DNA from: Paremcibacter congregatus
GTDB lineage: Bacteria; Pseudomonadota; Alphaproteobacteria; Sphingomonadales; Emcibacteraceae
Reading direction: 5' to 3'
Assembly (NCBI RefSeq): GCF_006385135.1
Contig: NZ_CP041025.1
Span: 1,829,501 to 1,893,500, forward strand
Length of the DNA: 64,000 nucleotides
In this document: positions 1-64,000 of the stretch, piece after piece
How positions within the stretch are numbered: the first letter of the stretch is position 1
How the letters are laid out: every line of letters begins with the position of its first letter
Translations under genes and position numbers: made by a program
Notes under the pieces: model-generated
The model's database searches: none
Told to the model about the DNA's origin: nothing
The model's input: the letters and a program-made list of their open reading frames with translations, nothing else

Positions 1-1
1 G

Positions 2-1051
2 GTGGAGGGGTCCACTGGGGCGGTGTTGTTTGAACATGATGCCGACGTGACCATGCCGCCGTCGTCAATGAGTAAATTGATGACAATTTATTTGACGTTT
101 GAGCGCTTGCGTGATGGTAATATTCTGTTGGATGACGAACTGGATGTCAGTGAAAATATCTGGCGGAAATGGCGTTTGCAGGGATCAACCATGTTCCTGA
201 AAGCGGGACAGAAAGTTACCGTGCGTGATCTGTTGATGGGCGTGATTGTTCAGTCCGGCAATGATGCCTGCGCCGTTCTGGCAGAAGGGCTTGCCGGATC
301 AGAGACCGTTTTTGTTGAATGGAGCAATGAAAAAGCACAAGAACTGGGGATGACAAATTCACATTTTACCAATGTTAATGGCTGGCCAGATCCTCAGCAT
401 TATATGTCTGCACGCGATCTGGCGACTCTGTCACAGCATCTGGTATCTGAATTTCCCGATTATTACGCCATGTTCAAGGAAAAGAAATTTACCTATAACG
501 ATATTTCCCAAACCAACCGTAATCCGATTCTCTACAGCATGCCGTCGGCGGATGGTCTGAAAACCGGACATACCGAAGATGGGGGATATGGTGTCGCGGC
601 GTCCGCCATAGAGGATGGCCGGCGACTTATCCTGGTGATTAACGGTCTTAAAAGCAACCGGGCCCGTGCGCGGGAAGCAGAACGCCTGTTGAATTACGGC
701 TTCCGCAACTTCAGTGTGTACCCGTTGCTGAAAGCCGGTGAAGTGGTTGACGAGGCCAATGTCTGGCTTGGGATGAATGGCAAGGTTCCTCTGGTTATTG
801 AAGAAGATGTTGTTCTGTCAATCAGCCGTCAGGACCGCCGTAAAATGAAAGCAAAAATCATTTATACCGGTCCGATCCCGGCTCCGATTGTCAAAGGTCA
901 GCCGATTGCGATGCTGGAAATTTCCGCCAAGGATATGAAACCCGTAACCTATCCTCTTGTCGCGGGGGCGGATGTTTCTAAACTGGGCGGAGTGAGCCGT
1001 CTAAAAGCGGCGTTTAATTACCTCCTGATGGGATCGGCAGGCAGTGAATAA
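2..1051 (+). CDS. D-alanyl-D-alanine carboxypeptidase (PBP5/6-like, peptidase S11), 5' truncated by window edge
   Basis: This is a penicillin-binding serine peptidase that trims the terminal D-Ala from peptidoglycan pentapeptides in the periplasm. The three active-site motifs are visible: SMSK (about residue 22 of the fragment), SGN (about 85) and KTG in DGLKTG (about 189). They are followed by the beta-rich PBP5 C-terminal domain and a probable amphipathic anchor at the end. The signal peptide and true start lie upstream of base 1, so the first codon here is not the start. Its 3' end overlaps the thymidylate kinase start by 8 bases, which points to one operon. The family call is firm; the exact dac paralogue is not decidable. 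Confidence 0.93.
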   Translation: MEGSTGAVLFEHDADVTMPPSSMSKLMTIYLTFERLRDGNILLDDELDVSENIWRKWRLQGSTMFLKAGQKVTVRDLLMGVIVQSGNDACAVLAEGLAGSETVFVEWSNEKAQELGMTNSHFTNVNGWPDPQHYMSARDLATLSQHLVSEFPDYYAMFKEKKFTYNDISQTNRNPILYSMPSADGLKTGHTEDGGYGVAASAIEDGRRLILVINGLKSNRARAREAERLLNYGFRNFSVYPLLKAGEVVDEANVWLGMNGKVPLVIEEDVVLSISRQDRRKMKAKIIYTGPIPAPIVKGQPIAMLEISAKDMKPVTYPLVAGADVSKLGGVSRLKAAFNYLLMGSAGSE

Positions 1052-1715
1052 TCAGACAACTCCGCGGGGAAAATTCATTTCCTTCGAAGGCGGCGAGGGG
1101 GTGGGAAAATCCACCCAGGTCACGCTGTTGCGAGATCATTTGACCGCTGAGGGCTATGAAGTTGTTGTCACGCGGGAACCCGGTGGAACAACGGGGGCAG
1201 AGGAGATCAGACAACTTCTGTTGTCCGGTGATACAGACAAATGGCTGCCGATGACGGAAGTTCTGCTGTTTTACGCCGCCCGGGTGGATCACATTGAACG
1301 GGTGATCAAGCCGGCGCTTGAGGCCGGAAAATGGGTAATCAGCGACCGGTATGCTGATTCCAGTTTTGCATATCAAGGTGCCGGGCACGGCCTGACCCAG
1401 GATACCCTGAAAGAACTGCATCATATTGCGACCCGTGATTTCTGGCCGGATCTTACTCTGGTTCTTGATGCGGATGTAGATCATGGCCTGTCCCGTGCAA
1501 CGGAAAGAGAAGCGGCCGTTGCAGCCAATAACCGTGAAGACCGCTTTGAAAATATGACAAATGATTTTCATCAGCGGTTGCGGCAGGCTTTTCTTGATAT
1601 TGCCGCGGCAAACCCAGTACGGTGCCGGGTCATTTCAGCCACAGGGTCTATTTCAGACGTCGCACAGCGCATCTGGCAAGCGGTTCAGAATTTTCGACAA
1701 GGGGCGGCAGGGTGA
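1044..1715 (+). CDS. tmk: Thymidylate kinase
   Basis: The enzyme phosphorylates dTMP to dTDP with ATP in the dTTP pathway. A P-loop, GGEGVGKST, sits near residue 17. The dTMP-binding REPGGT and the DRYADSSFAYQG segment typical of Tmk follow. The length of 223 residues is normal. The start is GTG at 1044, overlapping the stop of the upstream carboxypeptidase gene. The stop overlaps the holB GTG start, so the genes are translationally coupled. tmk followed by holB is a conserved bacterial order. Confidence 0.96.
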   Translation: MNNQTTPRGKFISFEGGEGVGKSTQVTLLRDHLTAEGYEVVVTREPGGTTGAEEIRQLLLSGDTDKWLPMTEVLLFYAARVDHIERVIKPALEAGKWVISDRYADSSFAYQGAGHGLTQDTLKELHHIATRDFWPDLTLVLDADVDHGLSRATEREAAVAANNREDRFENMTNDFHQRLRQAFLDIAAANPVRCRVISATGSISDVAQRIWQAVQNFRQGAAG

Positions 1716-2833
1716 GTGATATCGCACTTGAACAGGGGCTCGGTTTGGGACTTGATCTGCAAGGTCATGAAGAGGCTGAACAGATGTTCCTGGACGCCTT
1801 TAACTCCGATCGCCTGCATCATGCCTGGCTGGTGACAGGACCGCGGGGCATCGGCAAGGCGGCGCTGGCTCACAAGATGGCCCGCTTTTTGATGCACAAT
1901 CCGCCAGAAGCTAACGCGGGACCAAGCCTATTTGGCGATGTGTTGGAAAAAACACCGGCCGAAAGTCTGAATACCGATCCTTATTCGGGCATTAACAAGG
2001 TAATTACCGCTGGTGGACATGGTGACATTGTGGTGATCGAACGTACCCCTGACGAGAAAACCGGTAAAATGAAGGCCGAAATCGGGGTTAATAATGTTCG
2101 GGTATTGCAGAATTTCTTTGCCAAGACGTCCACGGAAGGCGGGTGGCGGGTGGCGATCGTCGACAGCGCTGATGAAATGAACCGCAACGCCGCCAATGCG
2201 CTGCTGAAATCCCTGGAAGAGCCACCAAAGAACGCTTTATTGATCCTGCTGGCCCATGCGCCCGGCAAATTGCTTCCGACCATTACGTCGCGTTGTCGTC
2301 AGATGCGGCTCAGCCCGCTTCCAGACCAGGCTGTCACGGCTATTCTGTCCAAACAACATCCGGAGCTCAGCCCCGACGAAGTGGCGGGCTATGCCATTTT
2401 AAGTGAAGGCAGTCCCGGTTATGCCCTGAAACTGGTCGAGAATCAGGGGCTTGAGCTTTATATCCAGATTCTGGAAAACCTTGCCGCCATGCCGTGGATG
2501 AATGTGCCGCTGGCGCATAAGCTGGCCGACAGTCTGTCATTGAAAAAGGATGAGCAGAAATATGTGTTGTTCGGCGAGTTACTGACCCGTTTTATCAGCC
2601 GTTTGACGCGCCATGTGGCGCATCTTGACCAGGGCGGCCCGTCGGATGCAAGCCCGGTTCGTCCGGTATTGACCGGAGAGCTGGAACTGATGGCGGAAAT
2701 GGGTCGGCGAATATCACTTGATCAGTGGGTCGACCTGTGGGAAAAGGTATCTCATAAAATGGGTTTGATAAATCTTGATCGCAAGCAGGTGATCCTGAAT
2801 ATTCTCACCCTGTTAAATCAGAGTTTAAAATAA
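1712..2833 (+). CDS. holB: DNA polymerase III delta' subunit
   Basis: This is a subunit of the clamp loader, which opens the sliding clamp for the replicative polymerase. It is an AAA+-fold protein with a degenerate P-loop, GPRGIGKAALA, and the LLKSLEEPP segment typical of DnaX/HolB proteins. I place the start at GTG 1712, which overlaps the tmk stop (GTGA) and gives 373 residues. The open frame continues upstream to 1622, but that part lies inside tmk and carries no family sequence. It is followed by metG after 33 bases. Confidence 0.93.
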   Translation: MSDIALEQGLGLGLDLQGHEEAEQMFLDAFNSDRLHHAWLVTGPRGIGKAALAHKMARFLMHNPPEANAGPSLFGDVLEKTPAESLNTDPYSGINKVITAGGHGDIVVIERTPDEKTGKMKAEIGVNNVRVLQNFFAKTSTEGGWRVAIVDSADEMNRNAANALLKSLEEPPKNALLILLAHAPGKLLPTITSRCRQMRLSPLPDQAVTAILSKQHPELSPDEVAGYAILSEGSPGYALKLVENQGLELYIQILENLAAMPWMNVPLAHKLADSLSLKKDEQKYVLFGELLTRFISRLTRHVAHLDQGGPSDASPVRPVLTGELELMAEMGRRISLDQWVDLWEKVSHKMGLINLDRKQVILNILTLLNQSLK

Positions 2834-2866
2834 GAGCCGTTTGTGCTCTAGCGGAGCATACGCAAG

Positions 2867-4420
2867 ATGACGGCAAAACCAGCCTTTTACATCACGACGC
2901 CAATCTATTACGTCAATGACATTCCCCATATTGGCCACGCCTACACCACGCTGGCTTGTGATGTCATGGCGCGGTTCAAGCGTCTGGACGGTTATGACGT
3001 GATGTTCCTGACGGGCACCGACGAGCATGGCCAGAAGGTGGAAAAATCCGCCGCCGCCAAGGGCAAGCAACCGATCGAATTTTGTGATGAAGTCTCACAA
3101 CGTTTCCGTGATCTGGCGGAATTCATGAATTTCTCCCATGATGATTTTGTCCGCACTACCGAAGAACGCCATAAAATCGCCTGTCAGGCCCTGTGGCGCA
3201 AACTCGAAGACAGCGGCAATATCTACCTTGATAAATATTCCGGTTGGTATTCGGTGCGCGACGAAGCCTACTATACAGAAGGTGAATTGCTTGACGGTGA
3301 GGGCGGTGAGAAACTTGCCCCGACCGGGGCGCCGGTGGAATGGGTCGAGGAAGAAAGCTATTTCTTCAAACTGTCCGCCTTCGAAGACAAGCTTCTTACC
3401 TGGTATGATCAACTTCCGGAAACCGTTTTGCCCAAAAGCCGCAAGAATGAAGTGAAAAGCTTTGTTGAAGGCGGCTTGCGTGATCTGTCTGTGTCCCGCA
3501 CCAGTTTTTCCTGGGGTGTGCCGGTGCCGGGCAATGATAAACATATCATGTACGTCTGGATCGATGCCCTGACCAATTATCTGACCGCCATCGGCTATCC
3601 CGATATGGCCGGTGAGGCGTTCCAGAAGTTTTGGCCCGCGGATGTACATATGGTCGGCAAGGATATCCTGCGCTTTCATGCGGTCTATTGGCCGGCCTTT
3701 CTGATGGCTGCCGATATCGCACCGCCAAAACGGGTCTTTGCCCATGGCTGGTGGACCAATGAAGGTCAGAAGATTTCAAAATCTATCGGCAATGTCATCG
3801 ATCCTTTTGAAATTGTAGAAGAATTCGGCCTGGATCAGGTGCGTTACTTCCTGATGCGCGAAGTGCCGTTTGGTAATGACGGTGATTTTTCCCGCAACGC
3901 CATGATGAGCCGCACCAACGCTGATCTCGCCGGTGGCCTGGGCAATCTGGCGCAGCGCTCCCTCAGCATGATCTTCAAGAATTGCGACGGCCAGATACCG
4001 GTCTGCGGTTCCTTGACTGAGGATGATACCACCATCCTGGCGGCGCTTGACAGTCAGTTGGACAAAGTGCGTGATCAGATGGAAAACCAGATGTTCCACA
4101 AGGCGTTGGAGGTGATTTTTAATCTTGAATCCGCCGCCAATATCTATTTTAATGATCAGGCGCCCTGGGCTTTAAAGAAAACAGATCCGGAGCGGATGGC
4201 GACCGTGCTGTATGTTACCGCCGAGATCGTGCGCCAGATGGCGCTGCTGATCCAGCCCTTCATGCCGGACAGTGCCGCGAAGCTGCTCGACCAGTTAAAA
4301 ATTCCGGCGGACCAACGCGGCTTTGACCAGCTGGGCGAGGTGGGCCGCCTGGCCTCGGGCGTTGCGCTCGATAAACCGGAAGGGGTCTTTCCCCGTTATG
4401 TGGAAGCGGAAAAAGCATGA
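2867..4420 (+). CDS. metG: Methionine--tRNA ligase
   Basis: A class I aminoacyl-tRNA synthetase that charges tRNA-Met. The HIGH signature appears as HIGH in DIPHIGHAYTT (about residue 22), and the KMSKS loop as KISKS (about 304). The length of 517 residues fits the short form without a C-terminal tRNA-binding (Trbp111-like) domain, common in Alphaproteobacteria. The stop overlaps the start of the next gene (ATGA, 4 bases), so it is coupled to the TatD gene. Confidence 0.97.
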   Translation: MTAKPAFYITTPIYYVNDIPHIGHAYTTLACDVMARFKRLDGYDVMFLTGTDEHGQKVEKSAAAKGKQPIEFCDEVSQRFRDLAEFMNFSHDDFVRTTEERHKIACQALWRKLEDSGNIYLDKYSGWYSVRDEAYYTEGELLDGEGGEKLAPTGAPVEWVEEESYFFKLSAFEDKLLTWYDQLPETVLPKSRKNEVKSFVEGGLRDLSVSRTSFSWGVPVPGNDKHIMYVWIDALTNYLTAIGYPDMAGEAFQKFWPADVHMVGKDILRFHAVYWPAFLMAADIAPPKRVFAHGWWTNEGQKISKSIGNVIDPFEIVEEFGLDQVRYFLMREVPFGNDGDFSRNAMMSRTNADLAGGLGNLAQRSLSMIFKNCDGQIPVCGSLTEDDTTILAALDSQLDKVRDQMENQMFHKALEVIFNLESAANIYFNDQAPWALKKTDPERMATVLYVTAEIVRQMALLIQPFMPDSAAKLLDQLKIPADQRGFDQLGEVGRLASGVALDKPEGVFPRYVEAEKA

Positions 4421-5196
4421 TTGTTGATAGTCATTGCCATTTGAATTACGGCTCCATGATGGAAGATATGGACGGCGTCATGGCCCGGGCAAAGGATGCC
4501 GGGGTCGAGACCATGCTGGCGATCAACGCCCGCCTTAGTGAATATGACGAAGTGATTGCCCTGGCGGACCGGTATGATCATGTGTTCGCCACCGTCGGCA
4601 GTCATCCCCATGAGGCGGAAAAGGAACCGGGTATCACGGCGGAACAGCTGATTGAAAAGTCAACCCACCCCAAAGTCATCGGCATTGGCGAGACAGGGCT
4701 GGATTTTTTCTATGAATATGCGCCGCGTGACCTGCAGGAAGCCAATTTCCGCGCCCATATCGCCGCCGCCCGCGCCACCGGCCTGCCGCTGATCGTCCAC
4801 GCCCGCGACGCCGATGACCTGACCATAACTGTGATGCGCGATGAGATGGAGAAGGGGGCCTATCCGGCGGTGATCCATTGCTTTACCGCATCCCAGGCGC
4901 TGGCCGATGCGACGCTTGAGATGGGCTGCTATATCTCGATCTCCGGTATTGTCACCTTCAAAAGCGCCAAGGATTTGCAGGAAACCGTCAAAACCATCCC
5001 GCTGGACCGGTTGCTAATTGAAACCGACGCGCCCTATCTCGCGCCCGTGCCAAAACGCGGCAAGCCGAATGAGCCATCCTATGTCAGATACACAGCAGAG
5101 TATCTTTCTGACCTGCTGGACGTGCCGTTTGATCATCTGGCGCAAACCACGACGGATAATTTCTATCGTCTGTTCACCAACGCGGTTCGGCCATGA
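4417..5196 (+). CDS. TatD family metal-dependent hydrolase (YcfH-like DNase)
   Basis: A TIM-barrel amidohydrolase-like nuclease of the TatD family. The N-terminal metal ligand motif DSHCHL, the GETGLDF strand, HARDAD, HCFT and the C-terminal TDAPYLAP are all present in the expected order. The length of 259 residues is normal. It overlaps both neighbours by 4 bases within the tmk-holB-metG-tatD-hydrolase operon, an arrangement frequent in Alphaproteobacteria. The physiological substrate is uncertain. Confidence 0.94.
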   Translation: MIVDSHCHLNYGSMMEDMDGVMARAKDAGVETMLAINARLSEYDEVIALADRYDHVFATVGSHPHEAEKEPGITAEQLIEKSTHPKVIGIGETGLDFFYEYAPRDLQEANFRAHIAAARATGLPLIVHARDADDLTITVMRDEMEKGAYPAVIHCFTASQALADATLEMGCYISISGIVTFKSAKDLQETVKTIPLDRLLIETDAPYLAPVPKRGKPNEPSYVRYTAEYLSDLLDVPFDHLAQTTTDNFYRLFTNAVRP

Positions 5197-5948
5197 AAGT
5201 CACGATCCTCGGCTGCGGTACCTCGACCGGCGTGCCCCGGATCGGCGATAACTGGGGAAAATGCGATCCTACCAATCCGAAAAACAGGCGTCGTCGGTCC
5301 TCAATCCTGATTCAGGATCAGGAAACTGATATTCTGATTGATACGACACCCGATTTGCGCGAACAATGCCTGTCGGCCAATATCACCCGTCTCGATGGGG
5401 TGCTTTACACCCACGATCACGCCGATCATACCCATGGCATTGATGATCTGCGCGCCATCAAGCAGATGATGAAGCGCAAGGTCGATGTCTATGGCAATGA
5501 AGTGACGATGGCCGTGCTGAAACGCCGTTTTGATTATATCTTCGCCGCTAAAACCGGTTATCCCGCCATTGTTGAGGGGCATGTCTTTGACGAAAACCCC
5601 TTTACCGTGGGCCAACTGAAGGTACAGCCATTTGACCTTATTCATGGTCCAATAAAATCTGTTGGTTTTCGTGTAGGTAAAGTCGCTTACACAACAGATC
5701 TTAATGCAATACCTGAAAGCAGTGAGGCGCATTTATATGGTCTGGACCTGTGGGTTGTTGATGCATTGCGGCCGGAACCACACCCGACCCATTCCCATTT
5801 GGATCAAACGCTGGACTGGATTGAGAAATTTAAACCGAAACGGGCCATTCTCACCCATATGACCGGCGATCTGGATTATGAAACACTGAAAAAAGCCCTG
5901 CCGTCCCACATAGAACCGGGTTATGATGGCCTGGTAGTCACCGTATAA
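5193..5948 (+). CDS. MBL-fold metallo-hydrolase, PhnP/phosphodiesterase-like
   Basis: A metallo-beta-lactamase fold protein. The metal-binding signature THDHADHTHGIDDL (about residue 70) and later histidines (THSHLDQT, LTHMTGDL) are visible. The N-terminal GCGTSTGVPR is typical of the family containing PhnP and tRNase Z-like phosphodiesterases. The gene overlaps tatD by 4 bases and closes the operon. Linkage to tatD is common; the substrate, perhaps a cyclic phosphate, is inferred from the family only. Confidence 0.9.
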   Translation: MKVTILGCGTSTGVPRIGDNWGKCDPTNPKNRRRRSSILIQDQETDILIDTTPDLREQCLSANITRLDGVLYTHDHADHTHGIDDLRAIKQMMKRKVDVYGNEVTMAVLKRRFDYIFAAKTGYPAIVEGHVFDENPFTVGQLKVQPFDLIHGPIKSVGFRVGKVAYTTDLNAIPESSEAHLYGLDLWVVDALRPEPHPTHSHLDQTLDWIEKFKPKRAILTHMTGDLDYETLKKALPSHIEPGYDGLVVTV

Positions 5949-5966
5949 CCGGAATAGACCTGTTTT

Positions 5967-7202
5967 ATGAATACAAGCCTGCGCAATATCATTCTGCTCG
6001 TGATAGGGCAAATTCTGGCGCTTACATCCGTGATTACGTTGGTTACCTATGCCGCATTGGTGTCCCGCATGCTCACGGGAAGCACATCCATGGCCACTAT
6101 ACCTGCGGCTTTGGCAATGATTGCCGCGGCGTTGACGGCTTATAAGGCGTCCATGTTCATGAAGCGGTTTGGTCGCAAACGCGGCTTTCAGTTCGGGGCA
6201 CTTTTCGCTTTATTGTCGGGCATTTTTACCTTCTACGGGATTTATATTGAAAATTTTTATGTCTTTTGCTTTGGCGTAATGGTCCACGGTATCTTTCAGT
6301 CGTTTGCCGCTTACTACCGTTTTGCCGCGATGGAGGTCAGTGCGCCGCGTTTTAAGAAACAGGCGATTTCCTATGTGCTGTCCGGAGGGTTGTTCGCGGC
6401 GCTTATTTCCCCGACAGCGGCTAAATTTTTTGAAACACACTTCTTCCTGCCTATTCCGTATGCCGGCACTTTCATTCTGGTGATCTTGCTCAGCCTGTTG
6501 ACGCAGTTGACGTTGCTGTTTCTCCATTTTCCGCCTGAAATTGACCATATTGAACATGACGAGAATGGACAGGAAATACCGGCGACGCATGTATCCTGGC
6601 TTGATATTCTGCGCCGGCCGGGGTTCTTGTGCGCCAGCCTTAATGCAGCAGGGGCCTATCTGATGATGTCCTACGTCATGACGTCATCACCCATCCAGAT
6701 TGTTGAATACTGCGGGTTTCAGATCACGGATGCGGCCAGTGTCATTCAATGGCATACGGCGGCGATGTTCCTGCCGGCGTTTTTTACCGGATCTTTGGTG
6801 GCCCGGTTTGGCGCAGTTCGTATCATCATGATTGGTTTTGTGTGTTTTATGATTTCAGCCGCATTCGCCATTCAGGGACTGGAACTGATCAATTTTTACG
6901 GATCTCTGGTGCTTTTAGGGTTGGGCTGGAACTTTCTGTTTACTGCGGGCACGGCCTTGCTGGAAAGCGCCTACAAACCTTATGAAAAATCCCAGGTTCA
7001 GGGCCTGAATGACTTTGTCGTCTATAGTCTGGCGGCCACGTCGACGTTGACATCCGGCTTTATGCTGGAAACCATTGGCTGGAAAAGCATGAACGCGATG
7101 GTATTTGGCATCGTGGGCTTGCTGCTTTTTATTACCTTATGGTATGTTAAGGTTAACCGTAAGACTGTGGGGCTTACCTCTACACAGGAAGAGCCGAATT
7201 AA
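5967..7202 (+). CDS. MFS transporter
   Basis: An integral membrane protein of 411 residues with about twelve hydrophobic segments spread over its length and a basic loop (KRFGRKRG) between segments 2 and 3, typical of the major facilitator superfamily. A hydrophilic mid-loop (HIEHDENGQEI) separates the two halves. It starts 18 bases after the upstream hydrolase and may be co-transcribed. No substrate can be inferred from sequence. Confidence 0.85.
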   Translation: MNTSLRNIILLVIGQILALTSVITLVTYAALVSRMLTGSTSMATIPAALAMIAAALTAYKASMFMKRFGRKRGFQFGALFALLSGIFTFYGIYIENFYVFCFGVMVHGIFQSFAAYYRFAAMEVSAPRFKKQAISYVLSGGLFAALISPTAAKFFETHFFLPIPYAGTFILVILLSLLTQLTLLFLHFPPEIDHIEHDENGQEIPATHVSWLDILRRPGFLCASLNAAGAYLMMSYVMTSSPIQIVEYCGFQITDAASVIQWHTAAMFLPAFFTGSLVARFGAVRIIMIGFVCFMISAAFAIQGLELINFYGSLVLLGLGWNFLFTAGTALLESAYKPYEKSQVQGLNDFVVYSLAATSTLTSGFMLETIGWKSMNAMVFGIVGLLLFITLWYVKVNRKTVGLTSTQEEPN

Positions 7203-7229
7203 ACCAAAATAGAAATATGGGATAAGAAA

Positions 7230-7856
7230 ATGCACTCACTTATAAAGTTCTTCCTGACTCTGATGTTCCTGATTGTTCCTTTCACGGCCTCTGCTGAGCA
7301 GGGCCGTACCATTAACGTCGTTATAGAGACGGATAAAGGCGATATAACACTTGAACTATACCCTGAAAAAGCCCCTGTAACTGTCGATAATTTCATTCAA
7401 AACGTTAAAGCAGGCCTTTATGAAGGTGGCCGGTTTTATCGCGCGTCGCGTCTGGATAATAATCCGACGGCAAAACGCAAGATCCTGACACTTATTCAGG
7501 GCGGCAAGAATGAGCAAAAGCAGGAAAGAGAGCCCATCGCTCATGAAACCACGATACAAAGCGGACTTTCCCATCTTGACGGAGTGATCTCGATGGCGCG
7601 GCTGGACCCGGGGACAGCCACAACGGAGTTCTTTATCTGCATAGGGGATAATAGCGGACTTGATACGGGGTCAACGCGTTATGAAGAAGGCAAACGTGAA
7701 GGCTATGCCGCTTTTGGACGTGTCATCAAGGGAATGGGCGTCGTTGTCGCCATTCAACAACAACCCACAGGAAGCCGCGCCAAAGATGATGATGATTGGT
7801 TCGGTCAGCAACTTATCAATGACACTGTGGTGATTGAGCGTGTCGTTATACAATAA
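7230..7856 (+). CDS. Periplasmic cyclophilin-type peptidyl-prolyl cis-trans isomerase
   Basis: A cyclophilin fold foldase. An N-terminal signal peptide (hydrophobic LMFLIVPF ending at TASA, residues 1-22) directs export. The mature part begins with strands typical of cyclophilins (ETDKGDITLELYPEKAP) and keeps the FYRA and FFICIGD regions. The length of 208 residues is normal. It is the last host gene before the prophage pair; its stop lies 123 bases before the first dif-like site. Confidence 0.92.
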   Translation: MHSLIKFFLTLMFLIVPFTASAEQGRTINVVIETDKGDITLELYPEKAPVTVDNFIQNVKAGLYEGGRFYRASRLDNNPTAKRKILTLIQGGKNEQKQEREPIAHETTIQSGLSHLDGVISMARLDPGTATTEFFICIGDNSGLDTGSTRYEEGKREGYAAFGRVIKGMGVVVAIQQQPTGSRAKDDDDWFGQQLINDTVVIERVVIQ

Positions 7857-7979
7857 ACAAATATCGTAAATCTTATAACGAGCGGCCGGGGTACTGTTTG
7901 TGATCACGTGCCAAGCCGTTGTTACTCAGGCATCCTTTATCATGTTGCATGATGTCGTTTATATCCATCCCATCCAATA

Positions 7980-8007
7980 ATTTACCATAATATAAATTGT
8001 GTCGTCA
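7980..8007 (+). other. attL: dif-like Xer site, left junction of prophage 1
   Basis: The left arm ATTTACCATAA and centre TATAAA match the XerD half of dif (reverse complement of E. coli dif, recalled from memory: arm ATTTAACATAA, centre TATACA). The right arm TTGTGTCGTCA is degenerate against the XerC arm TTATGCGCACC. Reading: the left arm is host DNA and the right arm belongs to phage 1. The stop codon of the prophage 1 repressor (TAA, minus strand, 7982-7984) falls in the host-derived arm. Confidence 0.8.
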
Positions 8008-8386
8008 CTTGCGCTCCGTTTTTCTCACCAGCAAAGGCCGATCCTGAGCCGTCAAAATCGATGCTACCAAGGGACAGGTTACAGCCTAAAATTACACCCG
8101 CCGCATATTGTGGGAGCGATTTTAATAGTTTCTTAAATATCGGGACAGCTTCCGGAGTTTTAAATTCTGCTTCCCATAAATCTCTATGCAACAAGGCCAT
8201 ATCAGCGGGGACGTTTGCAAGGCTTGCAAGCTTTATCATTGCCGCTACGGAGGGTACGTCTGGACGATCTGGGTGCCTCCATTTTGCAACGTTTGCCATA
8301 TGCAGGCGTGTTGCAAGCTGTCTATCTGACTTCAATCCGTGAAGCTCTTTAGCTCGGTTCATATACCAATTTATATCTTGTTTCAT
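7982..8386 (-). CDS. Prophage 1 repressor-like regulator (DUF3693-like helix-turn-helix protein)
   Basis: A 134-residue protein with an N-terminal helix-turn-helix (SDRQLATRLHMANVAKWRHP, about residues 20-39) and a following helical domain, resembling DUF3693 regulators of filamentous and other small phages. It is about 45 percent identical by eye to the prophage 2 counterpart at 27811. It diverges from the early operon, the usual place of a lysogeny repressor. Its last codons cross the attachment site: in the excised circle the stop TAA becomes AAA, and the frame runs 25 codons further to a stop at 17816-17818. Repressor function is inferred from position. Confidence 0.75.
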   Translation of the reverse strand: MKQDINWYMNRAKELHGLKSDRQLATRLHMANVAKWRHPDRPDVPSVAAMIKLASLANVPADMALLHRDLWEAEFKTPEAVPIFKKLLKSLPQYAAGVILGCNLSLGSIDFDGSGSAFAGEKNGAQVTTQFILW

Positions 8387-8398
8387 AGCCAGACCTTT

Positions 8399-8414
8399 CT
8401 ACGTATGTACGTAA
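8399..8414. promoter_or_regulatory. TACGTA-type palindromic element ahead of repressor 1
   Basis: The 16-base sequence CTACGTATGTACGTAA lies 12 bases upstream of the repressor start codon. The same 16 bases precede the otherwise different repressor of prophage 2 (27781-27796, opposite strand). Longer versions of the motif recur at the early/late boundary of both phages. It is a candidate regulator-binding site. Confidence 0.5.
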
Positions 8415-8430
8415 TATCAAGAACACAGAG

Positions 8431-8497
8431 TATCAGCTTACTGATAACTGACAAGAAGCAATATTATCTTGACACCCTTAATGTAATGTGAATAAGG
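8431..8497 (+). promoter_or_regulatory. Prophage 1 early promoter with adjacent candidate operator
   Basis: The -35 box TTGACA (8469-8474), a 17-base spacer and ATAAGG as -10 (8492-8497) precede the early operon. Upstream of it, TATCAG and CTGATA (8431-8446) form a 6-base inverted repeat with a 4-base loop, a possible repressor site. This block shares nothing with the equivalent block of prophage 2 although the genes downstream are nearly identical. Confidence 0.55.
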
Positions 8498-8555
8498 TGC
8501 ATCCTGCTAACTGCTGAGAAGCATTTTGGTAAATTTGCACTTATATTCCTCCCTT

Positions 8556-8583
8556 GGGGCCTCTGTCCGGCCGGACATGCCCC
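8556..8583 (+). promoter_or_regulatory. GC-rich hairpin in early leader, conserved in both prophages
   Basis: A perfect 14-base palindrome TGTCCGGCCGGACA (8564-8577) is enclosed by GGGGC (8556-8560) and GCCCC (8579-8583). It lies about 30 bases before the first early gene. The same structure occurs at 27633-27660 in prophage 2. It could be an RNA leader structure, an attenuator, or a DNA structure used in replication or packaging. No run of T follows directly, so it is not a typical terminator. Confidence 0.5.
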
Positions 8584-8615
8584 GCACTTTTAGGGAGACA
8601 ACAAAAGGGAAGATC

Positions 8616-8816
8616 ATGGCTAAAGTAAAATTCTCCATAGACTTTGAATTTGATGAAGAGGAAAAAACATTTCATGTTTTTATTCCTTCTGCACCCGAAG
8701 GGATTTCTTGGAATGAGGAAGATATTCATGAAGCTTGTTCCAAGGCAATGACTGATTTTCCAGATGCACAGGATTGGGAGTTTTCGCTGTTTATTGATTT
8801 GGGAGATGAAGCATGA
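8616..8816 (+). CDS. Prophage 1 early protein, acidic, 66 residues
   Basis: A small acidic protein (MAKVKFSIDFEFDEEEKTF...), rich in Asp and Glu, with alternating strand-like residues. The start is ATG 8616 preceded by AAGGGAAG; an in-frame ATG upstream at 8526 lies before the leader hairpin and is less likely. It is the first gene of the early operon and identical in prophage 2. I do not recognise the family. Its acidity could suit a DNA-mimic or a protein-binding role, but nothing proves this. Confidence 0.75.
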   Translation: MAKVKFSIDFEFDEEEKTFHVFIPSAPEGISWNEEDIHEACSKAMTDFPDAQDWEFSLFIDLGDEA

Positions 8817-8962
8817 CCCGGATTTTTTGGATTACTTATGCGGCGTTGATTATTGCGGTTCTGATATTCGTTTCCGGCTGCTCCACCAAATTCAATGAAT
8901 GCCCGGAAATCCCCCAGTATCACGGCTGCTTTTACAAGGATTACCCGGAGTATCTGCCATGA
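8813..8962 (+). CDS. Prophage 1 small lipoprotein, 49 residues
   Basis: It begins with MTRIF, then a hydrophobic segment and a lipobox VSGC (Cys about residue 23), so a small inner- or outer-membrane lipoprotein is predicted. The mature part has further cysteines (NECPEI, HGCFYK). It overlaps both neighbours by ATGA. It is conserved in prophage 2 (27254-27403). It might act in superinfection exclusion or lysis; the early location favours the former, as inference only. Confidence 0.65.
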   Translation: MTRIFWITYAALIIAVLIFVSGCSTKFNECPEIPQYHGCFYKDYPEYLP

Positions 8963-9153
8963 GTAAGAAATACTGGCGGGATACCGTAGTAAAGCTTAAG
9001 GATCGTGACTGCAAAGCTAAAACCCTTACCAAAATAAGAGTGTTGTTAAATTCAGAAGCGGCAAAAACATACGATGGCTCACTTTCTGGCCCGCTTGGAC
9101 ACCCTAATGTTGAGGGCCTCTTTTTGCAGGTGAAGGAGATGGTGACGGAATGA
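8959..9153 (+). CDS. Prophage 1 early hypothetical protein, 64 residues
   Basis: A basic small protein (MSKKYWRDTVVKLKDRDCKA...) starting at ATG 8959, which overlaps the lipoprotein stop. It is almost identical in prophage 2 (27063-27257); one visible change is Gly to Ser near the end. It marks the last shared gene before the replication block diverges. I do not recognise the family. Confidence 0.7.
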   Translation: MSKKYWRDTVVKLKDRDCKAKTLTKIRVLLNSEAAKTYDGSLSGPLGHPNVEGLFLQVKEMVTE

Positions 9154-9485
9154 CCCTTGACCCTACAATTCTCACCTGTAATGAAAAACTTCTAAGACGC
9201 GCCGCCCGGCGTGATGTTCGCTTTGACAATCAGCTTGTGGTCTGGGCGAAAATTAAACACCTCTGGGAAATGTATGATTTCAGCATAGGCCAATGGCCCG
9301 CATATCTCGAAGCCAGCTATTTTTACGGCTGCATGTTGATGCGGGAAGGGGTGCAGGACGTACGTATAGGATTATTCCCTCACGCCGACAAAATCCCCCA
9401 GTCGCCACCCTTCGACCAGTCACCGGCCTTTCTCATGGGGATCGGTATTTTCCGCCCTTCCTACACACGTACGAAGGGTTTTTAA
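9150..9485 (+). CDS. Prophage 1-specific hypothetical protein, 111 residues
   Basis: A soluble protein of mixed composition starting MTLDPTILTC, coupled to the preceding gene by ATGA. It has no counterpart in prophage 2, where the same junction leads into a different membrane protein (26821-27066). It lies in the replication block ahead of Rep, so a link to replication is possible but unsupported by any motif I can see. Confidence 0.6.
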   Translation: MTLDPTILTCNEKLLRRAARRDVRFDNQLVVWAKIKHLWEMYDFSIGQWPAYLEASYFYGCMLMREGVQDVRIGLFPHADKIPQSPPFDQSPAFLMGIGIFRPSYTRTKGF

Positions 9486-9728
9486 ATGCGCCCAGAACTT
9501 AAACACAGTATTCAACTTGTGCAGGTCGCCATCGGCGAACATCCGCTATTCGACAATATCCCCCGGGATCAACAAATTCTGGCCCTAATCACATTGGCCG
9601 CAGGACTTGCAAGAAGTCATTCCGAAGAACTGCTTGCCAACCAGTCCAAAAATTCACGCATGAAGTGGGCAGACATGACCGTCAGGACTCTTGTCCCTGA
9701 TTTAGGCAACGGGGAGTCCGCGCAATGA
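9486..9728 (+). CDS. Prophage 1-specific hypothetical protein, 80 residues
   Basis: A small, probably helical protein (MRPELKHSIQLVQVAIGEHP...). It begins directly after the previous stop and ends overlapping a tiny membrane ORF. It is absent from prophage 2. I do not recognise the family. Confidence 0.6.
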   Translation: MRPELKHSIQLVQVAIGEHPLFDNIPRDQQILALITLAAGLARSHSEELLANQSKNSRMKWADMTVRTLVPDLGNGESAQ

Positions 9729-9793
9729 CTTTGATCATTCTAGGGGTGTTTCTGACGGTTTTAGGTTTTGCCGGGGTATGGGGGCAAAAATGA
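9725..9793 (+). CDS. Prophage 1 tiny membrane peptide, 22 residues
   Basis: The ORF MTLIILGVFLTVLGFAGVWG plus two residues is nearly all one transmembrane segment. It is coupled by ATGA to the gene before and to Rep after it. The prophage 2 protein at 26821-27066 begins with a similar hydrophobic stretch (MTLTMLILGTLGVILSILGI), which supports this as a real gene. Function unknown. Confidence 0.45.
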   Translation: MTLIILGVFLTVLGFAGVWGQK

Positions 9794-11070
9794 CAAATCC
9801 CTTGAAAGGTACGCAAGTAGAGTTGCCGCCCTTGTTTTTAAAGGATAATTTGGAACAGCTAAACGGCGCTCAAAAAAGGGACCGGCTTCGCACTGTGGCC
9901 GGGCAAATTTTAACCGGGGAACGGGTTTATAAATGCGGTCGCCACCGGATCGGGGCGATTGTCACAATTTCCGCCAGTTCGACCGGCGCTATGTTCAACG
10001 GCGTGGAGACTTGCGGCTCGATCTGGCATTGCCCCGTATGCGCCGAAAAAATTTCCAATAAACGGCGGCTTGAAGTGGCGGCGGCGATTGATGGCACAAA
10101 AGAGCGCCGGGGCGGTGTCTATATGCTGACACTCACAATGAAACATGCGCCATTCGATAAATGCGCCGCCTTGAAGGACGCTGTCGCGATGGCGTGGCGC
10201 AAGCTGCAAAATACGCGTGCCTGGCGCAGTATAAAAGAGGATCGCCAAATTTTCGGCACGATCCGGGCGCTGGAAATCACCCATGGCGCGAATGGGTGGC
10301 ATCCGCATTTACATATCCTGCTTCTGACCGAAAACGAGTTGTCAGAACATGAACAGGAAGAAACCCGTCTTGAGATTTTCGAGCAATGGGACAAAAAGAT
10401 TTATGCTTTAACCGGGCAATATTGCCATGCTGACGCTTGCGATTTACGGCCAACAAATTCCTCTGAATATCTCACCAAAGGTGCGGATCGCAAGGCCGGA
10501 AAAATGAAATGGGGCGCGGATCGCGAGATATCAAAGGCCAATATCAAGCAAGGGAAGGGCGGTAAAACGCCTTTTGAACTGCTGGAAGCGGCCTATTATG
10601 GCAATCGTCAAGCCGCCGCTATGTTCGCAGAGTATGCCGCCGCCTTCAAAGGGGCGCGACATATCACATGGACCCACGGCTTAAAAGATTTCTTTGAGAT
10701 TGCCGAAATTCTTGACGAAAAAATAGCAGAGATTAGCCCGGAAAAAGTCGCCGGACAGGATGAATTGCCATTCAGTGAAGATTTAAATATGCGGATGATC
10801 GTCGCTCTGGATCGCGGCACGTGGGCGGCGGTTTGTCGCCACAATTTACGCCCTGATCTGCTGGACGCAGCCTACAAGCATGGCCGCGCCGGTGTGGTGG
10901 GGCTGCTCGCGAAATATGGCCTTTCGGTCTGGCTGGGCACCGGTCACATTAACGAAGATCAGACGAATGCGCAGTTTTCAAATGACGGAAAAGTAATTTT
11001 CAATCGAGTGACAGCAAGGCCGCCCCGCCTTACGGAAATGCCTCACTCTGCAACACCATGGAAGGATTAA
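9790..11070 (+). CDS. HUH-endonuclease replication initiator Rep (rolling circle), type A
   Basis: This Rep should nick one strand at the replication origin and start rolling-circle replication. A zinc-type cysteine pair occurs in CGSIWHCPVC (residues 75-84), the metal-binding HUH motif in HPHLHILL (His 173 and 175), and the likely catalytic Tyr 227 in EYLTKG; this layout is typical of plasmid Rep proteins of the CxxC/HUH group. I choose ATG 9790 because it overlaps the upstream stop (ATGA); ATG 9778 is possible and gives 430 residues instead of 426. Prophage 2 has a different Rep in the same slot. Confidence 0.85.
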   Translation: MTNPLKGTQVELPPLFLKDNLEQLNGAQKRDRLRTVAGQILTGERVYKCGRHRIGAIVTISASSTGAMFNGVETCGSIWHCPVCAEKISNKRRLEVAAAIDGTKERRGGVYMLTLTMKHAPFDKCAALKDAVAMAWRKLQNTRAWRSIKEDRQIFGTIRALEITHGANGWHPHLHILLLTENELSEHEQEETRLEIFEQWDKKIYALTGQYCHADACDLRPTNSSEYLTKGADRKAGKMKWGADREISKANIKQGKGGKTPFELLEAAYYGNRQAAAMFAEYAAAFKGARHITWTHGLKDFFEIAEILDEKIAEISPEKVAGQDELPFSEDLNMRMIVALDRGTWAAVCRHNLRPDLLDAAYKHGRAGVVGLLAKYGLSVWLGTGHINEDQTNAQFSNDGKVIFNRVTARPPRLTEMPHSATPWKD

Positions 11071-11071
11071 A

Positions 11072-11374
11072 ATGACTGTCACAAACGAAGTCATCGGCCA
11101 CACCCAATGCCCGGATTGCAAGGCTAAAGTTGAACGCCGGATCAATAAGAACCGAAAAGTCTACTGGCACTGCGATGGTCGGGCCGATGATCCGCAGTGC
11201 AACGCCGCGTTTAAACATGGTGCGGCCATGTCGAGACGCTTGATTGCCGCCGCCGCAAAACCTCAACCCTCAAACGACAACGAACCACAGGAGACTATTG
11301 AACATGAAGAAGACAACACCGCCAGCAAACGACAATCTGGAAATTCAGGACGCGCCGGAATTGGATGTTTCTGA
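11072..11374 (+). CDS. Prophage 1 zinc-ribbon-like protein, 100 residues
   Basis: The N-terminal half has CPDC (residues 13-16) and a later HC...C set, which looks like a small zinc ribbon; the C-terminal tail is low-complexity and polar. The first 80 bases differ synonymously from the prophage 2 copy (24564-24866), then identity resumes, so one edge of the replication-block exchange lies here. It could be a DNA-binding accessory or late regulator. Confidence 0.7.
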   Translation: MTVTNEVIGHTQCPDCKAKVERRINKNRKVYWHCDGRADDPQCNAAFKHGAAMSRRLIAAAAKPQPSNDNEPQETIEHEEDNTASKRQSGNSGRAGIGCF

Positions 11375-11855
11375 GGCTGACATTCTCGAAGAAATAAACT
11401 GGGACAATTCGACAGATCACCTTGACGAGATCACGCCGGAACCCGCCGCCGAGGATATGCCAGAATATGACAAAATATCGGGGCTTGATAAATCCGAGAT
11501 ATTTTCAAAGGAGGAGTTTTTCTCCGATTTTTTCTGTCAGAATCTGGTGCTTGCAGAACATCTCACGGGTTTGGTGGGCGTTTCTGTGGTCGTGTCAGAT
11601 GGTAAACCGGAAACCGGTGCGCGCGAAACGTCTGATTTGCTCTATGAACAGTGCCAGAAATTCCGCTTCCTGCAATGGGCGATTAAACGAGACGCGGCAT
11701 GGGTAACAAATGTTCTTCCCGTCGTGATTTTCGTTAAGGGCAAGGCCGATATCGTCGGAATGCAGCTTACGGCGCGCCGGGAAGCGGCAAAACGGGCGTC
11801 ACAGCAACCACAGGCGGCGAATGACAACAACGCGCCTATGGAAGAGGCCGTATGA
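11304..11855 (+). CDS. Prophage 1 conserved hypothetical protein, 183 residues
   Basis: I start it at ATG 11304, which has AGGAG nine bases upstream; the frame is open from 11244 but that part is overprinted on the zinc-ribbon gene. The N-terminal half is strongly acidic and probably disordered. The C-terminal half is compact and mixed (QWAIKRDAAWVTNVLPVVIF). It overlaps the ATPase by ATGA, so it may act with packaging or membrane assembly. Family not recognised. The copy in prophage 2 (24083-24634) is nearly identical. Confidence 0.7.
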   Translation: MKKTTPPANDNLEIQDAPELDVSEADILEEINWDNSTDHLDEITPEPAAEDMPEYDKISGLDKSEIFSKEEFFSDFFCQNLVLAEHLTGLVGVSVVVSDGKPETGARETSDLLYEQCQKFRFLQWAIKRDAAWVTNVLPVVIFVKGKADIVGMQLTARREAAKRASQQPQAANDNNAPMEEAV

Positions 11856-12511
11856 GCCAGCCGGTTCGGATAGGCATCTATGGCGCGTCAGGGTCGGGCA
11901 AGTCAACACTTGCCCGACACCTGATCAAGTCCGAAAAGCGCCTTGTGGTTTTTGATCCTGCTTTAGACTGGTCAAAGGAATTTTCCAAAAAGCGTGGATG
12001 GGAGGTCTGTCACACCATTGCCGCCGTTCGGGCGGCGCTCAAAAAGAAATGGAAGACCAGCTTTAAAATCATATTTGTGCCTGAAGGCGGTAACGAGATC
12101 GAAGATTTAGACAAGTTGTCTGGTCTGATCCTGCAAGCCCAGGGCATTTATTTTAAGGGCGTCAAAAATCATCCGCAGATTACTTTCGTCGTCGATGAGA
12201 TGAATACTTGTTTCCCCGTTTCTGGATTGAAATCCAATTTTAAACAGTTCGGCAATGTGTGCTCTCGGGGCCGTCACTATGGGATTAATACGTACGGCCT
12301 GACGCAACGCATTGCAGAGGTTCACACCAAATGGCGCGGCAACTGTTCGGCTATGTACATATTGCGGCTGGCCTCTGCGCGGGATCGCGACACGGTGCAG
12401 GGTGAAATCGGGCGGGAATATAAAAACACCATTATGTCATTGCAAAACTTCGACTTTTTGCTGTTTGAACAAGCCAGCGTGGTGCAGGGCAGGGTACCGA
12501 AACCAAAATAA
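11852..12511 (+). CDS. Packaging ATPase, FtsK/HerA-type (PM2 P9-like; also Zot-like)
   Basis: A 219-residue P-loop NTPase with Walker A GASGSGKST (residues 11-19), Walker B TFVVDE (111-116) and a downstream TQR (151-153) as in FtsK/HerA ATPases. Tailless membrane-containing phages use such ATPases to pump DNA into the capsid. Size and place, immediately before the capsid block, match PM2 P9. Zot of filamentous phages belongs to the same broad group, so the fold alone does not decide the phage type. The prophage 2 copy is at 23427-24086. Confidence 0.82.
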   Translation: MSQPVRIGIYGASGSGKSTLARHLIKSEKRLVVFDPALDWSKEFSKKRGWEVCHTIAAVRAALKKKWKTSFKIIFVPEGGNEIEDLDKLSGLILQAQGIYFKGVKNHPQITFVVDEMNTCFPVSGLKSNFKQFGNVCSRGRHYGINTYGLTQRIAEVHTKWRGNCSAMYILRLASARDRDTVQGEIGREYKNTIMSLQNFDFLLFEQASVVQGRVPKPK

Positions 12512-12530
12512 TTTAAAATCGTGAATTTTC

Positions 12531-12557
12531 TTACGTACCTACATGTACGTACGTAGG
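12531..12557. promoter_or_regulatory. TACGTA cluster at early/late boundary, prophage 1
   Basis: Repeated TACGTA units form an imperfect palindrome around CATG, directly after the ATPase gene. The equivalent cluster of prophage 2 lies at 23381-23407. It shares its core with the element ahead of the repressor genes, so one regulator could control both places. Confidence 0.45.
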
Positions 12558-12596
12558 AAATCAGCCATTTGCCACCATCATTAAAATCATGCGTAA

Positions 12597-12629
12597 TAGG
12601 TCTACAGGGTAACTTGTGGACCTATTTTT
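12597..12629 (+). terminator. Intrinsic terminator separating early and late genes, prophage 1
   Basis: TAGGTCTACA and TGTGGACCTA form a 10-base stem (one G-U pair) around the loop GGGTAACT, followed by five T. It ends the replication/packaging operon before the capsid genes, implying a separate late promoter or antitermination. It is conserved in prophage 2. Confidence 0.75.
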
Positions 12630-12737
12630 ATGAAACTGAATATGAACAATTTTTACACGACTGTACTGGCCGGGCTGACGCTTTACGTCATACAAAAGTG
12701 GTTAAGAGAAAGAGAGAAAAATGAACAACCAGATTAA
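12630..12737 (+). CDS. Prophage 1 small membrane protein, 35 residues
   Basis: The ORF encodes one hydrophobic segment (YTTVLAGLTLYVI) followed by a basic-acidic tail. The ATG at 12630 sits on the terminator T-run and has no visible ribosome site; ATG 12642 is an alternative. It is conserved in prophage 2 and overlaps the next small gene. It may be a minor membrane protein of the virion, or not translated at all. Confidence 0.4.
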   Translation: MKLNMNNFYTTVLAGLTLYVIQKWLREREKNEQPD

Positions 12738-12843
12738 GGGCGTCCTGTTTACTGTCGCCGCTATCATTGCTGCCGGGGTTCTCCTGCAATATGGCAAAGA
12801 CATGCCGATCATCAAAGATGCGCACCAAGGTTTTGGCGGCTAA
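12721..12843 (+). CDS. Prophage 1 small membrane protein, 40 residues
   Basis: It starts at ATG 12721 with a purine-rich ribosome site (AGAGAAAGAGAG). The hydrophobic stretch VLFTVAAIIAAGVLLQY is followed by a charged tail ending in GFGG. It lies directly before the capsid gene, and a small integral protein of the virion inner membrane is the likely role, as in PM2. The prophage 2 copy is at 23095-23217. Confidence 0.65.
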   Translation: MNNQIKGVLFTVAAIIAAGVLLQYGKDMPIIKDAHQGFGG

Positions 12844-12869
12844 TTTTAACGTGAAGAGAAAGGGTTAAT

Positions 12870-13715
12870 ATGCCCCAAGCTATTCGAATTGTCGAACCGG
12901 TCATGAATTCCTTCAGCGGCGTTGTCTCTGGTGGTCGTGCGGTTTTGGACGTTGATGTAATCGGCACCTACTACGGCAACATTTTGCATCATTCTTTCGG
13001 CGCGGTTCCGGTCCCCGCCACCAAGGCCAATTATATCACCAATGTGAAAAAAGTTGAAGTTTATCTAGGTGGAACGGTTCAAATGGAACTAACGCCCACC
13101 GAGATTATTTCAATGAATGAAGAAAAAGGCATCCCATGGAAAGACGGCATTTTGCCGCTGTTTTTCGCACAGCCGGACAGCCTGACGGCTATCGGCGAGG
13201 ACGGGACCAGCTGGGGCATGGCGGATATCAACAATTTCCAGATTGTTGTAACCTTTAATGCCGTGGTTAGCCCTTTGTTGTCGGCGTCTCGTATCTGGAG
13301 AAATGCCAACATCACCAACGGTGAAATCATCACAACGGACCGTGTCACGGTCAACTGTGCCGGTCTGGCTAAAAAAGTGGTCAATATCGAGTTTGAACTG
13401 GGGCGCGTGTTCAATGCGATTTACGCCTTCAGTGATAAAATTCTCGGTGTGAAGGCCTATGTTGGACAGGAGAAAATCTGTGACGCGTCAAAGGACACGC
13501 TTGATTTCCTCCGTGAAACCGCGGGCTATGCGCCTCAGTCTGATATCTTCGTCATGTCCGGTAAGCAGTTGACCGCGCGTTACACAGACGTGATCAATGG
13601 CCGAAATCCGATTGACCCCAACAAACCCCATAAACTGCGTCTCGAGTTTGAGTATGACGCCGGGGTGGTGGATCACGACTTGATCATTGAGCAGGTCGGT
13701 ATCAGAAAGGCTTAA
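12870..13715 (+). CDS. Major capsid protein, probable double jelly-roll (PM2 P2-like)
   Basis: A 281-residue, beta-rich protein without membrane segments, strongly translated from AGAAAGGG. Comparing from memory with PM2 P2 (269 residues), I see the same order of blocks: N-terminal GNS/GGR strand, NVKKVEVYLGG, GILPLFFAQPD, a FQIVVTFNA strand, PLLSASR, and in the second half GVKAYVGQEK, a TLDFLRETAGY helix and a C-terminal LRLEFEYDAG strand. This supports two jelly rolls but was not computed. The prophage 2 copy (22205-23050) has the same length with a few substitutions. Confidence 0.72.
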   Translation: MPQAIRIVEPVMNSFSGVVSGGRAVLDVDVIGTYYGNILHHSFGAVPVPATKANYITNVKKVEVYLGGTVQMELTPTEIISMNEEKGIPWKDGILPLFFAQPDSLTAIGEDGTSWGMADINNFQIVVTFNAVVSPLLSASRIWRNANITNGEIITTDRVTVNCAGLAKKVVNIEFELGRVFNAIYAFSDKILGVKAYVGQEKICDASKDTLDFLRETAGYAPQSDIFVMSGKQLTARYTDVINGRNPIDPNKPHKLRLEFEYDAGVVDHDLIIEQVGIRKA

Positions 13716-13717
13716 TC

Positions 13718-14002
13718 ATGGCTGAAGAAGCAAGCGTTGAAAGCTATAGCGCCGGGGGTTTTTTTGGTGATCTGGTAAATGCTGCGGGAAACCTTGGCAG
13801 CAAATACCTAGACTTCAAATGGTCATCTAATCAACTGGATGAAGAGCGGCGACTGGCGGCACAGTATAACGCCGCTGTCACCAATCAGGCAATCGCGGAC
13901 ACACCACGGCCTGAAAGTCAAAATTCTGATCTGGTGAAATATGGCCTGTTTGCCTTTGCCGGGTTTGCGGCTCTCTTGATCATGGTAAAGGCAATCAAAT
14001 AA
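13718..14002 (+). CDS. Prophage 1 virion membrane protein candidate, 94 residues
   Basis: It has an N-terminal GGFFGDLVNAAGNLGSKYLDFK segment that looks amphipathic, a polar middle, and a C-terminal transmembrane segment (GLFAFAGFAALLIMV). It starts 2 bases after the capsid stop and its stop overlaps the next start. A structural role in the inner membrane is inferred from position. The prophage 2 copy is at 21918-22202. Confidence 0.65.
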   Translation: MAEEASVESYSAGGFFGDLVNAAGNLGSKYLDFKWSSNQLDEERRLAAQYNAAVTNQAIADTPRPESQNSDLVKYGLFAFAGFAALLIMVKAIK

Positions 14003-14196
14003 TGGTTGCCTCTTTACCACCTCTAAACGTTGCGGGCGGCACTGCGGGGCCGTCCGAGGCGCGGGGGCATAATAGCTTTTCATTCAACACGGGTGCTTTC
14101 GGAACTGAGCCAGCAAGCAATAAACTTATTGGCCTCATTCTTCCAGTTGGCGCTCTGGCGGCGGCGGGTTTTATCATATGGCGGCTATTGAAATAA
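14002..14196 (+). CDS. Prophage 1 virion membrane protein candidate, 64 residues
   Basis: A polar Gly/Ser/Asn-rich N-terminal half is followed by one transmembrane segment near the C-terminus (LIGLILPVGALAAAGFIIW). The N-terminal half varies between the two prophages (ASLPPLNVAGG against APIPKLSVSGG) while the remainder is constant. Function unknown; probably structural. Confidence 0.62.
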   Translation: MVASLPPLNVAGGTAGPSEARGHNSFSFNTGAFGTEPASNKLIGLILPVGALAAAGFIIWRLLK

Positions 14197-14594
14197 AAAA
14201 TATCGGTGCCCTGGACGAGCGGGCAAAATCTGATTTTAAGGATTTCTCCCATAACGGCACAGCCAGCTTTTATCGCCGTGAAGTCGTGGCTGGGCGCTTA
14301 TCTGTTTTTTCAGTTCTGATCGACGGCTTGCGGGTCGGCTCACTGGCTTTAAGGCGCGAGGTTCAACCACATGGCTCTGAGATGGTAATTGTGGCTGGTG
14401 GCGGCTCTTATACCGGTCAACGGCTGGTTCCTTTGATGCTTGAATTTCTGGAGGGCTTGGCGGGGCGGAACGGGGAACAGTCTGTACGTTTCCACACAAA
14501 GCGTGAACCGCTGGCGCTGGTTGCACAGGGGCGCGGTTACATTGAAATTGATGACGGCGATCCCGACGAAATCACCATGAGGAAGGTCTTGTAA
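14178..14594 (+). CDS. Prophage 1 GNAT-like protein, 138 residues
   Basis: A mixed alpha/beta protein whose order of strands and helices, with the SLALRREVQPHGSEMVIVAG core and the end LVAQGRGYIEI, resembles GCN5-type acetyltransferases found in some phages. I cannot see a clear acetyl-CoA loop, so activity is uncertain. It overlaps the membrane protein gene by 19 bases and sits among structural genes. The prophage 2 copy at 21326-21742 differs at several N-terminal residues. Confidence 0.55.
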   Translation: MAAIEIKNIGALDERAKSDFKDFSHNGTASFYRREVVAGRLSVFSVLIDGLRVGSLALRREVQPHGSEMVIVAGGGSYTGQRLVPLMLEFLEGLAGRNGEQSVRFHTKREPLALVAQGRGYIEIDDGDPDEITMRKVL

Positions 14595-14596
14595 TA

Positions 14597-15064
14597 ATGG
14601 GCGGTAAATCATCCAGCCGTAACAGCACAACGTCCGGTCAATATGACAACCGTGTCATCAATGAAAATGATTATGAGATTGACAACTCAGTCCGGAATGA
14701 GTTCGACTATGAAATTGACAACTCAGTCCGGAATGAGTTCGACTATGAAATTGATAACTCAGTCCGTAATGACATCGACTATGAAATTGATAGCTCAACC
14801 CGGAATGATCTGGGGGATGGTGCCATTCAGGCGGGCGGAAATGTCTCGGTGACTTCTGTTGATGCGGGCGTCGTTGAGGATGCTTTTAACTTTGCAGAAA
14901 ATATCGCTGGGGAAAGTATCTCCGCCTCAAGCTCGGCCTTGTCTCAGGCGTTCAATTCCACGGCGGGCGGTGTCATTGATGCGGGGAAAGACCTCCTGAA
15001 ATATGGCGGCATTGGCTTGGCCGCACTGCTTTTAATCATGACTTATATAAACAGGAACAAATAA
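14597..15064 (+). CDS. Prophage 1 repeat-containing membrane-anchored protein, 155 residues
   Basis: After a polar N-terminus come four tandem 12-residue repeats of the type FDYEIDNSVRNE, then a Val/Ala/Ser-rich region and a C-terminal transmembrane segment (GIGLAALLLIMTYI) with a basic tail. The repeat section should form a regular rod or beta structure projecting from a membrane. Prophage 2 has five repeats, so copy number varies. It is placed between structural genes and a spike candidate, suggesting a stalk or pentameric vertex protein. Confidence 0.65.
   Translation: MGGKSSSRNSTTSGQYDNRVINENDYEIDNSVRNEFDYEIDNSVRNEFDYEIDNSVRNDIDYEIDSSTRNDLGDGAIQAGGNVSVTSVDAGVVEDAFNFAENIAGESISASSSALSQAFNSTAGGVIDAGKDLLKYGGIGLAALLLIMTYINRNK
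14667..14810 (+). repeat. Four tandem 36-base coding repeats (12 codons each)
   Basis: The units encode xDYEIDNSVRNx with growing divergence toward the 3' end (the last unit reads IDYEIDSSTRND). They lie in frame in the gene at 14597-15064. Confidence 0.85.
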
Positions 15065-15065
15065 A

Positions 15066-15707
15066 ATGTTACATGAAGGCACACTACAGCCGGGCGAGTG
15101 GCGAACAATTGGTGCCGGGGCTCACAGCCAGATTTTTATAATGGAATGTGACCTCGAATATATTGAGGTGAAGTTTAAAAATTTATCTAAATTCCGCATG
15201 TACCGGGGCGTCCCCGCGAAATATAATTTTGATAATGTTGATATTTCAAATCCTCATTCCACGCCTATTGACTATAAGATATACACCGCCCCGGCTGGAA
15301 TGGAGTTTCAAGAAGGTAGGAGTATCGAAACAGGCACTTCAATTATCGGAACAGTTGGAACAGTTGGGCGTCCGTTATCTGATGAGGGGGGGAGTGTTGC
15401 GTCGATTGGATCTGTAAATTTAGAGTTAGAGCGGACAGGCGTGTATACGGAGGTCGTCGTTTCTAAAGCTGCAAATACAAATGGTATCTTTTTAAGAACC
15501 GCACTCATTCAACAGTCTGTCTCTGGAAATATCAATATTTTGTCAGACCGCGCCGCTGGTGGATCAACAATTTTATTGTTATCCCAGCTCGCAGGCGATG
15601 CGTTGCGGCTCAGTCGTGAAATTTTTATCCCCTCGGGCAATGGTCTTACTCTTTATTTCGGGGGGGGCGCAACCGCGTATATTAACGTGTCATATGATGT
15701 TCTATAG
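15066..15707 (+). CDS. Prophage 1 spike/receptor-binding candidate, 213 residues
   Basis: A soluble, beta-rich protein without signal or membrane segment, with Gly/Ser/Thr-rich strands throughout (TGTSIIGTVGTVGRP, FGGGATAYINVSYDVL). Its place after the repeat protein and before lysis genes fits a vertex or receptor-binding protein. It is identical to the prophage 2 copy apart from one visible residue (A to V near residue 18). No family recognised. Confidence 0.5.
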   Translation: MLHEGTLQPGEWRTIGAGAHSQIFIMECDLEYIEVKFKNLSKFRMYRGVPAKYNFDNVDISNPHSTPIDYKIYTAPAGMEFQEGRSIETGTSIIGTVGTVGRPLSDEGGSVASIGSVNLELERTGVYTEVVVSKAANTNGIFLRTALIQQSVSGNINILSDRAAGGSTILLLSQLAGDALRLSREIFIPSGNGLTLYFGGGATAYINVSYDVL

Positions 15708-16161
15708 CGTCAAAAATATTTTACTCATAGCCGTTGTCGGCGCAGGCGTTGGAAGGTATTTCTATATGAAAAACACGATTGATCTTATGGCCCGGACCAT
15801 GTGGGGCGAGGGGCGCAACCAAGGAAAAGCCGGAATGCTTGCCATTGGCAACGTGATTAAAAACCGGGCGGATCGGGGCGGCTGGTTTGGTCGGTCGGTG
15901 GTCGATGTGATCACCAAGGATATGCAATTTTCAGCTTGGAATATTGGCGACCCGAACCGGGCTAAAATGATGGCCGTGACGGATAAAGACCCACAGTTTG
16001 CGGAAGCTTTGCGATTGGCCAATCAGATCATGACGGGGAAGGTCGCCGATAACACGGGCGGCGCGGATCATTATCACACGGCGGCAATTTTGCCATATTG
16101 GGCGAGTGACATGCCCAAAACCGCCATTGTCGGCGATCACATTTTTTACAGGAGTGCATAA
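15697..16161 (+). CDS. Cell-wall hydrolase, SleB-like (Hydrolase_2), membrane-anchored
   Basis: A phage lysin or entry enzyme that cleaves peptidoglycan. The hydrophobic N-terminal segment ILLIAVVGAGVGRYF is a signal anchor. The catalytic domain begins at MARTMWGEGRNQGKAGMLA, where the Glu of GEGRN is the expected active residue, with the NVIKNRA motif following. ATG 15697 (or 15694) overlaps the preceding stop; a start at 15766 would remove the anchor. The gene opens the lysis cassette. Confidence 0.82.
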   Translation: MFYSVKNILLIAVVGAGVGRYFYMKNTIDLMARTMWGEGRNQGKAGMLAIGNVIKNRADRGGWFGRSVVDVITKDMQFSAWNIGDPNRAKMMAVTDKDPQFAEALRLANQIMTGKVADNTGGADHYHTAAILPYWASDMPKTAIVGDHIFYRSA

Positions 16162-16162
16162 T

Positions 16163-16333
16163 ATGCCTTTATTGTTGGTTGGTGGCATTGCGTCACTTTT
16201 GGGCTTTGGCGGCGGCTGGTTCGCGGCTGACGGGACGAAATCACTCATTCGGGTGGTCATGGTCGGCGGTGTGGCCTATTGGCTGCTAGCGACACCTTCC
16301 GGCAAGTCTATGCTGAAGAAGGTAACCGGCTAA
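16163..16333 (+). CDS. Prophage 1 lysis-cassette membrane protein, 56 residues
   Basis: It has two hydrophobic stretches (LLLVGGIASLLGFGGGWF and VVMVGGVAYWLLA) and a basic C-terminus. It is preceded by AGGAG. It lies between hydrolase and holin genes, so a role in lysis or in the virion membrane is likely. It is identical in prophage 2. Confidence 0.62.
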   Translation: MPLLLVGGIASLLGFGGGWFAADGTKSLIRVVMVGGVAYWLLATPSGKSMLKKVTG

Positions 16334-16467
16334 TGGATCAAATGCTATTATCAATTCTGTCAGGTGGAGCTGACTTTGCGACATACGGAATTTTATTCCT
16401 GTTCTGGCGCACAGATAAGCGGCTGACCGCCTTGGAGCACCACACAAGGATACACAAGGCATGTTAG
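16333..16467 (+). CDS. Prophage 1 small membrane protein, 44 residues
   Basis: One transmembrane segment (FATYGILFLFW) is followed by a charged tail (RTDKRLTALEHHTRIHKAC). The start overlaps the previous stop and the end overlaps the holin start. It could be a spanin-like or antiholin component; no motif confirms either. Confidence 0.58.
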   Translation: MDQMLLSILSGGADFATYGILFLFWRTDKRLTALEHHTRIHKAC

Positions 16468-16835
16468 GGCTTGATAAAATTCTCGGTGGTATTTTCGGCG
16501 TCATTGACAAGGTGGTACCAGACAAAGACCTTGCACAGAAAATCAAGTTCGATGTCCAGTCTCAGGCGCATTCTGGCGAGATGAAAGAGCTTGACGCCGC
16601 CATGAAAATCATCGTCGCGGAAGCCCAGGGCGGCGCATGGCTGCAACGCTCATGGCGTCCCTTGACGATGTTAACCTTCACCGGCCTGATTGTCGCTAAG
16701 TGGCTTGGCATGACGGCTCCGGGGATCACAGAGCAAATTGAACTTGAACTTTTCGCAATCATTAAAATTGGCCTTGGTGGGTATGTCTTTGGACGTTCCG
16801 CCGAAAAGGTCGCAACCGCATGGAAGGCAAAATAA
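16461..16835 (+). CDS. Holin of the 3TM/GTA holin type
   Basis: A 124-residue protein with a charged helical N-terminal part (VVPDKDLAQKIKFDVQ), the WLQRSWRPLTML motif and two hydrophobic segments (LTFTGLIVAKWLGM; LFAIIKIGLGGYVFGRSAEK). This pattern matches 3TM holins of gene transfer agents and small phages. It should form lesions that let the hydrolase reach the cell wall. The prophage 2 copy differs at two visible residues. Confidence 0.8.
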   Translation: MLGLDKILGGIFGVIDKVVPDKDLAQKIKFDVQSQAHSGEMKELDAAMKIIVAEAQGGAWLQRSWRPLTMLTFTGLIVAKWLGMTAPGITEQIELELFAIIKIGLGGYVFGRSAEKVATAWKAK

Positions 16836-16961
16836 ATGGCACGACTGAGACGACAGAAATTTATTCGAGAAGAGAAACAGGAAGCCGCCAAGACTGTCCG
16901 CAAACGTGGCGCTGATGGCAAGTTTATCAAAGAAGAGGAGAATACCGATGTACAAGCCTAA
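16836..16961 (+). CDS. Prophage 1 small basic protein, 41 residues
   Basis: A highly charged peptide (MARLRRQKFIREEKQEAAK...), starting directly after the holin stop and overlapping the next gene. No hydrophobic segment is present. It is identical in prophage 2 apart from possible single changes. It may bind DNA or be a minor virion component; unknown family. Confidence 0.5.
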   Translation: MARLRRQKFIREEKQEAAKTVRKRGADGKFIKEEENTDVQA

Positions 16962-17259
16962 ATCATGGCCCCACGCCCTTATTGCCGCCGTTGTGATGGC
17001 GATTTTCTATTACATCGTGCCGCCCTTGCCGGTGGTCATTTATGCGGCTTTGCTGCCGGTGGTCTACTATTATGGCCGCGAGGTCCGGGACGCTGAAATG
17101 GGCTTGGGGATCACCAGCCTAAGCTTTATTGCGCCGCTTTTGCCGTGGAAGTGGAAAGACCCGGATAATCGCTGGGATTTATACGCGCCGGTGATCACCG
17201 TCCTTGTGTTCGGTTTTTATCTGACATACTGGAAAATTGGGTTAATTTACGCGCAATAA
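16948..17259 (+). CDS. Prophage 1 multi-spanning membrane protein, 103 residues
   Basis: Three to four hydrophobic segments are visible (ALIAAVVMAIFYYIV, VVIYAALLPVVYYYG, LGITSLSFIAPLLPW, APVITVLVFGFYLTYW). I start it at ATG 16948; the frame is open upstream in the basic-protein gene. Small membrane proteins of this type accompany holins in many prophages. It is the last late gene before the terminator. Confidence 0.62.
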   Translation: MYKPKSWPHALIAAVVMAIFYYIVPPLPVVIYAALLPVVYYYGREVRDAEMGLGITSLSFIAPLLPWKWKDPDNRWDLYAPVITVLVFGFYLTYWKIGLIYAQ

Positions 17260-17313
17260 AATAAGGAGATCCTCGCGGATTTTTGTAATTATCTTGCGTA
17301 GGTAAAATTGAAA

Positions 17314-17341
17314 AGGGTGTCCTTTAGGACGCTCTTTTTTT
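17314..17341. terminator. Bidirectional terminator between late genes and regulator, prophage 1
   Basis: The stem AGGGTGTCC pairs with GGACGCTCT (two G-U pairs) around TTTA and is followed by seven T; on the other strand the stem is followed by TTTT. It separates the plus-strand late operon from the minus-strand regulator gene. The equivalent at 18541-18572 has changed bases that keep the pairing. Confidence 0.75.
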
Positions 17342-17798
17342 ATGCTGCGGGGTTCAGGGGGACGTAATAGCCAGAAATGTGCAGTTTCCGAATAACCTGA
17401 TCCCGCCGATCTCCACGCTTCAGCATACCTTTTGCCAATTCAATCTTGCGCCGGGTCACATTATGATCAATCTCTTTTAAAATGGTGAGATCAGTCTGAA
17501 ATTTACGGATATACCGGGCTATGGTTTTGGGGTGATAATCAAGAACAGTTGCGATATGTTCAATACTGTAACCAGCCTGATATCGTGTCATGATAGCGCG
17601 TTGAAGTTTTAATTTTTGGAGCATTAGTTTTTCGGATTTTCGCAAATCTCGTTGCTCCGTCTTTTTTACTTGCACTTCACGTTGTTCGGCATCAACGGCC
17701 AGCCTTTCGACTGACTGCGCAAGGTTATTGATTAGTTTAGTTAACTGACGTAAGTCTCGGGCCGGCAAATGGTTTAATGTATTCAAGAGAGTACGCAT
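17340..17798 (-). CDS. Prophage 1 regulator with two helix-turn-helix segments, 152 residues
   Basis: The N-terminal half is a basic helical/coiled region (KTEQRDLRKSEKLMLQK). A first helix-turn-helix lies at YSIEHIATVLDYHPKTIARY and a second is possible near RRDQVIRKLHISGYYV. It has GGGGGAAAG as ribosome site. In the circular phage it would lie 17 bases downstream of the extended repressor reading frame, forming one leftward operon. Prophage 2 has a diverged protein of similar design at 18054. Role unknown; late or copy control is plausible. Confidence 0.65.
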   Translation of the reverse strand: MRTLLNTLNHLPARDLRQLTKLINNLAQSVERLAVDAEQREVQVKKTEQRDLRKSEKLMLQKLKLQRAIMTRYQAGYSIEHIATVLDYHPKTIARYIRKFQTDLTILKEIDHNVTRRKIELAKGMLKRGDRRDQVIRKLHISGYYVPLNPAA

Positions 17799-17814
17799 AA
17801 CTTTCCCCCATAAA

Positions 17815-17842
17815 ATTATATTGGATAGTATACAGGTGTAAA
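17815..17842 (-). promoter_or_regulatory. Promoter for prophage 1 regulator
   Basis: On the minus strand TTTACA (17837-17842), a 16-base spacer and a consensus TATAAT (17815-17820) precede the gene start at 17798. In the circular phage this promoter lies inside the 3' extension of the repressor gene. Confidence 0.6.
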
Positions 17843-17888
17843 TAAACCATGAATAGCGGAACGTATGCGCGCACCAAGCCCGCTAATA

Positions 17889-17916
17889 ATTTTCCATAAT
17901 ATAAATTATGCGCACT
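17889..17916 (+). other. Central dif-like site between the prophages; likely the active dif
   Basis: The arm ATTTTCCATAA, centre TATAAA and arm TTATGCGCACT match E. coli dif (reverse complement, recalled) at 24 of 28 positions. It is the only one of the three sites with two good arms. It is best read as a hybrid: left arm from phage 1, right arm from phage 2. It would be the site available for chromosome dimer resolution in this double lysogen. Confidence 0.8.
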
Positions 17917-18000
17917 CCGGAACTCTCTATCTCGTTTGTATAAAAGCCTTATTAACTTACTCTCCCCCGGCAAGTTGTTCGGTTTACGTTCTATTTACGG

Positions 18001-18047
18001 TTGATCCCTATGCTCCCCAACACTAAAATAACCTGTGTTTTGGGGAG
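18001..18047 (+). promoter_or_regulatory. Promoter and ribosome-site-masking hairpin for prophage 2 regulator
   Basis: TTGATC (18001-18006), a 17-base spacer and TAAAAT (18024-18029) make a candidate promoter. CTCCCCAA (18013-18020) pairs with TTGGGGAG (18040-18047), extended by CAC/GTG across a two-base bulge. The right arm holds the ribosome site GGGGAG of the TTG start at 18054. RNA starting at the local promoter lacks the left arm, whereas RNA arriving from upstream contains the full hairpin. Confidence 0.55.
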
Positions 18048-18053
18048 TAACAA

Positions 18054-18557
18054 TTGAGTAGAATTGATCCAGATATTCCCGGCCTGCCGTTCAGAAATTT
18101 TGAACATTCAGGCCGGGAACTTTTTTCTCAGGTAAATAAAATTCCACCTGAGGCCGCAAAATCCGTAGCAGAATTATTTGAAAAAATTGCAGGTGAATTA
18201 CATGAAGTTCATCAGACATTTTTACATCAAAAAGCTATAACAGCGGAAAGCAAAAAGAATATATTCAAACTCAAACAATTGCCTGTACAGGTGCAGGAAT
18301 GCCTCAACGTGGGCATGAGTTTTGAAGAAGCCGTATCTCACCTCAAGACCACCACAGGCGCGCCGCAAACAACCATTTATTCATACTGGTTAAGGCATAT
18401 CAAGCAACTCGAAAAAGATGCTTTTCAGGTGCGAGATAGGCAGGTTTGGGAAATGTACAATGAAGGATTGCCAGATCAAGAAATTGCCGATTTGTCGGAG
18501 CTGTCAAAGCGCCAAGTTCAGAGAATTATCCGCGAACATAAAAAAAGAGCGCCCTGA
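18054..18557 (+). CDS. Prophage 2 regulator with two helix-turn-helix segments, 167 residues
   Basis: It starts with TTG 18054 after GGGGAG. A helical N-terminal half is followed by a helix-turn-helix around MSFEEAVSHLKTTTGAPQTT and a second near the end (LPDQEIADLSELSKRQVQRI). Design and position match the prophage 1 regulator at 17340, with little direct identity. In the circular phage it lies 49 bases after the extended repressor frame. Its stop codon lies in the shared terminator. Function unknown. Confidence 0.62.
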   Translation: MSRIDPDIPGLPFRNFEHSGRELFSQVNKIPPEAAKSVAELFEKIAGELHEVHQTFLHQKAITAESKKNIFKLKQLPVQVQECLNVGMSFEEAVSHLKTTTGAPQTTIYSYWLRHIKQLEKDAFQVRDRQVWEMYNEGLPDQEIADLSELSKRQVQRIIREHKKRAP

Positions 18558-18572
18558 AGGACACCCTTTTCA
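18541..18572. terminator. Bidirectional terminator, prophage 2
   Basis: This is the counterpart of 17314-17341, read on the other strand: AGAGCGCCC and the ACACCCT side pair around a short loop with A/T runs on both sides. Two base changes against the prophage 1 copy keep the pairing. Confidence 0.7.
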
Positions 18573-18621
18573 ATTTTACCTACGCAAGATAATTACAAAA
18601 ATCCGCGAGGATCTCCTTATT

Positions 18622-18933
18622 TTATTGCGCGTAAATTAACCCAATTTTCCAGTACGTCAGATAAATGCCGAACACAAGAACGGTGATCACCGGCGCGTAT
18701 AAATCCCACCGATTATCCGGGTCTTTCCACCTCCACGGCAAAAGCGGCGCAATAAAGCTTAGGCTGGTGATCCCTAAGCCCATTTCAGCATCCCGGACCT
18801 CACGGCCATAATAATAGACCACCGGCAGCAAAGCCGCATAAATGACCACCGGCAAGGGCGGCACGATGTAATAGAAAATCGCCATCACAACGGCGGCAAT
18901 AAGGGCGTGGGGCCATGATTTAGGCTTGTACAT
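18622..18933 (-). CDS. Prophage 2 multi-spanning membrane protein, 103 residues
   Basis: Counterpart of 16948-17259, with two visible substitutions (WKWKD to WRWKD, FGFYL to FGIYL). It has three to four hydrophobic segments and is the last gene of the minus-strand late operon, before the terminator. Confidence 0.62.
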   Translation of the reverse strand: MYKPKSWPHALIAAVVMAIFYYIVPPLPVVIYAALLPVVYYYGREVRDAEMGLGITSLSFIAPLLPWRWKDPDNRWDLYAPVITVLVFGIYLTYWKIGLIYAQ

Positions 18934-19045
18934 CGGTATTCTCCTCTTCTTTGATAAACTTGCCATCAGCGCCACGTTTGCGGACAGTCTTGGTGGCTTC
19001 CTGTTTTTCTTCTCGAATAAATTTGTGTCGTCTCAGTCGTGCCAT
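18920..19045 (-). CDS. Prophage 2 small basic protein, 41 residues
   Basis: Counterpart of 16836-16961, with the same start directly after the holin stop and the same overlap with the next gene. It is highly charged, without membrane segment; function unknown. Confidence 0.5.
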   Translation of the reverse strand: MARLRRHKFIREEKQEATKTVRKRGADGKFIKEEENTDVQA

Positions 19046-19420
19046 TTATTTTGCCTTCCATGCGGTTGCGACCTTTTCGGCGGAACGTCCAAAGACATAC
19101 CCACCAAGGCCAATTTTAATGATTGCGAAAAGTTCAAGTTCAATTTGCTCTGTGATCCCCGGAGCCGTCACACCAAGCCACTTAGCGACAATCAGGCCGG
19201 TGAAGGTTAACATTGTCACGGGGCGCCATGAGCGTTGCAGCCATGCGCCGCCCTGGGCTTCCGCGACAATGATTTTCATGGCGGCGTCAAGCTCTTTCAT
19301 CTCGCCAGAATGCGCCTGAGACTGGACATCGAACTTGATTTTCTGTGCAAGGTCTTTGTCTGGTACCACCTTGTCAATGACGCCGAAAATACCACCGAGA
19401 ATTTTATCAAGCCCTAACAT
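19046..19420 (-). CDS. Prophage 2 3TM-type holin
   Basis: Counterpart of 16461-16835: 124 residues with the WLQRSWRPVTML motif and two hydrophobic segments. Visible differences are L to V and M to V around the first membrane segment. It overlaps the upstream small membrane gene by 7 bases. Confidence 0.8.
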   Translation of the reverse strand: MLGLDKILGGIFGVIDKVVPDKDLAQKIKFDVQSQAHSGEMKELDAAMKIIVAEAQGGAWLQRSWRPVTMLTFTGLIVAKWLGVTAPGITEQIELELFAIIKIGLGGYVFGRSAEKVATAWKAK

Positions 19421-19548
19421 GCCTTGTGTATCCTTGTGTGGTGCTCCAAGGCGGTCAGCCGCTTATCTGTGCGCCAGAACAGGAATAAAATTCCGTATGT
19501 CGCAAAGTCAGCTCCACCTGACAGAATTGATAATAGCATTTGATCCAT
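19414..19548 (-). CDS. Prophage 2 small membrane protein, 44 residues
   Basis: Counterpart of 16333-16467, with an identical protein: one transmembrane segment followed by a charged tail. It lies between the 56-residue membrane protein and the holin. Confidence 0.58.
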   Translation of the reverse strand: MDQMLLSILSGGADFATYGILFLFWRTDKRLTALEHHTRIHKAC

Positions 19549-19718
19549 TAGCCGGTTACCTTCTTCAGCATAGACTTGCCGGAAGGTGTCGCTAGCAGCC
19601 AATAGGCCACACCGCCGACCATGACCACCCGAATGAGTGATTTCGTCCCGTCAGCCGCGAACCAGCCGCCGCCAAAGCCCAAAAGTGACGCAATGCCACC
19701 AACCAACAATAAAGGCAT
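19548..19718 (-). CDS. Prophage 2 lysis-cassette membrane protein, 56 residues
   Basis: Counterpart of 16163-16333, with two hydrophobic stretches and a basic C-terminus; the protein is identical. Confidence 0.62.
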   Translation of the reverse strand: MPLLLVGGIASLLGFGGGWFAADGTKSLIRVVMVGGVAYWLLATPSGKSMLKKVTG

Positions 19719-19719
19719 A

Positions 19720-20184
19720 TTATGCACTCCTGTAAAAAATGTGATCGCCGACAATGGCGGTTTTGGGCATGTCACTCGCCCAATATGGCAAAATTGCCGC
19801 CGTGTGATAATGATCCGCGCCGCCCGTGTTATCGGCGACCTTCCCCGTCATGATCTGATTGGCCAATCGCAAAGCTTCCGCAAACTGTGGGTCTTTATCC
19901 GTCACGGCCATCATTTTAGCCCGGTTCGGGTCGCCAATATTCCAAGCTGAAAATTGCATATCCTTGGTGATCACATCGACCACCGACCGACCAAACCAGC
20001 CGCCCCGATCCGCCCGGTTTTTAATCACGTTGCCAATGGCAAGCATTCCGGCTTTTCCTTGGTTGCGCCCCTCGCCCCACATGGTCCGGGCCATAAGATC
20101 AATCGTGTTTTTCATATAGAAATACCTTCCAACGCCTGCGCCGACAACGGCTATGAGTAAAATATTTTTGACGCTATAGAACAT
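19720..20184 (-). CDS. Prophage 2 SleB-like cell-wall hydrolase
   Basis: Counterpart of 15697-16161. It has the same signal anchor, the same MARTMWGEGRNQ catalytic start and the same overlap with the upstream spike candidate gene. ATG at 20187 is an alternative start. Confidence 0.82.
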   Translation of the reverse strand: MFYSVKNILLIAVVGAGVGRYFYMKNTIDLMARTMWGEGRNQGKAGMLAIGNVIKNRADRGGWFGRSVVDVITKDMQFSAWNIGDPNRAKMMAVTDKDPQFAEALRLANQIMTGKVADNTGGADHYHTAAILPYWASDMPKTAIVGDHIFYRSA

Positions 20185-20815
20185 CATATGACACGTTAAT
20201 ATACGCGGTTGCGCCCCCCCCGAAATAAAGAGTAAGACCATTGCCCGAGGGGATAAAAATTTCACGACTGAGCCGCAACGCATCGCCTGCGAGCTGGGAT
20301 AACAATAAAATTGTTGATCCACCAGCGGCGCGGTCTGACAAAATATTGATATTTCCAGAGACAGACTGTTGAATGAGTGCGGTTCTTAAAAAGATACCAT
20401 TTGTATTTGCAGCTTTAGAAACGACGACCTCCGTATACACGCCTGTCCGCTCTAACTCTAAATTTACAGATCCAATCGACGCAACACTCCCCCCCTCATC
20501 AGATAACGGACGCCCAACTGTTCCAACTGTTCCGATAATTGAAGTGCCTGTTTCGATACTCCTACCTTCTTGAAACTCCATTCCAGCCGGGGCGGTGTAT
20601 ATCTTATAGTCAATAGGCGTGGAATGAGGATTTGAAATATCAACATTATCAAAATTATATTTCGCGGGGACGCCCCGGTACATGCGGAATTTAGATAAAT
20701 TTTTAAACTTCACCTCAATATATTCGAGGTCACATTCCATTATAAAAATCTGGCTGTGAGCCCCGACACCAATTGTTCGCCACTCGCCCGGCTGTAGTGT
20801 GCCTTCATGTAACAT
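20174..20815 (-). CDS. Prophage 2 spike/receptor-binding candidate, 213 residues
   Basis: Counterpart of 15066-15707; I see one residue changed (GAGAHS to GVGAHS). It is beta-rich, with no membrane segment. The near-identity means both phages should have the same host range if this is the receptor-binding protein. Confidence 0.5.
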   Translation of the reverse strand: MLHEGTLQPGEWRTIGVGAHSQIFIMECDLEYIEVKFKNLSKFRMYRGVPAKYNFDNVDISNPHSTPIDYKIYTAPAGMEFQEGRSIETGTSIIGTVGTVGRPLSDEGGSVASIGSVNLELERTGVYTEVVVSKAANTNGIFLRTALIQQSVSGNINILSDRAAGGSTILLLSQLAGDALRLSREIFIPSGNGLTLYFGGGATAYINVSYDVL

Positions 20816-20816
20816 T

Positions 20817-21326
20817 TTATTTGTTCCTGTTTATATAAGCCATAATTAAAAGCAGAGCGGCCAAGCCAATGCCGCTATATTTTAAGAGGTCTTTCCCCGC
20901 ATCAATGACACCGCCCGCCGTGGAATTGAACGCCTGAGATAGGGCGGAACTTGAGGCGGAGATACTTTCCCCAGCGATATTTTCCGCGAAATTAAAAGCA
21001 TCCTCAACGATGCCCGCATCAACAGAGGTCACAGAGACATTTCCACCCGCCTGAATGGCACCATCTCCCAGATCATTCCGGGTTGAGCTGTCAATCTCAT
21101 AATCAATGTCGTTCCGGGTTGAGCTATCAATTTCATAGTCGATATCATTGCGGACTGAGTTATCAATTTTATAGTCGAACTCATTACGGACCGAATTATC
21201 AATATCCTGCCGATAATCGAAATCATTGCGGACGGAATTATCAATTTCATAGTCATTTTCGTTAATGACGCGGTTATCATATTGCCCGGTCGACGTGCTG
21301 TTACTGCTAGATGATTTACCGCCCAT
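20817..21326 (-). CDS. Prophage 2 repeat-containing membrane-anchored protein, 169 residues
   Basis: Counterpart of 14597-15064, with five 12-residue repeats instead of four; one repeat carries a two-residue insertion (FDYRQDIDNSVRNE). The C-terminal membrane anchor is conserved. The 14-residue difference accounts for the 42-base offset between the two prophages in this region. Confidence 0.65.
   Translation of the reverse strand: MGGKSSSSNSTSTGQYDNRVINENDYEIDNSVRNDFDYRQDIDNSVRNEFDYKIDNSVRNDIDYEIDSSTRNDIDYEIDSSTRNDLGDGAIQAGGNVSVTSVDAGIVEDAFNFAENIAGESISASSSALSQAFNSTAGGVIDAGKDLLKYSGIGLAALLLIMAYINRNK
21071..21256 (-). repeat. Five tandem 12-codon repeats
   Basis: The units read xDYEIDNSVRNx, with the terminal unit IDYEIDSSTRND present twice, indicating a recent duplication of that unit compared with prophage 1. 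Confidence 0.85.
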
Positions 21327-21742
21327 TACAAGACCTTCCGCATAGTGATTTCGTCGGGATCGCCGTCATCAATTTCAATGTATCCGCGCCCCTGTGCAAC
21401 CAGCGCCAGCGGTTCACGCTTTGTGTGGAAACGTACAGACTGTTCCCCGTTCCGCCCCGCCAAGCCTTCCAGAAATTCAAGCATCAAGGGAACCAGCCGT
21501 TGACCGCGATAAGAGCCGCCACCGGCGACGATAACCATCTCAGAGCCATGAGGTTGAACCTCACGCCTTAAAGCCAGTGAGCCGACCCGCAAGCCGTCGA
21601 TCAGGACGGAAAAAACAGACAAGCGCCCGGCGCGCACTTCCCGACGATAAAAACCGGGCACACCGTTATGGGAGAAATCTTTGAAATCTGATTTTGCCCT
21701 GTCATCCAGCGCGCCGATATTTTTTATTTCAATAGCCGCCAT
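21326..21742 (-). CDS. Prophage 2 GNAT-like protein, 138 residues
   Basis: Counterpart of 14178-14594. Differences cluster in the N-terminal third (HNGVPGFYRREVRAG against HNGTASFYRREVVAG), while the C-terminal two thirds are the same. Acetyltransferase assignment is tentative. Confidence 0.55.
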   Translation of the reverse strand: MAAIEIKNIGALDDRAKSDFKDFSHNGVPGFYRREVRAGRLSVFSVLIDGLRVGSLALRREVQPHGSEMVIVAGGGSYRGQRLVPLMLEFLEGLAGRNGEQSVRFHTKREPLALVAQGRGYIEIDDGDPDEITMRKVL

Positions 21743-21918
21743 ATGATAAAACCCGCCGCCGCCAGAGCACCAACCGGAAGAATGAGACCAATAAGTTTAT
21801 TGCTTGCTGGCTCAGTTCCGAAAGCACCCGTGTTGAATGAAAAGCTATTTTGACCTCTTGCTTCGGACGGTCCCGCATCGCCGCCCGAAACACTGAGTTT
21901 AGGTATGGGGGCAACCAC
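21724..21918 (-). CDS. Prophage 2 virion membrane protein candidate, 64 residues
   Basis: Counterpart of 14002-14196, with a diverged N-terminal dozen residues and an identical C-terminal membrane segment. Confidence 0.62.
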   Translation of the reverse strand: MVAPIPKLSVSGGDAGPSEARGQNSFSFNTGAFGTEPASNKLIGLILPVGALAAAGFIIWRLLK

Positions 21919-22202
21919 TATTTAGCCACCTTGAGGATGACCAATAGCGCCGCCAGTCCCGCAAAGGCAAACAGGCCATATTTCACCAGATCAGAATTTT
22001 GACTTTCTGCCCGTGGAGTGTCCGCGATTGCCTGATTGGTGACAGCGGCGTTATACTGCGCCGCCAGTCGCCGCTCTTCATCCAGTTGATTAGATGACCA
22101 TTTGAAGTCTAGGTATTTGCTGCCAAGGTTTCCCGCAGCATTTACCAGATCACCAAAAAAACCCCCGGCGCTATAGCTTTCAACGCTTGCTTCTTCAGCC
22201 AT
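21918..22202 (-). CDS. Prophage 2 virion membrane protein candidate, 94 residues
   Basis: Counterpart of 13718-14002. The N-terminal 70 residues are nearly identical; the membrane segment end differs (ALLVILKVAK against ALLIMVKAIK). Confidence 0.65.
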   Translation of the reverse strand: MAEEASVESYSAGGFFGDLVNAAGNLGSKYLDFKWSSNQLDEERRLAAQYNAAVTNQAIADTPRAESQNSDLVKYGLFAFAGLAALLVILKVAK

Positions 22203-22204
22203 GA

Positions 22205-23050
22205 TTAAGCCTTTCTGATACCGACCTGCTCAATGATCAAGTCGTGATCCACCACCCCGGCGTCATACTCAAACTCGAGACGCAGTTTATGGGGTTTGTT
22301 GGGGTCAATCGGATTTCGGCCATTGATCACGTCTGTGTAACGTGCGGTCAATTGCTTGCCGGAAAGAACGAAAATATCCGCTTGAGGAGAATAACCAGCG
22401 GTTTCACGGAGGAAATCAAGCGTGTCCTTTGACGCGTCACATATTTTTTCCTGTCCAACATAGGCCTTCACGCCAAGTATTTTATCACTGAAGGCGTAAA
22501 TCGCATTGAACACGCGGCCCAGTTCAAACTCGATATTGACCACTTTTTTAGCCAGCCCCGCACAGTTGACCGTGACACGGTCCGTTGTGATGATTTCGCC
22601 GTTCGTGATATTGGCATTTCTCCAGATACGCGACGCCGACAATAGAGGGCTGGTTACGGCATTGAAGGTTACGACAATTTGGAAATTGTTGATATCCGCC
22701 ATGCCCCAACTGGTCCCGTCCTCGCCGATAGCTGTCAAGCTGTCAGGCTGCGAGAAAAACAGCGGTAAAATGCCGTCTTTCCATGGAATGCCTTTTTCTT
22801 CATTCATTGAAATAATCTCAGCGGGCGTCAATTCCATCTGAACCGTCCCACCTAGATAAACTTCAATTTTTTTCACATTGGTGATATAATTGGCCTTGGT
22901 GGCAGGGACAGGAACCGCGCCGAAAGAATGATGTAAAATGTTGCCGTAATAGGTGCCGATGACATCGACATCCAGAACCGCACGACCGCCAGAGACAACG
23001 CCGCTGAAAGAATTCATGACCGGTTCGACAATTCGAATAGCTTGAGGCAT
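22205..23050 (-). CDS. Prophage 2 major capsid protein (PM2 P2-like)
   Basis: Counterpart of 12870-13715, with the same 281 residues and a few conservative changes (KVEVY/KIEVY, FFAQ/FFSQ, AVVS/AVTS, APQSDIFVM/SPQADIFVL). Mixed capsids in a doubly induced cell are conceivable. The basis for the double jelly-roll call is given with the prophage 1 copy. Confidence 0.72.
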   Translation of the reverse strand: MPQAIRIVEPVMNSFSGVVSGGRAVLDVDVIGTYYGNILHHSFGAVPVPATKANYITNVKKIEVYLGGTVQMELTPAEIISMNEEKGIPWKDGILPLFFSQPDSLTAIGEDGTSWGMADINNFQIVVTFNAVTSPLLSASRIWRNANITNGEIITTDRVTVNCAGLAKKVVNIEFELGRVFNAIYAFSDKILGVKAYVGQEKICDASKDTLDFLRETAGYSPQADIFVLSGKQLTARYTDVINGRNPIDPNKPHKLRLEFEYDAGVVDHDLIIEQVGIRKA

Positions 23051-23067
23051 AGGAGCCCTTTCTCTAT

Positions 23068-23093
23068 ATTAAACGTTAAAATTAAACGTTAAA
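23068..23093 (-). repeat. Two tandem 13-base copies upstream of prophage 2 capsid gene
   Basis: The unit ATTAAACGTTAAA occurs twice in direct succession between the small membrane gene and the capsid ribosome site. Prophage 1 lacks the duplication. It lengthens the AT-rich capsid leader. Confidence 0.7.
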
Positions 23094-23094
23094 A

Positions 23095-23217
23095 TTAACC
23101 GCCGAAACCTTCGTGCGCATCTTTGATGAGCGGCAAGTCTTTGCCATATTGCAGGAGAAGCCCGGCAGCAATGATAGCGGCGACAGTAAACAGGACGCCC
23201 TTAATCTGGTTGTTCAT
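23095..23217 (-). CDS. Prophage 2 small membrane protein, 40 residues
   Basis: Counterpart of 12721-12843: one membrane segment and a charged tail ending in GFGG, directly upstream of the capsid gene. Confidence 0.65.
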   Translation of the reverse strand: MNNQIKGVLFTVAAIIAAGLLLQYGKDLPLIKDAHEGFGG

Positions 23218-23308
23218 TTTTCTCTCTTTCTCTTAACCACTTTTGTATGACGTAAAGCGTCAGCCCGGCCAGTACAGTTGTGTAAAAATTGTTCATATTC
23301 AGTTTCAT
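23201..23308 (-). CDS. Prophage 2 small membrane protein, 35 residues
   Basis: Counterpart of 12630-12737, again starting on the T-run of the terminator without a clear ribosome site. Conservation of the frame in both copies is weak support because the DNA is nearly identical. Confidence 0.4.
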   Translation of the reverse strand: MKLNMNNFYTTVLAGLTLYVIQKWLREREKNEQPD

Positions 23309-23341
23309 AAAAATAGGTCCACAAGTTACCCTGTAGACCTA
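23309..23341 (-). terminator. Intrinsic terminator between early and late genes, prophage 2
   Basis: Counterpart of 12597-12629: a 10-base stem with an 8-base loop followed, on the minus strand, by a T-run. Confidence 0.75.
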
Positions 23342-23380
23342 TTACGCATGATTTTAATGATGGTGGCAAATGGCTGATTT

Positions 23381-23407
23381 CCTACGTACGTACCTATATG
23401 TACGTAA
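23381..23407. promoter_or_regulatory. TACGTA cluster at early/late boundary, prophage 2
   Basis: Tandem TACGTA units around a TATATG centre, the counterpart of 12531-12557 with a slightly different middle. The outer units are conserved. Confidence 0.45.
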
Positions 23408-23426
23408 GAAAATTCACGATTTTTAA

Positions 23427-24086
23427 TTATTTTGGTTTCGGCACGCGCCCCTGCACCACGCTGGCTTGTTCAAACAGCAAATAGTCGAAGTTTCGCAATG
23501 ACATAATGGTGTTTTTATATTCGCGGCCGATTTCACCCTGCACCGTGTCGCGATCGCGCGCAGAGGCCAACCGCAATATGTACATAGCCGAACAGTTGCC
23601 GCGCCATTTGGTATGAACTTCTGCAATGCGCTGTGTCAGACCGTACGTATTAATCCCATAGTGACGGCCCCGAGAACAGATATTGCCAAACTGTTTAAAA
23701 TTGGCCTTCAATCCAGAAACAGGAAAGCAAGTGTTCATCTCATCAATCACGAATGTGATCTGAGGTTGATTTTTTTCGCCTGCAAAATATTTACTTTGCG
23801 CTTGCAAGATCAGGCGGGATAATTCATTTAAATCTTCTATCTCGTTACCACCTTCAGGCACAAATATGATTTTAAAGCTGGTCTTCCATTTCTTTTTGAG
23901 CGCCGCCCGAACGGCGGCAATGGTGTGACAGACCTCCCATCCACGCTTTTTGGAAAATTCCTTTGACCAATCTAAAGCAGGATCAAAAACCACAAGGCGC
24001 TTTTCGGACTTGATCAGGAATCGGGCAAGTGTTGACTTGCCCGACCCTGACGCGCCATAGATGCCGATCCGAACCGGCTGGCTCAT
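23427..24086 (-). CDS. Prophage 2 packaging ATPase, FtsK/HerA-type
   Basis: Counterpart of 11852-12511, with the same Walker A GASGSGKST and a Walker B written TFVIDE. More substitutions occur in the middle (KYFAGEKNQPQ against IYFKGVKNHPQ) than in other shared genes, so divergence here is uneven. Confidence 0.82.
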   Translation of the reverse strand: MSQPVRIGIYGASGSGKSTLARFLIKSEKRLVVFDPALDWSKEFSKKRGWEVCHTIAAVRAALKKKWKTSFKIIFVPEGGNEIEDLNELSRLILQAQSKYFAGEKNQPQITFVIDEMNTCFPVSGLKANFKQFGNICSRGRHYGINTYGLTQRIAEVHTKWRGNCSAMYILRLASARDRDTVQGEIGREYKNTIMSLRNFDYLLFEQASVVQGRVPKPK

Positions 24087-24634
24087 ACGGCTTCTTCCAT
24101 AGGCGCGTTGTTGTCATTCGCCGCCTGTGGTTGCTGTGACGCCCGTTTTACCGCTTCCCGGCGCGCAGCAAGCTGCATTCCGACGATATCGGCCTTGCCC
24201 TTAACAAAAATCACGACGGGAAGAACATTCGTTACCCATGCCGCGTCTCGTTTGATCGCCCATTGCAGGAAGCGGAATTTCTGGCATTGTTCATAGAGCA
24301 AATCAGACGTTTCGCGCGCGCCGGCTTCCGGTTTACCATCGGACACGACCACAGAAACGCCCACCAGACCCGTGAGATGTTCGGCAAGCACCAAATTCTG
24401 ACAGAAAAAATCGGAGAAAAACTCCTCCTTTGAAAATATCTCGGATTTATCAAGCCCCGATATTTTGTCATATTCTGGCATATCCTCGGCGGCGGGTTCC
24501 GGCGTGATCTCGTCAAGATGATCCGTCGAATTGTCCCAGTTCATTTCTTCGAGAATGTCAGCCTCAGAAACATCCAATTCCGGCGCGTCCTGAATTTCCA
24601 GATTGTCGTTTGCTGGCGGTGTTGTCTTCTTCAT
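24083..24634 (-). CDS. Prophage 2 conserved hypothetical protein, 183 residues
   Basis: Counterpart of 11304-11855, with an acidic N-terminal half and compact C-terminal half; five or so visible substitutions. Start at ATG 24634 after AGGAG. Confidence 0.7.
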   Translation of the reverse strand: MKKTTPPANDNLEIQDAPELDVSEADILEEMNWDNSTDHLDEITPEPAAEDMPEYDKISGLDKSEIFSKEEFFSDFFCQNLVLAEHLTGLVGVSVVVSDGKPEAGARETSDLLYEQCQKFRFLQWAIKRDAAWVTNVLPVVIFVKGKADIVGMQLAARREAVKRASQQPQAANDNNAPMEEAV

Positions 24635-24866
24635 GTTCAATAGTCTCCTGTGGTTCGTTGTCGTTTGAGGGTTGAGGTTTTGCGGCGGCGGCAATCAAGC
24701 GTCTCGACATGGCCGCACCATGTTTAAACGCGGCGTTGCACTGCGGATCATCGGCCCGACCATCGCAGTGCCAGTAGACTTTTCGGTTTTTATTTATCCG
24801 GCGTTCAACTTTTGCTTTACAATCCGGGCATTGAGTGTGGCCGATGACTTCATTGGTAACGGTCAT
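24564..24866 (-). CDS. Prophage 2 zinc-ribbon-like protein, 100 residues
   Basis: Counterpart of 11072-11374, with an identical protein. The first 80 bases carry many silent differences, marking the edge of the exchanged replication block. Confidence 0.7.
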   Translation of the reverse strand: MTVTNEVIGHTQCPDCKAKVERRINKNRKVYWHCDGRADDPQCNAAFKHGAAMSRRLIAAAAKPQPSNDNEPQETIEHEEDNTASKRQSGNSGRAGIGCF

Positions 24867-24881
24867 TCGAAAAATCTCCTG

Positions 24882-26213
24882 TTAATTCAGCGCGGGGGCT
24901 ATCGGGTTTTGTGGGTAGGTCGGGGTGATATTTGGTAAAAGTTCCCCTTGCCGTCTGTGGCCGGATTTTTTGCGAGTTTTCTTTCTCGACTGCCGGACAG
25001 TTGTCGTAGTTGTGTGCCTCATAGAGGCCGTACGGCGCGCCCAAATGTCACGGGCCTTGCCGATCAAGTCTTTAATACCTTCCCGCTCCACAAGACGATC
25101 TATGTCGCCATCAAAATTATGAACGACCAAACACGGCTCGAATTGATTGCTAAATTTAGGTGACGGGTTCGTTATCGCCATGAGAACGTTATCAACGTCC
25201 CCGCCAGACTCGTCAGAGCGCGCCCTAGTGCCCGGTTTCGCTTTTTCTATAACACGCCACTGCCAATCCGTTTCCGCCTCTGTGGTGGCCTCCGTGAGTC
25301 CCTTAGGCGGCAATTTCACCAGCTTCATTTTATTGTCGTTCAATTCTTTGCGGAAAGCCCGGATTTCTCCGAGCGGATGAAAGAATTTCAGGCGGAATGT
25401 CTGGTGAAACAATTCGGCAAGCTCTGGATCGGTCAGTGCGTTAAATTCAGAGGGCTTGAAAACATACTTCACGCATTCCTGTACGTTTTTGATTTTGCTG
25501 TCATGCAGGTAGCCTTTAGGGAATTGTGACGCGCACCACTTCATAAAAGCCAGCCACTTTTGAGGCCCGAGTTTCTTTGTCGCTTTGATCAGCACATGGG
25601 AATGCATATTCAGCTGAGGCTCATCCCCTTCCCGCTTGATCGTGTTTTCAATATTGTAATAGACCAGCTCAACGCCAGCCTCTTTGACCTTCTCATGTGA
25701 CCCGAATTTTGAAATCAGGCGGGTAAACGTCTTGTGGGCTTCCCGATACTCGTTCAACGGAACCCATCCGTTAGAGATGACCAGCATCCGAAGTTGATTT
25801 TTATTAGCGTTGTCGGCGAAGTATTTTACGTGACGGGAGATATCATGAATGTTTTTAGACTGCATGACAGGAATGATGTTTGTATTGCGATAAGAAATTA
25901 CCTTCTCAACAACGCCCGTGCAAATACCAATAGTAGACGTCTGTCCTTCGATCTTGGCCTTGATCCCCTGCCCTTCAAGCCGCTGTGCAATCGCTTCAGA
26001 TTGAGATTTTAAAGTATTGCCCTGGGCTTCTGATTTGGACCAGTCGTCTTGGGAGATTTCATAGCCGATAGTGTCCCGCCATAGTTCCGGAACCGTCACC
26101 ATGCTCAGGCGGGAAGCCCCTTTAAGCCGACCAACGCTAAAACCAAAATTTAAATCCCCGATCAGATTTTGACCGGAGATTTTGCTTTTGTAATGGGCAG
26201 CTACTTCACTCAT
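24882..26213 (-). CDS. HUH-endonuclease replication initiator Rep, type B (unlike the prophage 1 Rep)
   Basis: A 443-residue protein in the same slot as the prophage 1 Rep but without visible sequence similarity. The HUH motif is MHSHVLI (His 204 and 206) and the likely catalytic Tyr 250 lies in CVKYVFK. It lacks the CxxC zinc motif of the other Rep. A basic, poorly ordered C-terminal tail (RKKTRKKSGHRR) follows. The start overlaps the upstream stop (ATGA). Rolling-circle initiation is inferred from the HUH/Tyr layout. Confidence 0.78.
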   Translation of the reverse strand: MSEVAAHYKSKISGQNLIGDLNFGFSVGRLKGASRLSMVTVPELWRDTIGYEISQDDWSKSEAQGNTLKSQSEAIAQRLEGQGIKAKIEGQTSTIGICTGVVEKVISYRNTNIIPVMQSKNIHDISRHVKYFADNANKNQLRMLVISNGWVPLNEYREAHKTFTRLISKFGSHEKVKEAGVELVYYNIENTIKREGDEPQLNMHSHVLIKATKKLGPQKWLAFMKWCASQFPKGYLHDSKIKNVQECVKYVFKPSEFNALTDPELAELFHQTFRLKFFHPLGEIRAFRKELNDNKMKLVKLPPKGLTEATTEAETDWQWRVIEKAKPGTRARSDESGGDVDNVLMAITNPSPKFSNQFEPCLVVHNFDGDIDRLVEREGIKDLIGKARDIWARRTASMRHTTTTTVRQSRKKTRKKSGHRRQGELLPNITPTYPQNPIAPALN

Positions 26214-26461
26214 GCGGCGGCTTGTTCCCCGTTTTTAACATCAGTCCGCGCGGCTTCAAGTTGACAGATAAGACTTGAAATTTGCTCATCCGTAACACCA
26301 ATGCGTTGCACGAAGGGCGCACAAACCGAATGCGTATCAATTTCAAGATATAAATTGATCGTCTTGGTTGTCGCGCAGCCTGAGGCCCGAATAGAAGGTG
26401 TAATGTTTTTCATCAGGGGACCGCACCAAGTGCGCGGCAAAGGGATATATTCGTTATTCAT
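26210..26461 (-). CDS. Prophage 2-specific hypothetical protein, 83 residues
   Basis: A small soluble protein (MNNEYIPLPRTWCGPLMKN...) coupled by overlap to the DUF736 gene before it and the Rep after it. It is absent from prophage 1. Family not recognised; a role as Rep accessory is possible from context. Confidence 0.6.
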   Translation of the reverse strand: MNNEYIPLPRTWCGPLMKNITPSIRASGCATTKTINLYLEIDTHSVCAPFVQRIGVTDEQISSLICQLEAARTDVKNGEQAAA

Positions 26462-26802
26462 GCCGCTTTCTCCCGTGGCCGGTTCCAGACAACATCATGC
26501 TCATTTTCTGCCGTAGCAAAAAGAGTTACGTTGAGGGGCATGGGGAAGCTTGGGTCATCTAATGACATGGAGATATACTTACTCCCGATATTTTGCCCAG
26601 TCGTTGCCGTGTTGATCCAAGCGCTCCCAATCGGCACCTCAGACCCATCTGACAAGAGTTCTTTCACGTCATAGTCAGGGTGATTATCTGACACCTTACT
26701 TCCTGCGGTATAGACCCGGATGTTCAGCGCCATGGTGCGCGTGCGAATGATGCCCTCAGCATAATCTTTTGACTGAAATGTAACGTTACCTACTTTTGAC
26801 AT
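26458..26802 (-). CDS. DUF736-like protein, 114 residues
   Basis: The pattern of an N-terminal GNVTFQSKDYAEGIIRT strand pair, GSAWINT and the segment SMSLDDPSFPMPLNVTLF matches DUF736 proteins common on alphaproteobacterial plasmids and integrative elements. Their function is not established; single-strand DNA binding has been suggested by position in many elements. Here it lies two genes upstream of Rep, which fits a replication accessory. Confidence 0.72.
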   Translation of the reverse strand: MSKVGNVTFQSKDYAEGIIRTRTMALNIRVYTAGSKVSDNHPDYDVKELLSDGSEVPIGSAWINTATTGQNIGSKYISMSLDDPSFPMPLNVTLFATAENEHDVVWNRPREKAA

Positions 26803-26820
26803 TGTTTTGTTTCCTTAAAA

Positions 26821-27066
26821 TTATCGAATTGTGGTGATGTGGTGTTCGGCCTTAAGGCCGGGTGTTTTGTTTTCAAAGGGAAGGCGAAATTTTGAGATTT
26901 CAAGGTCAAGGCCGGAGCGCGCGGCCCCGGCCCCTTCCCTCTGAAAAACCGCCACGGGCACCACCCCGGGACGGCAAAAGCACGTAAATTCTTTGATAAT
27001 GTCCATGATCCCAAGAATGGACAGGATCACGCCGAGAGTGCCGAGTATCAACATTGTTAAGGTCAT
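26821..27066 (-). CDS. Prophage 2-specific membrane protein, 81 residues
   Basis: A hydrophobic N-terminus (MTLTMLILGTLGVILSILGI) followed by a basic, possibly disordered tail. The start overlaps the shared early gene by ATGA, exactly where prophage 1 enters its own gene (9150). The N-terminal part resembles the tiny membrane peptide of prophage 1 at 9725. Confidence 0.55.
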   Translation of the reverse strand: MTLTMLILGTLGVILSILGIMDIIKEFTCFCRPGVVPVAVFQREGAGAARSGLDLEISKFRLPFENKTPGLKAEHHITTIR

Positions 27067-27257
27067 TCCGTCACCATCTCTTTCACCTGCAAAAAGAGGC
27101 TCTCAACATTAGGGTGTCCAAGCGGGCCAGAAAGTGAGCCATCGTATGTTTTTGCCGCTTCTGAATTTAACAACACTCTTATTTTGGTAAGGGTTTTAGC
27201 TTTGCAGTCACGATCCTTAAGCTTTACTACGGTATCCCGCCAGTATTTCTTACTCAT
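27063..27257 (-). CDS. Prophage 2 early hypothetical protein, 64 residues
   Basis: Counterpart of 8959-9153, with one visible change. It is the last shared early gene before the replication block. Confidence 0.7.
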   Translation of the reverse strand: MSKKYWRDTVVKLKDRDCKAKTLTKIRVLLNSEAAKTYDGSLSGPLGHPNVESLFLQVKEMVTE

Positions 27258-27403
27258 GGCAGATACTCCGGGTAATCCTTGTAAAAGCAGCCGTGATACT
27301 GGGGGATTTCCGGGCATTCATTGAATTTGGTGGAGCAGCCGGAAACGAATATCAGAACCGCAATAATCAACGCCGCATAAGTAATCCAAAAAATCCGGGT
27401 CAT
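27254..27403 (-). CDS. Prophage 2 small lipoprotein, 49 residues
   Basis: Counterpart of 8813-8962, with the lipobox VSGC after one hydrophobic segment; overlaps both neighbours. Confidence 0.65.
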   Translation of the reverse strand: MTRIFWITYAALIIAVLIFVSGCSTKFNECPEIPQYHGCFYKDYPEYLP

Positions 27404-27600
27404 GCTTCATCTCCCAAATCAATAAACAGCGAAAACTCCCAATCCTGTGCATCTGGAAAATCAGTCATTGCCTTGGAACAAGCTTCATGAATATCTTCCT
27501 CATTCCAAGAAATCCCTTCGGGTGCAGAAGGAATAAAAACATGAAATGTTTTTTCCTCTTCATCAAATTCAAAGTCTATGGAGAATTTTACTTTAGCCAT
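27400..27600 (-). CDS. Prophage 2 acidic early protein, 66 residues
   Basis: Counterpart of 8616-8816, with an identical protein; first gene of the early operon. Confidence 0.75.
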   Translation of the reverse strand: MAKVKFSIDFEFDEEEKTFHVFIPSAPEGISWNEEDIHEACSKAMTDFPDAQDWEFSLFIDLGDEA

Positions 27601-27632
27601 GATCTTCCCTTTTGTTGTCTCCCTAAAAGTGC

Positions 27633-27660
27633 GGGGCATGTCCGGCCGGACAGAGGCCCC
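27633..27660 (-). promoter_or_regulatory. GC-rich leader hairpin, prophage 2
   Basis: Same palindrome and flanking GGGGC/GCCCC as 8556-8583. Sequence identity between the prophages begins just upstream of it, so it belongs to the shared module and not to the immunity block. Confidence 0.5.
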
Positions 27661-27673
27661 AAGGGAGGAATAA

Positions 27674-27755
27674 TGTTAAGCGTCATTTAACACTTAATCT
27701 TATATTCATATGTAGTTCAGGAAGTCAACTATAAAACGTTAAGTGTCGTTTAACA
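27674..27755 (-). promoter_or_regulatory. Prophage 2 early promoter flanked by two operator copies
   Basis: On the minus strand TTGACT (27723-27728), an 18-base spacer and TATAAG (27699-27704) form the early promoter. Two 19-base copies of an inverted repeat lie on its two sides: TGTTAAGCGTCATTTAACA (27674-27692) and CGTTAAGTGTCGTTTAACA (27737-27755), each with GTTAA/TTAAC half sites. These are strong candidates for repressor 2 operators. Prophage 1 has none of them. Confidence 0.65.
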
Positions 27756-27780
27756 TATAATATAATACAATGTCGTAATG

Positions 27781-27796
27781 TTACGTACATACGTAG
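27781..27796. promoter_or_regulatory. TACGTA-type element ahead of repressor 2
   Basis: Reverse complement of the 16 bases at 8399-8414, 14 bases before the repressor start. It is conserved although repressors and operators around it are not. Confidence 0.5.
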
Positions 27797-27810
27797 AAAA
27801 GGAAATTAAA

Positions 27811-28275
27811 ATGAGACGTGATCTAAACTGGTATATGAACCAAGCAAAACAGCTTAATAATATTAAATCAGATAGAAAACTCGCAATTGAACTAAAGGTA
27901 TCAAGCGTTGGCTTATGGCGGCATCCTGAACGCCCTGTTGTTCCTGAACTATCTGTAATGGTGAGATTGGCCAAGATGGCGGGAGTGCCCGTAGAAATAG
28001 GCTTGATTGATCGTGATATTTGGGTAGCAGGCTTTAAAGCACCAGAGACCGTCCCTTTTTATGAAAAAATCCTCAAACAATTCCCCAAATATGCAGCGGC
28101 ATTATTAATGGCTTGTTTAGTATACAGCACTGATTTTGACACTGGTGTTATGGCAAAAGGGAACACAGGAGAAACAAACGGACACATGATAGTTCCTAAC
28201 TATAAATTATGCGCATATTGCCATGATCATACACTGGTCCGGGACAAGGTGATGTTGAATACGTCCTCCAGTTGA
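27811..28275 (+). CDS. Prophage 2 repressor-like regulator (DUF3693-like), C-terminus encoded by host DNA
   Basis: A 154-residue homologue of the prophage 1 repressor, with helix-turn-helix SDRKLAIELKVSSVGLWRHP. The start is ATG 27811 after AAAAGGAAA; the frame is open from 27778 but that part is the TACGTA element. The gene crosses the attachment site at 28190-28217: the last 19 codons are chromosomal sequence. In the excised circle the frame would instead continue 29 codons to a TGA at 18002-18004, giving 164 residues. Repressor function is inferred from its place next to operators. Confidence 0.75.
   Translation: MRRDLNWYMNQAKQLNNIKSDRKLAIELKVSSVGLWRHPERPVVPELSVMVRLAKMAGVPVEIGLIDRDIWVAGFKAPETVPFYEKILKQFPKYAAALLMACLVYSTDFDTGVMAKGNTGETNGHMIVPNYKLCAYCHDHTLVRDKVMLNTSSS
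28190..28217 (+). other. attR: dif-like Xer site, right junction of prophage 2
   Basis: The centre TATAAA and right arm TTATGCGCATA match the XerC half of dif. The left arm TAGTTCCTAAC is degenerate. Reading: the left arm is phage 2 DNA and the right arm is host DNA. Joined with the left arm of 7980-8007 it rebuilds the empty host site. Confidence 0.78.
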
Positions 28276-28569
28276 TATTAGTGCCCCCTTTGTTGCTTTT
28301 TACACTTATAAATTTTGACATATGGTTATTTTATTGTTAAGTTCATTCTAATATTAATAATACATCTTCCTTAGGCCTCTCTCCATCCACGGAGTTTCTA
28401 ATACTTCAGAACTTTACTCTTAGGCCGCCGGGTTAATACACTAACCTGGGTATTTTGGTTTTTACCGATACTAGCGATTTTTATTGCACTGCTAATTTTG
28501 AATTTTCTGCCCTAAATTTTTCACCGAAAGATTAAATGTTCGCATCCGCGTTCAGTCAGGAAAAGTCAG
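28276..28569. other. Intergenic region right of the prophages
   Basis: An AT-rich stretch with no convincing gene. It contains a hairpin CCGGGTTA/TAACCTGG (28428-28449, one G-U pair) followed shortly by T-rich sequence, a possible plus-strand terminator, and a small CTCC/GGAG hairpin at 28381-28394. The histidine kinase promoter should lie here but I cannot fix it. Confidence 0.5.
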
Positions 28570-30408
28570 ATGAGACCTGCTCGTAACTTGAGAATAAAAA
28601 CTATACTGGTTTCTGCCCTCTTATTGGTCACTTTCATTAGCTCAACAGCTGCAATTGTCGTGTTCAAAACAATGGTTACAGATATTTCACAACGCGTCTT
28701 ACCGGAAGAGCGTCTGCTTGGTGATTTGCAGCGTCTCACTTTGCAAATGATGCAGAAGTACAAGGTGATATTGCTGAATCCAGGCCAATATGAGAAATCG
28801 GAGTTTGATGTCCTGATCTCTGAAATGGAAAATCTTAAAGCCGACTTTATAAAAAACCAGTCTGCTCATCAGGAGAATATACAGTTCATCTCAAAGATAG
28901 ATTATCTTCATCAGGAATTGATACTATTGAGCCAGAAAGCCATATCAGACCGTCAGATTAAAATCGCTCTGATGAAAAAAATTCCACAATTACAGCAGAA
29001 AATAAACCTTCTTGAAACCGCACCGCCTCTCTCTCTTGCCACGACCTATTTGTCACATGTATTAGCCTATGCCGCTGCGCCCGCCTCTGACACAGCGACG
29101 GGTCTTGCCACAGAACAAGAGAAACTTTCCCTGTATGAACCTGAGGAGCAGATAGATGGCGACCTTGTCACGAGGATCGTTGCGACAGGCAAGGCAGCTG
29201 TATCCGCCACGAAAACCCTTAACAACACAATCAAAATTATGGAACAAAGAGAAAGACAGTTGCTGGATATATTTGTCCACGAAATGGGAAAGGTTACCTT
29301 TGAAACCAATGCGGCATTACAGAAGAATTTTTACGTTCTCCTGATCATTCTTGGTGCTATTGTTTTTATAACTGCCATAATTGCCTATCTTTTCTCGGAA
29401 TATCTTATTCAGCCGTTGAGGGGTCTCAGCCATGCTGCAGAGAAATTGGGAGAAGGTAACCTGAATGTAAGAGTGCCTGTTAACAGAACGGACGAGATTG
29501 CTGATATGGCGATTGCCTTCAACCGCATGGCGTCCCGGTTACAGCAGAATATGGCTGAACAAAAATCGGCTGAAAAAGCACTCTATTTGTTGAATAAGGA
29601 AATGTCACGTAAAAGCGAAGCCCTCACCCTTATTGCCGAAGATCTGCGAAAAACCCGGGATCAGGCCAGAGCGGCCGATCGGGCTAAATCAGAGTTTCTG
29701 GCGGCGATGAGCCATGAATTACGTACGCCGCTTAATGCAATTATCGGTTTTTCAGAAATGATTATGCATGAGCAATTCGGCGCGATGGAGAATAAAAAGT
29801 ACCTTGAATACAGTAAGGATATTAACGATTCCGGCCTTAATCTCCTGACATTAATCAATGATATCCTCGACCTCTCGAAAGTTGAATATGGCACGGAAGA
29901 AGTGCAGGAGGACTATGTCGATGTTGACGAATTATGCCGCGGAATTCTAAGGGTAATACGTCAACGGGCTATTGAAAGTCGTATTGCCCTGAAGTGTACC
30001 GTTGAGGCTAAATTGCCTCTGCTACTGTGTGATAATCGAAAGATGAAACAGGTGTTGATGAATTTATTGCGCAATGCGATTAAATTTACCCCGATGCAAG
30101 GCGACGTGTCTCTAAAATGTTTCAGCGGCGAGCACGGTGAAATGATGTTTCAAATCATTGATACCGGTATAGGTATTTCGCCAAAAGATCTTCCCAAGGC
30201 CATGTCTCATTTTGGGCAGGTTGACAGCGGCTTGAACCGGCGTCACCTAGGGACAGGACTAGGCCTGCCCCTGGCGAAAAGTCTGGTAGAACTTCACGGT
30301 GGCACTTTAAATGTGCACAGTATTGTTAAAAAAGGCACAACGGTGACAGTCACCCTGCCCGCCAACCGTTGCAGCTTTTCAGATTTGCATCACCGCAAGA
30401 AAGCCTGA
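28570..30408 (+). CDS. Membrane sensor histidine kinase with HAMP domain
   Basis: A two-component sensor. It has a transmembrane segment at residues 12-30, a periplasmic helical region to about 255, a second membrane segment (LLIILGAIVFITAIIAYLF), then HAMP (about 280-330). HisKA follows with the phosphoacceptor in MSHELRTPLNAI (about 380), then HATPase with the N box LLRNAIKF, DTGIGI and GTGLGLPLAKS. No receiver domain and no adjacent response regulator are present, so its partner is elsewhere. The HisKA sequence resembles DivJ/PleC-type kinases, but the assignment stops at the class. Confidence 0.92.
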   Translation: MRPARNLRIKTILVSALLLVTFISSTAAIVVFKTMVTDISQRVLPEERLLGDLQRLTLQMMQKYKVILLNPGQYEKSEFDVLISEMENLKADFIKNQSAHQENIQFISKIDYLHQELILLSQKAISDRQIKIALMKKIPQLQQKINLLETAPPLSLATTYLSHVLAYAAAPASDTATGLATEQEKLSLYEPEEQIDGDLVTRIVATGKAAVSATKTLNNTIKIMEQRERQLLDIFVHEMGKVTFETNAALQKNFYVLLIILGAIVFITAIIAYLFSEYLIQPLRGLSHAAEKLGEGNLNVRVPVNRTDEIADMAIAFNRMASRLQQNMAEQKSAEKALYLLNKEMSRKSEALTLIAEDLRKTRDQARAADRAKSEFLAAMSHELRTPLNAIIGFSEMIMHEQFGAMENKKYLEYSKDINDSGLNLLTLINDILDLSKVEYGTEEVQEDYVDVDELCRGILRVIRQRAIESRIALKCTVEAKLPLLLCDNRKMKQVLMNLLRNAIKFTPMQGDVSLKCFSGEHGEMMFQIIDTGIGISPKDLPKAMSHFGQVDSGLNRRHLGTGLGLPLAKSLVELHGGTLNVHSIVKKGTTVTVTLPANRCSFSDLHHRKKA

Positions 30409-30411
30409 TTT

Positions 30412-33171
30412 TTACTCGACAATCTTGCCATCTGCATCAACGACCGTAACGTCCCCCAGATCAAGGTCTCGGATTTTCTGCTCGATTTTGCTCAAATCTC
30501 CAACGACAATCCAGGTTATTGCGTCCGGATGAAGGATATCCTGTGCCGTTTTATAGATGGTTTCGGCGTTCAGAGCCTGATATTTCGCCGGCAGAGTAAT
30601 GGCATAATCATGGGCCCTGCCCTTATTGGCGTTATCCATCATATACCCGAGCAAAGCGCTGCCGCTTTCGAACTTACCCGGCAAGGTCAGAATCTTGCTT
30701 TTCCGGATCAGGGCAAGTTCTTCTTCGGTCGGCGGCATGTCCGTACGGATATTGCGCACTTCCTTCAGAACTTCCTGCATGGCTTCAGCGGTTTTGTCGA
30801 TCTGCACCGGGGCGCTGAACAAGTAAAGCCCCTGTGCCTTGGCATCAAACAGACCGCTATAAGCGCCATAAGCCCAGCCTTTGTCTTCACGTAAGTTCAT
30901 ATTCAGGCGGGAAGAGAAGTTTCCACCAAGAACCTCATTCAGGGCCTTGATGTTAAACATGCGGTCATCGGCATTGGAGGGCGCCAGATGACCCGCAAGG
31001 ATTGACGCCTGAGGAGAACCCGGCTTGTCGACCAGAAGAATCCGTGTTTTATCCTGAAGGGCAACAGGGGGCAGAACTTTCTTCCCGGCGGATGTTTTGG
31101 GGGTTTTCCAGTCTCCGAAGTGTTTTTCCAATACTGGTGTGATGGCGTCGAGAGTGGTATCGCCGACGACAAAAATCGTCGCCTTGTCCGGTCTGATCCA
31201 GGCATCGTTAAAGGCAAACAGGTCTTCTCGGGTCATGGCCTTGATCGAGGCCTCAGTTCCGGTTGAATTGAGACCGTATGGATGATCAGGTCCATATACG
31301 GTTTTGGTCAGCAGATTCATGGTGATTGACCGGGGGTTAACTTTTGCCTGTTCGATCTGGTTGAGAATAATCGCCCGGTCGCGTTCAAGGTCTTCCGGCC
31401 GATAGCCGGGGTTTTGCACAACATCGGCCCAGAGCGCAATGGACGGATTCAGGTTTTTCTTTAAAGCAGAGAGAGAAATACTTGAACTGTCACGATTATT
31501 GCTAAACCCAATATCCGCTCCGAGCATCTCCTTGCGGTTGGCCATTTCCAGGGAAGTCAGGCTCTTTGTGCCTTCATTCATCAGACCAAAAGCAAAGTTG
31601 GCCGCGCCTTCTTTCCCGGGAACGTCGGTCGAACGCCCGGCGTCGAATTGAATACTCATATTAACCACAGGTACGGCATGTCGTTCGGCGAGCACCACGG
31701 TAATACCGTTTGACAGCGTGGTTTTTTGCAATTCGGGCAGTTGTAAATCGGCGGTTTTGGTCATGGCCGGCATTACACTTCGATCAGCAGTCGCGGTTGT
31801 CGCTTTATGATCACCATGTGGGAGAATGGTCAGCTGATGAGAACCGTCCGATAACCATTTCTGTGCGGTATTCTGCACCGCTTTCCGGCTGGCGCCATTC
31901 ATCCAGGCGAGAGACCTGTTGATGAAATTGGGATCATTGGCATACAGTTGCCCTTTGGCCAGCATGCGCCCCTTTCCTGATACGGATTCCAGCGATCGAA
32001 TGGTGTCACCATCAAGGATGGCTTTCACGCGCTTAAGTTCGTTCTTTTCCGGGCCATTTTCAAGAAATTCCGCCAGGGTTTTCTCAATGATCTGCTTGAC
32101 CTGATCAACATCAGTGTCAGGTTTCAGGGTGGCGGAGATAGAGAAAATACTGGCAAGTTCGAATTTCTGGACATAGGCCGAAACAGCGGTTGCCAGTTTC
32201 ATTTCATGCACCAGTTTTTTATATAACCGTGCATTTTTACCATTGCCGAGCACGGCGCTCGTCAGGGTCAGTTCCGCCACATCCTGACTTGTGCGTCCGG
32301 GCACGGCCCACAGATAACGCACCTGCGGCTGTGGCACCTTATCATACATGACTTCGGTGGTGTTTTCTGTACGGTTCGGCACCCAGGACGTCTTCCGTGT
32401 GAGCGGCACCCCGGGATTAACATCGGCAAAATAGGCGTTCATTTTGGCTTTGGCGGTTTCAACATCAATGTCCCCGGCAAGCACGACAACCGCATTGGTG
32501 GCGCCGTAATATTTTGTGAACCAGCCTTTGACATCTTCCAGGCTGGCGTTGCTCAGATCTTCCATAGAACCGATGGTTGAATGATGATAGGGGTGCTCTT
32601 TGGGGAACAGTCCTTCAGCTTCCAGGTATTCCGCCATGGCGTAAGGGCGATTGTCCCCCTGCCGTTTCTCATTCTTCACCACATCCCGTTGTTCATCAAG
32701 TTTTTCCTGACTGATGGCGCCGAGAAGATGCCCCATACGTTCGGATTCCATCCATAACGCCCGGTCAAGCCCGCCTGTGGGGACGGTCTGATAATAGTTA
32801 GTGCGATCAAGCCAGGTGGTGCCGTTCATGCCTGTGGCGCCGATTTCCTGAAGCGGTTTGAAATAATCTTTGTCATAGTTTTCGGTGCCGTTAAACATCA
32901 GATGCTCAAACAGATGGGCAAAGCCGGTTTTGCCCTCAGGCTCGTCCTTGGAGCCCACATGATACCAAACACCGACAAAAACGACGGGAGCCTTGTGATC
33001 TTCATGGACGATGACGGTCAGGCCGTTATCAAGGGTGAATTTTTGATGGTCTAGCTGAATGGCGTCCGCGACGCGACTTTCTGCCGCATAGACAGGGGTC
33101 TGAAAAGCAGGATAGGTCGGGCTCATTACCAAGCCTGCGGCTGCCGCCAGACAAAGATATTTAAATTTCAT
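30412..33171 (-). CDS. M16 family zinc metallopeptidase, exported, two-domain
   Basis: A 919-residue peptidase with a signal peptide (AAAAGLVMSPTYPAFQTPVYA). The first domain has the inverted zinc motif HLFEH (about residue 87) with downstream Glu; the second half (starting near LPELQKTTLSNGITVVL) lacks HxxEH, where AANFAFGLMNEGTKS stands instead, as usual for the non-catalytic half of this family. Probably periplasmic peptide degradation. It is convergent with the histidine kinase gene, 3 bases apart. Confidence 0.92.
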   Translation of the reverse strand: MKFKYLCLAAAAGLVMSPTYPAFQTPVYAAESRVADAIQLDHQKFTLDNGLTVIVHEDHKAPVVFVGVWYHVGSKDEPEGKTGFAHLFEHLMFNGTENYDKDYFKPLQEIGATGMNGTTWLDRTNYYQTVPTGGLDRALWMESERMGHLLGAISQEKLDEQRDVVKNEKRQGDNRPYAMAEYLEAEGLFPKEHPYHHSTIGSMEDLSNASLEDVKGWFTKYYGATNAVVVLAGDIDVETAKAKMNAYFADVNPGVPLTRKTSWVPNRTENTTEVMYDKVPQPQVRYLWAVPGRTSQDVAELTLTSAVLGNGKNARLYKKLVHEMKLATAVSAYVQKFELASIFSISATLKPDTDVDQVKQIIEKTLAEFLENGPEKNELKRVKAILDGDTIRSLESVSGKGRMLAKGQLYANDPNFINRSLAWMNGASRKAVQNTAQKWLSDGSHQLTILPHGDHKATTATADRSVMPAMTKTADLQLPELQKTTLSNGITVVLAERHAVPVVNMSIQFDAGRSTDVPGKEGAANFAFGLMNEGTKSLTSLEMANRKEMLGADIGFSNNRDSSSISLSALKKNLNPSIALWADVVQNPGYRPEDLERDRAIILNQIEQAKVNPRSITMNLLTKTVYGPDHPYGLNSTGTEASIKAMTREDLFAFNDAWIRPDKATIFVVGDTTLDAITPVLEKHFGDWKTPKTSAGKKVLPPVALQDKTRILLVDKPGSPQASILAGHLAPSNADDRMFNIKALNEVLGGNFSSRLNMNLREDKGWAYGAYSGLFDAKAQGLYLFSAPVQIDKTAEAMQEVLKEVRNIRTDMPPTEEELALIRKSKILTLPGKFESGSALLGYMMDNANKGRAHDYAITLPAKYQALNAETIYKTAQDILHPDAITWIVVGDLSKIEQKIRDLDLGDVTVVDADGKIVE

Positions 33172-33364
33172 GATGGTTCAGTCCTCTGGTATTTGTTTTA
33201 ATTGGTTATTACCCCTACACCCATAAGACGAAATGATGGCATAAATATTATCAGGTTAAAATCATTATTTTGAAATTCACCCGAGAGATTTGAGATGTAT
33301 TTGTCTTCCATTCCGGCTATACAGGGCCGATAATCGCCACTATGACTGCAAAAGAAGGCCTGTA

Positions 33365-34015
33365 ATGTTATTTGAGTATGCCCCGCCAACCACCCCTCTT
33401 CAGGTCCTGCATCAGGATAAGGATATCGTGGTGTTAAACAAACCCAGCGGTTTGTTGTCCGTTCCGGGGCGGCAGGAGCATATGAAGGACAGTCTCAGTC
33501 TGCGGGTGCAGGCGCAGTTCCCCACGGCGACTGTTGTGCACCGGCTGGACATGGACACATCCGGCATTATCGTCATGGCGCTGAACATTGAAGCCCATCG
33601 TCATATCAGCATGCAGTTTGAAAAACGTTATACGGAAAAATCCTATATCGCTCATCTGCATGGCGCTGTCGCTGATGAAGAAGGTGAAATTGATCTGCCT
33701 TTGATTCTGGACTGGCCCAACCGGCCGCACCATATGGTCGATCACGAAAATGGCAAACAGGCCCTCACCCGCTGGAAAATCCTTGCCCGGGGCGATGGTT
33801 TCACCCGGGTGGCTTTTTATCCGGTTACCGGCCGCACCCACCAATTACGGGTTCACAGTCAGGCCATTGGCCATCCAATCCTCGGTGACACGCTGTACGC
33901 CACCGAAGAGGCCCTGAAAATGGCGGATCGTTTGCTGTTGCATGCGGAAGTCCTGACCATCACCCATCCTTACAGCAAGGAAAAAATGACCTTCAGCACC
34001 CCGGCTGAATTCTAA
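33365..34015 (+). CDS. RluA family RNA pseudouridine synthase
   Basis: It converts uridine to pseudouridine in rRNA and/or tRNA. The catalytic motif HRLDMDTSGI (about residue 59) contains the Asp nucleophile. The GRTHQLRVH motif follows (about 157). No S4 domain is present, and the length of 216 residues fits RluA itself. I start at ATG 33365; the longer open frame from 33290 adds residues unlike the family. Confidence 0.92.
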   Translation: MLFEYAPPTTPLQVLHQDKDIVVLNKPSGLLSVPGRQEHMKDSLSLRVQAQFPTATVVHRLDMDTSGIIVMALNIEAHRHISMQFEKRYTEKSYIAHLHGAVADEEGEIDLPLILDWPNRPHHMVDHENGKQALTRWKILARGDGFTRVAFYPVTGRTHQLRVHSQAIGHPILGDTLYATEEALKMADRLLLHAEVLTITHPYSKEKMTFSTPAEF

Positions 34016-34018
34016 TTT

Positions 34019-36544
34019 TTAGGCATTACGCAATACCTGTGCCGGCCGCGCCGACATGGCAAGCCAGATACTGACTATGCCAAAGGCCAGGGTGGCGAGG
34101 ATACTTACCCCGACAGTATTAACTGGTATATACACGGGCAAAAGCCAGGTCATTTCCATCACAAAGACAATCACGCTATAGGCGGCGACCGTTCCCAACA
34201 GGATTGCGATGCCTCCGGTGAGCAGGCCAAGCAAAATAAATTCAATAATGTAGGCTTTAAGGATATCCAGCCGGGTGGCGCCGACAATTTTCAGCACCGC
34301 GGCATCATAAATACGGGTACGATGCCCGGCGGAGATCGCCCCGGCCAGAACCAGAATACCTGACATAATGGTAATCGCGGCCATAAAGTCGATGGCGGTT
34401 GCTATCTTGGCCATGATTTCCAGGGCGCTTCCCAAAACATCCTTGGTGCGGATGAGTGACACACTGGGGAACCGACCTGTAAGTTCGCGGTAAATCTCCG
34501 GCTCCTGATCTGCCACGGTTTTGGCTGTTCCAACATAGGTAAAGGGCGCGTTGGCCAGAGTATTGGGATCAACAATCATCACATAGTTGATGTCAAAACT
34601 TTCCCAGTCAAAATCGCGGATCGACATGATCGGCAGGGTGAAATCGCGGCCCAATATATTCAAGGTGATCTCGTCATTGACTTTCAGGTCCATGGCGTCC
34701 GCCATCTGTTTCGAGATGGAGACCCGTGGGGCGCCTGTGTAATCCTCAGGCCACCACTCCCCCGCAACAATTTTGTTATTGGGTGGCGGTGTTGCCGAGA
34801 AACTTATTCCGCGGTCACCACGCAGTATCCAGCGGCCCTCCGGTTTGGCTTTTACATCCTTGGATGGCACTCCCTTGACCTGCGTCACTCTTCCGCGCAG
34901 GTTAGGCACCATGCGATAACTCTCAACTCCTTCGCGTTCTTCAAAGTAGCGGGTAAAAACTTCCTTTTGGCTTTTTTGCACATCAATGAAGAAGAAAGAG
35001 GCCGCGTCCCCCTTTACCCGATCATTGATTTCCCGGATCATATTATTTTCGATCAGGGCGACTGCCGTAAACAGGATCAGGCCCAGACCAAGGGACAAAA
35101 CGATTGAGTTTGTCGCATTTCCAGGGCGATACATGTTGCTAATGGCGATGCGGAAAATGGGATTGTGGGGCCGTGGAAGACGTTTCGCCAGCCATTTGGC
35201 CAAACTGGCGGCGCCGTACAGAATAACAAACACCACGGCGGTTCCGGCAAGCAGTGCGGCGGTGATCGCCTTGAACTGTGAGGTATAAACAACCAAGGTC
35301 AAAAGACACAGACCAATACCCCCAATCGTCACGATATAAGGTAAGGATTGACGGATACGTCCCTTAGGACTGACCGTTTGGCGAAACAGGCGGGCCGCCG
35401 GGGTCTGAACCGCCTTGCCCAGGGGCCAGAGGGTAAAGACCGCCGCTATCGCCCCGCTATAGAGTGCCGCGAGTATCAATGGCTTGATCTGCAGGCCCAT
35501 CTCCAGATCAACCTGCAGGCTATTCTTCAGGACATCCCCGAACATCAGGGGAAGCAGTCCGCCAACAAGCAGTCCCGCCATGATGGCGAAGGCGGCGATC
35601 AACATGATCTGTCCAAGATAAATCAGCAGAATTGTCCGGCTTGTCGCCCCAAGAATTTTATAGGTGGCGATGGTGTCGGTCTTGCTCTCCAGATAGGTGC
35701 GAACACCGTTACTGACCCCGACGCCCCCCACCAGCAAGGCGGTGAGGCCGACCAGGGTCATGAATTGCCCCATGCGACTGACGAAACGTCGCAGACTTGA
35801 GCCACCACTGTTATGATCCCGCACCCGCCAGGCCTGATCGGGAAAACTTTCCTTGAGCTCGTCACGGAATGTTTCTAGCGCCACGCCGTCAAAAAGCCTG
35901 ATACGGGTATGATACCGCACCAGACTGCCCGGCTTGATCAAAGTGTTGTCAAACAGGCTGTCAAGCGCGACAATCGCGCCTGGCGCAAGTTGCAGTCCCT
36001 GATTATTGGCGTCTGGTTCCTTTTTGATCAGGCCACGCACCTGATAGAGTTTTGTACCAAGTTTGACGTCTCCGTCGAGGGATATACCAAGTCGAGTGGC
36101 GAGAGGTTCTGACAGAATGATGCCCCAACGTCCCCCCTGCTTGCCAAGCATGAGCGGGCCGTAGTCGCCTTGTTCCAGCTCCAGCTCACCATAGAGGGGA
36201 TAATGGGTGTCCACACCTTTCAAATCCACCAGGCTGCTTTTGTCTGTCGTATGAGCCATACTGCGCAGGGTGGCAATTTCGGAAAGTTCCCCTCTTTTTT
36301 CCAGAAAAATACGCTCTTCAGGTGTCAGGCGTTTTTGTGTCAGGCTGATCTGGACGTCCCCCCCCAGAAAAGTGCGCCCGTCCTCTTCTATGCTGTTGGA
36401 AATATTGCTGGTGACAGAACCGACACCGGCAATAATCGCGGTGCCAAGAAACAGGCTGGCGATAAAAATCTTGAAATTTTTAAATGCCGCCCGGGATTCC
36501 CGCCAGGCGAAACGAAAGGCCGTTGAGGCTGGATTTCCGGTCAT
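34019..36544 (-). CDS. ABC transporter permease, YbbP-like (FtsX domains)
   Basis: An 841-residue membrane protein: an N-terminal membrane segment (IFIASLFLGTAIIAG), a large periplasmic domain, a block of FtsX-type segments (about 260-370), further membrane segments near 400-445 and 470-490, a second periplasmic domain, and a final FtsX block (about 710-840). It partners with the ATPase gene, whose stop overlaps its start. With TesA divergent, the set equals the E. coli ybbP-ybbA-tesA locus. The substrate is unknown; lipids or lipoproteins are possible. Confidence 0.9.
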   Translation of the reverse strand: MTGNPASTAFRFAWRESRAAFKNFKIFIASLFLGTAIIAGVGSVTSNISNSIEEDGRTFLGGDVQISLTQKRLTPEERIFLEKRGELSEIATLRSMAHTTDKSSLVDLKGVDTHYPLYGELELEQGDYGPLMLGKQGGRWGIILSEPLATRLGISLDGDVKLGTKLYQVRGLIKKEPDANNQGLQLAPGAIVALDSLFDNTLIKPGSLVRYHTRIRLFDGVALETFRDELKESFPDQAWRVRDHNSGGSSLRRFVSRMGQFMTLVGLTALLVGGVGVSNGVRTYLESKTDTIATYKILGATSRTILLIYLGQIMLIAAFAIMAGLLVGGLLPLMFGDVLKNSLQVDLEMGLQIKPLILAALYSGAIAAVFTLWPLGKAVQTPAARLFRQTVSPKGRIRQSLPYIVTIGGIGLCLLTLVVYTSQFKAITAALLAGTAVVFVILYGAASLAKWLAKRLPRPHNPIFRIAISNMYRPGNATNSIVLSLGLGLILFTAVALIENNMIREINDRVKGDAASFFFIDVQKSQKEVFTRYFEEREGVESYRMVPNLRGRVTQVKGVPSKDVKAKPEGRWILRGDRGISFSATPPPNNKIVAGEWWPEDYTGAPRVSISKQMADAMDLKVNDEITLNILGRDFTLPIMSIRDFDWESFDINYVMIVDPNTLANAPFTYVGTAKTVADQEPEIYRELTGRFPSVSLIRTKDVLGSALEIMAKIATAIDFMAAITIMSGILVLAGAISAGHRTRIYDAAVLKIVGATRLDILKAYIIEFILLGLLTGGIAILLGTVAAYSVIVFVMEMTWLLPVYIPVNTVGVSILATLAFGIVSIWLAMSARPAQVLRNA

Positions 36545-37254
36545 TCCGCCACCTTGCCGGTTGCATCTTTCAAGGGGGCGGTTTCGGCAATCAGGCCGTC
36601 CTGAATATGCAGGATGCGGTCACAATGATTGGCGACTTCCGTGTCATGGGTAATCAGAATAAGGGTCGTGTTGAACGTCTTCTGCAGATTGAAAATCAAT
36701 TCAACAATTTTGTGTCCCGTTTTGCCATCCAGATTGCCTGTAGGCTCATCAGCAAAGATGATTTTGGGGTTGGGCGCCAGCGCTCTGGCGATGGCGACCC
36801 GTTGCTGTTCCCCGCCGGAAAGCTGTGTCGGGTAGTGATGAATGCGGTGCGACAATCCCACATGGCCAAGCGCCTCTTCGGCAATCTTAAAAGCATCCTT
36901 GCGGCCGGCGAGTTCCAACGGCACCGCGACATTTTCCAGCGCCGTCATGGTCGGGATCAAATGAAACGACTGCAGTACAATACCGATATTATCCCGGCGA
37001 AACAGGGCGAGCTGGTCTTCACTCATATTATCCAGGCAATGGTCGTTTATGGTTACGGAACCGGCGGTCTGTTTTTCAAGACCCGTCATCAGGGACAGCA
37101 GACTGGATTTGCCCGACCCGGACGGCCCGAGGATCGCCACCGATGTCCCCTCGTCAATGTTCAGATTTACGCCCTTGAGAATGTCGACCTGATGGCCTTC
37201 CCCTTGAAAAGACAGAAAAAGGTCCAAAATCTGTAATATCGGCGTATCTGGCAT
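36541..37254 (-). CDS. ABC transporter ATP-binding protein, YbbA-like
   Basis: An ATPase of the LolD/MacB-type group with Walker [11 protein letters not shown] (about residue 41), signature [14 protein letters not shown] (about 145) and Walker B IIFADEP. The length of 237 residues is normal. It overlaps the permease gene by 4 bases and is divergent from tesA across only 34 bases, so the promoters must overlap. Confidence 0.93.
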
Positions 37255-37288
37255 AATGTTCTCATATAAATTTGTATTAAGGTGTTAA

Positions 37289-37951
37289 ATGTATAACAGT
37301 ATATCTATGTATACTTTAAAAATAATCAAACGGATTGCGGTAGTCGCACTTTTTTTCACGGTAAGTAGTGGCGCAGTGATGGCAAAAGACTATCAGGTTT
37401 TGGCCTTTGGCGACAGCCTGACTGCCGGGTATGGTTTGGCGAAAGAAGATGGTTTTACGGCCCAATTGCAAAAATATTTGCGGGATCAAGGGCATCAAGT
37501 TACCATTATTAACGCGGGTGTATCCGGGAATACAACGTCTGGCGGTCTGGCGCGACTGGAATGGAGTCTGGCAGGAACGCAGGGTGGCAAGCCGGATCTT
37601 GTGTTGCTGGCCCTGGGAGGTAATGACGCCTTGCGCGGTATTGACCCGGCCATTTCCCGGGCAAATATGGACAAGATGCTGACCATTCTGCAAAAGGCAA
37701 ACATTGACACCCTGATCCTCGGCATGATGGCGCCGCCTAATATGGGCGAGGATTATGAAAATAAATTCAACACCATTTTTCCGGATTTGGCGGAAAAATA
37801 TAAGGTTGACCTGTATCCTTTCTTTCTGGACGGCGTTGCCGGGGATTTATCGCTTAATCAGGGGGATGCCATGCATCCCAATGCCCAAGGGGTCCAGGCC
37901 GTCGTTCGCAGGATTGCACCGATCATTATCGATAAACTTCTTACCCCTTGA
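37289..37951 (+). CDS. tesA: Arylesterase / lysophospholipase, TesA-like SGNH hydrolase
   Basis: A periplasmic SGNH-type hydrolase. The signal peptide (IAVVALFFTVSSGAVMA) is followed by the GDSL block AFGDSLTAGYG with the nucleophile Ser, then GGND and the DAMHPN block with catalytic Asp and His. Start at ATG 37289 or 37307. Divergent from the YbbA/YbbP pair as in E. coli. Confidence 0.92.
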   Translation: MYNSISMYTLKIIKRIAVVALFFTVSSGAVMAKDYQVLAFGDSLTAGYGLAKEDGFTAQLQKYLRDQGHQVTIINAGVSGNTTSGGLARLEWSLAGTQGGKPDLVLLALGGNDALRGIDPAISRANMDKMLTILQKANIDTLILGMMAPPNMGEDYENKFNTIFPDLAEKYKVDLYPFFLDGVAGDLSLNQGDAMHPNAQGVQAVVRRIAPIIIDKLLTP

Positions 37952-38264
37952 AATCATTGTACGGTTCATCGCAGCAATTCGGCATTTCATCGCAGAGCGC
38001 TATGCAAAGAAAAATCTGCGGGCTATGTCTTATCTCATAGACACAATGATGGTTTGACGATCAAAGCATCACAGAGAATGTCAAGGCAGGTGAAATTACT
38101 TTTAAACGGTAATTACCCCTACTACCCCTCTTACCTGTCTTGCCGAAGCAAGCTCCTTACCCCGGGGCTTGCTTCACTCATTTTAGGGGCTTTTTTTCAG
38201 AAAAATGTCGCGTTGACCAGCGCATTCCGGTTATATCTGTGATGGTAACAACACAGGATATTCC
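37952..38264. other. Intergenic region with strong hairpin
   Basis: No gene is evident. GAAGCAAGCTCC and GGGGCTTGCTTC (38145-38175) form a 12-base stem (one G-U pair) with a 7-base loop, followed after 20 bases by TTTTTTT. It may end the tesA transcript or act as a leader for the next gene. Confidence 0.55.
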
Positions 38265-39035
38265 ATGAAACTCAACAGCTATCATATTGGTTCCGCCGAT
38301 GCCCCGGCCCTGATCATCATCCACGGCCTGTTTGGCTCGGCCAGCAACTTTCGCAGCCTTGCCAAAATTTACAGTGAAGACTTCAGCGTCACGTGTCTTG
38401 ATCTGCGCAATCATGGCGCCTCGCCTCATGACGATGATGTCTCTTTTGACGCCATGGCGGCGGATGTTGTTGAATTTATGGACGATCACGGGATACCACG
38501 GGCCCATATCATGGGGCATTCCCTCGGCGGAAAGGTTGCCATGCAACTGGCGCTTACCCACCCGGATCGCATTGACAAGCTGATTATCGGTGATATAGCC
38601 CCGATTACCTATCCCCATCATCACGATCGTATTTTTGAGGGGTTGCAAGCGGTGCGCGCCGCCCGGCTGACCAGCCGCAAGGAAGCCGAGGCCATTCTCG
38701 CGGAATATGTGCAAATCCCCCAGGTGCGCCTGTTTCTGATGACCAATATGGTGCGGGGTGAGGACCAAGTTTTTGACTGGCGTATCAATGTGGACGGGTT
38801 GCAGCAGAATTATGCCGAATTGGCCAAGGCTCCGACGGGAACCCCCTTTACAGGCAAGAGCTGTTTTATTCGTGGGGAGATGTCCGATTATGTCAAGGAA
38901 ACCACATATGATGTCATTAAGCAGCTCTTCCCCCAAGCGGAAATTGTTACCCTGAAAGGGGCCGGCCACTGGTTACATGCAGAAAAACCGCAAGAATATG
39001 TTAGACTGACACTGGACTTTCTCAAAAAGGACTAG
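38265..39035 (+). CDS. Alpha/beta hydrolase, YbfF-like esterase
   Basis: The oxyanion HGLFGSASNF (about residue 20), the nucleophile elbow GHSLGG (about 85) and the catalytic His in GAGHWLH (about 235) are visible. The order and the LRNHGASPH segment fit the YbfF esterase group. It is 256 residues long and is followed after 4 bases by the reductase gene. Confidence 0.87.
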   Translation: MKLNSYHIGSADAPALIIIHGLFGSASNFRSLAKIYSEDFSVTCLDLRNHGASPHDDDVSFDAMAADVVEFMDDHGIPRAHIMGHSLGGKVAMQLALTHPDRIDKLIIGDIAPITYPHHHDRIFEGLQAVRAARLTSRKEAEAILAEYVQIPQVRLFLMTNMVRGEDQVFDWRINVDGLQQNYAELAKAPTGTPFTGKSCFIRGEMSDYVKETTYDVIKQLFPQAEIVTLKGAGHWLHAEKPQEYVRLTLDFLKKD

Positions 39036-39039
39036 GCAG

Positions 39040-39972
39040 ATGCGTATTGCAGTCATGGGCACAGGAGGCATGGGCGGTTTTCTCGGGGCGAAACTCGCCA
39101 TGGCCGGGCATGAGATCATCTTCATTGCCCGGGGTCCCCATCTGGATGCCATCAAAAAACACGGCCTGAAATTGCTGTCAAATGCCGGAGATATTCATAT
39201 TCATCCGGCAACCGCGACAGAAGATACGACAGAAGTCGGGGCCGTTGATCTGATCCTTTTCTGCGTCAAGCTCTATGACACGACAGCCGCCGTCAGGGCC
39301 TGTCTGCCGATGATGGGATCAGACAGTTTTATACTCACCCTGCAGAACGGGGTAGAAAGTGTTGATATGCTTTCCTCCGTTGTTGGCCAGGGCCGGACCA
39401 TCGGCGGATCGATTTATGTCTCGGCCAGCATCGAAAGTCCCGGCGTTATAACCCATTCCGGCGGTAACAATACCATTCGCTTTGCCGAGGTCGACAACCA
39501 ACCAAGTCGGCGAACGGAAATTCTGGAAGATATCTTTACTCAGGCGGGGCTTGTGGGTATCCGGGCTGAAAATTTGCAGGTTATGCTGTGGTCGAAATTT
39601 GTTCTATTGTCGGCAAATGCGGGGGTTGGCGCCCTCACCGATCGATCGGCGGCGCAAATGGTGGCCGACCCTCTGGTGAAGCCTTTACTGCTTGCTGCGA
39701 TGCAAGAAGCTTATGATGTGGCGTCGGCCATGGGGATCCCGTTGCCGGAAGGGGTTATTGACAGAGTGCTGGATGTCATCGTTTCCAACGGCGAGAAACA
39801 GGATCTGATCGCCTCGCAATGTCTGGATTTGCGCAAGGGCAGACCATTGGAGCTTGAATGGATACAGGGTACCCTGCACCGGTTGGGTCAGCACTATGAT
39901 ATTCCGACTCCGATCACCAGCACCTGCTATGCGGCTCTGAAGCGTTTCGCGTCAGGAAGGCAAAACCCCTGA
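39040..39972 (+). CDS. panE: 2-dehydropantoate 2-reductase family protein
   Basis: An NADPH-dependent reductase of the ApbA/PanE family, which makes pantoate for coenzyme A synthesis. The Rossmann start is VMGTGGMGGFLGAKLA, the LTLQNGVE motif lies near residue 104, and the helical C-terminal domain carries the expected WSKFVLLSANAGVGALT. Some paralogues act on other substrates, so the exact reaction is likely but not certain. Confidence 0.88.
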   Translation: MRIAVMGTGGMGGFLGAKLAMAGHEIIFIARGPHLDAIKKHGLKLLSNAGDIHIHPATATEDTTEVGAVDLILFCVKLYDTTAAVRACLPMMGSDSFILTLQNGVESVDMLSSVVGQGRTIGGSIYVSASIESPGVITHSGGNNTIRFAEVDNQPSRRTEILEDIFTQAGLVGIRAENLQVMLWSKFVLLSANAGVGALTDRSAAQMVADPLVKPLLLAAMQEAYDVASAMGIPLPEGVIDRVLDVIVSNGEKQDLIASQCLDLRKGRPLELEWIQGTLHRLGQHYDIPTPITSTCYAALKRFASGRQNP

Positions 39973-39978
39973 AGACCG

Positions 39979-41133
39979 TCACATCAGATTGCGGATTTTC
40001 TGTACGGTGAGGATGATATGACGTGCCGCCTGATCTATTTCGGGCTCAGTGGTCATGCGCCCTATGCCAATACGGATGCTGCTGTCAATTTGCTTCTTGC
40101 TGAGCCCCAGAGCAGTGAGGACATGCGATGGTTCAACCTTTTCCGTGGAACATGCCGAGCCGGCGGATACCGCAATGCCCCGCAATTCTTTTACCAGCTG
40201 ATCTGCTTTTACATGATCAAACGTGATATTGAGATTACCAGCATAGCGCAGTTGCTCTGAACCATTGATCTGTATGTCGGGCAAGGCGGATTGTAGTTTG
40301 TCTTTCAAACGGTGTGCCAGCATTGATATATGTGCCGCATCCTGTGTCATATCCTGTTCCGCCAGCACGCAAGCCGATCCCAGACCAACACACAAGGCGG
40401 GCGAAAGCGTGCCTGAACGCAGGCCCCTCTCCTGTCCTCCACCATCAAATAGGGCCAAAGGTCTTACCGGGCATTCTTCATTCACATAAAGCGCGCCAAT
40501 GCCTTTGGGGCCATATATTTTGTGCCCGGAAATACTTATCAAATCAATATTCATGGCGGTGACGTCAAGTGGGATTTTTCCTACGGCCTGGGCGGCGTCT
40601 GTATGAAAAACCACGGCAGCGTTCCGACAGATCGCCCCAATGGCGGCAATATCCTGAATCATGCCGATTTCGTTATTGACCGCCATGATCGAAACCAGTG
40701 CGGTTTTATCGGTAATGCTGTCCCGCAACTCGTTGAGATCAATCAGCCCCTGATTATCTACGGGCAGATAGGTAACCTGGAACCCGGACCTTTCTAACGC
40801 ACGGCAACTTTCCAGCACGCAGGTATGTTCGGTCTGGGCTGTGATAATGTGGTTCTTAGCCGGATATTGCGCATAAGCGATGCCCTTGATCGCCATGTTA
40901 TTGGCTTCGGTCGCGCCGGAGGTAAAGATGATTTCCCGTTCATCCGCTCCGATCAGCTGGGCGACTTGTGGGCGGGCCACATCAACCCCTGCAGCGGCCT
41001 CCCAGCCAAAACTGTGATTTGTGGAATGGGGGTTGCCGAATTTTGTGGTGAGATAGGGCATCATCCTTTCCAGCACCCGCGGGTCCAATGGCGTTGTCGC
41101 CTGATAATCGAGATATATATCAGGATTGCTCAT
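39979..41133 (-). CDS. Cysteine desulfurase, IscS-like (second of a tandem pair)
   Basis: A PLP enzyme that removes sulfur from cysteine for Fe-S clusters and thiolation. The PLP lysine lies in SGHKIYGPKGIG (about residue 204) and the active-site loop in SAGSACSTEKVEPSHVL (about 325). It is 384 residues long. It is 5 bases downstream of a second desulfurase gene and part of a cysE-led operon. It is closer to the IscS pattern than its neighbour. Confidence 0.92.
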   Translation of the reverse strand: MSNPDIYLDYQATTPLDPRVLERMMPYLTTKFGNPHSTNHSFGWEAAAGVDVARPQVAQLIGADEREIIFTSGATEANNMAIKGIAYAQYPAKNHIITAQTEHTCVLESCRALERSGFQVTYLPVDNQGLIDLNELRDSITDKTALVSIMAVNNEIGMIQDIAAIGAICRNAAVVFHTDAAQAVGKIPLDVTAMNIDLISISGHKIYGPKGIGALYVNEECPVRPLALFDGGGQERGLRSGTLSPALCVGLGSACVLAEQDMTQDAAHISMLAHRLKDKLQSALPDIQINGSEQLRYAGNLNITFDHVKADQLVKELRGIAVSAGSACSTEKVEPSHVLTALGLSKKQIDSSIRIGIGRMTTEPEIDQAARHIILTVQKIRNLM

Positions 41134-41138
41134 GGCAT

Positions 41139-42260
41139 TCAGCCTTTGTGTTTTCGGTCGAAGAGCTTCTTCCAGGCCTCAATAAAGGCCGTGACGTCAT
41201 CTTCGGTCGTGTTCCAGCCAAGACTGACCCGGATGGTGGACAAGGCTTCATCATGACTGCCGCCCATGGCCGATACCACATGCGAGGGTTTGACTTTGCC
41301 GGAAGAACACGCCGATCCTGAACTGACGCAGATACCGGCAAGGTCGAAGGCCATAACCTGGGTTTCACTGAGTACACCAGGCATTAAAATGGTGGTGGTG
41401 TTGCCGACCCGGTTGGCGTTCTGTCCAAAGAATTTCACCTGATCCGTATGGGCCATCAGCGTTTGTTCTATCCGGTTGCGGTAATCCGCCAGGCGGTCCA
41501 TGGCTTGCAGGTTTTGCGGGATAAGGCTAACGGCTTTGGCAAAACCGGCAATTCCGGCGAGGTTTTCTGTTCCCGACCGTCGGCCTACTTCCTGGCCACC
41601 CCCGAAAATCAAGGGGGTAATGGTCAGTTTCTCGAGCGCCACAAAAGCACCAACCCCTTGGGGGCCCCCTATTTTATGACCGGAGAGGCTCATCATATCT
41701 ACGCCGAGATCGCGGAAATCCAGCGGAATTTTACCAAAGGCCTGAATGGCGTCTGTATGAAACAGGACGCCGTGGGCATGGGCAATCTCAGCCAGGGCCT
41801 TGATGTCCTGAATAACGCCGGTTTCGTTATTGGCCAGCATGATTGACACCAGGGTATGGTCCGGCACGGCGGTGAGCGCCTTGCTCAGGCTGTCCGGCGT
41901 GACATACCCTGTGGCATTAACGGGTAAGATTTCCACGGTTCCGGAAAAGTGACCTTCACTCTGACGGATGGAATCATGCTCGGTCTCCGCGAGGATCAGA
42001 TGCTGTGCTCCGGACGATTTCACGGCGATATTATTGGCTTCGGTGCCGCCGCCGGTAAAAGTAATTTTCTGCGGGCGGCAGTTTATCATCCGAGCGACGG
42101 ACTGGCGGGATTTCTCCAGTATGGCTTTGGCAATGCGCCCCCGGTTATGGACGGATGACGGATTACCACCGATTTCCATGACGCGCGCCACTTCTGCGAT
42201 CACCTCCGGTTTGATAGGTGCCGTGGCATTATAATCGAGATAAATGCTGTTCTGTACCAT
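41139..42260 (-). CDS. Cysteine desulfurase family protein (first of a tandem pair)
   Basis: The PLP lysine in SGHKIGGPQGVG (about residue 200) and the cysteine loop in SSGSACSSGKVKPSHVV (about 315) are present. It is 373 residues long. It is paralogous with the downstream gene but clearly diverged. In many Alphaproteobacteria such a pair lies ahead of the suf genes; here no suf genes follow. Confidence 0.9.
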   Translation of the reverse strand: MVQNSIYLDYNATAPIKPEVIAEVARVMEIGGNPSSVHNRGRIAKAILEKSRQSVARMINCRPQKITFTGGGTEANNIAVKSSGAQHLILAETEHDSIRQSEGHFSGTVEILPVNATGYVTPDSLSKALTAVPDHTLVSIMLANNETGVIQDIKALAEIAHAHGVLFHTDAIQAFGKIPLDFRDLGVDMMSLSGHKIGGPQGVGAFVALEKLTITPLIFGGGQEVGRRSGTENLAGIAGFAKAVSLIPQNLQAMDRLADYRNRIEQTLMAHTDQVKFFGQNANRVGNTTTILMPGVLSETQVMAFDLAGICVSSGSACSSGKVKPSHVVSAMGGSHDEALSTIRVSLGWNTTEDDVTAFIEAWKKLFDRKHKG

Positions 42261-42265
42261 ATCGC

Positions 42266-43018
42266 TCAGGAAACAGATTTTGTTTTGGTGTTTTGCGCCG
42301 CGGCTTTGTCAATGACCTTGGGCTTGGCCTTGCGGGCCTTCACCAGATTTTCGGCGTCTTTTTCCGCCAGTTCATGCTCCAGTTCCTCGACCCGGGTTTT
42401 CAGGCCGCACACCATATCGAACATACCTTCCAGGGACCGGGCAATGGGGTCCGGCAGGTCATCAGTCGCCATACCGTAGGCGCAGAAGTCACGGTCAAGA
42501 TCTTTCGTCGGCTGGACGACCTTGGCCGGGATGCCCACCACTGTGGCATTTTCCATGACAGGCTTCACTACCACGGCGTTAGAACCAACCCTGGCGTTTT
42601 TGCCAATGGTAATCGGTCCCAGGATTTTGGCGCCTGCGCCGACAATGACGTTATCCTCCAGGGTGGGATGTCGTTTGCCGCCATCAAGCGACGTACCGCC
42701 GAGGGTGACGCCCTGATAAAGGGTGACATTGTCGCCTACTTCTGCGGTTTCGCCAATCACAACGCCCATACCGTGATCGATAAAAACACCGCAGCCAATT
42801 TTCGCGCCGGGGTGAATTTCAATACCGCTCATAAAACGGCCAATATGGGAAATGAAGCGCCCAAGGGTGAAAAATCCGTTTTCCCATGCCCAATGCGCCA
42901 TGCGATAAAATATAAGTGCATGAACGCCCGGATAGGACAACAGGGCATCAATTTTGGACTTTGCCGCCGGATCGCGGGCTAAAATAACTGAAATATCGTG
43001 GCGGATATGATCAAACAT
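42266..43018 (-). CDS. cysE: Serine O-acetyltransferase
   Basis: It acetylates serine as the first step of cysteine synthesis. The N-terminal helical domain is followed by hexapeptide repeats forming a left-handed beta helix ([20 protein letters not shown], then [13 protein letters not shown]). The C-terminal tail is basic and low-complexity. Leading two cysteine desulfurase genes with 5-base gaps, it links cysteine synthesis to sulfur mobilisation. Confidence 0.94.
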
Positions 43019-43268
43019 TCTTTAAATACCCAATTCTATCTTGCTTTTGCCCAGTGGTTTTATGCTATAAAAAGCACTGATTCGGCAGGTTTAGCCCCAG
43101 AGTCATATTTAGAGTTATATAGGGTTCCCTAAAAAACCCTACAAATCATTATTACTCATATAGGTTTAACAGGCACTAGCGTCAAGAGAAGACCTTGATC
43201 ACATTTAACTGATCACCATATTAAAGTCTGATCCTGACACAATAAATTAAAAAGGAAAAAAAACACAT

Positions 43269-43910
43269 ATGCCTGAAGTTATATTCAGCGGCCCTGAAGG
43301 GCGTCTAGAAGGACGTTATGAAGCAGGGAAAGGCGACAACCCTCCCATTGCATTGGTTCTTCATTCAGATCCGCAATTTGGCAGCAATATGAATCACAAG
43401 GTGTGTTATTACCTCTATCACTCCTTCAAACGTAGAGGCTTTTCCGTTCTCCGGTTTAATTTTCGGGGTGTCGGGAGAAGTCAGGGCACCTTTGATGACG
43501 GTATTGGCGAGCTGAGTGATGCCGCGGCCGCCCTTGACTGGCTGCAATCCCATAACAGGGATGCGTCCAGCTGCTGGGTTGCCGGGTACAGCTTTGGTGC
43601 CTGGATCAGCATGCAGCTTCTGATGCGGCGTCCTGAAATACAGGGGTTCCTGTCAGTATCACCCCCGGCCAATCTGTATGATTTCAGTTTCCTGGCCCCC
43701 TGCCCGTCTTCCGGTCAGATCATTCAGGGCACGGCGGATACGGTGGTGTCCGAACCTGCGGTGCAAAAACTGGTCGATAAGCTGAAAACCCAAAAAGGCA
43801 TCACCATTCAGTATGACAAGGTTGAAGGTGCAGACCACCTTTATGTGGACAATCACGGCCCTCTGGTGCAGGTGGTCGATAAATATCTGACTGCGCGGCT
43901 CGGTTACTAA
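43269..43910 (+). CDS. Alpha/beta hydrolase, 213 residues
   Basis: The nucleophile elbow AGYSFGAW (about residue 101) and a catalytic His in GADHLYVDNH (about 193) are visible. The family is the short dienelactone-hydrolase-like group often found beside cysteine desulfurase genes in Alphaproteobacteria. It is divergent from cysE across 250 bases; that spacer holds an AGGGTT/AACCCT hairpin (43121-43140) of unknown meaning. Its end overlaps the anmK end. Confidence 0.85.
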   Translation: MPEVIFSGPEGRLEGRYEAGKGDNPPIALVLHSDPQFGSNMNHKVCYYLYHSFKRRGFSVLRFNFRGVGRSQGTFDDGIGELSDAAAALDWLQSHNRDASSCWVAGYSFGAWISMQLLMRRPEIQGFLSVSPPANLYDFSFLAPCPSSGQIIQGTADTVVSEPAVQKLVDKLKTQKGITIQYDKVEGADHLYVDNHGPLVQVVDKYLTARLGY

Positions 43911-45058
43911 GCGGCCCCCACGCCTTTAGGCTGATATAAAGTTCCCCCCGGGGACGGCTGGAAAACCCCGGTCGTCCCCGGAAACGTTAAGGGCAGGCCT
44001 TTCAGGTGGCGACAGGCCAGATAAGCAAAGGCTTCTGCTTCAAGGTTATCTCCGTCCCATCCTAATTCTTCCACCGGATCAACGACTAGCCCAAATGTTC
44101 TCAGGCGACGCATCAATGTCGCATTATGCCGCCCGCCCCCACAGATAAATATATGTTTTGGCAGGGCCGGACATTGCCCTAAGGCCAAATGAATTGACTG
44201 AACCGTAAATTCCACCAGGGTCGCCGCGCCGTTTTCCAGGGTCAAATCTTCCAGGCCGGGCACGTGAAATGACGTACGATCAAGCGATTTGGGCGGTGAT
44301 TTATAAAAGTAGCTGTCCTTCAGCCAGCTTTCCAGCACCTCAAGTTCAATTCCACCGGCGGCAGATATCATTCCTCCCCGGTCTAACGGTTCCCCGGTGT
44401 GTTTTTCAATCCAGTCATCCAGCAGGGCATTACCGGGGCCGGTGTCAAACGCCAGCATGCTGGCGGCGTCTTTGGATCCGATCCAGGTGACATTGCCGAC
44501 ACCACCGATGTTTATCAACGCCACAGGATAGGAGACGCCCCCGGCCTGTGTGATCAGGGCATGATGGTAGATCGGGACCAGAGGCGCCCCTTCCCCGCCA
44601 TTTTGCATATCCCGCGTACGGAAATCATTGACGACCGGAATACCGGTCAGATCGGCGAGCAACTGCCCGTTACCGATTTGCAGGGTCCAGCGTTCTTCCG
44701 GGCGGTGCAGCAGCGTTTGCCCGTGAAAACCGATGACATCTATTTGATCCGGGGCGTGACCATTTTGTTGCAAAAGCGCGGCGACTGCTTGTCCATGGAC
44801 GTTGGTTAACCGGTCGGCGATATCTGCAAACTGATCCGTACCTTGCGCCGCGCCGTCAAGGTACGCTGCCTGCTTCATGGCGGCAGAGATGTCGGTGCGT
44901 AAGACGCTATCATAAGGAATATGGACCGGTTGACCCGCAGATTGCGTCATGGCGCCATTGCTTTTAATTAGGGCACAATCGACACCGTCCATGGAGGTGC
45001 CGCTCATCAAGCCGATGGCCAAAAACCGATCTTTCGACATATTCATGCAAGAATCCAT
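43907..45058 (-). CDS. anmK: Anhydro-N-acetylmuramic acid kinase
   Basis: A peptidoglycan recycling enzyme that hydrolyses and phosphorylates anhydroMurNAc. The N-terminal phosphate loop LMSGTSMDGVDCALI, the GFHGQTLLHRP segment and NIGGVGN are family hallmarks. The length of 383 residues is normal; starts at MNMSK or MSK shortly downstream are possible. Divergent from tyrS, a frequent arrangement. Confidence 0.95.
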   Translation of the reverse strand: MDSCMNMSKDRFLAIGLMSGTSMDGVDCALIKSNGAMTQSAGQPVHIPYDSVLRTDISAAMKQAAYLDGAAQGTDQFADIADRLTNVHGQAVAALLQQNGHAPDQIDVIGFHGQTLLHRPEERWTLQIGNGQLLADLTGIPVVNDFRTRDMQNGGEGAPLVPIYHHALITQAGGVSYPVALINIGGVGNVTWIGSKDAASMLAFDTGPGNALLDDWIEKHTGEPLDRGGMISAAGGIELEVLESWLKDSYFYKSPPKSLDRTSFHVPGLEDLTLENGAATLVEFTVQSIHLALGQCPALPKHIFICGGGRHNATLMRRLRTFGLVVDPVEELGWDGDNLEAEAFAYLACRHLKGLPLTFPGTTGVFQPSPGGTLYQPKGVGAA

Positions 45059-45131
45059 TTTGTAAAATGCCAGGATATGCTACATCATGCGCCTGATAAC
45101 GTCATGATGTATTTAGCGGAACAGAATAAAA

Positions 45132-46403
45132 ATGACCAATGAGATAGATAACTTTACACCACAGACCGATTTTCTCAAAAGCATGAAAGATCGCGGATAT
45201 GTTCACCAATGCACCGATTTGACGGCATTGGACAAGAAACTATCGTCTCAGGTGGTACCAGCCTATATCGGCTTTGACTGTACGGCAACCAGCCTGCATG
45301 TGGGGTCATTGGTTCAGATCATGATGTTGCGTCATTTGCAGAAGTGCGGTCATAAACCGATCGTCCTGATGGGCGGCGGGACAACCCGCATTGGAGACCC
45401 GACCGGACGCGATGAATCCCGCAAGATGCTGACCGATGATGACATCAACGCCAATATGGCCGGTATTCGCAAGGTGTTTGAAAAATACCTGACCTTTGGT
45501 GATGGACCGACAGATGCGGTGATGGTCAATAACGCCGATTGGCTTGACAAGCTGAATTACATTGAATTTCTGCGCGACATGGGCGTACATTTCACCATCA
45601 ACCGTATGCTGACCTTTGACAGTGTCAAACTGCGGCTGGAACGGGAACAACCTATGACCTTCCTGGAATTCAATTACATGATCCTCCAGGCTTATGACTA
45701 CCTCGAGCTCAGTCGGTTGAATGGCTGCGCGCTGCAGATGGGCGGATCGGACCAATGGGGCAATATCATCAACGGCGTGGAACTTAATCGTCGTGTTGAT
45801 CAGCGGGAAGTATACGGTCTGACGACACCGTTGGTTACCCTTGCCAGCGGTCAGAAAATGGGCAAAAGCATGAGCGGCGCTGTATGGTTGAATGACGACA
45901 TGCTGTCATCTTATGATTTCTGGCAATTCTGGCGCAATACCGCCGATGCGGATGTGGGAAAATTCCTGCGCCTGTTTACCGAACTTCCTTTAGATGAAAT
46001 CTCGCGCCTCGAAAACCTTGAAGGCGCCGGTATTAATGACGCCAAGAAGATATTGGCCAATGAAGCGACCACCTTGTGCCATGGTGAAGAAGCCGCACGT
46101 GCCGCAGAAGAAACCGCCCGACAGGCGTTTGAACAAAAATCCCTGTCAGCTGATCTACCGACCATAACGGTTGCCAAGGCCGATCTGGAAGCCGGTATGG
46201 CGGTGAGCGATCTTTATGTTCTGGGCGGGCTTAGCAAATCCAAAGGAGAAGCTCGCAGACTGATCAAACAGGGCGGCGCGAAGCTCAATGATGAAAAAAT
46301 TTCAGACGGCGAGGCTCTGCTGACCCTCGCGGATCAGAACGCAGAAGGCACCTTGAAACTCTCTGCCGGGAAAAAGAAACATATCCTGATCAGGCCTGAG
46401 TAA
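45132..46403 (+). CDS. tyrS: Tyrosine--tRNA ligase
   Basis: A class I synthetase with HVGS in place of HIGH (about residue 53) and the KMSKS-like loop KMGKSMSG (about 240). The C-terminal S4-like domain (about 355-423) contains [16 protein letters not shown]. It is 423 residues long. Convergent with the large AsmA-like gene, which begins at the next base. Confidence 0.96.
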
Positions 46404-49400
46404 TTACTTTGGATCAGTTGGCGGGGTATTGGGGATGACCTTTTCCAGTTCCTCTGCCTTTTCTCTCATGGTTTTATCCTTCGAACCGCCGATGGCGCTG
46501 AAAATCGTACGCAAAATGCCTGGCGCCAGAGCGGCGAGAGGGTTTATTTTGATTTCCGGCTTATCCAAGGATCCCTTGATGGCATAGGTTGCGGCGAAAA
46601 TGCCCTGGCCTTTACCGCCGGTCAGGATCGTACCAATCAGAGGAATGTTGCCGAGAAGGGAATTAATGCCATAAGCGGGAATGATGGTGCCCTTGATGCT
46701 GAGTTCATCATATGACTGGTCGACAGCCCCCTCTATGGTCATGCCCAGCATTGGCCCACTGGCGCGGCCTTTGCTAATTTCCATTACCCCGTTGTATTGG
46801 CGAAATTCCATGTCGAAATTACTGAAGGTCAACCCGCTTTTTTTCAATTCTTCCTGGGCTTTCTGAAATTTCTTTTCTTCCAGAAGTTTTGAGAATTCAG
46901 GCGATTCAATTACCTTGAAATCTTTGACCTTGGCATGGCCACCAAGGGATACCCCATGTTCGTGATTAACCATATCTGCAGTGAGAAGCATATCCCCGCC
47001 AACACCGATGTTAAACAGGCCCAGCCCTCTTAATGCTTCGCCGGCGTCGGTGCTGGCAAAAGTCAGTTCACGGTTTTCTTCCTTTGGGGCAATGGTAATG
47101 GAAAGTTTCTTTTGCGTTCCTTGCGTGCCGGACAGGGTCACATGGGTAAAATCCTGTGTCCTGTATTGTGCCGTCAAGGCAACGTCTTTCAAGGTGACAT
47201 CATTTTTGGCCTGAACATTATCTATCGCCGCCGTCAGGTTAAAGTCGGGCAAAACAATCTGTTCCGCACCAGTGCGCGGGGCTGTGATAATTTCAATGAG
47301 GGGGATGGCGTCGAGTGCGGCCCCGGATAATTTTGAATCGTAAAATTTTTCTGCTGCATCCCAGGACATGGTCAAGGCGAAATCAGTCTTTTCCATGGTC
47401 AGGCGGGCGATGTCAAAGCGGGTGATCCAGCCTTCCACCACATCCAGCCCCAATTCGGCCTGAAGCCCGGGCGATTGCAGAGAAACATTGGACAGTGTAA
47501 TATCATCTAGGCCGTTGAATGTCAGATCAAACGAGGCCGAGCCTGCCTCTCCCACATTCTTATCCCAACCCAATGGCACGAATATGCTTCGGCTGTTGGT
47601 CAGGTTAAATGTCCCTTGTCCCTTTTGCATGGCGCCGCCCTTGCCGAACAGAGCCATTTCAACGGTGACAGGGCCTTCTATATAAGGGTCAAAAGGCAGG
47701 TGCAGTTGTTCCCACTGCGCCCCCTCGACTATCCCCGCAAGGGCGTATTGGGAAGGATATTCAGCCTGTTTGTCAAAGTTTTCCTGCCAGGTGGCCGTAA
47801 AATCAATATCATTTAGCCTTATGGCGCCGACTGATGTGAGTGTGTCGCCGTCCACATGCAGGTCCATGACACCATCAGATAAACGCAAATTATCCGTAAG
47901 CCTTGGGATGGAAAGCTCAGTCACCTCCGCCCTGACATCAAATTTGACATCTGTTAATTTTATTTTCCGGATCAGCGGGAATTCAAGTTTTACCGTGGCC
48001 TTGGAGGCCCCCTTAATGCTGCCTGGTTTAATGCCATAGCGGGATGGATAACCGAGCGGTTTATAGTCTATCACCCTCAACACTTCTTCCAGAGGTCCGT
48101 CCATATGGACAGTAATATAGGCAGTACCTTGGCCTTTTTTATGAATTTCTGTAAATAAAAGGTCGGCTTTCGTCACCTTCAGATCGTCAATTTTACCATC
48201 CTCTGCCGTAAGACTGAACTCATGCAGGTTGAGTTTGGCTTGCCCTGACATATTCGTCAGGACCGGCATGGGCCGGAGATAATGGGCGGTGATGTTCTGG
48301 AAATCAAAAGCAAAGGTGACAGCATTGGGCGGCAACTCTTTCTCTGCCCACATTTCCGGCGTGATATAGGCCTCCAGTTGTCCGGTGGGAACAATGCCGG
48401 CGTCAACATTTTGAGAAATCCAGAGGTATGCCCCCTTGCCGATTTCACCTGGCCAATAAGACTTTAAATCCATAAAAGGCAGATCGGCGATGTCAGCTTT
48501 AATCGCCACCCCGGGCGTGTCCAAACTGCCATACAGCAACCCGCTTCCCTGAATATGAGTTTCGCCCAGGTTCAATTGGAATTCCTCGAGAACGATCGAG
48601 CTTTCACTTTTCTGGATGTACCCCTTCAAGGCAGCCGATGATATAGGCAGCGGTTTTTCATACAGATTATTGGGGTTGATATGTCCCTGCCCCAGAGCCA
48701 GATGAAACGCCATAACCGGAATGGAAAAATTCTCATCGACCGAGAATTGAAGTGTGCCGTTCGCTGGTATATTCAAATCACTTAAACCGGAAAGGGCTTC
48801 GACCTCCCCGGCAAGGGCCGATGGTCGCAGGCCTGAAAAATCAATGGTTGTAACCGCCCGTTTCTGATTATTATTATAGATAAGAGACATATCCAAGGGC
48901 ATAAGATTATCTTCGCCCAAGGCAATATCACCAAACAAATTGATCATAAATCCTTGATCAGTCCGCCGTAACCCAAGATCCGCCGATGGAATTTGCCATA
49001 TCTTTCCTGACAGTTGATCCTTGAGGTTAATCGTAGTATCGAGCAGGCTCACCTGCTTCAAATACCCTGTAACATCAGACGGGTTTGGCGATATCAGTAA
49101 CCGTTGTGCCGTTTTTACCACGATATTATTGCTTTTCTGCAATCGCCGCAGCGTCTCTTCCAGCTTTTCCATGAACGGCCGATTATCTGTCTTTTGCCAA
49201 ATTTTCGGATCAAGATCATATTCAATGGTTAGTCCGGAAAATTCTAAATCCGTAGGCGCCATCAACCCGCGAACCATGGCAAGACCGCTAAACCGGGCCG
49301 CGGCTTCCGGGATGTTCAGGGTAAAGTTGGTTTTTTTGTCACGGATCTCGACTTCATAGAAGATGATCTGAAGGCCGCTTGTCCGGCTTGGGTTGGCGGC

Positions 49401-49607
49401 TTCTTCCGTGCGCCAGATTAACACGGCGTCACGAAAGTCGAATGTGGTCTCTCCCTGTTGAGATGCCAAAGCCGTGCGTAAATGCACGCCCACCCAATCC
49501 AGCGCAATTGGACCTATGCTCAACCGCCAGGCCAGAAGAAAAATTGTCAGGGCCAGAATCGCAAGAAAACCAAGTAGAATTTTTAATGGTAAAGCGTATC
49601 GTTTCAA
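46404..49607 (-). CDS. AsmA-like/DUF3971 envelope protein, YhdP-type, 1067 residues
   Basis: A single N-terminal membrane segment (LKILLGFLAILALTIFLLAW) is followed by about 1000 residues of beta-rich sequence typical of DUF3971 and AsmA-like C-terminal domains, ending in an AsmA_2-like part (KGTIIPAYGINSLLGNIPLIG). Proteins of this group bridge the periplasm and are linked to phospholipid transport to the outer membrane. The exact paralogue is inferred from size and C-terminal pattern. Confidence 0.85.
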   Translation of the reverse strand: MKRYALPLKILLGFLAILALTIFLLAWRLSIGPIALDWVGVHLRTALASQQGETTFDFRDAVLIWRTEEAANPSRTSGLQIIFYEVEIRDKKTNFTLNIPEAAARFSGLAMVRGLMAPTDLEFSGLTIEYDLDPKIWQKTDNRPFMEKLEETLRRLQKSNNIVVKTAQRLLISPNPSDVTGYLKQVSLLDTTINLKDQLSGKIWQIPSADLGLRRTDQGFMINLFGDIALGEDNLMPLDMSLIYNNNQKRAVTTIDFSGLRPSALAGEVEALSGLSDLNIPANGTLQFSVDENFSIPVMAFHLALGQGHINPNNLYEKPLPISSAALKGYIQKSESSIVLEEFQLNLGETHIQGSGLLYGSLDTPGVAIKADIADLPFMDLKSYWPGEIGKGAYLWISQNVDAGIVPTGQLEAYITPEMWAEKELPPNAVTFAFDFQNITAHYLRPMPVLTNMSGQAKLNLHEFSLTAEDGKIDDLKVTKADLLFTEIHKKGQGTAYITVHMDGPLEEVLRVIDYKPLGYPSRYGIKPGSIKGASKATVKLEFPLIRKIKLTDVKFDVRAEVTELSIPRLTDNLRLSDGVMDLHVDGDTLTSVGAIRLNDIDFTATWQENFDKQAEYPSQYALAGIVEGAQWEQLHLPFDPYIEGPVTVEMALFGKGGAMQKGQGTFNLTNSRSIFVPLGWDKNVGEAGSASFDLTFNGLDDITLSNVSLQSPGLQAELGLDVVEGWITRFDIARLTMEKTDFALTMSWDAAEKFYDSKLSGAALDAIPLIEIITAPRTGAEQIVLPDFNLTAAIDNVQAKNDVTLKDVALTAQYRTQDFTHVTLSGTQGTQKKLSITIAPKEENRELTFASTDAGEALRGLGLFNIGVGGDMLLTADMVNHEHGVSLGGHAKVKDFKVIESPEFSKLLEEKKFQKAQEELKKSGLTFSNFDMEFRQYNGVMEISKGRASGPMLGMTIEGAVDQSYDELSIKGTIIPAYGINSLLGNIPLIGTILTGGKGQGIFAATYAIKGSLDKPEIKINPLAALAPGILRTIFSAIGGSKDKTMREKAEELEKVIPNTPPTDPK

Positions 49608-49737
49608 ACTGTTATTCTCTATAATTGCTTCGCGGTAGAGTCACGTCGCCTGCGTATAAGTTCGCCAAACCCCTGTCAATTTTATAAAACTCGTTTTATA
49701 AAGCAAAAGTTAGGCCTAATTAAGGTGCAAAATTTTT

Positions 49738-52700
49738 ATGATACACTCATCCCTGTCTGTCACATCTCCATCGGGGCAGTTTTTCCCAAAAGCCGGCAAT
49801 CCTTCTTTGGGTACCCAACGGCTTGCAGACTTTTTACAAGTCTGTTCGGACCAACAGGTAACAGATATCAAAGCATTAATTAATAAAAATCAACAAAATC
49901 ATGATCTTTTATGCGCCATCTTTGCCAACAGCCCCTATCTGTCCCGGCTATTATCGAAAGATCCGGCATTTGCCGCCCGCCTGCTTGCGACAGAATCGGC
50001 TGACTTGTTTCAGAACATCCTGACGGAACTTGAACAGAAGGTGCCGCAAATAACGGATACGGCGCTGGTCAGTAAAACCCTGCGTCAGGCCAAAGCCAAA
50101 GTGGCGCTGATCACTTCTTTCACCGATATGGCGGGGGTATGGTCTTTGAATCAGGTTACCCGCGCCCTGACGGAATTTGCTGAATTGTCTGTAAAACTGG
50201 CGGTCAGTCATTTATTGCGGGTCGAAATGGTAAAAGGCAACCTTGCCCTGCCGCCTCACTTACAGGATATCCCGACAGATAAACTTCTGGCCAGTCCGGA
50301 TCTCGCCCGGGATACCGGTTATGTGGTTCTTGCCATGGGGAAAATGGGTGGGTTTGAACTGAATTATTCCAGTGATATTGACCTGATCGTCCTTTTTGAT
50401 AACGATATTGTCGACTATACCGGGCGTAAAACGGCGCAAGATCTGTTTATTCGACTGACCCGAAACCTGATGAAAATGATCCAGGAACGCACCGCCGACG
50501 GGTATGTTTTTCGCACCGATTTACGTCTGCGCCCAGACCCGGGCGCGACCGCAATTGCCTTGTCCATGGAAGGCGCCGAGATTTATTATCAATCAATGGG
50601 GTTGAACTGGGAACGGGCGGCAATGATCAAGGCTCGCCCCGTGGCCGGCGACCTGGCGGCGGGCGACGCGTTTCTTGACCGGATCAAAAGCTTTGTATGG
50701 CGGCGGCATCTGGATTATGTGGCGTTGGAAGATATTTATGCCATTAAGAAGCTTATTCACCAGCATCATGGGCATAAACAGATTGGTTTTGCAGGTCAGG
50801 ATGTCAAACTGGGTCACGGCGGCATACGTGAAATTGAATTTTACGCCCAGATTTTTCAGTTGATTGCTGGGGGCCGCGAACCGGAACTGCGAATTCCGGC
50901 AACCTGTGATGCCTTGAACGCCCTGGTGAAAAACAACAAAATATCGCCCGAAGACAATGAAAAACTGCAGAGCGCCTATGTCTATTATCGCACGCTGGAA
51001 CATCGCCTGCAGATGATCAACGACGACCAGACCCACTCCCTGCCCGAAACCCCGGAAGAACTGGACCGTGTCACACGTTTTATGGGCTATGATGACCAGA
51101 AAACCTTTGCCGATGATCTCCAGCAGCATCTGCATACGGTTCATGACCTGTTCACCGATCTGTTGAAAGAATCACATCAGGAGGAAGATCAGCCAGATGA
51201 ACTTTTGGCTTTTCCGCCGGATATATATAATAAAACGACAATCGAGGTGATCAAAAAAGCCGGATTTGATGAACCTCAACCGATTTATGATATCATGCAG
51301 AAATGGCTGTTGGGCCGTTACCGGTCCTGCAGGACAGAACGGGCACGGGGATTACTGCACACCCTGATCCCTGACATCCTTTTCCATTTTGGCAAACAGA
51401 CCAACAGGGATGTGAGTTTTCGCAAATTTGACGAATTTATTTCCCGTCTCCCCTCCGGGGTGCAGTTGTTTTCCTTTATCAAGGCTCAGCCCTGGTTGCT
51501 GGAATTGCTGGCCGAGATTATCGGGATGGCACCCTATCTTTCTGACCAGCTCGCCAAGCGGCCATTGCTGCTTGACGCCGTTCTTAATCAGGGGTTCTTC
51601 AATGAAAATCATGCGGCGGCAGACCTGATCAATCACCTTGAGGGGCAATTGGTGATTGCCAAGGATTTTCAGGATACGTTGGATATTACCCGTAAATGGG
51701 CCAATGAGCAGAAGTTTCAATGCGGCGTTCAGATCTTGCGTAACAATATTACTGCGCAACAAGCCGGCCATATCCTGTCACGGGTGGCTGATGTAATCCT
51801 TCGGGTTATGTTTGAAAGGGTGCGTGAAGAATTTACACGCAAACATGGGCAGCTCAAGCAGGTAAGTTTCGCGATCCTGGCTTTGGGTAAGCTTGGCGGT
51901 CGGGAATTAACCACCACTTCGGACCTTGATCTGGTGTTCATTTATGACTCTCCCGTGGGCAACCATATGTCCGACGGTTCGAAACCCTTGTCGGTCAATC
52001 ATTATTTTGCACGCCTCAGTCAGCAGTTTATTAATGCATTAACCGCCATGACCGGAGAAGGCCGGCTGTACGAGGTGGATATGCGGTTGCGTCCTTCAGG
52101 CAATGCCGGCCCGATTGCTGTATCTCTGGAAGGTTTCGAGGAATATCAGACCAGCCAGGCCTGGACCTGGGAACATTTGGCGCTCACCCGCGGACGGGTG
52201 ATCATTGGCGGTCAGGGACTAAAAGACAAGATCAATCATATCATCGCCAATGTGCTGGCCAGTGACAGCCGTTCGCCGGATGATACTCTGCTGCATACCG
52301 CCGATATGCGTGAAAAATTACGGGCAGAATTTGGAACATCAAATGTCTGGTCGGTGAAACATACGCGCGGCGGCCTTGTCGATATTGAATTTATTTGTCA
52401 GTATCTGATCCTGCGGCACGGCCATGCCTGCCCTGATCTGATCACACCAAATACTTTGGATCAGATTGATCGTCTGCAACGTCACGGGTTCATACACCAG
52501 AAGGAGGCGGTAATCTTGCAGGAAGCCTGTGCATTCATGCAAAATCTTCAGGTGATCTTGCGACTCTGTCTTGGCAACGCCACCAAACCCGCAACAATGC
52601 CGCAGGGATTGATCGATATGCTGTGCGACCGGTTTGGTCTGTCCACGATTGACGACCTTGAAAACACGGTGCGCCAGATGCAGGTTGATGTTTCAAGGAT

Positions 52701-52779
52701 ATTTAAGGAACTGATTGAAGTCCCTGCAAAAAAAATTATAGTAGCGCAAAAAGAAACAACTGCTTCTGAAGGAAAATAA
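49738..52779 (+). CDS. glnE: Bifunctional glutamine synthetase adenylyltransferase/deadenylyltransferase
   Basis: It adjusts glutamine synthetase activity by adding or removing AMP. Two nucleotidyltransferase domains are visible: the N-terminal one with MGKMGGFELNYSSDIDLIVL (about residue 202) and the C-terminal one with LGKLGGRELTTTSDLDLVF (about 715). Each has the paired Asp residues. The length of 1013 residues is normal. Followed by bcp after one base. Confidence 0.96.
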   Translation: MIHSSLSVTSPSGQFFPKAGNPSLGTQRLADFLQVCSDQQVTDIKALINKNQQNHDLLCAIFANSPYLSRLLSKDPAFAARLLATESADLFQNILTELEQKVPQITDTALVSKTLRQAKAKVALITSFTDMAGVWSLNQVTRALTEFAELSVKLAVSHLLRVEMVKGNLALPPHLQDIPTDKLLASPDLARDTGYVVLAMGKMGGFELNYSSDIDLIVLFDNDIVDYTGRKTAQDLFIRLTRNLMKMIQERTADGYVFRTDLRLRPDPGATAIALSMEGAEIYYQSMGLNWERAAMIKARPVAGDLAAGDAFLDRIKSFVWRRHLDYVALEDIYAIKKLIHQHHGHKQIGFAGQDVKLGHGGIREIEFYAQIFQLIAGGREPELRIPATCDALNALVKNNKISPEDNEKLQSAYVYYRTLEHRLQMINDDQTHSLPETPEELDRVTRFMGYDDQKTFADDLQQHLHTVHDLFTDLLKESHQEEDQPDELLAFPPDIYNKTTIEVIKKAGFDEPQPIYDIMQKWLLGRYRSCRTERARGLLHTLIPDILFHFGKQTNRDVSFRKFDEFISRLPSGVQLFSFIKAQPWLLELLAEIIGMAPYLSDQLAKRPLLLDAVLNQGFFNENHAAADLINHLEGQLVIAKDFQDTLDITRKWANEQKFQCGVQILRNNITAQQAGHILSRVADVILRVMFERVREEFTRKHGQLKQVSFAILALGKLGGRELTTTSDLDLVFIYDSPVGNHMSDGSKPLSVNHYFARLSQQFINALTAMTGEGRLYEVDMRLRPSGNAGPIAVSLEGFEEYQTSQAWTWEHLALTRGRVIIGGQGLKDKINHIIANVLASDSRSPDDTLLHTADMREKLRAEFGTSNVWSVKHTRGGLVDIEFICQYLILRHGHACPDLITPNTLDQIDRLQRHGFIHQKEAVILQEACAFMQNLQVILRLCLGNATKPATMPQGLIDMLCDRFGLSTIDDLENTVRQMQVDVSRIFKELIEVPAKKIIVAQKETTASEGK

Positions 52780-52780
52780 C

Positions 52781-53242
52781 ATGCTTGAAACTGGCCAGCC
52801 TGCCCCCGACTTTTCCCTGCCCATCGAAACAGGTGAAACCCTGTCACTGAACGATTTCAAAGGCCGGAAACTGGTGCTGTATTTCTATCCCAAAGACAGT
52901 ACACCGGGCTGTACAACAGAAGCCAAGGATTTTACCGCGCTCAAACAGGAATTCACCGATGCAAATGCTGTTGTGATTGGTGCGTCGAAGGATAGTCTTA
53001 AACGTCATCAGAATTTCATCAACAAGCAGGATTTGTCCATTAGTCTGATTTCGGATGAAGAAGGTGTGTTGTGTGAATCCTATGGCGTCTGGATATTGAA
53101 AAAACTCTATGGCCGTGAGTATATGGGCATCGAGCGGGCAACCTTTCTCATTGATGAAAAAGGAACGATCCGGAACATCTGGCATAAGGTTAAAGTCAAG
53201 GGTCATGCCGCCGCAGTTCTTGAGGCCGTGAAAGCCCTGTAA
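52781..53242 (+). CDS. bcp: Thioredoxin-dependent thiol peroxidase (Bcp/PrxQ)
   Basis: A peroxiredoxin that reduces peroxides. The peroxidatic Cys lies in STPGCTTEAKDF (about residue 45); the resolving Cys expected five residues later in many Bcp proteins is replaced (TTEAK), so this is a 1-Cys-like or atypical form. It is 153 residues long. It is flanked without gaps by glnE and the DUF455 gene. Confidence 0.94.
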   Translation: MLETGQPAPDFSLPIETGETLSLNDFKGRKLVLYFYPKDSTPGCTTEAKDFTALKQEFTDANAVVIGASKDSLKRHQNFINKQDLSISLISDEEGVLCESYGVWILKKLYGREYMGIERATFLIDEKGTIRNIWHKVKVKGHAAAVLEAVKAL

Positions 53243-54043
53243 ATGCCTGATCTGGATAATCTAGGCGCGGCAGCCATACAGGTTCTAAGCTGTGCAGACC
53301 CACGGCAGAAGGCTGCGTTCAGCCGTCGTTCCGCACAGGCCTGGCGAGAGGGAAAACTGGCGCAGATCTTCCCTTACCTGCCTTCTGTTTCCCCCGCACG
53401 ACCAGATTATCCCCGGCTTCTCAAACCACAAGATATGCCTAAACGCCGAAGTGGAAGCAACCTTGGCGCCTTGTTGCACGCCGTCACCCATATTGAATTC
53501 AATGCCATTGACCTTGCCTGGGATATGGTCGCGCGCTTCGGAGCGGATATGCCCCGGGCATTTTGTGATGATTGGGTATCCGTCGGGGATGACGAGGCCC
53601 GGCACTTCACGATGATGCAGGATCGTCTGCAGGCCTATGACATGACCTATGGCGATTTGCCGGCCCATGACGGATTGTGGCAATCTGCCCTGGATACCCG
53701 TCATGACCTGAAAGCCCGCCTTGCCATTGTTCCCCTGGTTCTGGAAGCCCGCGGTCTTGATGTTACCCCTATGATGATCAAGCGTTTTGAAAAAGCAGCG
53801 GATGAAAAGAGTGCAGAAGCGCTAACCACCATCTACATAGAAGAAGTCAGTCATGTGGCGGCTGGAAAAAAGTGGTTCAGTTACCTCTGCGACCGGGATA
53901 ATTGTCCACCTGTGGAAACCTATCACCATCTGGTCAGACGGTACTTTAAAGGATATGTCAAACCACCCTTCAATGAGGACGCCCGCGCCCGCGCCGGGCT
54001 TACAGCGGAGTTTTATAAACCTCTTGCCCCTGAAGGGTCATGA
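53243..54043 (+). CDS. DUF455 family ferritin-like protein
   Basis: A helical protein with ferritin-like metal ligands: HAVTHIEFNAIDLAWD (about residue 76), DDEARHF (about 115) and EEVSHVAAGKKWF (about 200). The family is widespread and often of unknown function; a di-iron centre is predicted. It begins at the base after the bcp stop. Confidence 0.9.
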   Translation: MPDLDNLGAAAIQVLSCADPRQKAAFSRRSAQAWREGKLAQIFPYLPSVSPARPDYPRLLKPQDMPKRRSGSNLGALLHAVTHIEFNAIDLAWDMVARFGADMPRAFCDDWVSVGDDEARHFTMMQDRLQAYDMTYGDLPAHDGLWQSALDTRHDLKARLAIVPLVLEARGLDVTPMMIKRFEKAADEKSAEALTTIYIEEVSHVAAGKKWFSYLCDRDNCPPVETYHHLVRRYFKGYVKPPFNEDARARAGLTAEFYKPLAPEGS

Positions 54044-54222
54044 GAATGATTAACCAGATAACCCTCTGAAGTGTAAGCGATCTTGCAAGATTTTACGGCA
54101 AACATATGTTTTTACAGGAAAATTATTGCAATTATTTACGGTTTGGTATCAAATGCACGCTATAAAAAGAGTATGGAATAAGTAAACCGAGTTTTTAGGA
54201 TTGAGACAGGGCGAGGATAAAT

Positions 54223-55452
54223 TTGAATTTTTTTCATAAAATCAAAGCATTAGCTGCACGACTATTCCCGGAAAGACAGTTGTATTTCCGCACCAATGGT
54301 GTTGTGCGCTTTATCTCTATTTCCCATAATACACAAATTTTTGCCGCCAGCATGGTTTTTGCTTTGTTGATATGGTCTCTCCTCACGTCTTACAGCTACC
54401 TCAACCGGGCAGAAATTCTCGCGGCCAAAGACATGGAACTGGCCAAGACGGAACAAAGGTATAATGACGCCAATCAACAGTTCCAGGCGTTGAAACAAGA
54501 CATACAGTCTTCGACCAAGGCTCTGGAGCAAAGACAGATTTATTTGCAGCAGTTGCTTGATGCCGACAGCAGCCTGTCTTCTGAAATCGAAGCTGCAACG
54601 CAAGAAAAAGACGCCGGGGGTAAAGGCGATGAACCGGGCAGAAAAAAAACCATCCCCCATGAAATAAGTTTTCATACTGGCGGTTCGACAGCTATTTATG
54701 ATGAACATCAAAAGCAGCTAGATAATTTTAAGTTTAGTCTTAATCGCATAGAGACCCAGCAGCAGGCTTTGGCCGAACGCATGGTTGGCCGTATTTCTCA
54801 GAAAATTGCCTATGTTGAAAAGACCTTGAAACAGTCTGGGCTTGCCCCCAGCAAGCTGATGCAACTGGCGGAAAACAGACCTTCATCCATGATGGCCATG
54901 GGGGGGCCGTTTATATTATATTCGGAACAGGTCAATTTTGATTTTTCGACCGACGAACCCTTTGCAAAGCTTTACGCCCATCATAATCATCTGATCGACC
55001 TGGAAAGTGTCATTCAGCATATCCCCATCGGCATGCCGACAAAAAAATATTACATTTCCAGTAATTTCGGGGTGCGCAAAGATCCTTTCAAAAAAACATG
55101 GGCCCGCCACAGCGGTGTCGACATGGCCGGCTGGTGGAAAAATCCGATTTATGCATCTGCTAACGGACGGGTAACAAAGGCGGGTCGCAACGGGGCTTAT
55201 GGTAATTTTATCGAAATTGATCATGGAAATGGATTTTTGTCACGATATGGACACCTTTCCAAGATATTGGTGAAAAAAGGTGAGTTGGTGACGCTCGAAC
55301 AAAAGATTGGCCTTATGGGGTCAACCGGCCGCAGCACCAGCCCACATTTGCATTATGAAATCTGGTTTAATGGAAAACCCATTAATCCGCAAAAAATATT
55401 CAAGGCATCAAATAATGTTCTCAAAATCCAACGACAAGAGTATGACAGCTAA
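54223..55452 (+). CDS. M23 family metallopeptidase, membrane-anchored (LmdC-like)
   Basis: A peptidoglycan endopeptidase or regulator. It has an N-terminal membrane segment (FAASMVFALLIWSLL), a long coiled-coil region (about 65-205), then the LytM domain with HSGVDMAG, the YGHLSKI region and HLHYEIW holding the zinc ligands. The start is TTG 54223 with AGGA upstream. The next gene is a bactofilin overlapping by 11 bases; such pairs control cell shape in Alphaproteobacteria. Confidence 0.92.
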   Translation: MNFFHKIKALAARLFPERQLYFRTNGVVRFISISHNTQIFAASMVFALLIWSLLTSYSYLNRAEILAAKDMELAKTEQRYNDANQQFQALKQDIQSSTKALEQRQIYLQQLLDADSSLSSEIEAATQEKDAGGKGDEPGRKKTIPHEISFHTGGSTAIYDEHQKQLDNFKFSLNRIETQQQALAERMVGRISQKIAYVEKTLKQSGLAPSKLMQLAENRPSSMMAMGGPFILYSEQVNFDFSTDEPFAKLYAHHNHLIDLESVIQHIPIGMPTKKYYISSNFGVRKDPFKKTWARHSGVDMAGWWKNPIYASANGRVTKAGRNGAYGNFIEIDHGNGFLSRYGHLSKILVKKGELVTLEQKIGLMGSTGRSTSPHLHYEIWFNGKPINPQKIFKASNNVLKIQRQEYDS

Positions 55453-55876
55453 CACCATGACAAAACCAACCCGCCCTGTAAATTCCGCCCCTTCCATCAT
55501 CGGCTCTGACGTAACCATTAAAGGCAACATCACCACAGTCGGTGAGATTCAACTTGATGGCGCTGTAGAAGGCGATGTCCGCAGTTCGTCATTGACCATC
55601 GGTGAACATGGATCGGTACAGGGCGTTGTTACAGCTGAAGAAGTCGTGGTCAAGGGCCAGATCAAGGGCCAGATTAAAGGTCGCAACATTCGTCTTGAAA
55701 AAACGGCCAAGGTCAACGGCGATCTGTTCCATGAAACCCTGAGCGTAGAAGCCGGCGCCTTTATTGAAGGCAGCCTGACTCACAAAAACAACGCGATGCA
55801 GGATAGTGCCCCGACCCTGAAGACGGCCGAGACGAAACCCACAGATATAAAACAGCCTGGTCAGAAAACCGCCTGA
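55442..55876 (+). CDS. Bactofilin (polymer-forming cytoskeletal protein)
   Basis: The central DUF583 beta-helix (GSDVTIKGNITTVGEIQLDG through FIEGSLTHK, about residues 20-115) is flanked by short disordered tails. The start ATG 55442 overlaps the end of the M23 gene, so the two are translationally coupled. It probably polymerises at the membrane and positions the peptidase. In-frame ATG codons at 55415 and 55457 are alternatives. Confidence 0.92.
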   Translation: MTANTMTKPTRPVNSAPSIIGSDVTIKGNITTVGEIQLDGAVEGDVRSSSLTIGEHGSVQGVVTAEEVVVKGQIKGQIKGRNIRLEKTAKVNGDLFHETLSVEAGAFIEGSLTHKNNAMQDSAPTLKTAETKPTDIKQPGQKTA

Positions 55877-55926
55877 ACTTTATTCGACATGCCAGACGTC
55901 TGATCCAGGCCTCATAAATCAGTAGA

Positions 55927-55956
55927 AGCTCCCGCACTTTAGCGGGGGCTTTTTTT
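55927..55956 (+). terminator. Intrinsic terminator after bactofilin gene
   Basis: AGCTCCCGC pairs with GCGGGGGCT (one G-U pair) around a 6-base loop, followed by TTTTTT. Confidence 0.85.
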
Positions 55957-55981
55957 ATGTGGACTTGTCTTAATACATAAA

Positions 55982-56008
55982 GGCCCCGGAGAGAATATCT
56001 CCAGGGCC
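55982..56008 (-). terminator. Terminator for the helicase gene (minus strand)
   Basis: GGCCC and GGAGA on one side pair with TCTCC and GGGCC on the other (one mismatch); on the minus strand the stem is followed by TTTATG. It lies 33 bases after the helicase stop. Confidence 0.6.
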
Positions 56009-56040
56009 CTTGATTTAGAGTAGTCATTCTATGTTCTGCT

Positions 56041-57963
56041 CTAGGCAGCGCGGTTAGTTTTTACAGGTTTCCTTTTTGGCGAAAAGGTTTTTGTACCGCC
56101 GTTGTTTTTGACTTTAGGCCGATTGGGCTTGCCGGATTTCACCGTCGTCAATGTCTTCTTGCCACCCCGTATTTTCTTACTTGCGGCAGGCTTGTCTTCT
56201 ACTTTTTTAAAGCTTTTCTTGACCCCGGTTTTGACGAAATCAGACTTGTCTTCTTTCTTGCTGTCAAACTTAGGCGGCTTGCCAAGCAACTTGCCCAGTA
56301 CGGGATCGTCAGAAAACTGCTTGGCTTCCTGCCAAGGGTCATAACGCTGTGCTTCTTTTTTTACTGGCTTATCCTGACGAGGGCGGGTGGATTTGACCCG
56401 TGGTGCTGGACGGCGACCTTCGCGATCATCAAATTTCCGCTCGGCCCGTACAGGTCTGTCGTTATTGTCAAATTTACGCTCAGACCGCTCTGGTCTTGCG
56501 CCGTCATAGGACTTCCGTTCATCCCGATCCCGTGCGGGCTTGGCGTTATCATAGGCCTTGAACCGTCCGGCGTTAGGCCGATCTGCGCGTTCTTCACGGT
56601 TACCAGCGCCATCACGTTTGTTGTCGCGGAAACCCCGGTCAGGACGACTACCGTTTTTATCGCGGCTGAAGCCACCTTCCCGACGTGCACCAGGACGACC
56701 GGCGCGATCGCGGGAGAAACGTCCGCCGCCACCTTTGCCGCCGTTGCCTCTGCCGCGGGCGGCAATATCAATATGGTAGGCATGACTTGCGTCAACCTCG
56801 ATCGGAATCTTGATCAGCTGCTCGATCTGAACCAGCAAGCGCATATCACTTGGGTCGCAGAAGGAGATCGCGATCCCTGCGGCGCCCGCGCGTCCGGTCC
56901 GGCCTACCCGGTGAACATAGTTTTCCGGCTCGATCGGCAGTTCATAGTTAATCACATGGGTGATGCCATCGACGTCAATACCGCGTGCCGCCACATCGGT
57001 GGCCACCAGAACATTGGTCCGGCCGCGACGGAAGTTCATCAGAATTTTTTCCCGCACCCGCTGGCGCTTGTCACCATGAATGGCGTCTGAGCGAATGCCT
57101 TTTTCATAAAGCGCATCAGAAAGCTCGTCAGCGCCGATTTTGGTCCGGGCAAACACGAGGGCTTTTTCCACACCTTCGCCGGCAAGAATATCGGCCAGCA
57201 AGGCGGCTTTATCTTTACGCGTCACATTCATCAGCTTATGGGAGATGGTGTCAGCAACCATGGTTTTCTTTTCAATTTCCACATAAACCGGATCGGTCAA
57301 CAGGGATTTTGACAGGTTCCGTACCTTCTGATTCATGGTGGCGGAGAAGAAAATGGTTTGATGACTTTCCGGCAGGCTATCGGCAATATCCTGTACGTCG
57401 TCAATGAAGCCCATGTCGAGCATCCGGTCAGCTTCATCAAGGATGAAGGTTTCGGTGTCATTGAACTTGACGTTGTTGCGTTTGATATGGTCGATCAGAC
57501 GCCCTGGTGTCGCCACCAGAATATCAACGCCGCGCCGCAGTTTATTGGTCTGTGGCGGATAAGGCTGTCCACCGGCCACCACGAGGCTGCTGATTTTAGA
57601 GCCTTTGGAGAAAGTCATGATGCATTGTTCAATCTGCATCGCCAGTTCACGGGTTGGCGCCAGGATCAGAACCTTTGGCATATTCTGCCGGGGCTTTGAA
57701 TAATTGCTGATCAGCTTGTGAATGGTCGGCAGAGAGAAAGCAGCCGTTTTACCGCCCCCTGTCTGGGCAATCCCCATCAGGTCGTTACCGTCCATCAAAG
57801 GCGGCAAAGATTTCTGCTGAATGGCTGTTGGGTTAGAGAAACCTTCTGTTTCAATGGCCTTAAGAATGCTGGGGGCAAGATCGAACTCGGCAAAACCGGA
57901 TTCATTGTTAACCGACTCATCTAAATTGGACTCGGGTAGAACTGGCGCATTTACATGCGTCAT
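56041..57963 (-). CDS. DEAD-box ATP-dependent RNA helicase with basic C-terminal tail
   Basis: Helicase core motifs: Q-motif region (NPTAIQQKSLP), AQTGGGKT (I), PTRELA (Ia), DEAD in LDEADRM (II), SAT (III), and HRVGRTGRAG (VI). After about residue 390 follows a 250-residue Arg/Asp/Gly/Lys-rich tail typical of RhlE-like or DeaD-like proteins binding RNA. I start at ATG 57963, which has AAGGA upstream; the frame extends 10 codons further upstream. It is 640 residues long. Confidence 0.92.
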   Translation of the reverse strand: MTHVNAPVLPESNLDESVNNESGFAEFDLAPSILKAIETEGFSNPTAIQQKSLPPLMDGNDLMGIAQTGGGKTAAFSLPTIHKLISNYSKPRQNMPKVLILAPTRELAMQIEQCIMTFSKGSKISSLVVAGGQPYPPQTNKLRRGVDILVATPGRLIDHIKRNNVKFNDTETFILDEADRMLDMGFIDDVQDIADSLPESHQTIFFSATMNQKVRNLSKSLLTDPVYVEIEKKTMVADTISHKLMNVTRKDKAALLADILAGEGVEKALVFARTKIGADELSDALYEKGIRSDAIHGDKRQRVREKILMNFRRGRTNVLVATDVAARGIDVDGITHVINYELPIEPENYVHRVGRTGRAGAAGIAISFCDPSDMRLLVQIEQLIKIPIEVDASHAYHIDIAARGRGNGGKGGGGRFSRDRAGRPGARREGGFSRDKNGSRPDRGFRDNKRDGAGNREERADRPNAGRFKAYDNAKPARDRDERKSYDGARPERSERKFDNNDRPVRAERKFDDREGRRPAPRVKSTRPRQDKPVKKEAQRYDPWQEAKQFSDDPVLGKLLGKPPKFDSKKEDKSDFVKTGVKKSFKKVEDKPAASKKIRGGKKTLTTVKSGKPNRPKVKNNGGTKTFSPKRKPVKTNRAA

Positions 57964-58099
57964 GGCATATTCCTTTCGCGACTGTCTGTGCATGATTGCA
58001 CATAATACATCCGCGATTGCACTTGGGCCCGTAAGGATTAGGTGGGCATAACATGGAAAAACACATCCATGGCTGCTAGGCGGAATATTCTAAAAAAAT

Positions 58100-58123
58100 A
58101 GCGTGATATCCTATGATCACGCT
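58100..58123 (-). terminator. Hairpin with T-run on minus strand, downstream of lpdA
   Basis: AGCGTGAT and ATCACGCT form a perfect 8-base stem; on the minus strand it is followed by ATTTTTTTA. It is probably a second, backup terminator of the bkd operon. Confidence 0.65.
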
Positions 58124-58178
58124 CAACGGGCTGTGTTTGCAGCTTTTCCAGTGCAAAGTCAAGCGCTAAAGTAAAATC

Positions 58179-58203
58179 AGGGGAGAATAGTTCACTCTCC
58201 CCT
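58179..58203 (-). terminator. Terminator of the bkd operon
   Basis: AGGGGAGA and TCTCCCCT form a perfect 8-base stem with a 9-base loop just after the lpdA stop, with a short T-run (GATTTTAC) on the minus strand. Confidence 0.7.
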
Positions 58204-58213
58204 AATGTAAGGC

Positions 58214-59614
58214 TTAAATATGAATTGCATGACCCAAAGCGGCGAGACTTGCTTCGGCGAAACTTTCGGTCATGGTCGGATGCACATGGATGGTGCCCGC
58301 GATGTCTTCGAGACGGGCGGACATTTCAAGCGCCAGAGCAAATTCACCAGACAGTTCAGAGACATGCGGCCCGACCGCATGAATGCCGAGGATCAGATGA
58401 TTGTCCTTGCGGGCGGTGATGCGGACGAAGCCACCGCCCTCACCGGCTTCCATGGTCAGCGCCCGGCCATTGGCCATCAGCGGAAATTTACCGACGACGG
58501 TTTCAATGCCGGCTTTCTTGGCGTCTTCTGCCGTTTGGCCGACAGCGATGATCTCGGGGTCGGTAAAACAGACGGCGGCGATGGCGTTGGGATTGAATTC
58601 GGCTTTCTTGCCGGCAATCAGTTCGGCGACCACTTCGCCCTGTGCCGAGGCGCGATGGGCCAACATGGGCTCGCCCGTGATATCGCCGATGGCCCAGACG
58701 TTTTTCATGGAGGTATGACAGCGGCTGTCAATCTTGACAAACGGTCCCTGCATATCCACGGCCATATTCTCCAGCCCCCAGCCGGTGGTATTGGGCTTGC
58801 GGCCCACCGTCACCAGCAACTTGTCAGCCGCGATCGTCTGCGCCGCGCCGTCTTTGTCGGTATAGGACAGTTTATTGTCGGCCCAGCCGCTGGCTTTCGC
58901 CCCCAGATGTGTGGTGATGCCGAGTTTCTTCAGGGATTGCTGGATCGGGCGGGTGAGTTCCTTGTCATAGGTGGCGAGGATACGATCCTCGGCCTCAATG
59001 AAAGTGACGTCCGCGCCCAGTTTACGATAGGCGATGCCCAGCTCCAGGCCTATATAGCCCGCCCCAACCACGACGAGCCTTTTCGGCACATCTTGCAGAT
59101 CTAACGCTTCGGTTGAGGAAATCACATCTTCGCCAAAGGGCAGAAACGGCAATTCTGTCGGTTTCGATCCTGTCGCCAGGATCACATGCTCAGCCGTAAT
59201 GGTCACGATGCCGTCGGCGGTTTCCACATCACAGGTTTTGGCGTCCTTGAACGTGGCCCAGCCGGTGATCTGTTTGACCTTGGCTTTTTTAAGCAGGCCT
59301 TCAACGCCGCCGTTCAGTTGATTAACGATACCATCTTTCCAGGCGATGGTTTTTGAAAAATCCAGCTCCGGCTTTGTGCCAAGCTTGATGCCCAGATGCC
59401 CGTCTCCGGCATGAGCCGACATCTCCGCATATTTATCGGCTGCATGGATCAGGGCTTTAGACGGAATACAGCCCCGGATCAGGCAGGTGCCACCCGCCTT
59501 GTCGCCTTCGACAATGATGGTGTCAATGCCGAGCTGACCGGCGCGAATGGCCGCCACATAACCGCCAGGGCCCGCGCCAACCACGAGAAGTTTGCAATTT
59601 TGTTTCACACTCAT
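58214..59614 (-). CDS. lpdA: Dihydrolipoyl dehydrogenase (E3)
   Basis: A flavoprotein that reoxidises dihydrolipoyl groups of the E2 subunit. The FAD-binding GAGPGGYVAAIRAGQLG start, the redox cysteines in GTCLIRGCIPSK (about residues 44-49), the NAD-binding GAGYIGLELG and the C-terminal HVHPTMTES with the catalytic His are all present. It is 466 residues long and the last gene of the bkd operon. Confidence 0.95.
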   Translation of the reverse strand: MSVKQNCKLLVVGAGPGGYVAAIRAGQLGIDTIIVEGDKAGGTCLIRGCIPSKALIHAADKYAEMSAHAGDGHLGIKLGTKPELDFSKTIAWKDGIVNQLNGGVEGLLKKAKVKQITGWATFKDAKTCDVETADGIVTITAEHVILATGSKPTELPFLPFGEDVISSTEALDLQDVPKRLVVVGAGYIGLELGIAYRKLGADVTFIEAEDRILATYDKELTRPIQQSLKKLGITTHLGAKASGWADNKLSYTDKDGAAQTIAADKLLVTVGRKPNTTGWGLENMAVDMQGPFVKIDSRCHTSMKNVWAIGDITGEPMLAHRASAQGEVVAELIAGKKAEFNPNAIAAVCFTDPEIIAVGQTAEDAKKAGIETVVGKFPLMANGRALTMEAGEGGGFVRITARKDNHLILGIHAVGPHVSELSGEFALALEMSARLEDIAGTIHVHPTMTESFAEASLAALGHAIHI

Positions 59615-59623
59615 GGGGCGTCC

Positions 59624-60895
59624 TTACATGAAGAGAGTTGCGGGCTGCTCTAGCGCCCCTTTGATAAACTGGATCAGTTCCGCGGCGACAAAGCCATCGA
59701 CGACCCGATGATCGAAAGATGAAGACAGATTCATCATCTGGCGGATCTGAATTTCACTGCCGTTGATCACCATCGGACGCGGGACAATTTTATTGACCCC
59801 GATGATGCTGACTTCCGGATGGTTGATCACCGGTGTGGTGACAATACCACCGATTTTGCCAAGACTGGTAATGGTCACGGTAGAGCCGGACAGCTCTTCC
59901 CGGGATGCCCTGCCCTCGCGACCGGCAGAAGTCACCCGCATCATTTCCGTCGCCATGTCCCAGATGTCGCGTACTTCCGCGTGGGATACCACGGGCACCA
60001 TCAGACCATTGGGGGTCTGGGTCGCAATGCCGAGGTGAACCCCGTCAAAGCGGCGTACCATACTTTGTTCCGCATCATAATGGGCATTGCACTCGGGGAA
60101 TTTCTCGAGCCCCTTCAGGGTCGCCATCATGATAAACGGCAGAATGGACAACTTTGGTTGTCCCTCTTCCCGATTGGCATTCATGAAATTGCGCAGTTTT
60201 TCAACTTCCGTAACATCGACTTCTTCCACATAGGAATAATGCGGGATGCTGCGTTTGCTGAGTTCCATCTGCTGAGCGATCTTGCGACGAATACCGATGA
60301 CCGGAATTTCTTCCACGCCCGTGCGGGCCTTCTTGGCGCCGTGGGAAATTCGTCCTCCCGCCGCGATAAAATCATCGAGATCCTGATGGCTGATGCGTCC
60401 GGCGGGGCCACTGCCCGGCACCTGGCTCAGGTCAATATTCTCTTCCAGGGCCCGTTTGCGGACCGCCGGAGACGCCAAAGGCTTGTCGCCGGTTTTGGCT
60501 TTCGGAGCTTTTGGCGGAGACACCGGCTTTGGCTTCGCGGCCACCGGCGCTGGCGCGGCCTTTACCGGTTCTGGCGTCTTGACTTCAGCGGCTTCTGGGG
60601 TCTTTTCTTCTGTTTTTGGCGCTTCTGCAGGGGCAGTATCGGCATTGCCGGCGCCTTCAACCTCAAACACCACCATCGGGGTACCCACGGTGACCATTTC
60701 ACCGGGCTGACCACTGATGGAGAGAATTTTCCCGTCCACCGGACTTGGCAGTTCAACCGTCGCCTTGTCCGTCATCATATCGATCAGAGGCTGGTCTTCG
60801 GTGACGATGTCGCCGACCTGAACATGCAAGGCCGCAATTTCAGCTTCGACGATGCCTTCCCCGAGATCGGGCAGATTAAAATAATATTGTCCCAT
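59624..60895 (-). CDS. bkdB: Branched-chain 2-oxoacid dehydrogenase E2 (dihydrolipoyl acyltransferase)
   Basis: The N-terminal lipoyl domain has the modified Lys in MMTDKATVE (about residue 43). A Pro/Ala/Lys-rich linker (about 85-135), a peripheral subunit-binding domain (SPAVRKRALEENIDLS) and the catalytic domain with SFDHRVVDG follow. I start at ATG 60895, three bases after the upstream stop; the frame open beyond it lies in the E1-beta gene. It is 423 residues long. Confidence 0.94.
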   Translation of the reverse strand: MGQYYFNLPDLGEGIVEAEIAALHVQVGDIVTEDQPLIDMMTDKATVELPSPVDGKILSISGQPGEMVTVGTPMVVFEVEGAGNADTAPAEAPKTEEKTPEAAEVKTPEPVKAAPAPVAAKPKPVSPPKAPKAKTGDKPLASPAVRKRALEENIDLSQVPGSGPAGRISHQDLDDFIAAGGRISHGAKKARTGVEEIPVIGIRRKIAQQMELSKRSIPHYSYVEEVDVTEVEKLRNFMNANREEGQPKLSILPFIMMATLKGLEKFPECNAHYDAEQSMVRRFDGVHLGIATQTPNGLMVPVVSHAEVRDIWDMATEMMRVTSAGREGRASREELSGSTVTITSLGKIGGIVTTPVINHPEVSIIGVNKIVPRPMVINGSEIQIRQMMNLSSSFDHRVVDGFVAAELIQFIKGALEQPATLFM

Positions 60896-60897
60896 GA

Positions 60898-61911
60898 TTA
60901 ACCCTCCATGACATGTTTTATGGCGTCCAGCACCCGCGCCTTGCCGGGGAAATATTCCCACTCGAAGGCATGCGGATAGGGCAGATCCCAGCCGGCAACC
61001 CGTTCGATCGGCGCTTCCAGTGCCCAGAAACATTCTTCCTGAATTTGTGACAGAATTTCCGCCCCGAAACCGCCGGTCTTTGTCGCCTCATGCACCACCA
61101 GACAGCGCCCGGTGCGGGTGACGGATTCAACGATATGTTCCAGATCCATCGGGATCAGGGTGCGCAGGTCAATGACCTCCACATCATAACCGGACAAATC
61201 CGCCGCCGCTGTGGAGACATGCACCATGGTGCCATAGGTAACGATGGTCATCTGAGTGCCCTTGCGCACCGTATTGGCTTTACCGATGGGAATGGTGTAA
61301 TGGCCTTCCGGCACTTCGCCGAGCTCATGTTTTTCCCAGGCCTGAGGCGGATCCTTCGGATCGCCGTAAAAAGGACCGTTATAGAGGCGCTTCGGTTCGA
61401 AAAACACCACCGGATCATTGTCTTCGATGGCGCTGATCAGCAGACCCTTGGCGTCATAAGGGTTTGACGGCATAATGGTTTTAATGCCGGATACATGGGT
61501 GAAGATGCCCTCCGGGCTCTGGGAATGGGTCTGACCGCCACGAATGCCGCCACCGCAAGGGGTACGCACTGTGATCGGGGCCCAATATTCCCCGCCGGAA
61601 CGATAACGCAGGCGGGACGCTTCTGACAGGATCTGGTCAAAGGCCGGATAAATATAATCGGAGAACTGAATTTCCGCGACCGGGCGCATTTCATTAACGC
61701 CCATGCCAATGGCCATCGCGATAATGCCGCCTTCGGCGATAGGCGTATCAAATACCCGCTGAAGACCATGCTTTTTCTGCAGGCCTTCGGTGCAGTTGAA
61801 AACCCCGCCGAAATAGCCGACATCTTCGCCAAAAATTACAACGCTATTGTCTTTTTCCAGCATCACGTCCTGGGCCGAGTTAATGGCCTGGACCATGTTC
61901 ATTTTCGCCAT
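60898..61911 (-). CDS. Branched-chain 2-oxoacid dehydrogenase E1 beta
   Basis: The transketolase-like beta subunit that, with E1 alpha, decarboxylates branched-chain 2-oxoacids using thiamine diphosphate. The GEDVGYFGGVF start, the Glu in RPVAEIQFSDYIYPA, and the C-terminal ATKTGGFGAEI region are typical. It is 337 residues long. Gene order E1a-E1b-E2-E3 with 2- to 9-base gaps defines the operon. Confidence 0.95.
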   Translation of the reverse strand: MAKMNMVQAINSAQDVMLEKDNSVVIFGEDVGYFGGVFNCTEGLQKKHGLQRVFDTPIAEGGIIAMAIGMGVNEMRPVAEIQFSDYIYPAFDQILSEASRLRYRSGGEYWAPITVRTPCGGGIRGGQTHSQSPEGIFTHVSGIKTIMPSNPYDAKGLLISAIEDNDPVVFFEPKRLYNGPFYGDPKDPPQAWEKHELGEVPEGHYTIPIGKANTVRKGTQMTIVTYGTMVHVSTAAADLSGYDVEVIDLRTLIPMDLEHIVESVTRTGRCLVVHEATKTGGFGAEILSQIQEECFWALEAPIERVAGWDLPYPHAFEWEYFPGKARVLDAIKHVMEG

Positions 61912-61913
61912 GG

Positions 61914-63146
61914 TTATACTCCCAACTGCTGACGTTGACGCCGCAGGTTATCCGGCATTTCTTCAAAGACATCTTCAAACATGCTGCTGACCGGCGGGCG
62001 TTCTCCGGTATTGAGCGTACCAAGGGCTTCGGCTTGTTTATATTTCTGCGTGACCAGAGAGGTTATTTCCGCCATGGCCTGAGTATGGCGTTCTTCAGAC
62101 CATTCACCAATCTCAATCAAATGACCTTTGAGCCGTTCGACCGGATCCCCCAGCGGCCAGACACGGGCTTCATCTTCCGGCCGGTATTTCGTCGGATCAT
62201 CACTGGTGGAATGGGCATCGGCGCGGTAGGTAAACAGTTCAATCAATGTCGGGCCGCCGCCATTACGCGCCCGTTCGGCCGCCCATTTTGTCACGGCATA
62301 AACCGCAAGGAAATCATTACCATCGACTCGCAAGCCCGGCATACCATATCCGATGCCACGACTGGCGAAGGTGGCTTTCTCACCGCCGGCGAAACCCTGG
62401 AAGCTGGAAATCGCCCACTGGTTATTGACCACATTAAGCAGTACCGGCGCGTCATATACGGCGGCAAAGGTCATGCCGTGATGGAAGTCCGCCGTCGCCG
62501 TCGTCCCTTCTCCAATCCAGGTAGAGGCAATGGCGTCTTCGCCCTTATAGGAGGAAGCCACCGCCCAACCGACTGCCTGACAAAACTGGGTGCCCAGATT
62601 ACCGGAGATCGAGAAAAAGTTTCCCTCTTTCCAGGTATACATGATCGGCAGCTGGCGACCTTTGCAATTGTCCCCCGCATTGGACAGACAATGGTTCATC
62701 ATATCGAGAAGATCGCGTCCCCGGGAAATCAGCAGGCCTTGCTGGCGATAGGAGGGAAAGAGCATATCATCTTTATCGAGCGCCATGGCCTGGGCAACCG
62801 CCACGGCTTCTTCGCCGCGGGATTTCATATAAAAGGACATTTTCCCGACCCGTTGCATATTCTGCATCCGGTCATCATAGATGCGGGTGGTCAGCATGTC
62901 GCGCAACCCCTGACGCAAGACTTCCGGATCGAGTTTCGGATCCCATTCCCCGTGGGCCTGACCCTTCATATTCAGCACCCGTATGATGCCGTTGGCGAAG
63001 GGGAAAAGTTCCTTGGGATCACTCATCACATGGGGGCGCGGCAAAGCGCCCGCATTGGAAATATCAAGGTCGTCGAATTCCGGTTTTTCTCCGGGACGAT
63101 GGCGGGGGGCAGGCACATTGAGATTTTTTGCGCTGTGGGGGACCAT
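61914..63146 (-). CDS. Branched-chain 2-oxoacid dehydrogenase E1 alpha
   Basis: The thiamine diphosphate-binding subunit: the GDP-like motif appears as IGEGTTATADFHHGMTFA (about residue 203) and NNQWAISS follows (about 241). The phosphorylation-loop-like TYRADAHSTSDDPTKYR is present. It is 410 residues long. It has a strong ribosome site (AAGGAGAAG) and is the first gene of the operon. Confidence 0.95.
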   Translation of the reverse strand: MVPHSAKNLNVPAPRHRPGEKPEFDDLDISNAGALPRPHVMSDPKELFPFANGIIRVLNMKGQAHGEWDPKLDPEVLRQGLRDMLTTRIYDDRMQNMQRVGKMSFYMKSRGEEAVAVAQAMALDKDDMLFPSYRQQGLLISRGRDLLDMMNHCLSNAGDNCKGRQLPIMYTWKEGNFFSISGNLGTQFCQAVGWAVASSYKGEDAIASTWIGEGTTATADFHHGMTFAAVYDAPVLLNVVNNQWAISSFQGFAGGEKATFASRGIGYGMPGLRVDGNDFLAVYAVTKWAAERARNGGGPTLIELFTYRADAHSTSDDPTKYRPEDEARVWPLGDPVERLKGHLIEIGEWSEERHTQAMAEITSLVTQKYKQAEALGTLNTGERPPVSSMFEDVFEEMPDNLRRQRQQLGV

Positions 63147-63215
63147 TTATACTTCTCCTTTTCCAGACATAATAACAGCAATTACGTGAAATTTCTTCCC
63201 ATTGATCCGTGAAAA

Positions 63216-63231
63216 TGCCATAATTACGGCA
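63216..63231. promoter_or_regulatory. Candidate Lrp-type operator between bkd operon and regulator
   Basis: TGCCATAATTACGGCA is a palindrome with a single mismatched pair, centred between the divergent bkd operon (start 63146) and regulator gene (start 63274). It fits the TA-rich centre and flanking half-sites of Lrp/AsnC operators. Confidence 0.55.
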
Positions 63232-63273
63232 CAATATTTATGGAAATACAAAAAATATGGGAAAATATACCAA

Positions 63274-63723
63274 ATGGATGCTTTAGATATAAAAATACTG
63301 AATCTGCTGCAGGATGACGCCTTGATGACGGTGGTCGAAATTGCGGATAAGATCGGTTCGTCAAAATCTGTTTGCTGGCGCCGGATACAACGGTTGCAGG
63401 ACGACGGGGTCATCAAAAAACGGGTGGCTCTTCTGGAGCATAATAAAGTCGGCCTGGATATTATTTTGTTTGCTCATGTCAAGATGACGGCCCATGGTCG
63501 AAAATTACCAAAGTTTATCGAGGTCATCAAGGATATCCCGCAAATCGTAGAGTGCTATACTCTTATGGGAAATGTGGATTTTCTGCTGAAAATCGTTGTC
63601 GAGGATATTCAGCAATATGAGGAATTATGGTGGAACCACTTATCCCCCATCGAAGGGGTGCAGGAAATCAATTCAACCATCGCCATGACAGAAGTCAAGC
63701 ATACCACCCGCCTGCCCCTGTAA
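63274..63723 (+). CDS. Lrp/AsnC family transcriptional regulator (probable BkdR)
   Basis: An N-terminal helix-turn-helix (MTVVEIADKIGSSKSVCWRR, about residues 17-36) and a C-terminal RAM ligand-binding domain. The length of 149 residues is normal. It is divergent from the bkd operon, the place of BkdR activators that respond to branched-chain amino acids. I start at ATG 63274; the open frame upstream crosses the candidate operator. kynU lies convergent on the other side, so tryptophan catabolism could be an alternative target. Confidence 0.9.
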   Translation: MDALDIKILNLLQDDALMTVVEIADKIGSSKSVCWRRIQRLQDDGVIKKRVALLEHNKVGLDIILFAHVKMTAHGRKLPKFIEVIKDIPQIVECYTLMGNVDFLLKIVVEDIQQYEELWWNHLSPIEGVQEINSTIAMTEVKHTTRLPL

Positions 63724-63746
63724 AGCAAAAAATCCGGTAAAAAAAT

Positions 63747-63772
63747 GGCTGCTCCTCAATCGAGAAGCAGCC
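63747..63772 (-). terminator. Terminator of kynU (minus strand)
   Basis: GGCTGCT and AGCAGCC form a 7-base stem; on the minus strand a T-run follows. Confidence 0.75.
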
Positions 63773-63793
63773 ACAGGTATCAGCCGCGACGGA

Positions 63794-64000
63794 TCAGGTC
63801 ACAGCAGTTAATTGGTTATATTTTGCATTTTTCCACAGATCATATTTCATGATCTTTTTCAGCCGTGCGACAGCATCCCAGACATCGACATACCGGACAT
63901 AAAGAGGGGTAAAACCAAAACGAACGATGTTCGGGGCCCGGAAGTCACCGATCACTTTGTCCGCAATCAGGGCCTGCATGATGGCATATCCATAGTCATG
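63794..64000 (-). CDS. kynU: Kynureninase, C-terminal part only (cut by window edge)
   Basis: The 68 visible residues match the end of kynureninase: HDYGYAIMQALI, IGDFRAPNIVRFGFTPLYVR and DVWDAVARLKKIM. The enzyme cleaves kynurenine to anthranilate and alanine with PLP. The frame is open to the window edge, so the start lies beyond 64000. Confidence 0.88.
   Translation of the reverse strand, partial: HDYGYAIMQALIADKVIGDFRAPNIVRFGFTPLYVRYVDVWDAVARLKKIMKYDLWKNAKYNQLTAVT

Follow-up and report, generated by a model that had tools for sequence, protein, structure and literature searches.

The closest described parallel to the locus discussed here is the tailed mycobacteriophage BPs. According to its published account, BPs has attP in its repressor gene, the short form made by the prophage is stable and active, the long viral form is inactive and tagged for degradation, and the C-terminal piece lost in the prophage is 33 residues (PMC4557955). 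The filamentous phage XacF1 offers a second parallel. Its report documents integration at dif with attL and attR both sequenced, and locates attP in ORF12, a frame that integration may split (PMC4076744). An attP inside the repressor is already known, then, in BPs and its relatives, and an attP inside the regulator of a dif-integrating filamentous phage is known for XacF1. Two further reports propose dif-like sites for NO16, PM2 and Jorvik (PMC9966536, PMC10589892).

The window considered in this work is a stretch of 64,000 nucleotides, bases 1829501-1893500 of the closed 4.19 Mb genome of Paremcibacter congregatus. It holds two prophages, P1 (9909 nt) and P2 (10301 nt), lying head to head between three dif-like sites, L, M and R (Table 1). 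Judged from their genes, both belong to the PM2-like phages (order Vinavirales). The capsid protein of prophage P2 also has a P2_C match of 19 bits, under the cut-off, an endolysin with a Hydrolase_2 domain is encoded in the prophages, and there was no integrase match among the 10 window proteins scanned. P1 and P2 have most of their DNA in common, in inverted orientation (92-100% in long blocks), including an identical 612-base block at 8544-9155 and 27061-27672; the exceptions are the regions of the repressor, of attP and of the gene that comes after it. Where the replication gene lies (9778-11070 in P1, 24882-26213 in P2), the large proteins are barely alike (16%) despite the long shared inner blocks, which points to a swapped replication module.

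Table 1. Features of the two prophages, with positions counted from the first base of the window
Feature	Position	Strand	Remarks
Site L, junction inside P1 repressor	7980..8007	-	degenerate phage XerC-side arm, host XerD-side arm
P1 repressor, lysogen form, 134 aa	7982..8386	-	phrog_638 E 5.5e-5
P1 HTH protein gene, next after repressor in circle	17340..17798	-	Pfam HTH_38 E 1.3e-7
P1 circle tail, 25 codons	17819..17893	-	follows 134 common residues
Site M, junction common to both prophages	17889..17916	-	near-canonical dif
P2 circle tail, 29 codons, LRNSLSRLYKSLINLLSPGKLFGLRSIYG	17915..18001	+	basic and amphipathic; TGA 18002-18004
P2 HTH-like protein gene, next after repressor in circle	18054..18557	+	HTH_23 E 5.8e-4, below cut-off
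Major capsid protein of prophage P2, PM2 P2 type	22205..23050	-	Pfam P2_N 34.1 bits, cut-off 25
Packaging ATPase of prophage P2, PM2 P9 type	23427..24086	-	phrog_2666 E 2.6e-21; aligns with PM2 P9
P2 repressor, lysogen form, 154 aa	27811..28275	+	phrog_638 E 1.9e-5
Uncharged hydrophobic stretch of P2 repressor, AAALLMACLVYST	28093..28131	+	13-residue Kyte-Doolittle mean 1.88
Site R, junction inside P2 repressor	28190..28217	-	degenerate phage XerD-side arm, host XerC-side arm
Host-encoded codons of P2 lysogen form (19), YCHDHTLVRDKVMLNTSSS	28216..28272	+	stop 28273-28275

Several observations concern the surroundings of these genes. A TACGTACNTACGTA-like motif occurs 13 times where 0.29 occurrences are expected (both strands, at most 2 mismatches), and only inside the prophages. 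Its places (8400-8413, 12532-12559, 23379-23396 and 27782-27795) are directly upstream of each repressor and, in each phage, at the corresponding inner position, and it may be a regulator site common to both. Two copies of an imperfect palindrome, GTTAAGYGTCRTTTAAC, lie between the P2 repressor and the divergent early genes (27675-27691 and 27738-27754); none was found near P1, and we regard these copies as a candidate P2-specific operator. The genomes with the nearest similar prophages belong to the same taxonomic order as the window's host. A search of IMG/VR with the ATPase and capsid proteins of the window, G405 and G101 gave no close relatives, and an alignment of the ATPase yielded the records L038 and L039. 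A search with the replication protein matched contigs of Emcibacter MAGs and one contig of Kordiimonas. Contig L054, from an Emcibacter MAG, encodes at 9725-11302 a relative of the P2 replication protein with 51% identity, in an element that has no PM2-like capsid genes but a different gene set and, judged by eye, a tyrosine-integrase-like protein. The contigs L053-L055 were dropped as relatives, having no repressor or capsid match.

The initial annotation had claimed that the P2 repressor crosses its attP after codon 135, ending in the lysogen with 19 residues read from the host and in the circle with 29 phage residues. Reading both forms confirms each part of this, with the start and stops as first given. 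The first 135 codons are the same in the two forms, and the lysogen protein consists, in order, of an HTH, a hydrophobic stretch, a linker, residues encoded by attP, and the host-encoded residues. An alternative start is possible 33 bases upstream, at 27778; the P1 repressor aligns with that of P2 from 27811. AlphaFold is confident for the HTH part only of the P2 repressor, and a fold search of the PDB gave weak matches only, with E 0.49 at best, among which HTH proteins were numerous. In P1 the lysogen stop, TAA, sits in the host half of site L. In the circle form, TTATGGAAA from attP stands in place of the host's TTATGGTAA, which lets the frame run on for another 25 residues. Two features of BPs are thereby found in the window: an attP inside the repressor frame, and a C-terminal shortening on integration.

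Both repressor frames cross their own site at the same place and read outward into the host. The two attP sites had been described as different in sequence yet alike in position, which holds: the degenerate arm is the XerC-side one in P1 and the XerD-side one in P2. They had also been called independent, and this must be qualified, since P1 and P2 have most of their DNA in common and their repressors are 43% identical. The two sites in the window are not fully independent witnesses, and the argument for selection is carried by a broader survey.

Searches with the capsid family found matches in 10 of the 385 genomes covered for the class, in 8 of 396 for the order and in 11 of 398 for the phylum; each of these counts includes the genome from which the window comes. 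Repressor profiles matched 9 of 396 and 11 of 385 genomes. Our sample is every prophage for which a repressor and both junctions were found (n=18). The frame was read in the lysogen, and for crossing prophages the circle was read by joining the two phage half-sites. The repressor frame crosses the site in 11 of the 18 (P1, P2, G402, G431, G405, G441, G426, G101, G406, G237 and G105), which come from 10 genomes, nine of the prophages being additional to P1 and P2. It does not cross in the other seven (G009, G095, G429, G975, G1062, G1051 and G847; in G975 only half of the far site matches), nor does it in PM2, whose presumed dif lies outside the frame of orf c. In G847 the repressor stop is inside the phage arm, before the crossover, and in G095 and G1051 the dif-like site is just past the stop, by 17 and 27 nt. 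The non-crossing repressor of G009 (L025:4638-4973), with a dif-like site about 100 nt after its stop, ends in KKKLAA, which we take to resemble an ssrA-type ending. Two further prophages, G373 and G872, had only the repressor junction found and lie outside the 18; the repressor crosses there. Records with a missing junction or repressor, or with another repressor type, were left out of the counts (G021, G069, G116, G291, G349, G487, G781, G786, G887, G988 and G1073), as were G002 (a 3.4 kb contig with an ambiguous site), the Vibrio records L037 and L101, and the Thalassospira plasmid L100, in which no site was found. In L038, a circular record by its 60-nt terminal repeat, the repressor has both the hydrophobic stretch and a tail; the record was not counted, having two rival attP candidates. 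G449 and G081 were rejected: they gave XRE-like proteins, and the surrounding DNA that was scanned matched neither capsid nor ATPase.

What separates the two groups is the kind of repressor. An uncharged hydrophobic stretch lies between the HTH and attP in all 11 crossing repressors, and among the eight non-crossing ones (PM2 included) only G847 has one, the rest being mostly of a shorter kind. The stretch was defined as a 13-residue Kyte-Doolittle mean of at least 1.6, a threshold set after the data had been seen, and the association gives about 2e-4 in a one-sided exact test done by hand and uncorrected for relatedness. Comparison of these sequences indicates that the in-frame site is a trait of a repressor subtype and not a rule. 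The initial annotation had proposed a survey of attP against the repressor stop, and had argued from P1 and P2 that the layout is selected. The survey finds both arrangements, in frame and outside it, and the argument survives in a narrower form: crossing in 11 prophages, phage-only basic amphipathic tails and the filamentous phages described below favour selection, but of a subtype. The counter-examples that the annotation had named, related prophages with the site outside the frame, do exist, but they tell only against the other subtype.

The sites themselves have a consistent design. L, M and R are each 28 bp, dif-like, and bound both prophages at the host dif, where host XerC and XerD presumably recombine attP with dif. 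Site M is the sole near-canonical dif in the whole genome (1 match at up to 3 mismatches), and its halves derive from the two phages, neither from the host. P1 enters its site from the XerC side and P2 from the XerD side. The attP arms are of opposite sense relative to the repressor, and therefore P1 and P2 are inverted relative to each other. The repressor-side arm is degenerate in all 11 crossing prophages, differing from the arm at the far junction at 5-9 of 11 positions, whereas the tail-side arm matches the far junction with 0-2 of 11 positions different. Summed, this is 79/121 against 10/121, and it holds in either dif orientation; for P1 and P2 the far junction is site M, so there the upstream arm is compared with neighbouring phage DNA and not with host DNA. 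The central six bases agree in 10 of the 11. Integration leaves a crippled junction in the repressor and rebuilds a good dif at the other end.

Circle tails in the 11 prophages are 17-37 residues long and lysogen ends have 0-22 host-encoded residues, the lysogen end being the shorter in every case; in P1 and G406 the host half-site provides a stop that attP lacks. Over 316 codons the tails contain no stop, while this DNA has 16 and 24 stops when read in its two remaining forward frames. They contain 56 Lys+Arg and 6 Asp+Glu. Their net charge sums to +50, where shuffles give 15.5 +/- 6.7, and their hydrophobic moment to 6.82, where shuffles give 4.30 +/- 0.38; neither value was reached in any of 1000 single-base, stop-free shuffles, although it is important to realize that the prophages are partly related. 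The best internal control is the host-encoded ends in the same frame, which vary freely in length and kind. The six of at least 7 residues have no excess of charge (net 2 versus 4.7 +/- 3.5) or of moment (1.96 versus 1.97). As far as sequence can tell, it is the tail and not the host end that carries the marks of a selected protein sequence.

Other properties of the tails fill in this picture. In all 11 circles the repressor stop is 16-49 nt ahead of a start codon with a plausible ribosome site, which makes the repressor and the gene behind it look like a single operon in the circle. The tails of G431 and XacF1 resemble an amphipathic helix less than they do a membrane helix whose end is basic. 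The sole usable close pair, G405 and G441 (28 codons), has dN 0.24 and dS 0.38, while for P1/G402 and for P1/P2 the tails align no better than shuffles do. No ssrA-like tag was seen by eye at any of the 11 circle-form ends, which are YYPI, SIYG, VPVR, IQIC, LTFS, LTSS, ATQS, CQYA, PVFA, ISPC and HSPA.

PM2-like and filamentous phages have unrelated structural genes. A search with the G405 repressor matched the Stenotrophomonas phages SMA6 and SMA7, and a search with the SMA6 regulator matched Xanthomonas phages, giving 17 records in all. Nine were read (XacF1, Cf1c, Cf2, phiXv2, phiLf, fSU1, SMA6, SMA7 and phiSHP2), the others being RefSeq or strain duplicates by name. All nine regulator frames contain a dif-like site, preceded by a hydrophobic stretch and followed by a tail (for example MFKAIRRWLARILPRSPALLWHGA in SMA7 and MSKRVRRLLRSFVAALTPWGRRWPAGWRSVHA in Cf2), and in the records of Cf2, phiXv2 and phiLf the site is annotated within the gene. 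The seven distinct tails, with the nearly identical XacF1, Cf1c and Xv2 counted once, have a net charge of +35 (shuffles 16.0 +/- 6.0, p 0.001) and a moment of 3.70 (2.94 +/- 0.34, p 0.012). The family phrog_638 spans both groups, with E-values of 1.1e-23 for Cf2 and 7.3e-36 for SMA6 beside those of P1 and P2 in Table 1. Pfam DUF3693 had no match to the P2 repressor up to E 10 or to that of P1 up to E 1.

The fSU1 record (L108, PQ067315.1) deserves separate mention. It is a circular record of 10956 bases with dif-like sites at 3549 and 10279, and it seems to include host DNA; the phage proper would be the roughly 6.7 kb between the two sites. In the deposited form the regulator has a non-basic stretch at its end. 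Joining the half-sites yields a tail that matches the phiLf tail residue for residue over 28 positions and so supports the reading of the circles.

We consider it fairly likely that integration edits the repressor by way of the attP at the end of its gene, so that the tail-less form is active and the tailed form inactive or short-lived. The circular phage encodes an HTH, a hydrophobic stretch, a linker, attP residues and a basic, mostly amphipathic tail of 17-37 residues, and in the integrated prophage, presumably through XerCD, 0-22 host-encoded residues stand in place of this tail. The tail-less form must hold the prophage silent because the lysogen can make no other, and we infer that it is the working form, which would also give immunity. 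The tail is selected and present in the circle only, and it would thus most simply switch the repressor off there. How it might do so is suggested by its company: the tail is not ssrA-like but is paired with a hydrophobic stretch, which suggests the membrane. Presumably it resembles the membrane-targeting helices of MinD and FtsA. Tail and hydrophobic stretch together could hold the repressor at the inner membrane or feed it to a membrane protease; from its sequence the tail is probably inactivating and membrane-seeking. Lytic growth would then be the default until integration, and excision, by giving the tail back, would put an end to repression. Against this explanation it must be said that seven prophages and PM2 manage without the in-frame layout.

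It could be objected that both ends of the repressor are simply tolerated and that the tail plays no part in switching. The freedom of the host-encoded ends and the prophages that put dif just after the stop (G095 and G1051) are compatible with this. However, the signal of charge and amphipathicity is strong, is confined to circle tails and recurs in two virus groups; crossing accompanies the hydrophobic stretch; and the place of the site is kept in both dif orientations. We find the objection unlikely for these reasons. A less likely proposal still is a two-in-one gene, in which the hydrophobic stretch would be an internal signal sequence cut after AxA, and the circle would export a cationic amphipathic peptide, as a lysis helper or a cell-to-cell signal, that integration deletes. 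The stretch is followed by [AV]xA (AHA, AFA, AQA, VHA, ANA or ARA) in 14 of 18 repressors from both virus groups, versus 9.9 +/- 1.7 when shuffled (p 0.014), but this excess is mild, G406, Lf, XacF1 and fSU1 have no such motif, and the stretch is short in P1 and P2. Least likely of all is the reverse logic, with the tailed circle form as the stronger repressor that establishes lysogeny or limits circle replication and the tail-less form as a weaker one that allows induction; the infecting phage does carry the tailed gene and its tail is under selection, but the lysogen form alone is available to keep the prophage silent, and in BPs the long form is inactive (PMC4557955).

If repressor editing by integration is correct, phages with no integrase couple the decision between lysis and lysogeny to a chromosome-maintenance reaction of the host, with a repressor that is functional only after XerCD has put the phage at dif. 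One account of lysogeny would then serve PM2-like phages and the filamentous phages of Xanthomonas and Stenotrophomonas. It also names a tail of 17-37 residues whose role is directly testable in laboratory phages. More tentatively, one can imagine a transferable lysogeny cassette, carried by dsDNA tailless and ssDNA filamentous phages alike, in which a membrane-directed repressor detects integration by way of its own gene. A signal-like hydrophobic segment and a cationic amphipathic tail encoded by the circle only would pin or destroy the repressor at the membrane or export a peptide reporting the phage state, and XerCD integration at dif would strip this element; we think such a cassette possible but doubtful. 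Three things look new: that PM2-like phages have the layout, that the tails have a signature in common, and that the arrangement reaches across two viral realms. Our literature searches met no report of attP inside a Vinavirales repressor, no match joining an integration-dependent repressor with XerCD (subscription papers on Cf1/Cf2 immunity were outside their scope), and neither the common tail signature nor a cassette over two virus realms.

How, then, does this locus compare with the known systems? PM2, NO16 and Jorvik are like P1 and P2 in their P2-type capsid protein, P9-type ATPase and genomes of about 10 kb. The repressor-like orf c of PM2 differs in being short and without a hydrophobic stretch, with its stop 75 nt before the dif candidate, and the attP of Jorvik is outside its HTH gene. 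The filamentous phages have ssDNA, unlike the dsDNA tailless PM2-like phages, yet they are like P1 and P2 in having a phrog_638 repressor, a hydrophobic stretch, an in-frame dif-like site and a mostly basic circle tail; regulators of the XacF1 type have DUF3693 in part, and the window repressors do not. BPs, P1 and P2 all have attP in the repressor frame and a prophage form that loses a C-terminal piece of similar size. BPs, however, is a tailed phage that encodes an integrase next to its repressor and uses an ssrA-like tag, whereas P1 and P2 are PM2-like, have a dif-like site with no integrase among the proteins scanned, and have a tail that is basic and amphipathic and follows a hydrophobic stretch. 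By analogy, then, P1 and P2 most likely represent an XerCD/dif version of the integration-dependent immunity of BPs, with another kind of tail.
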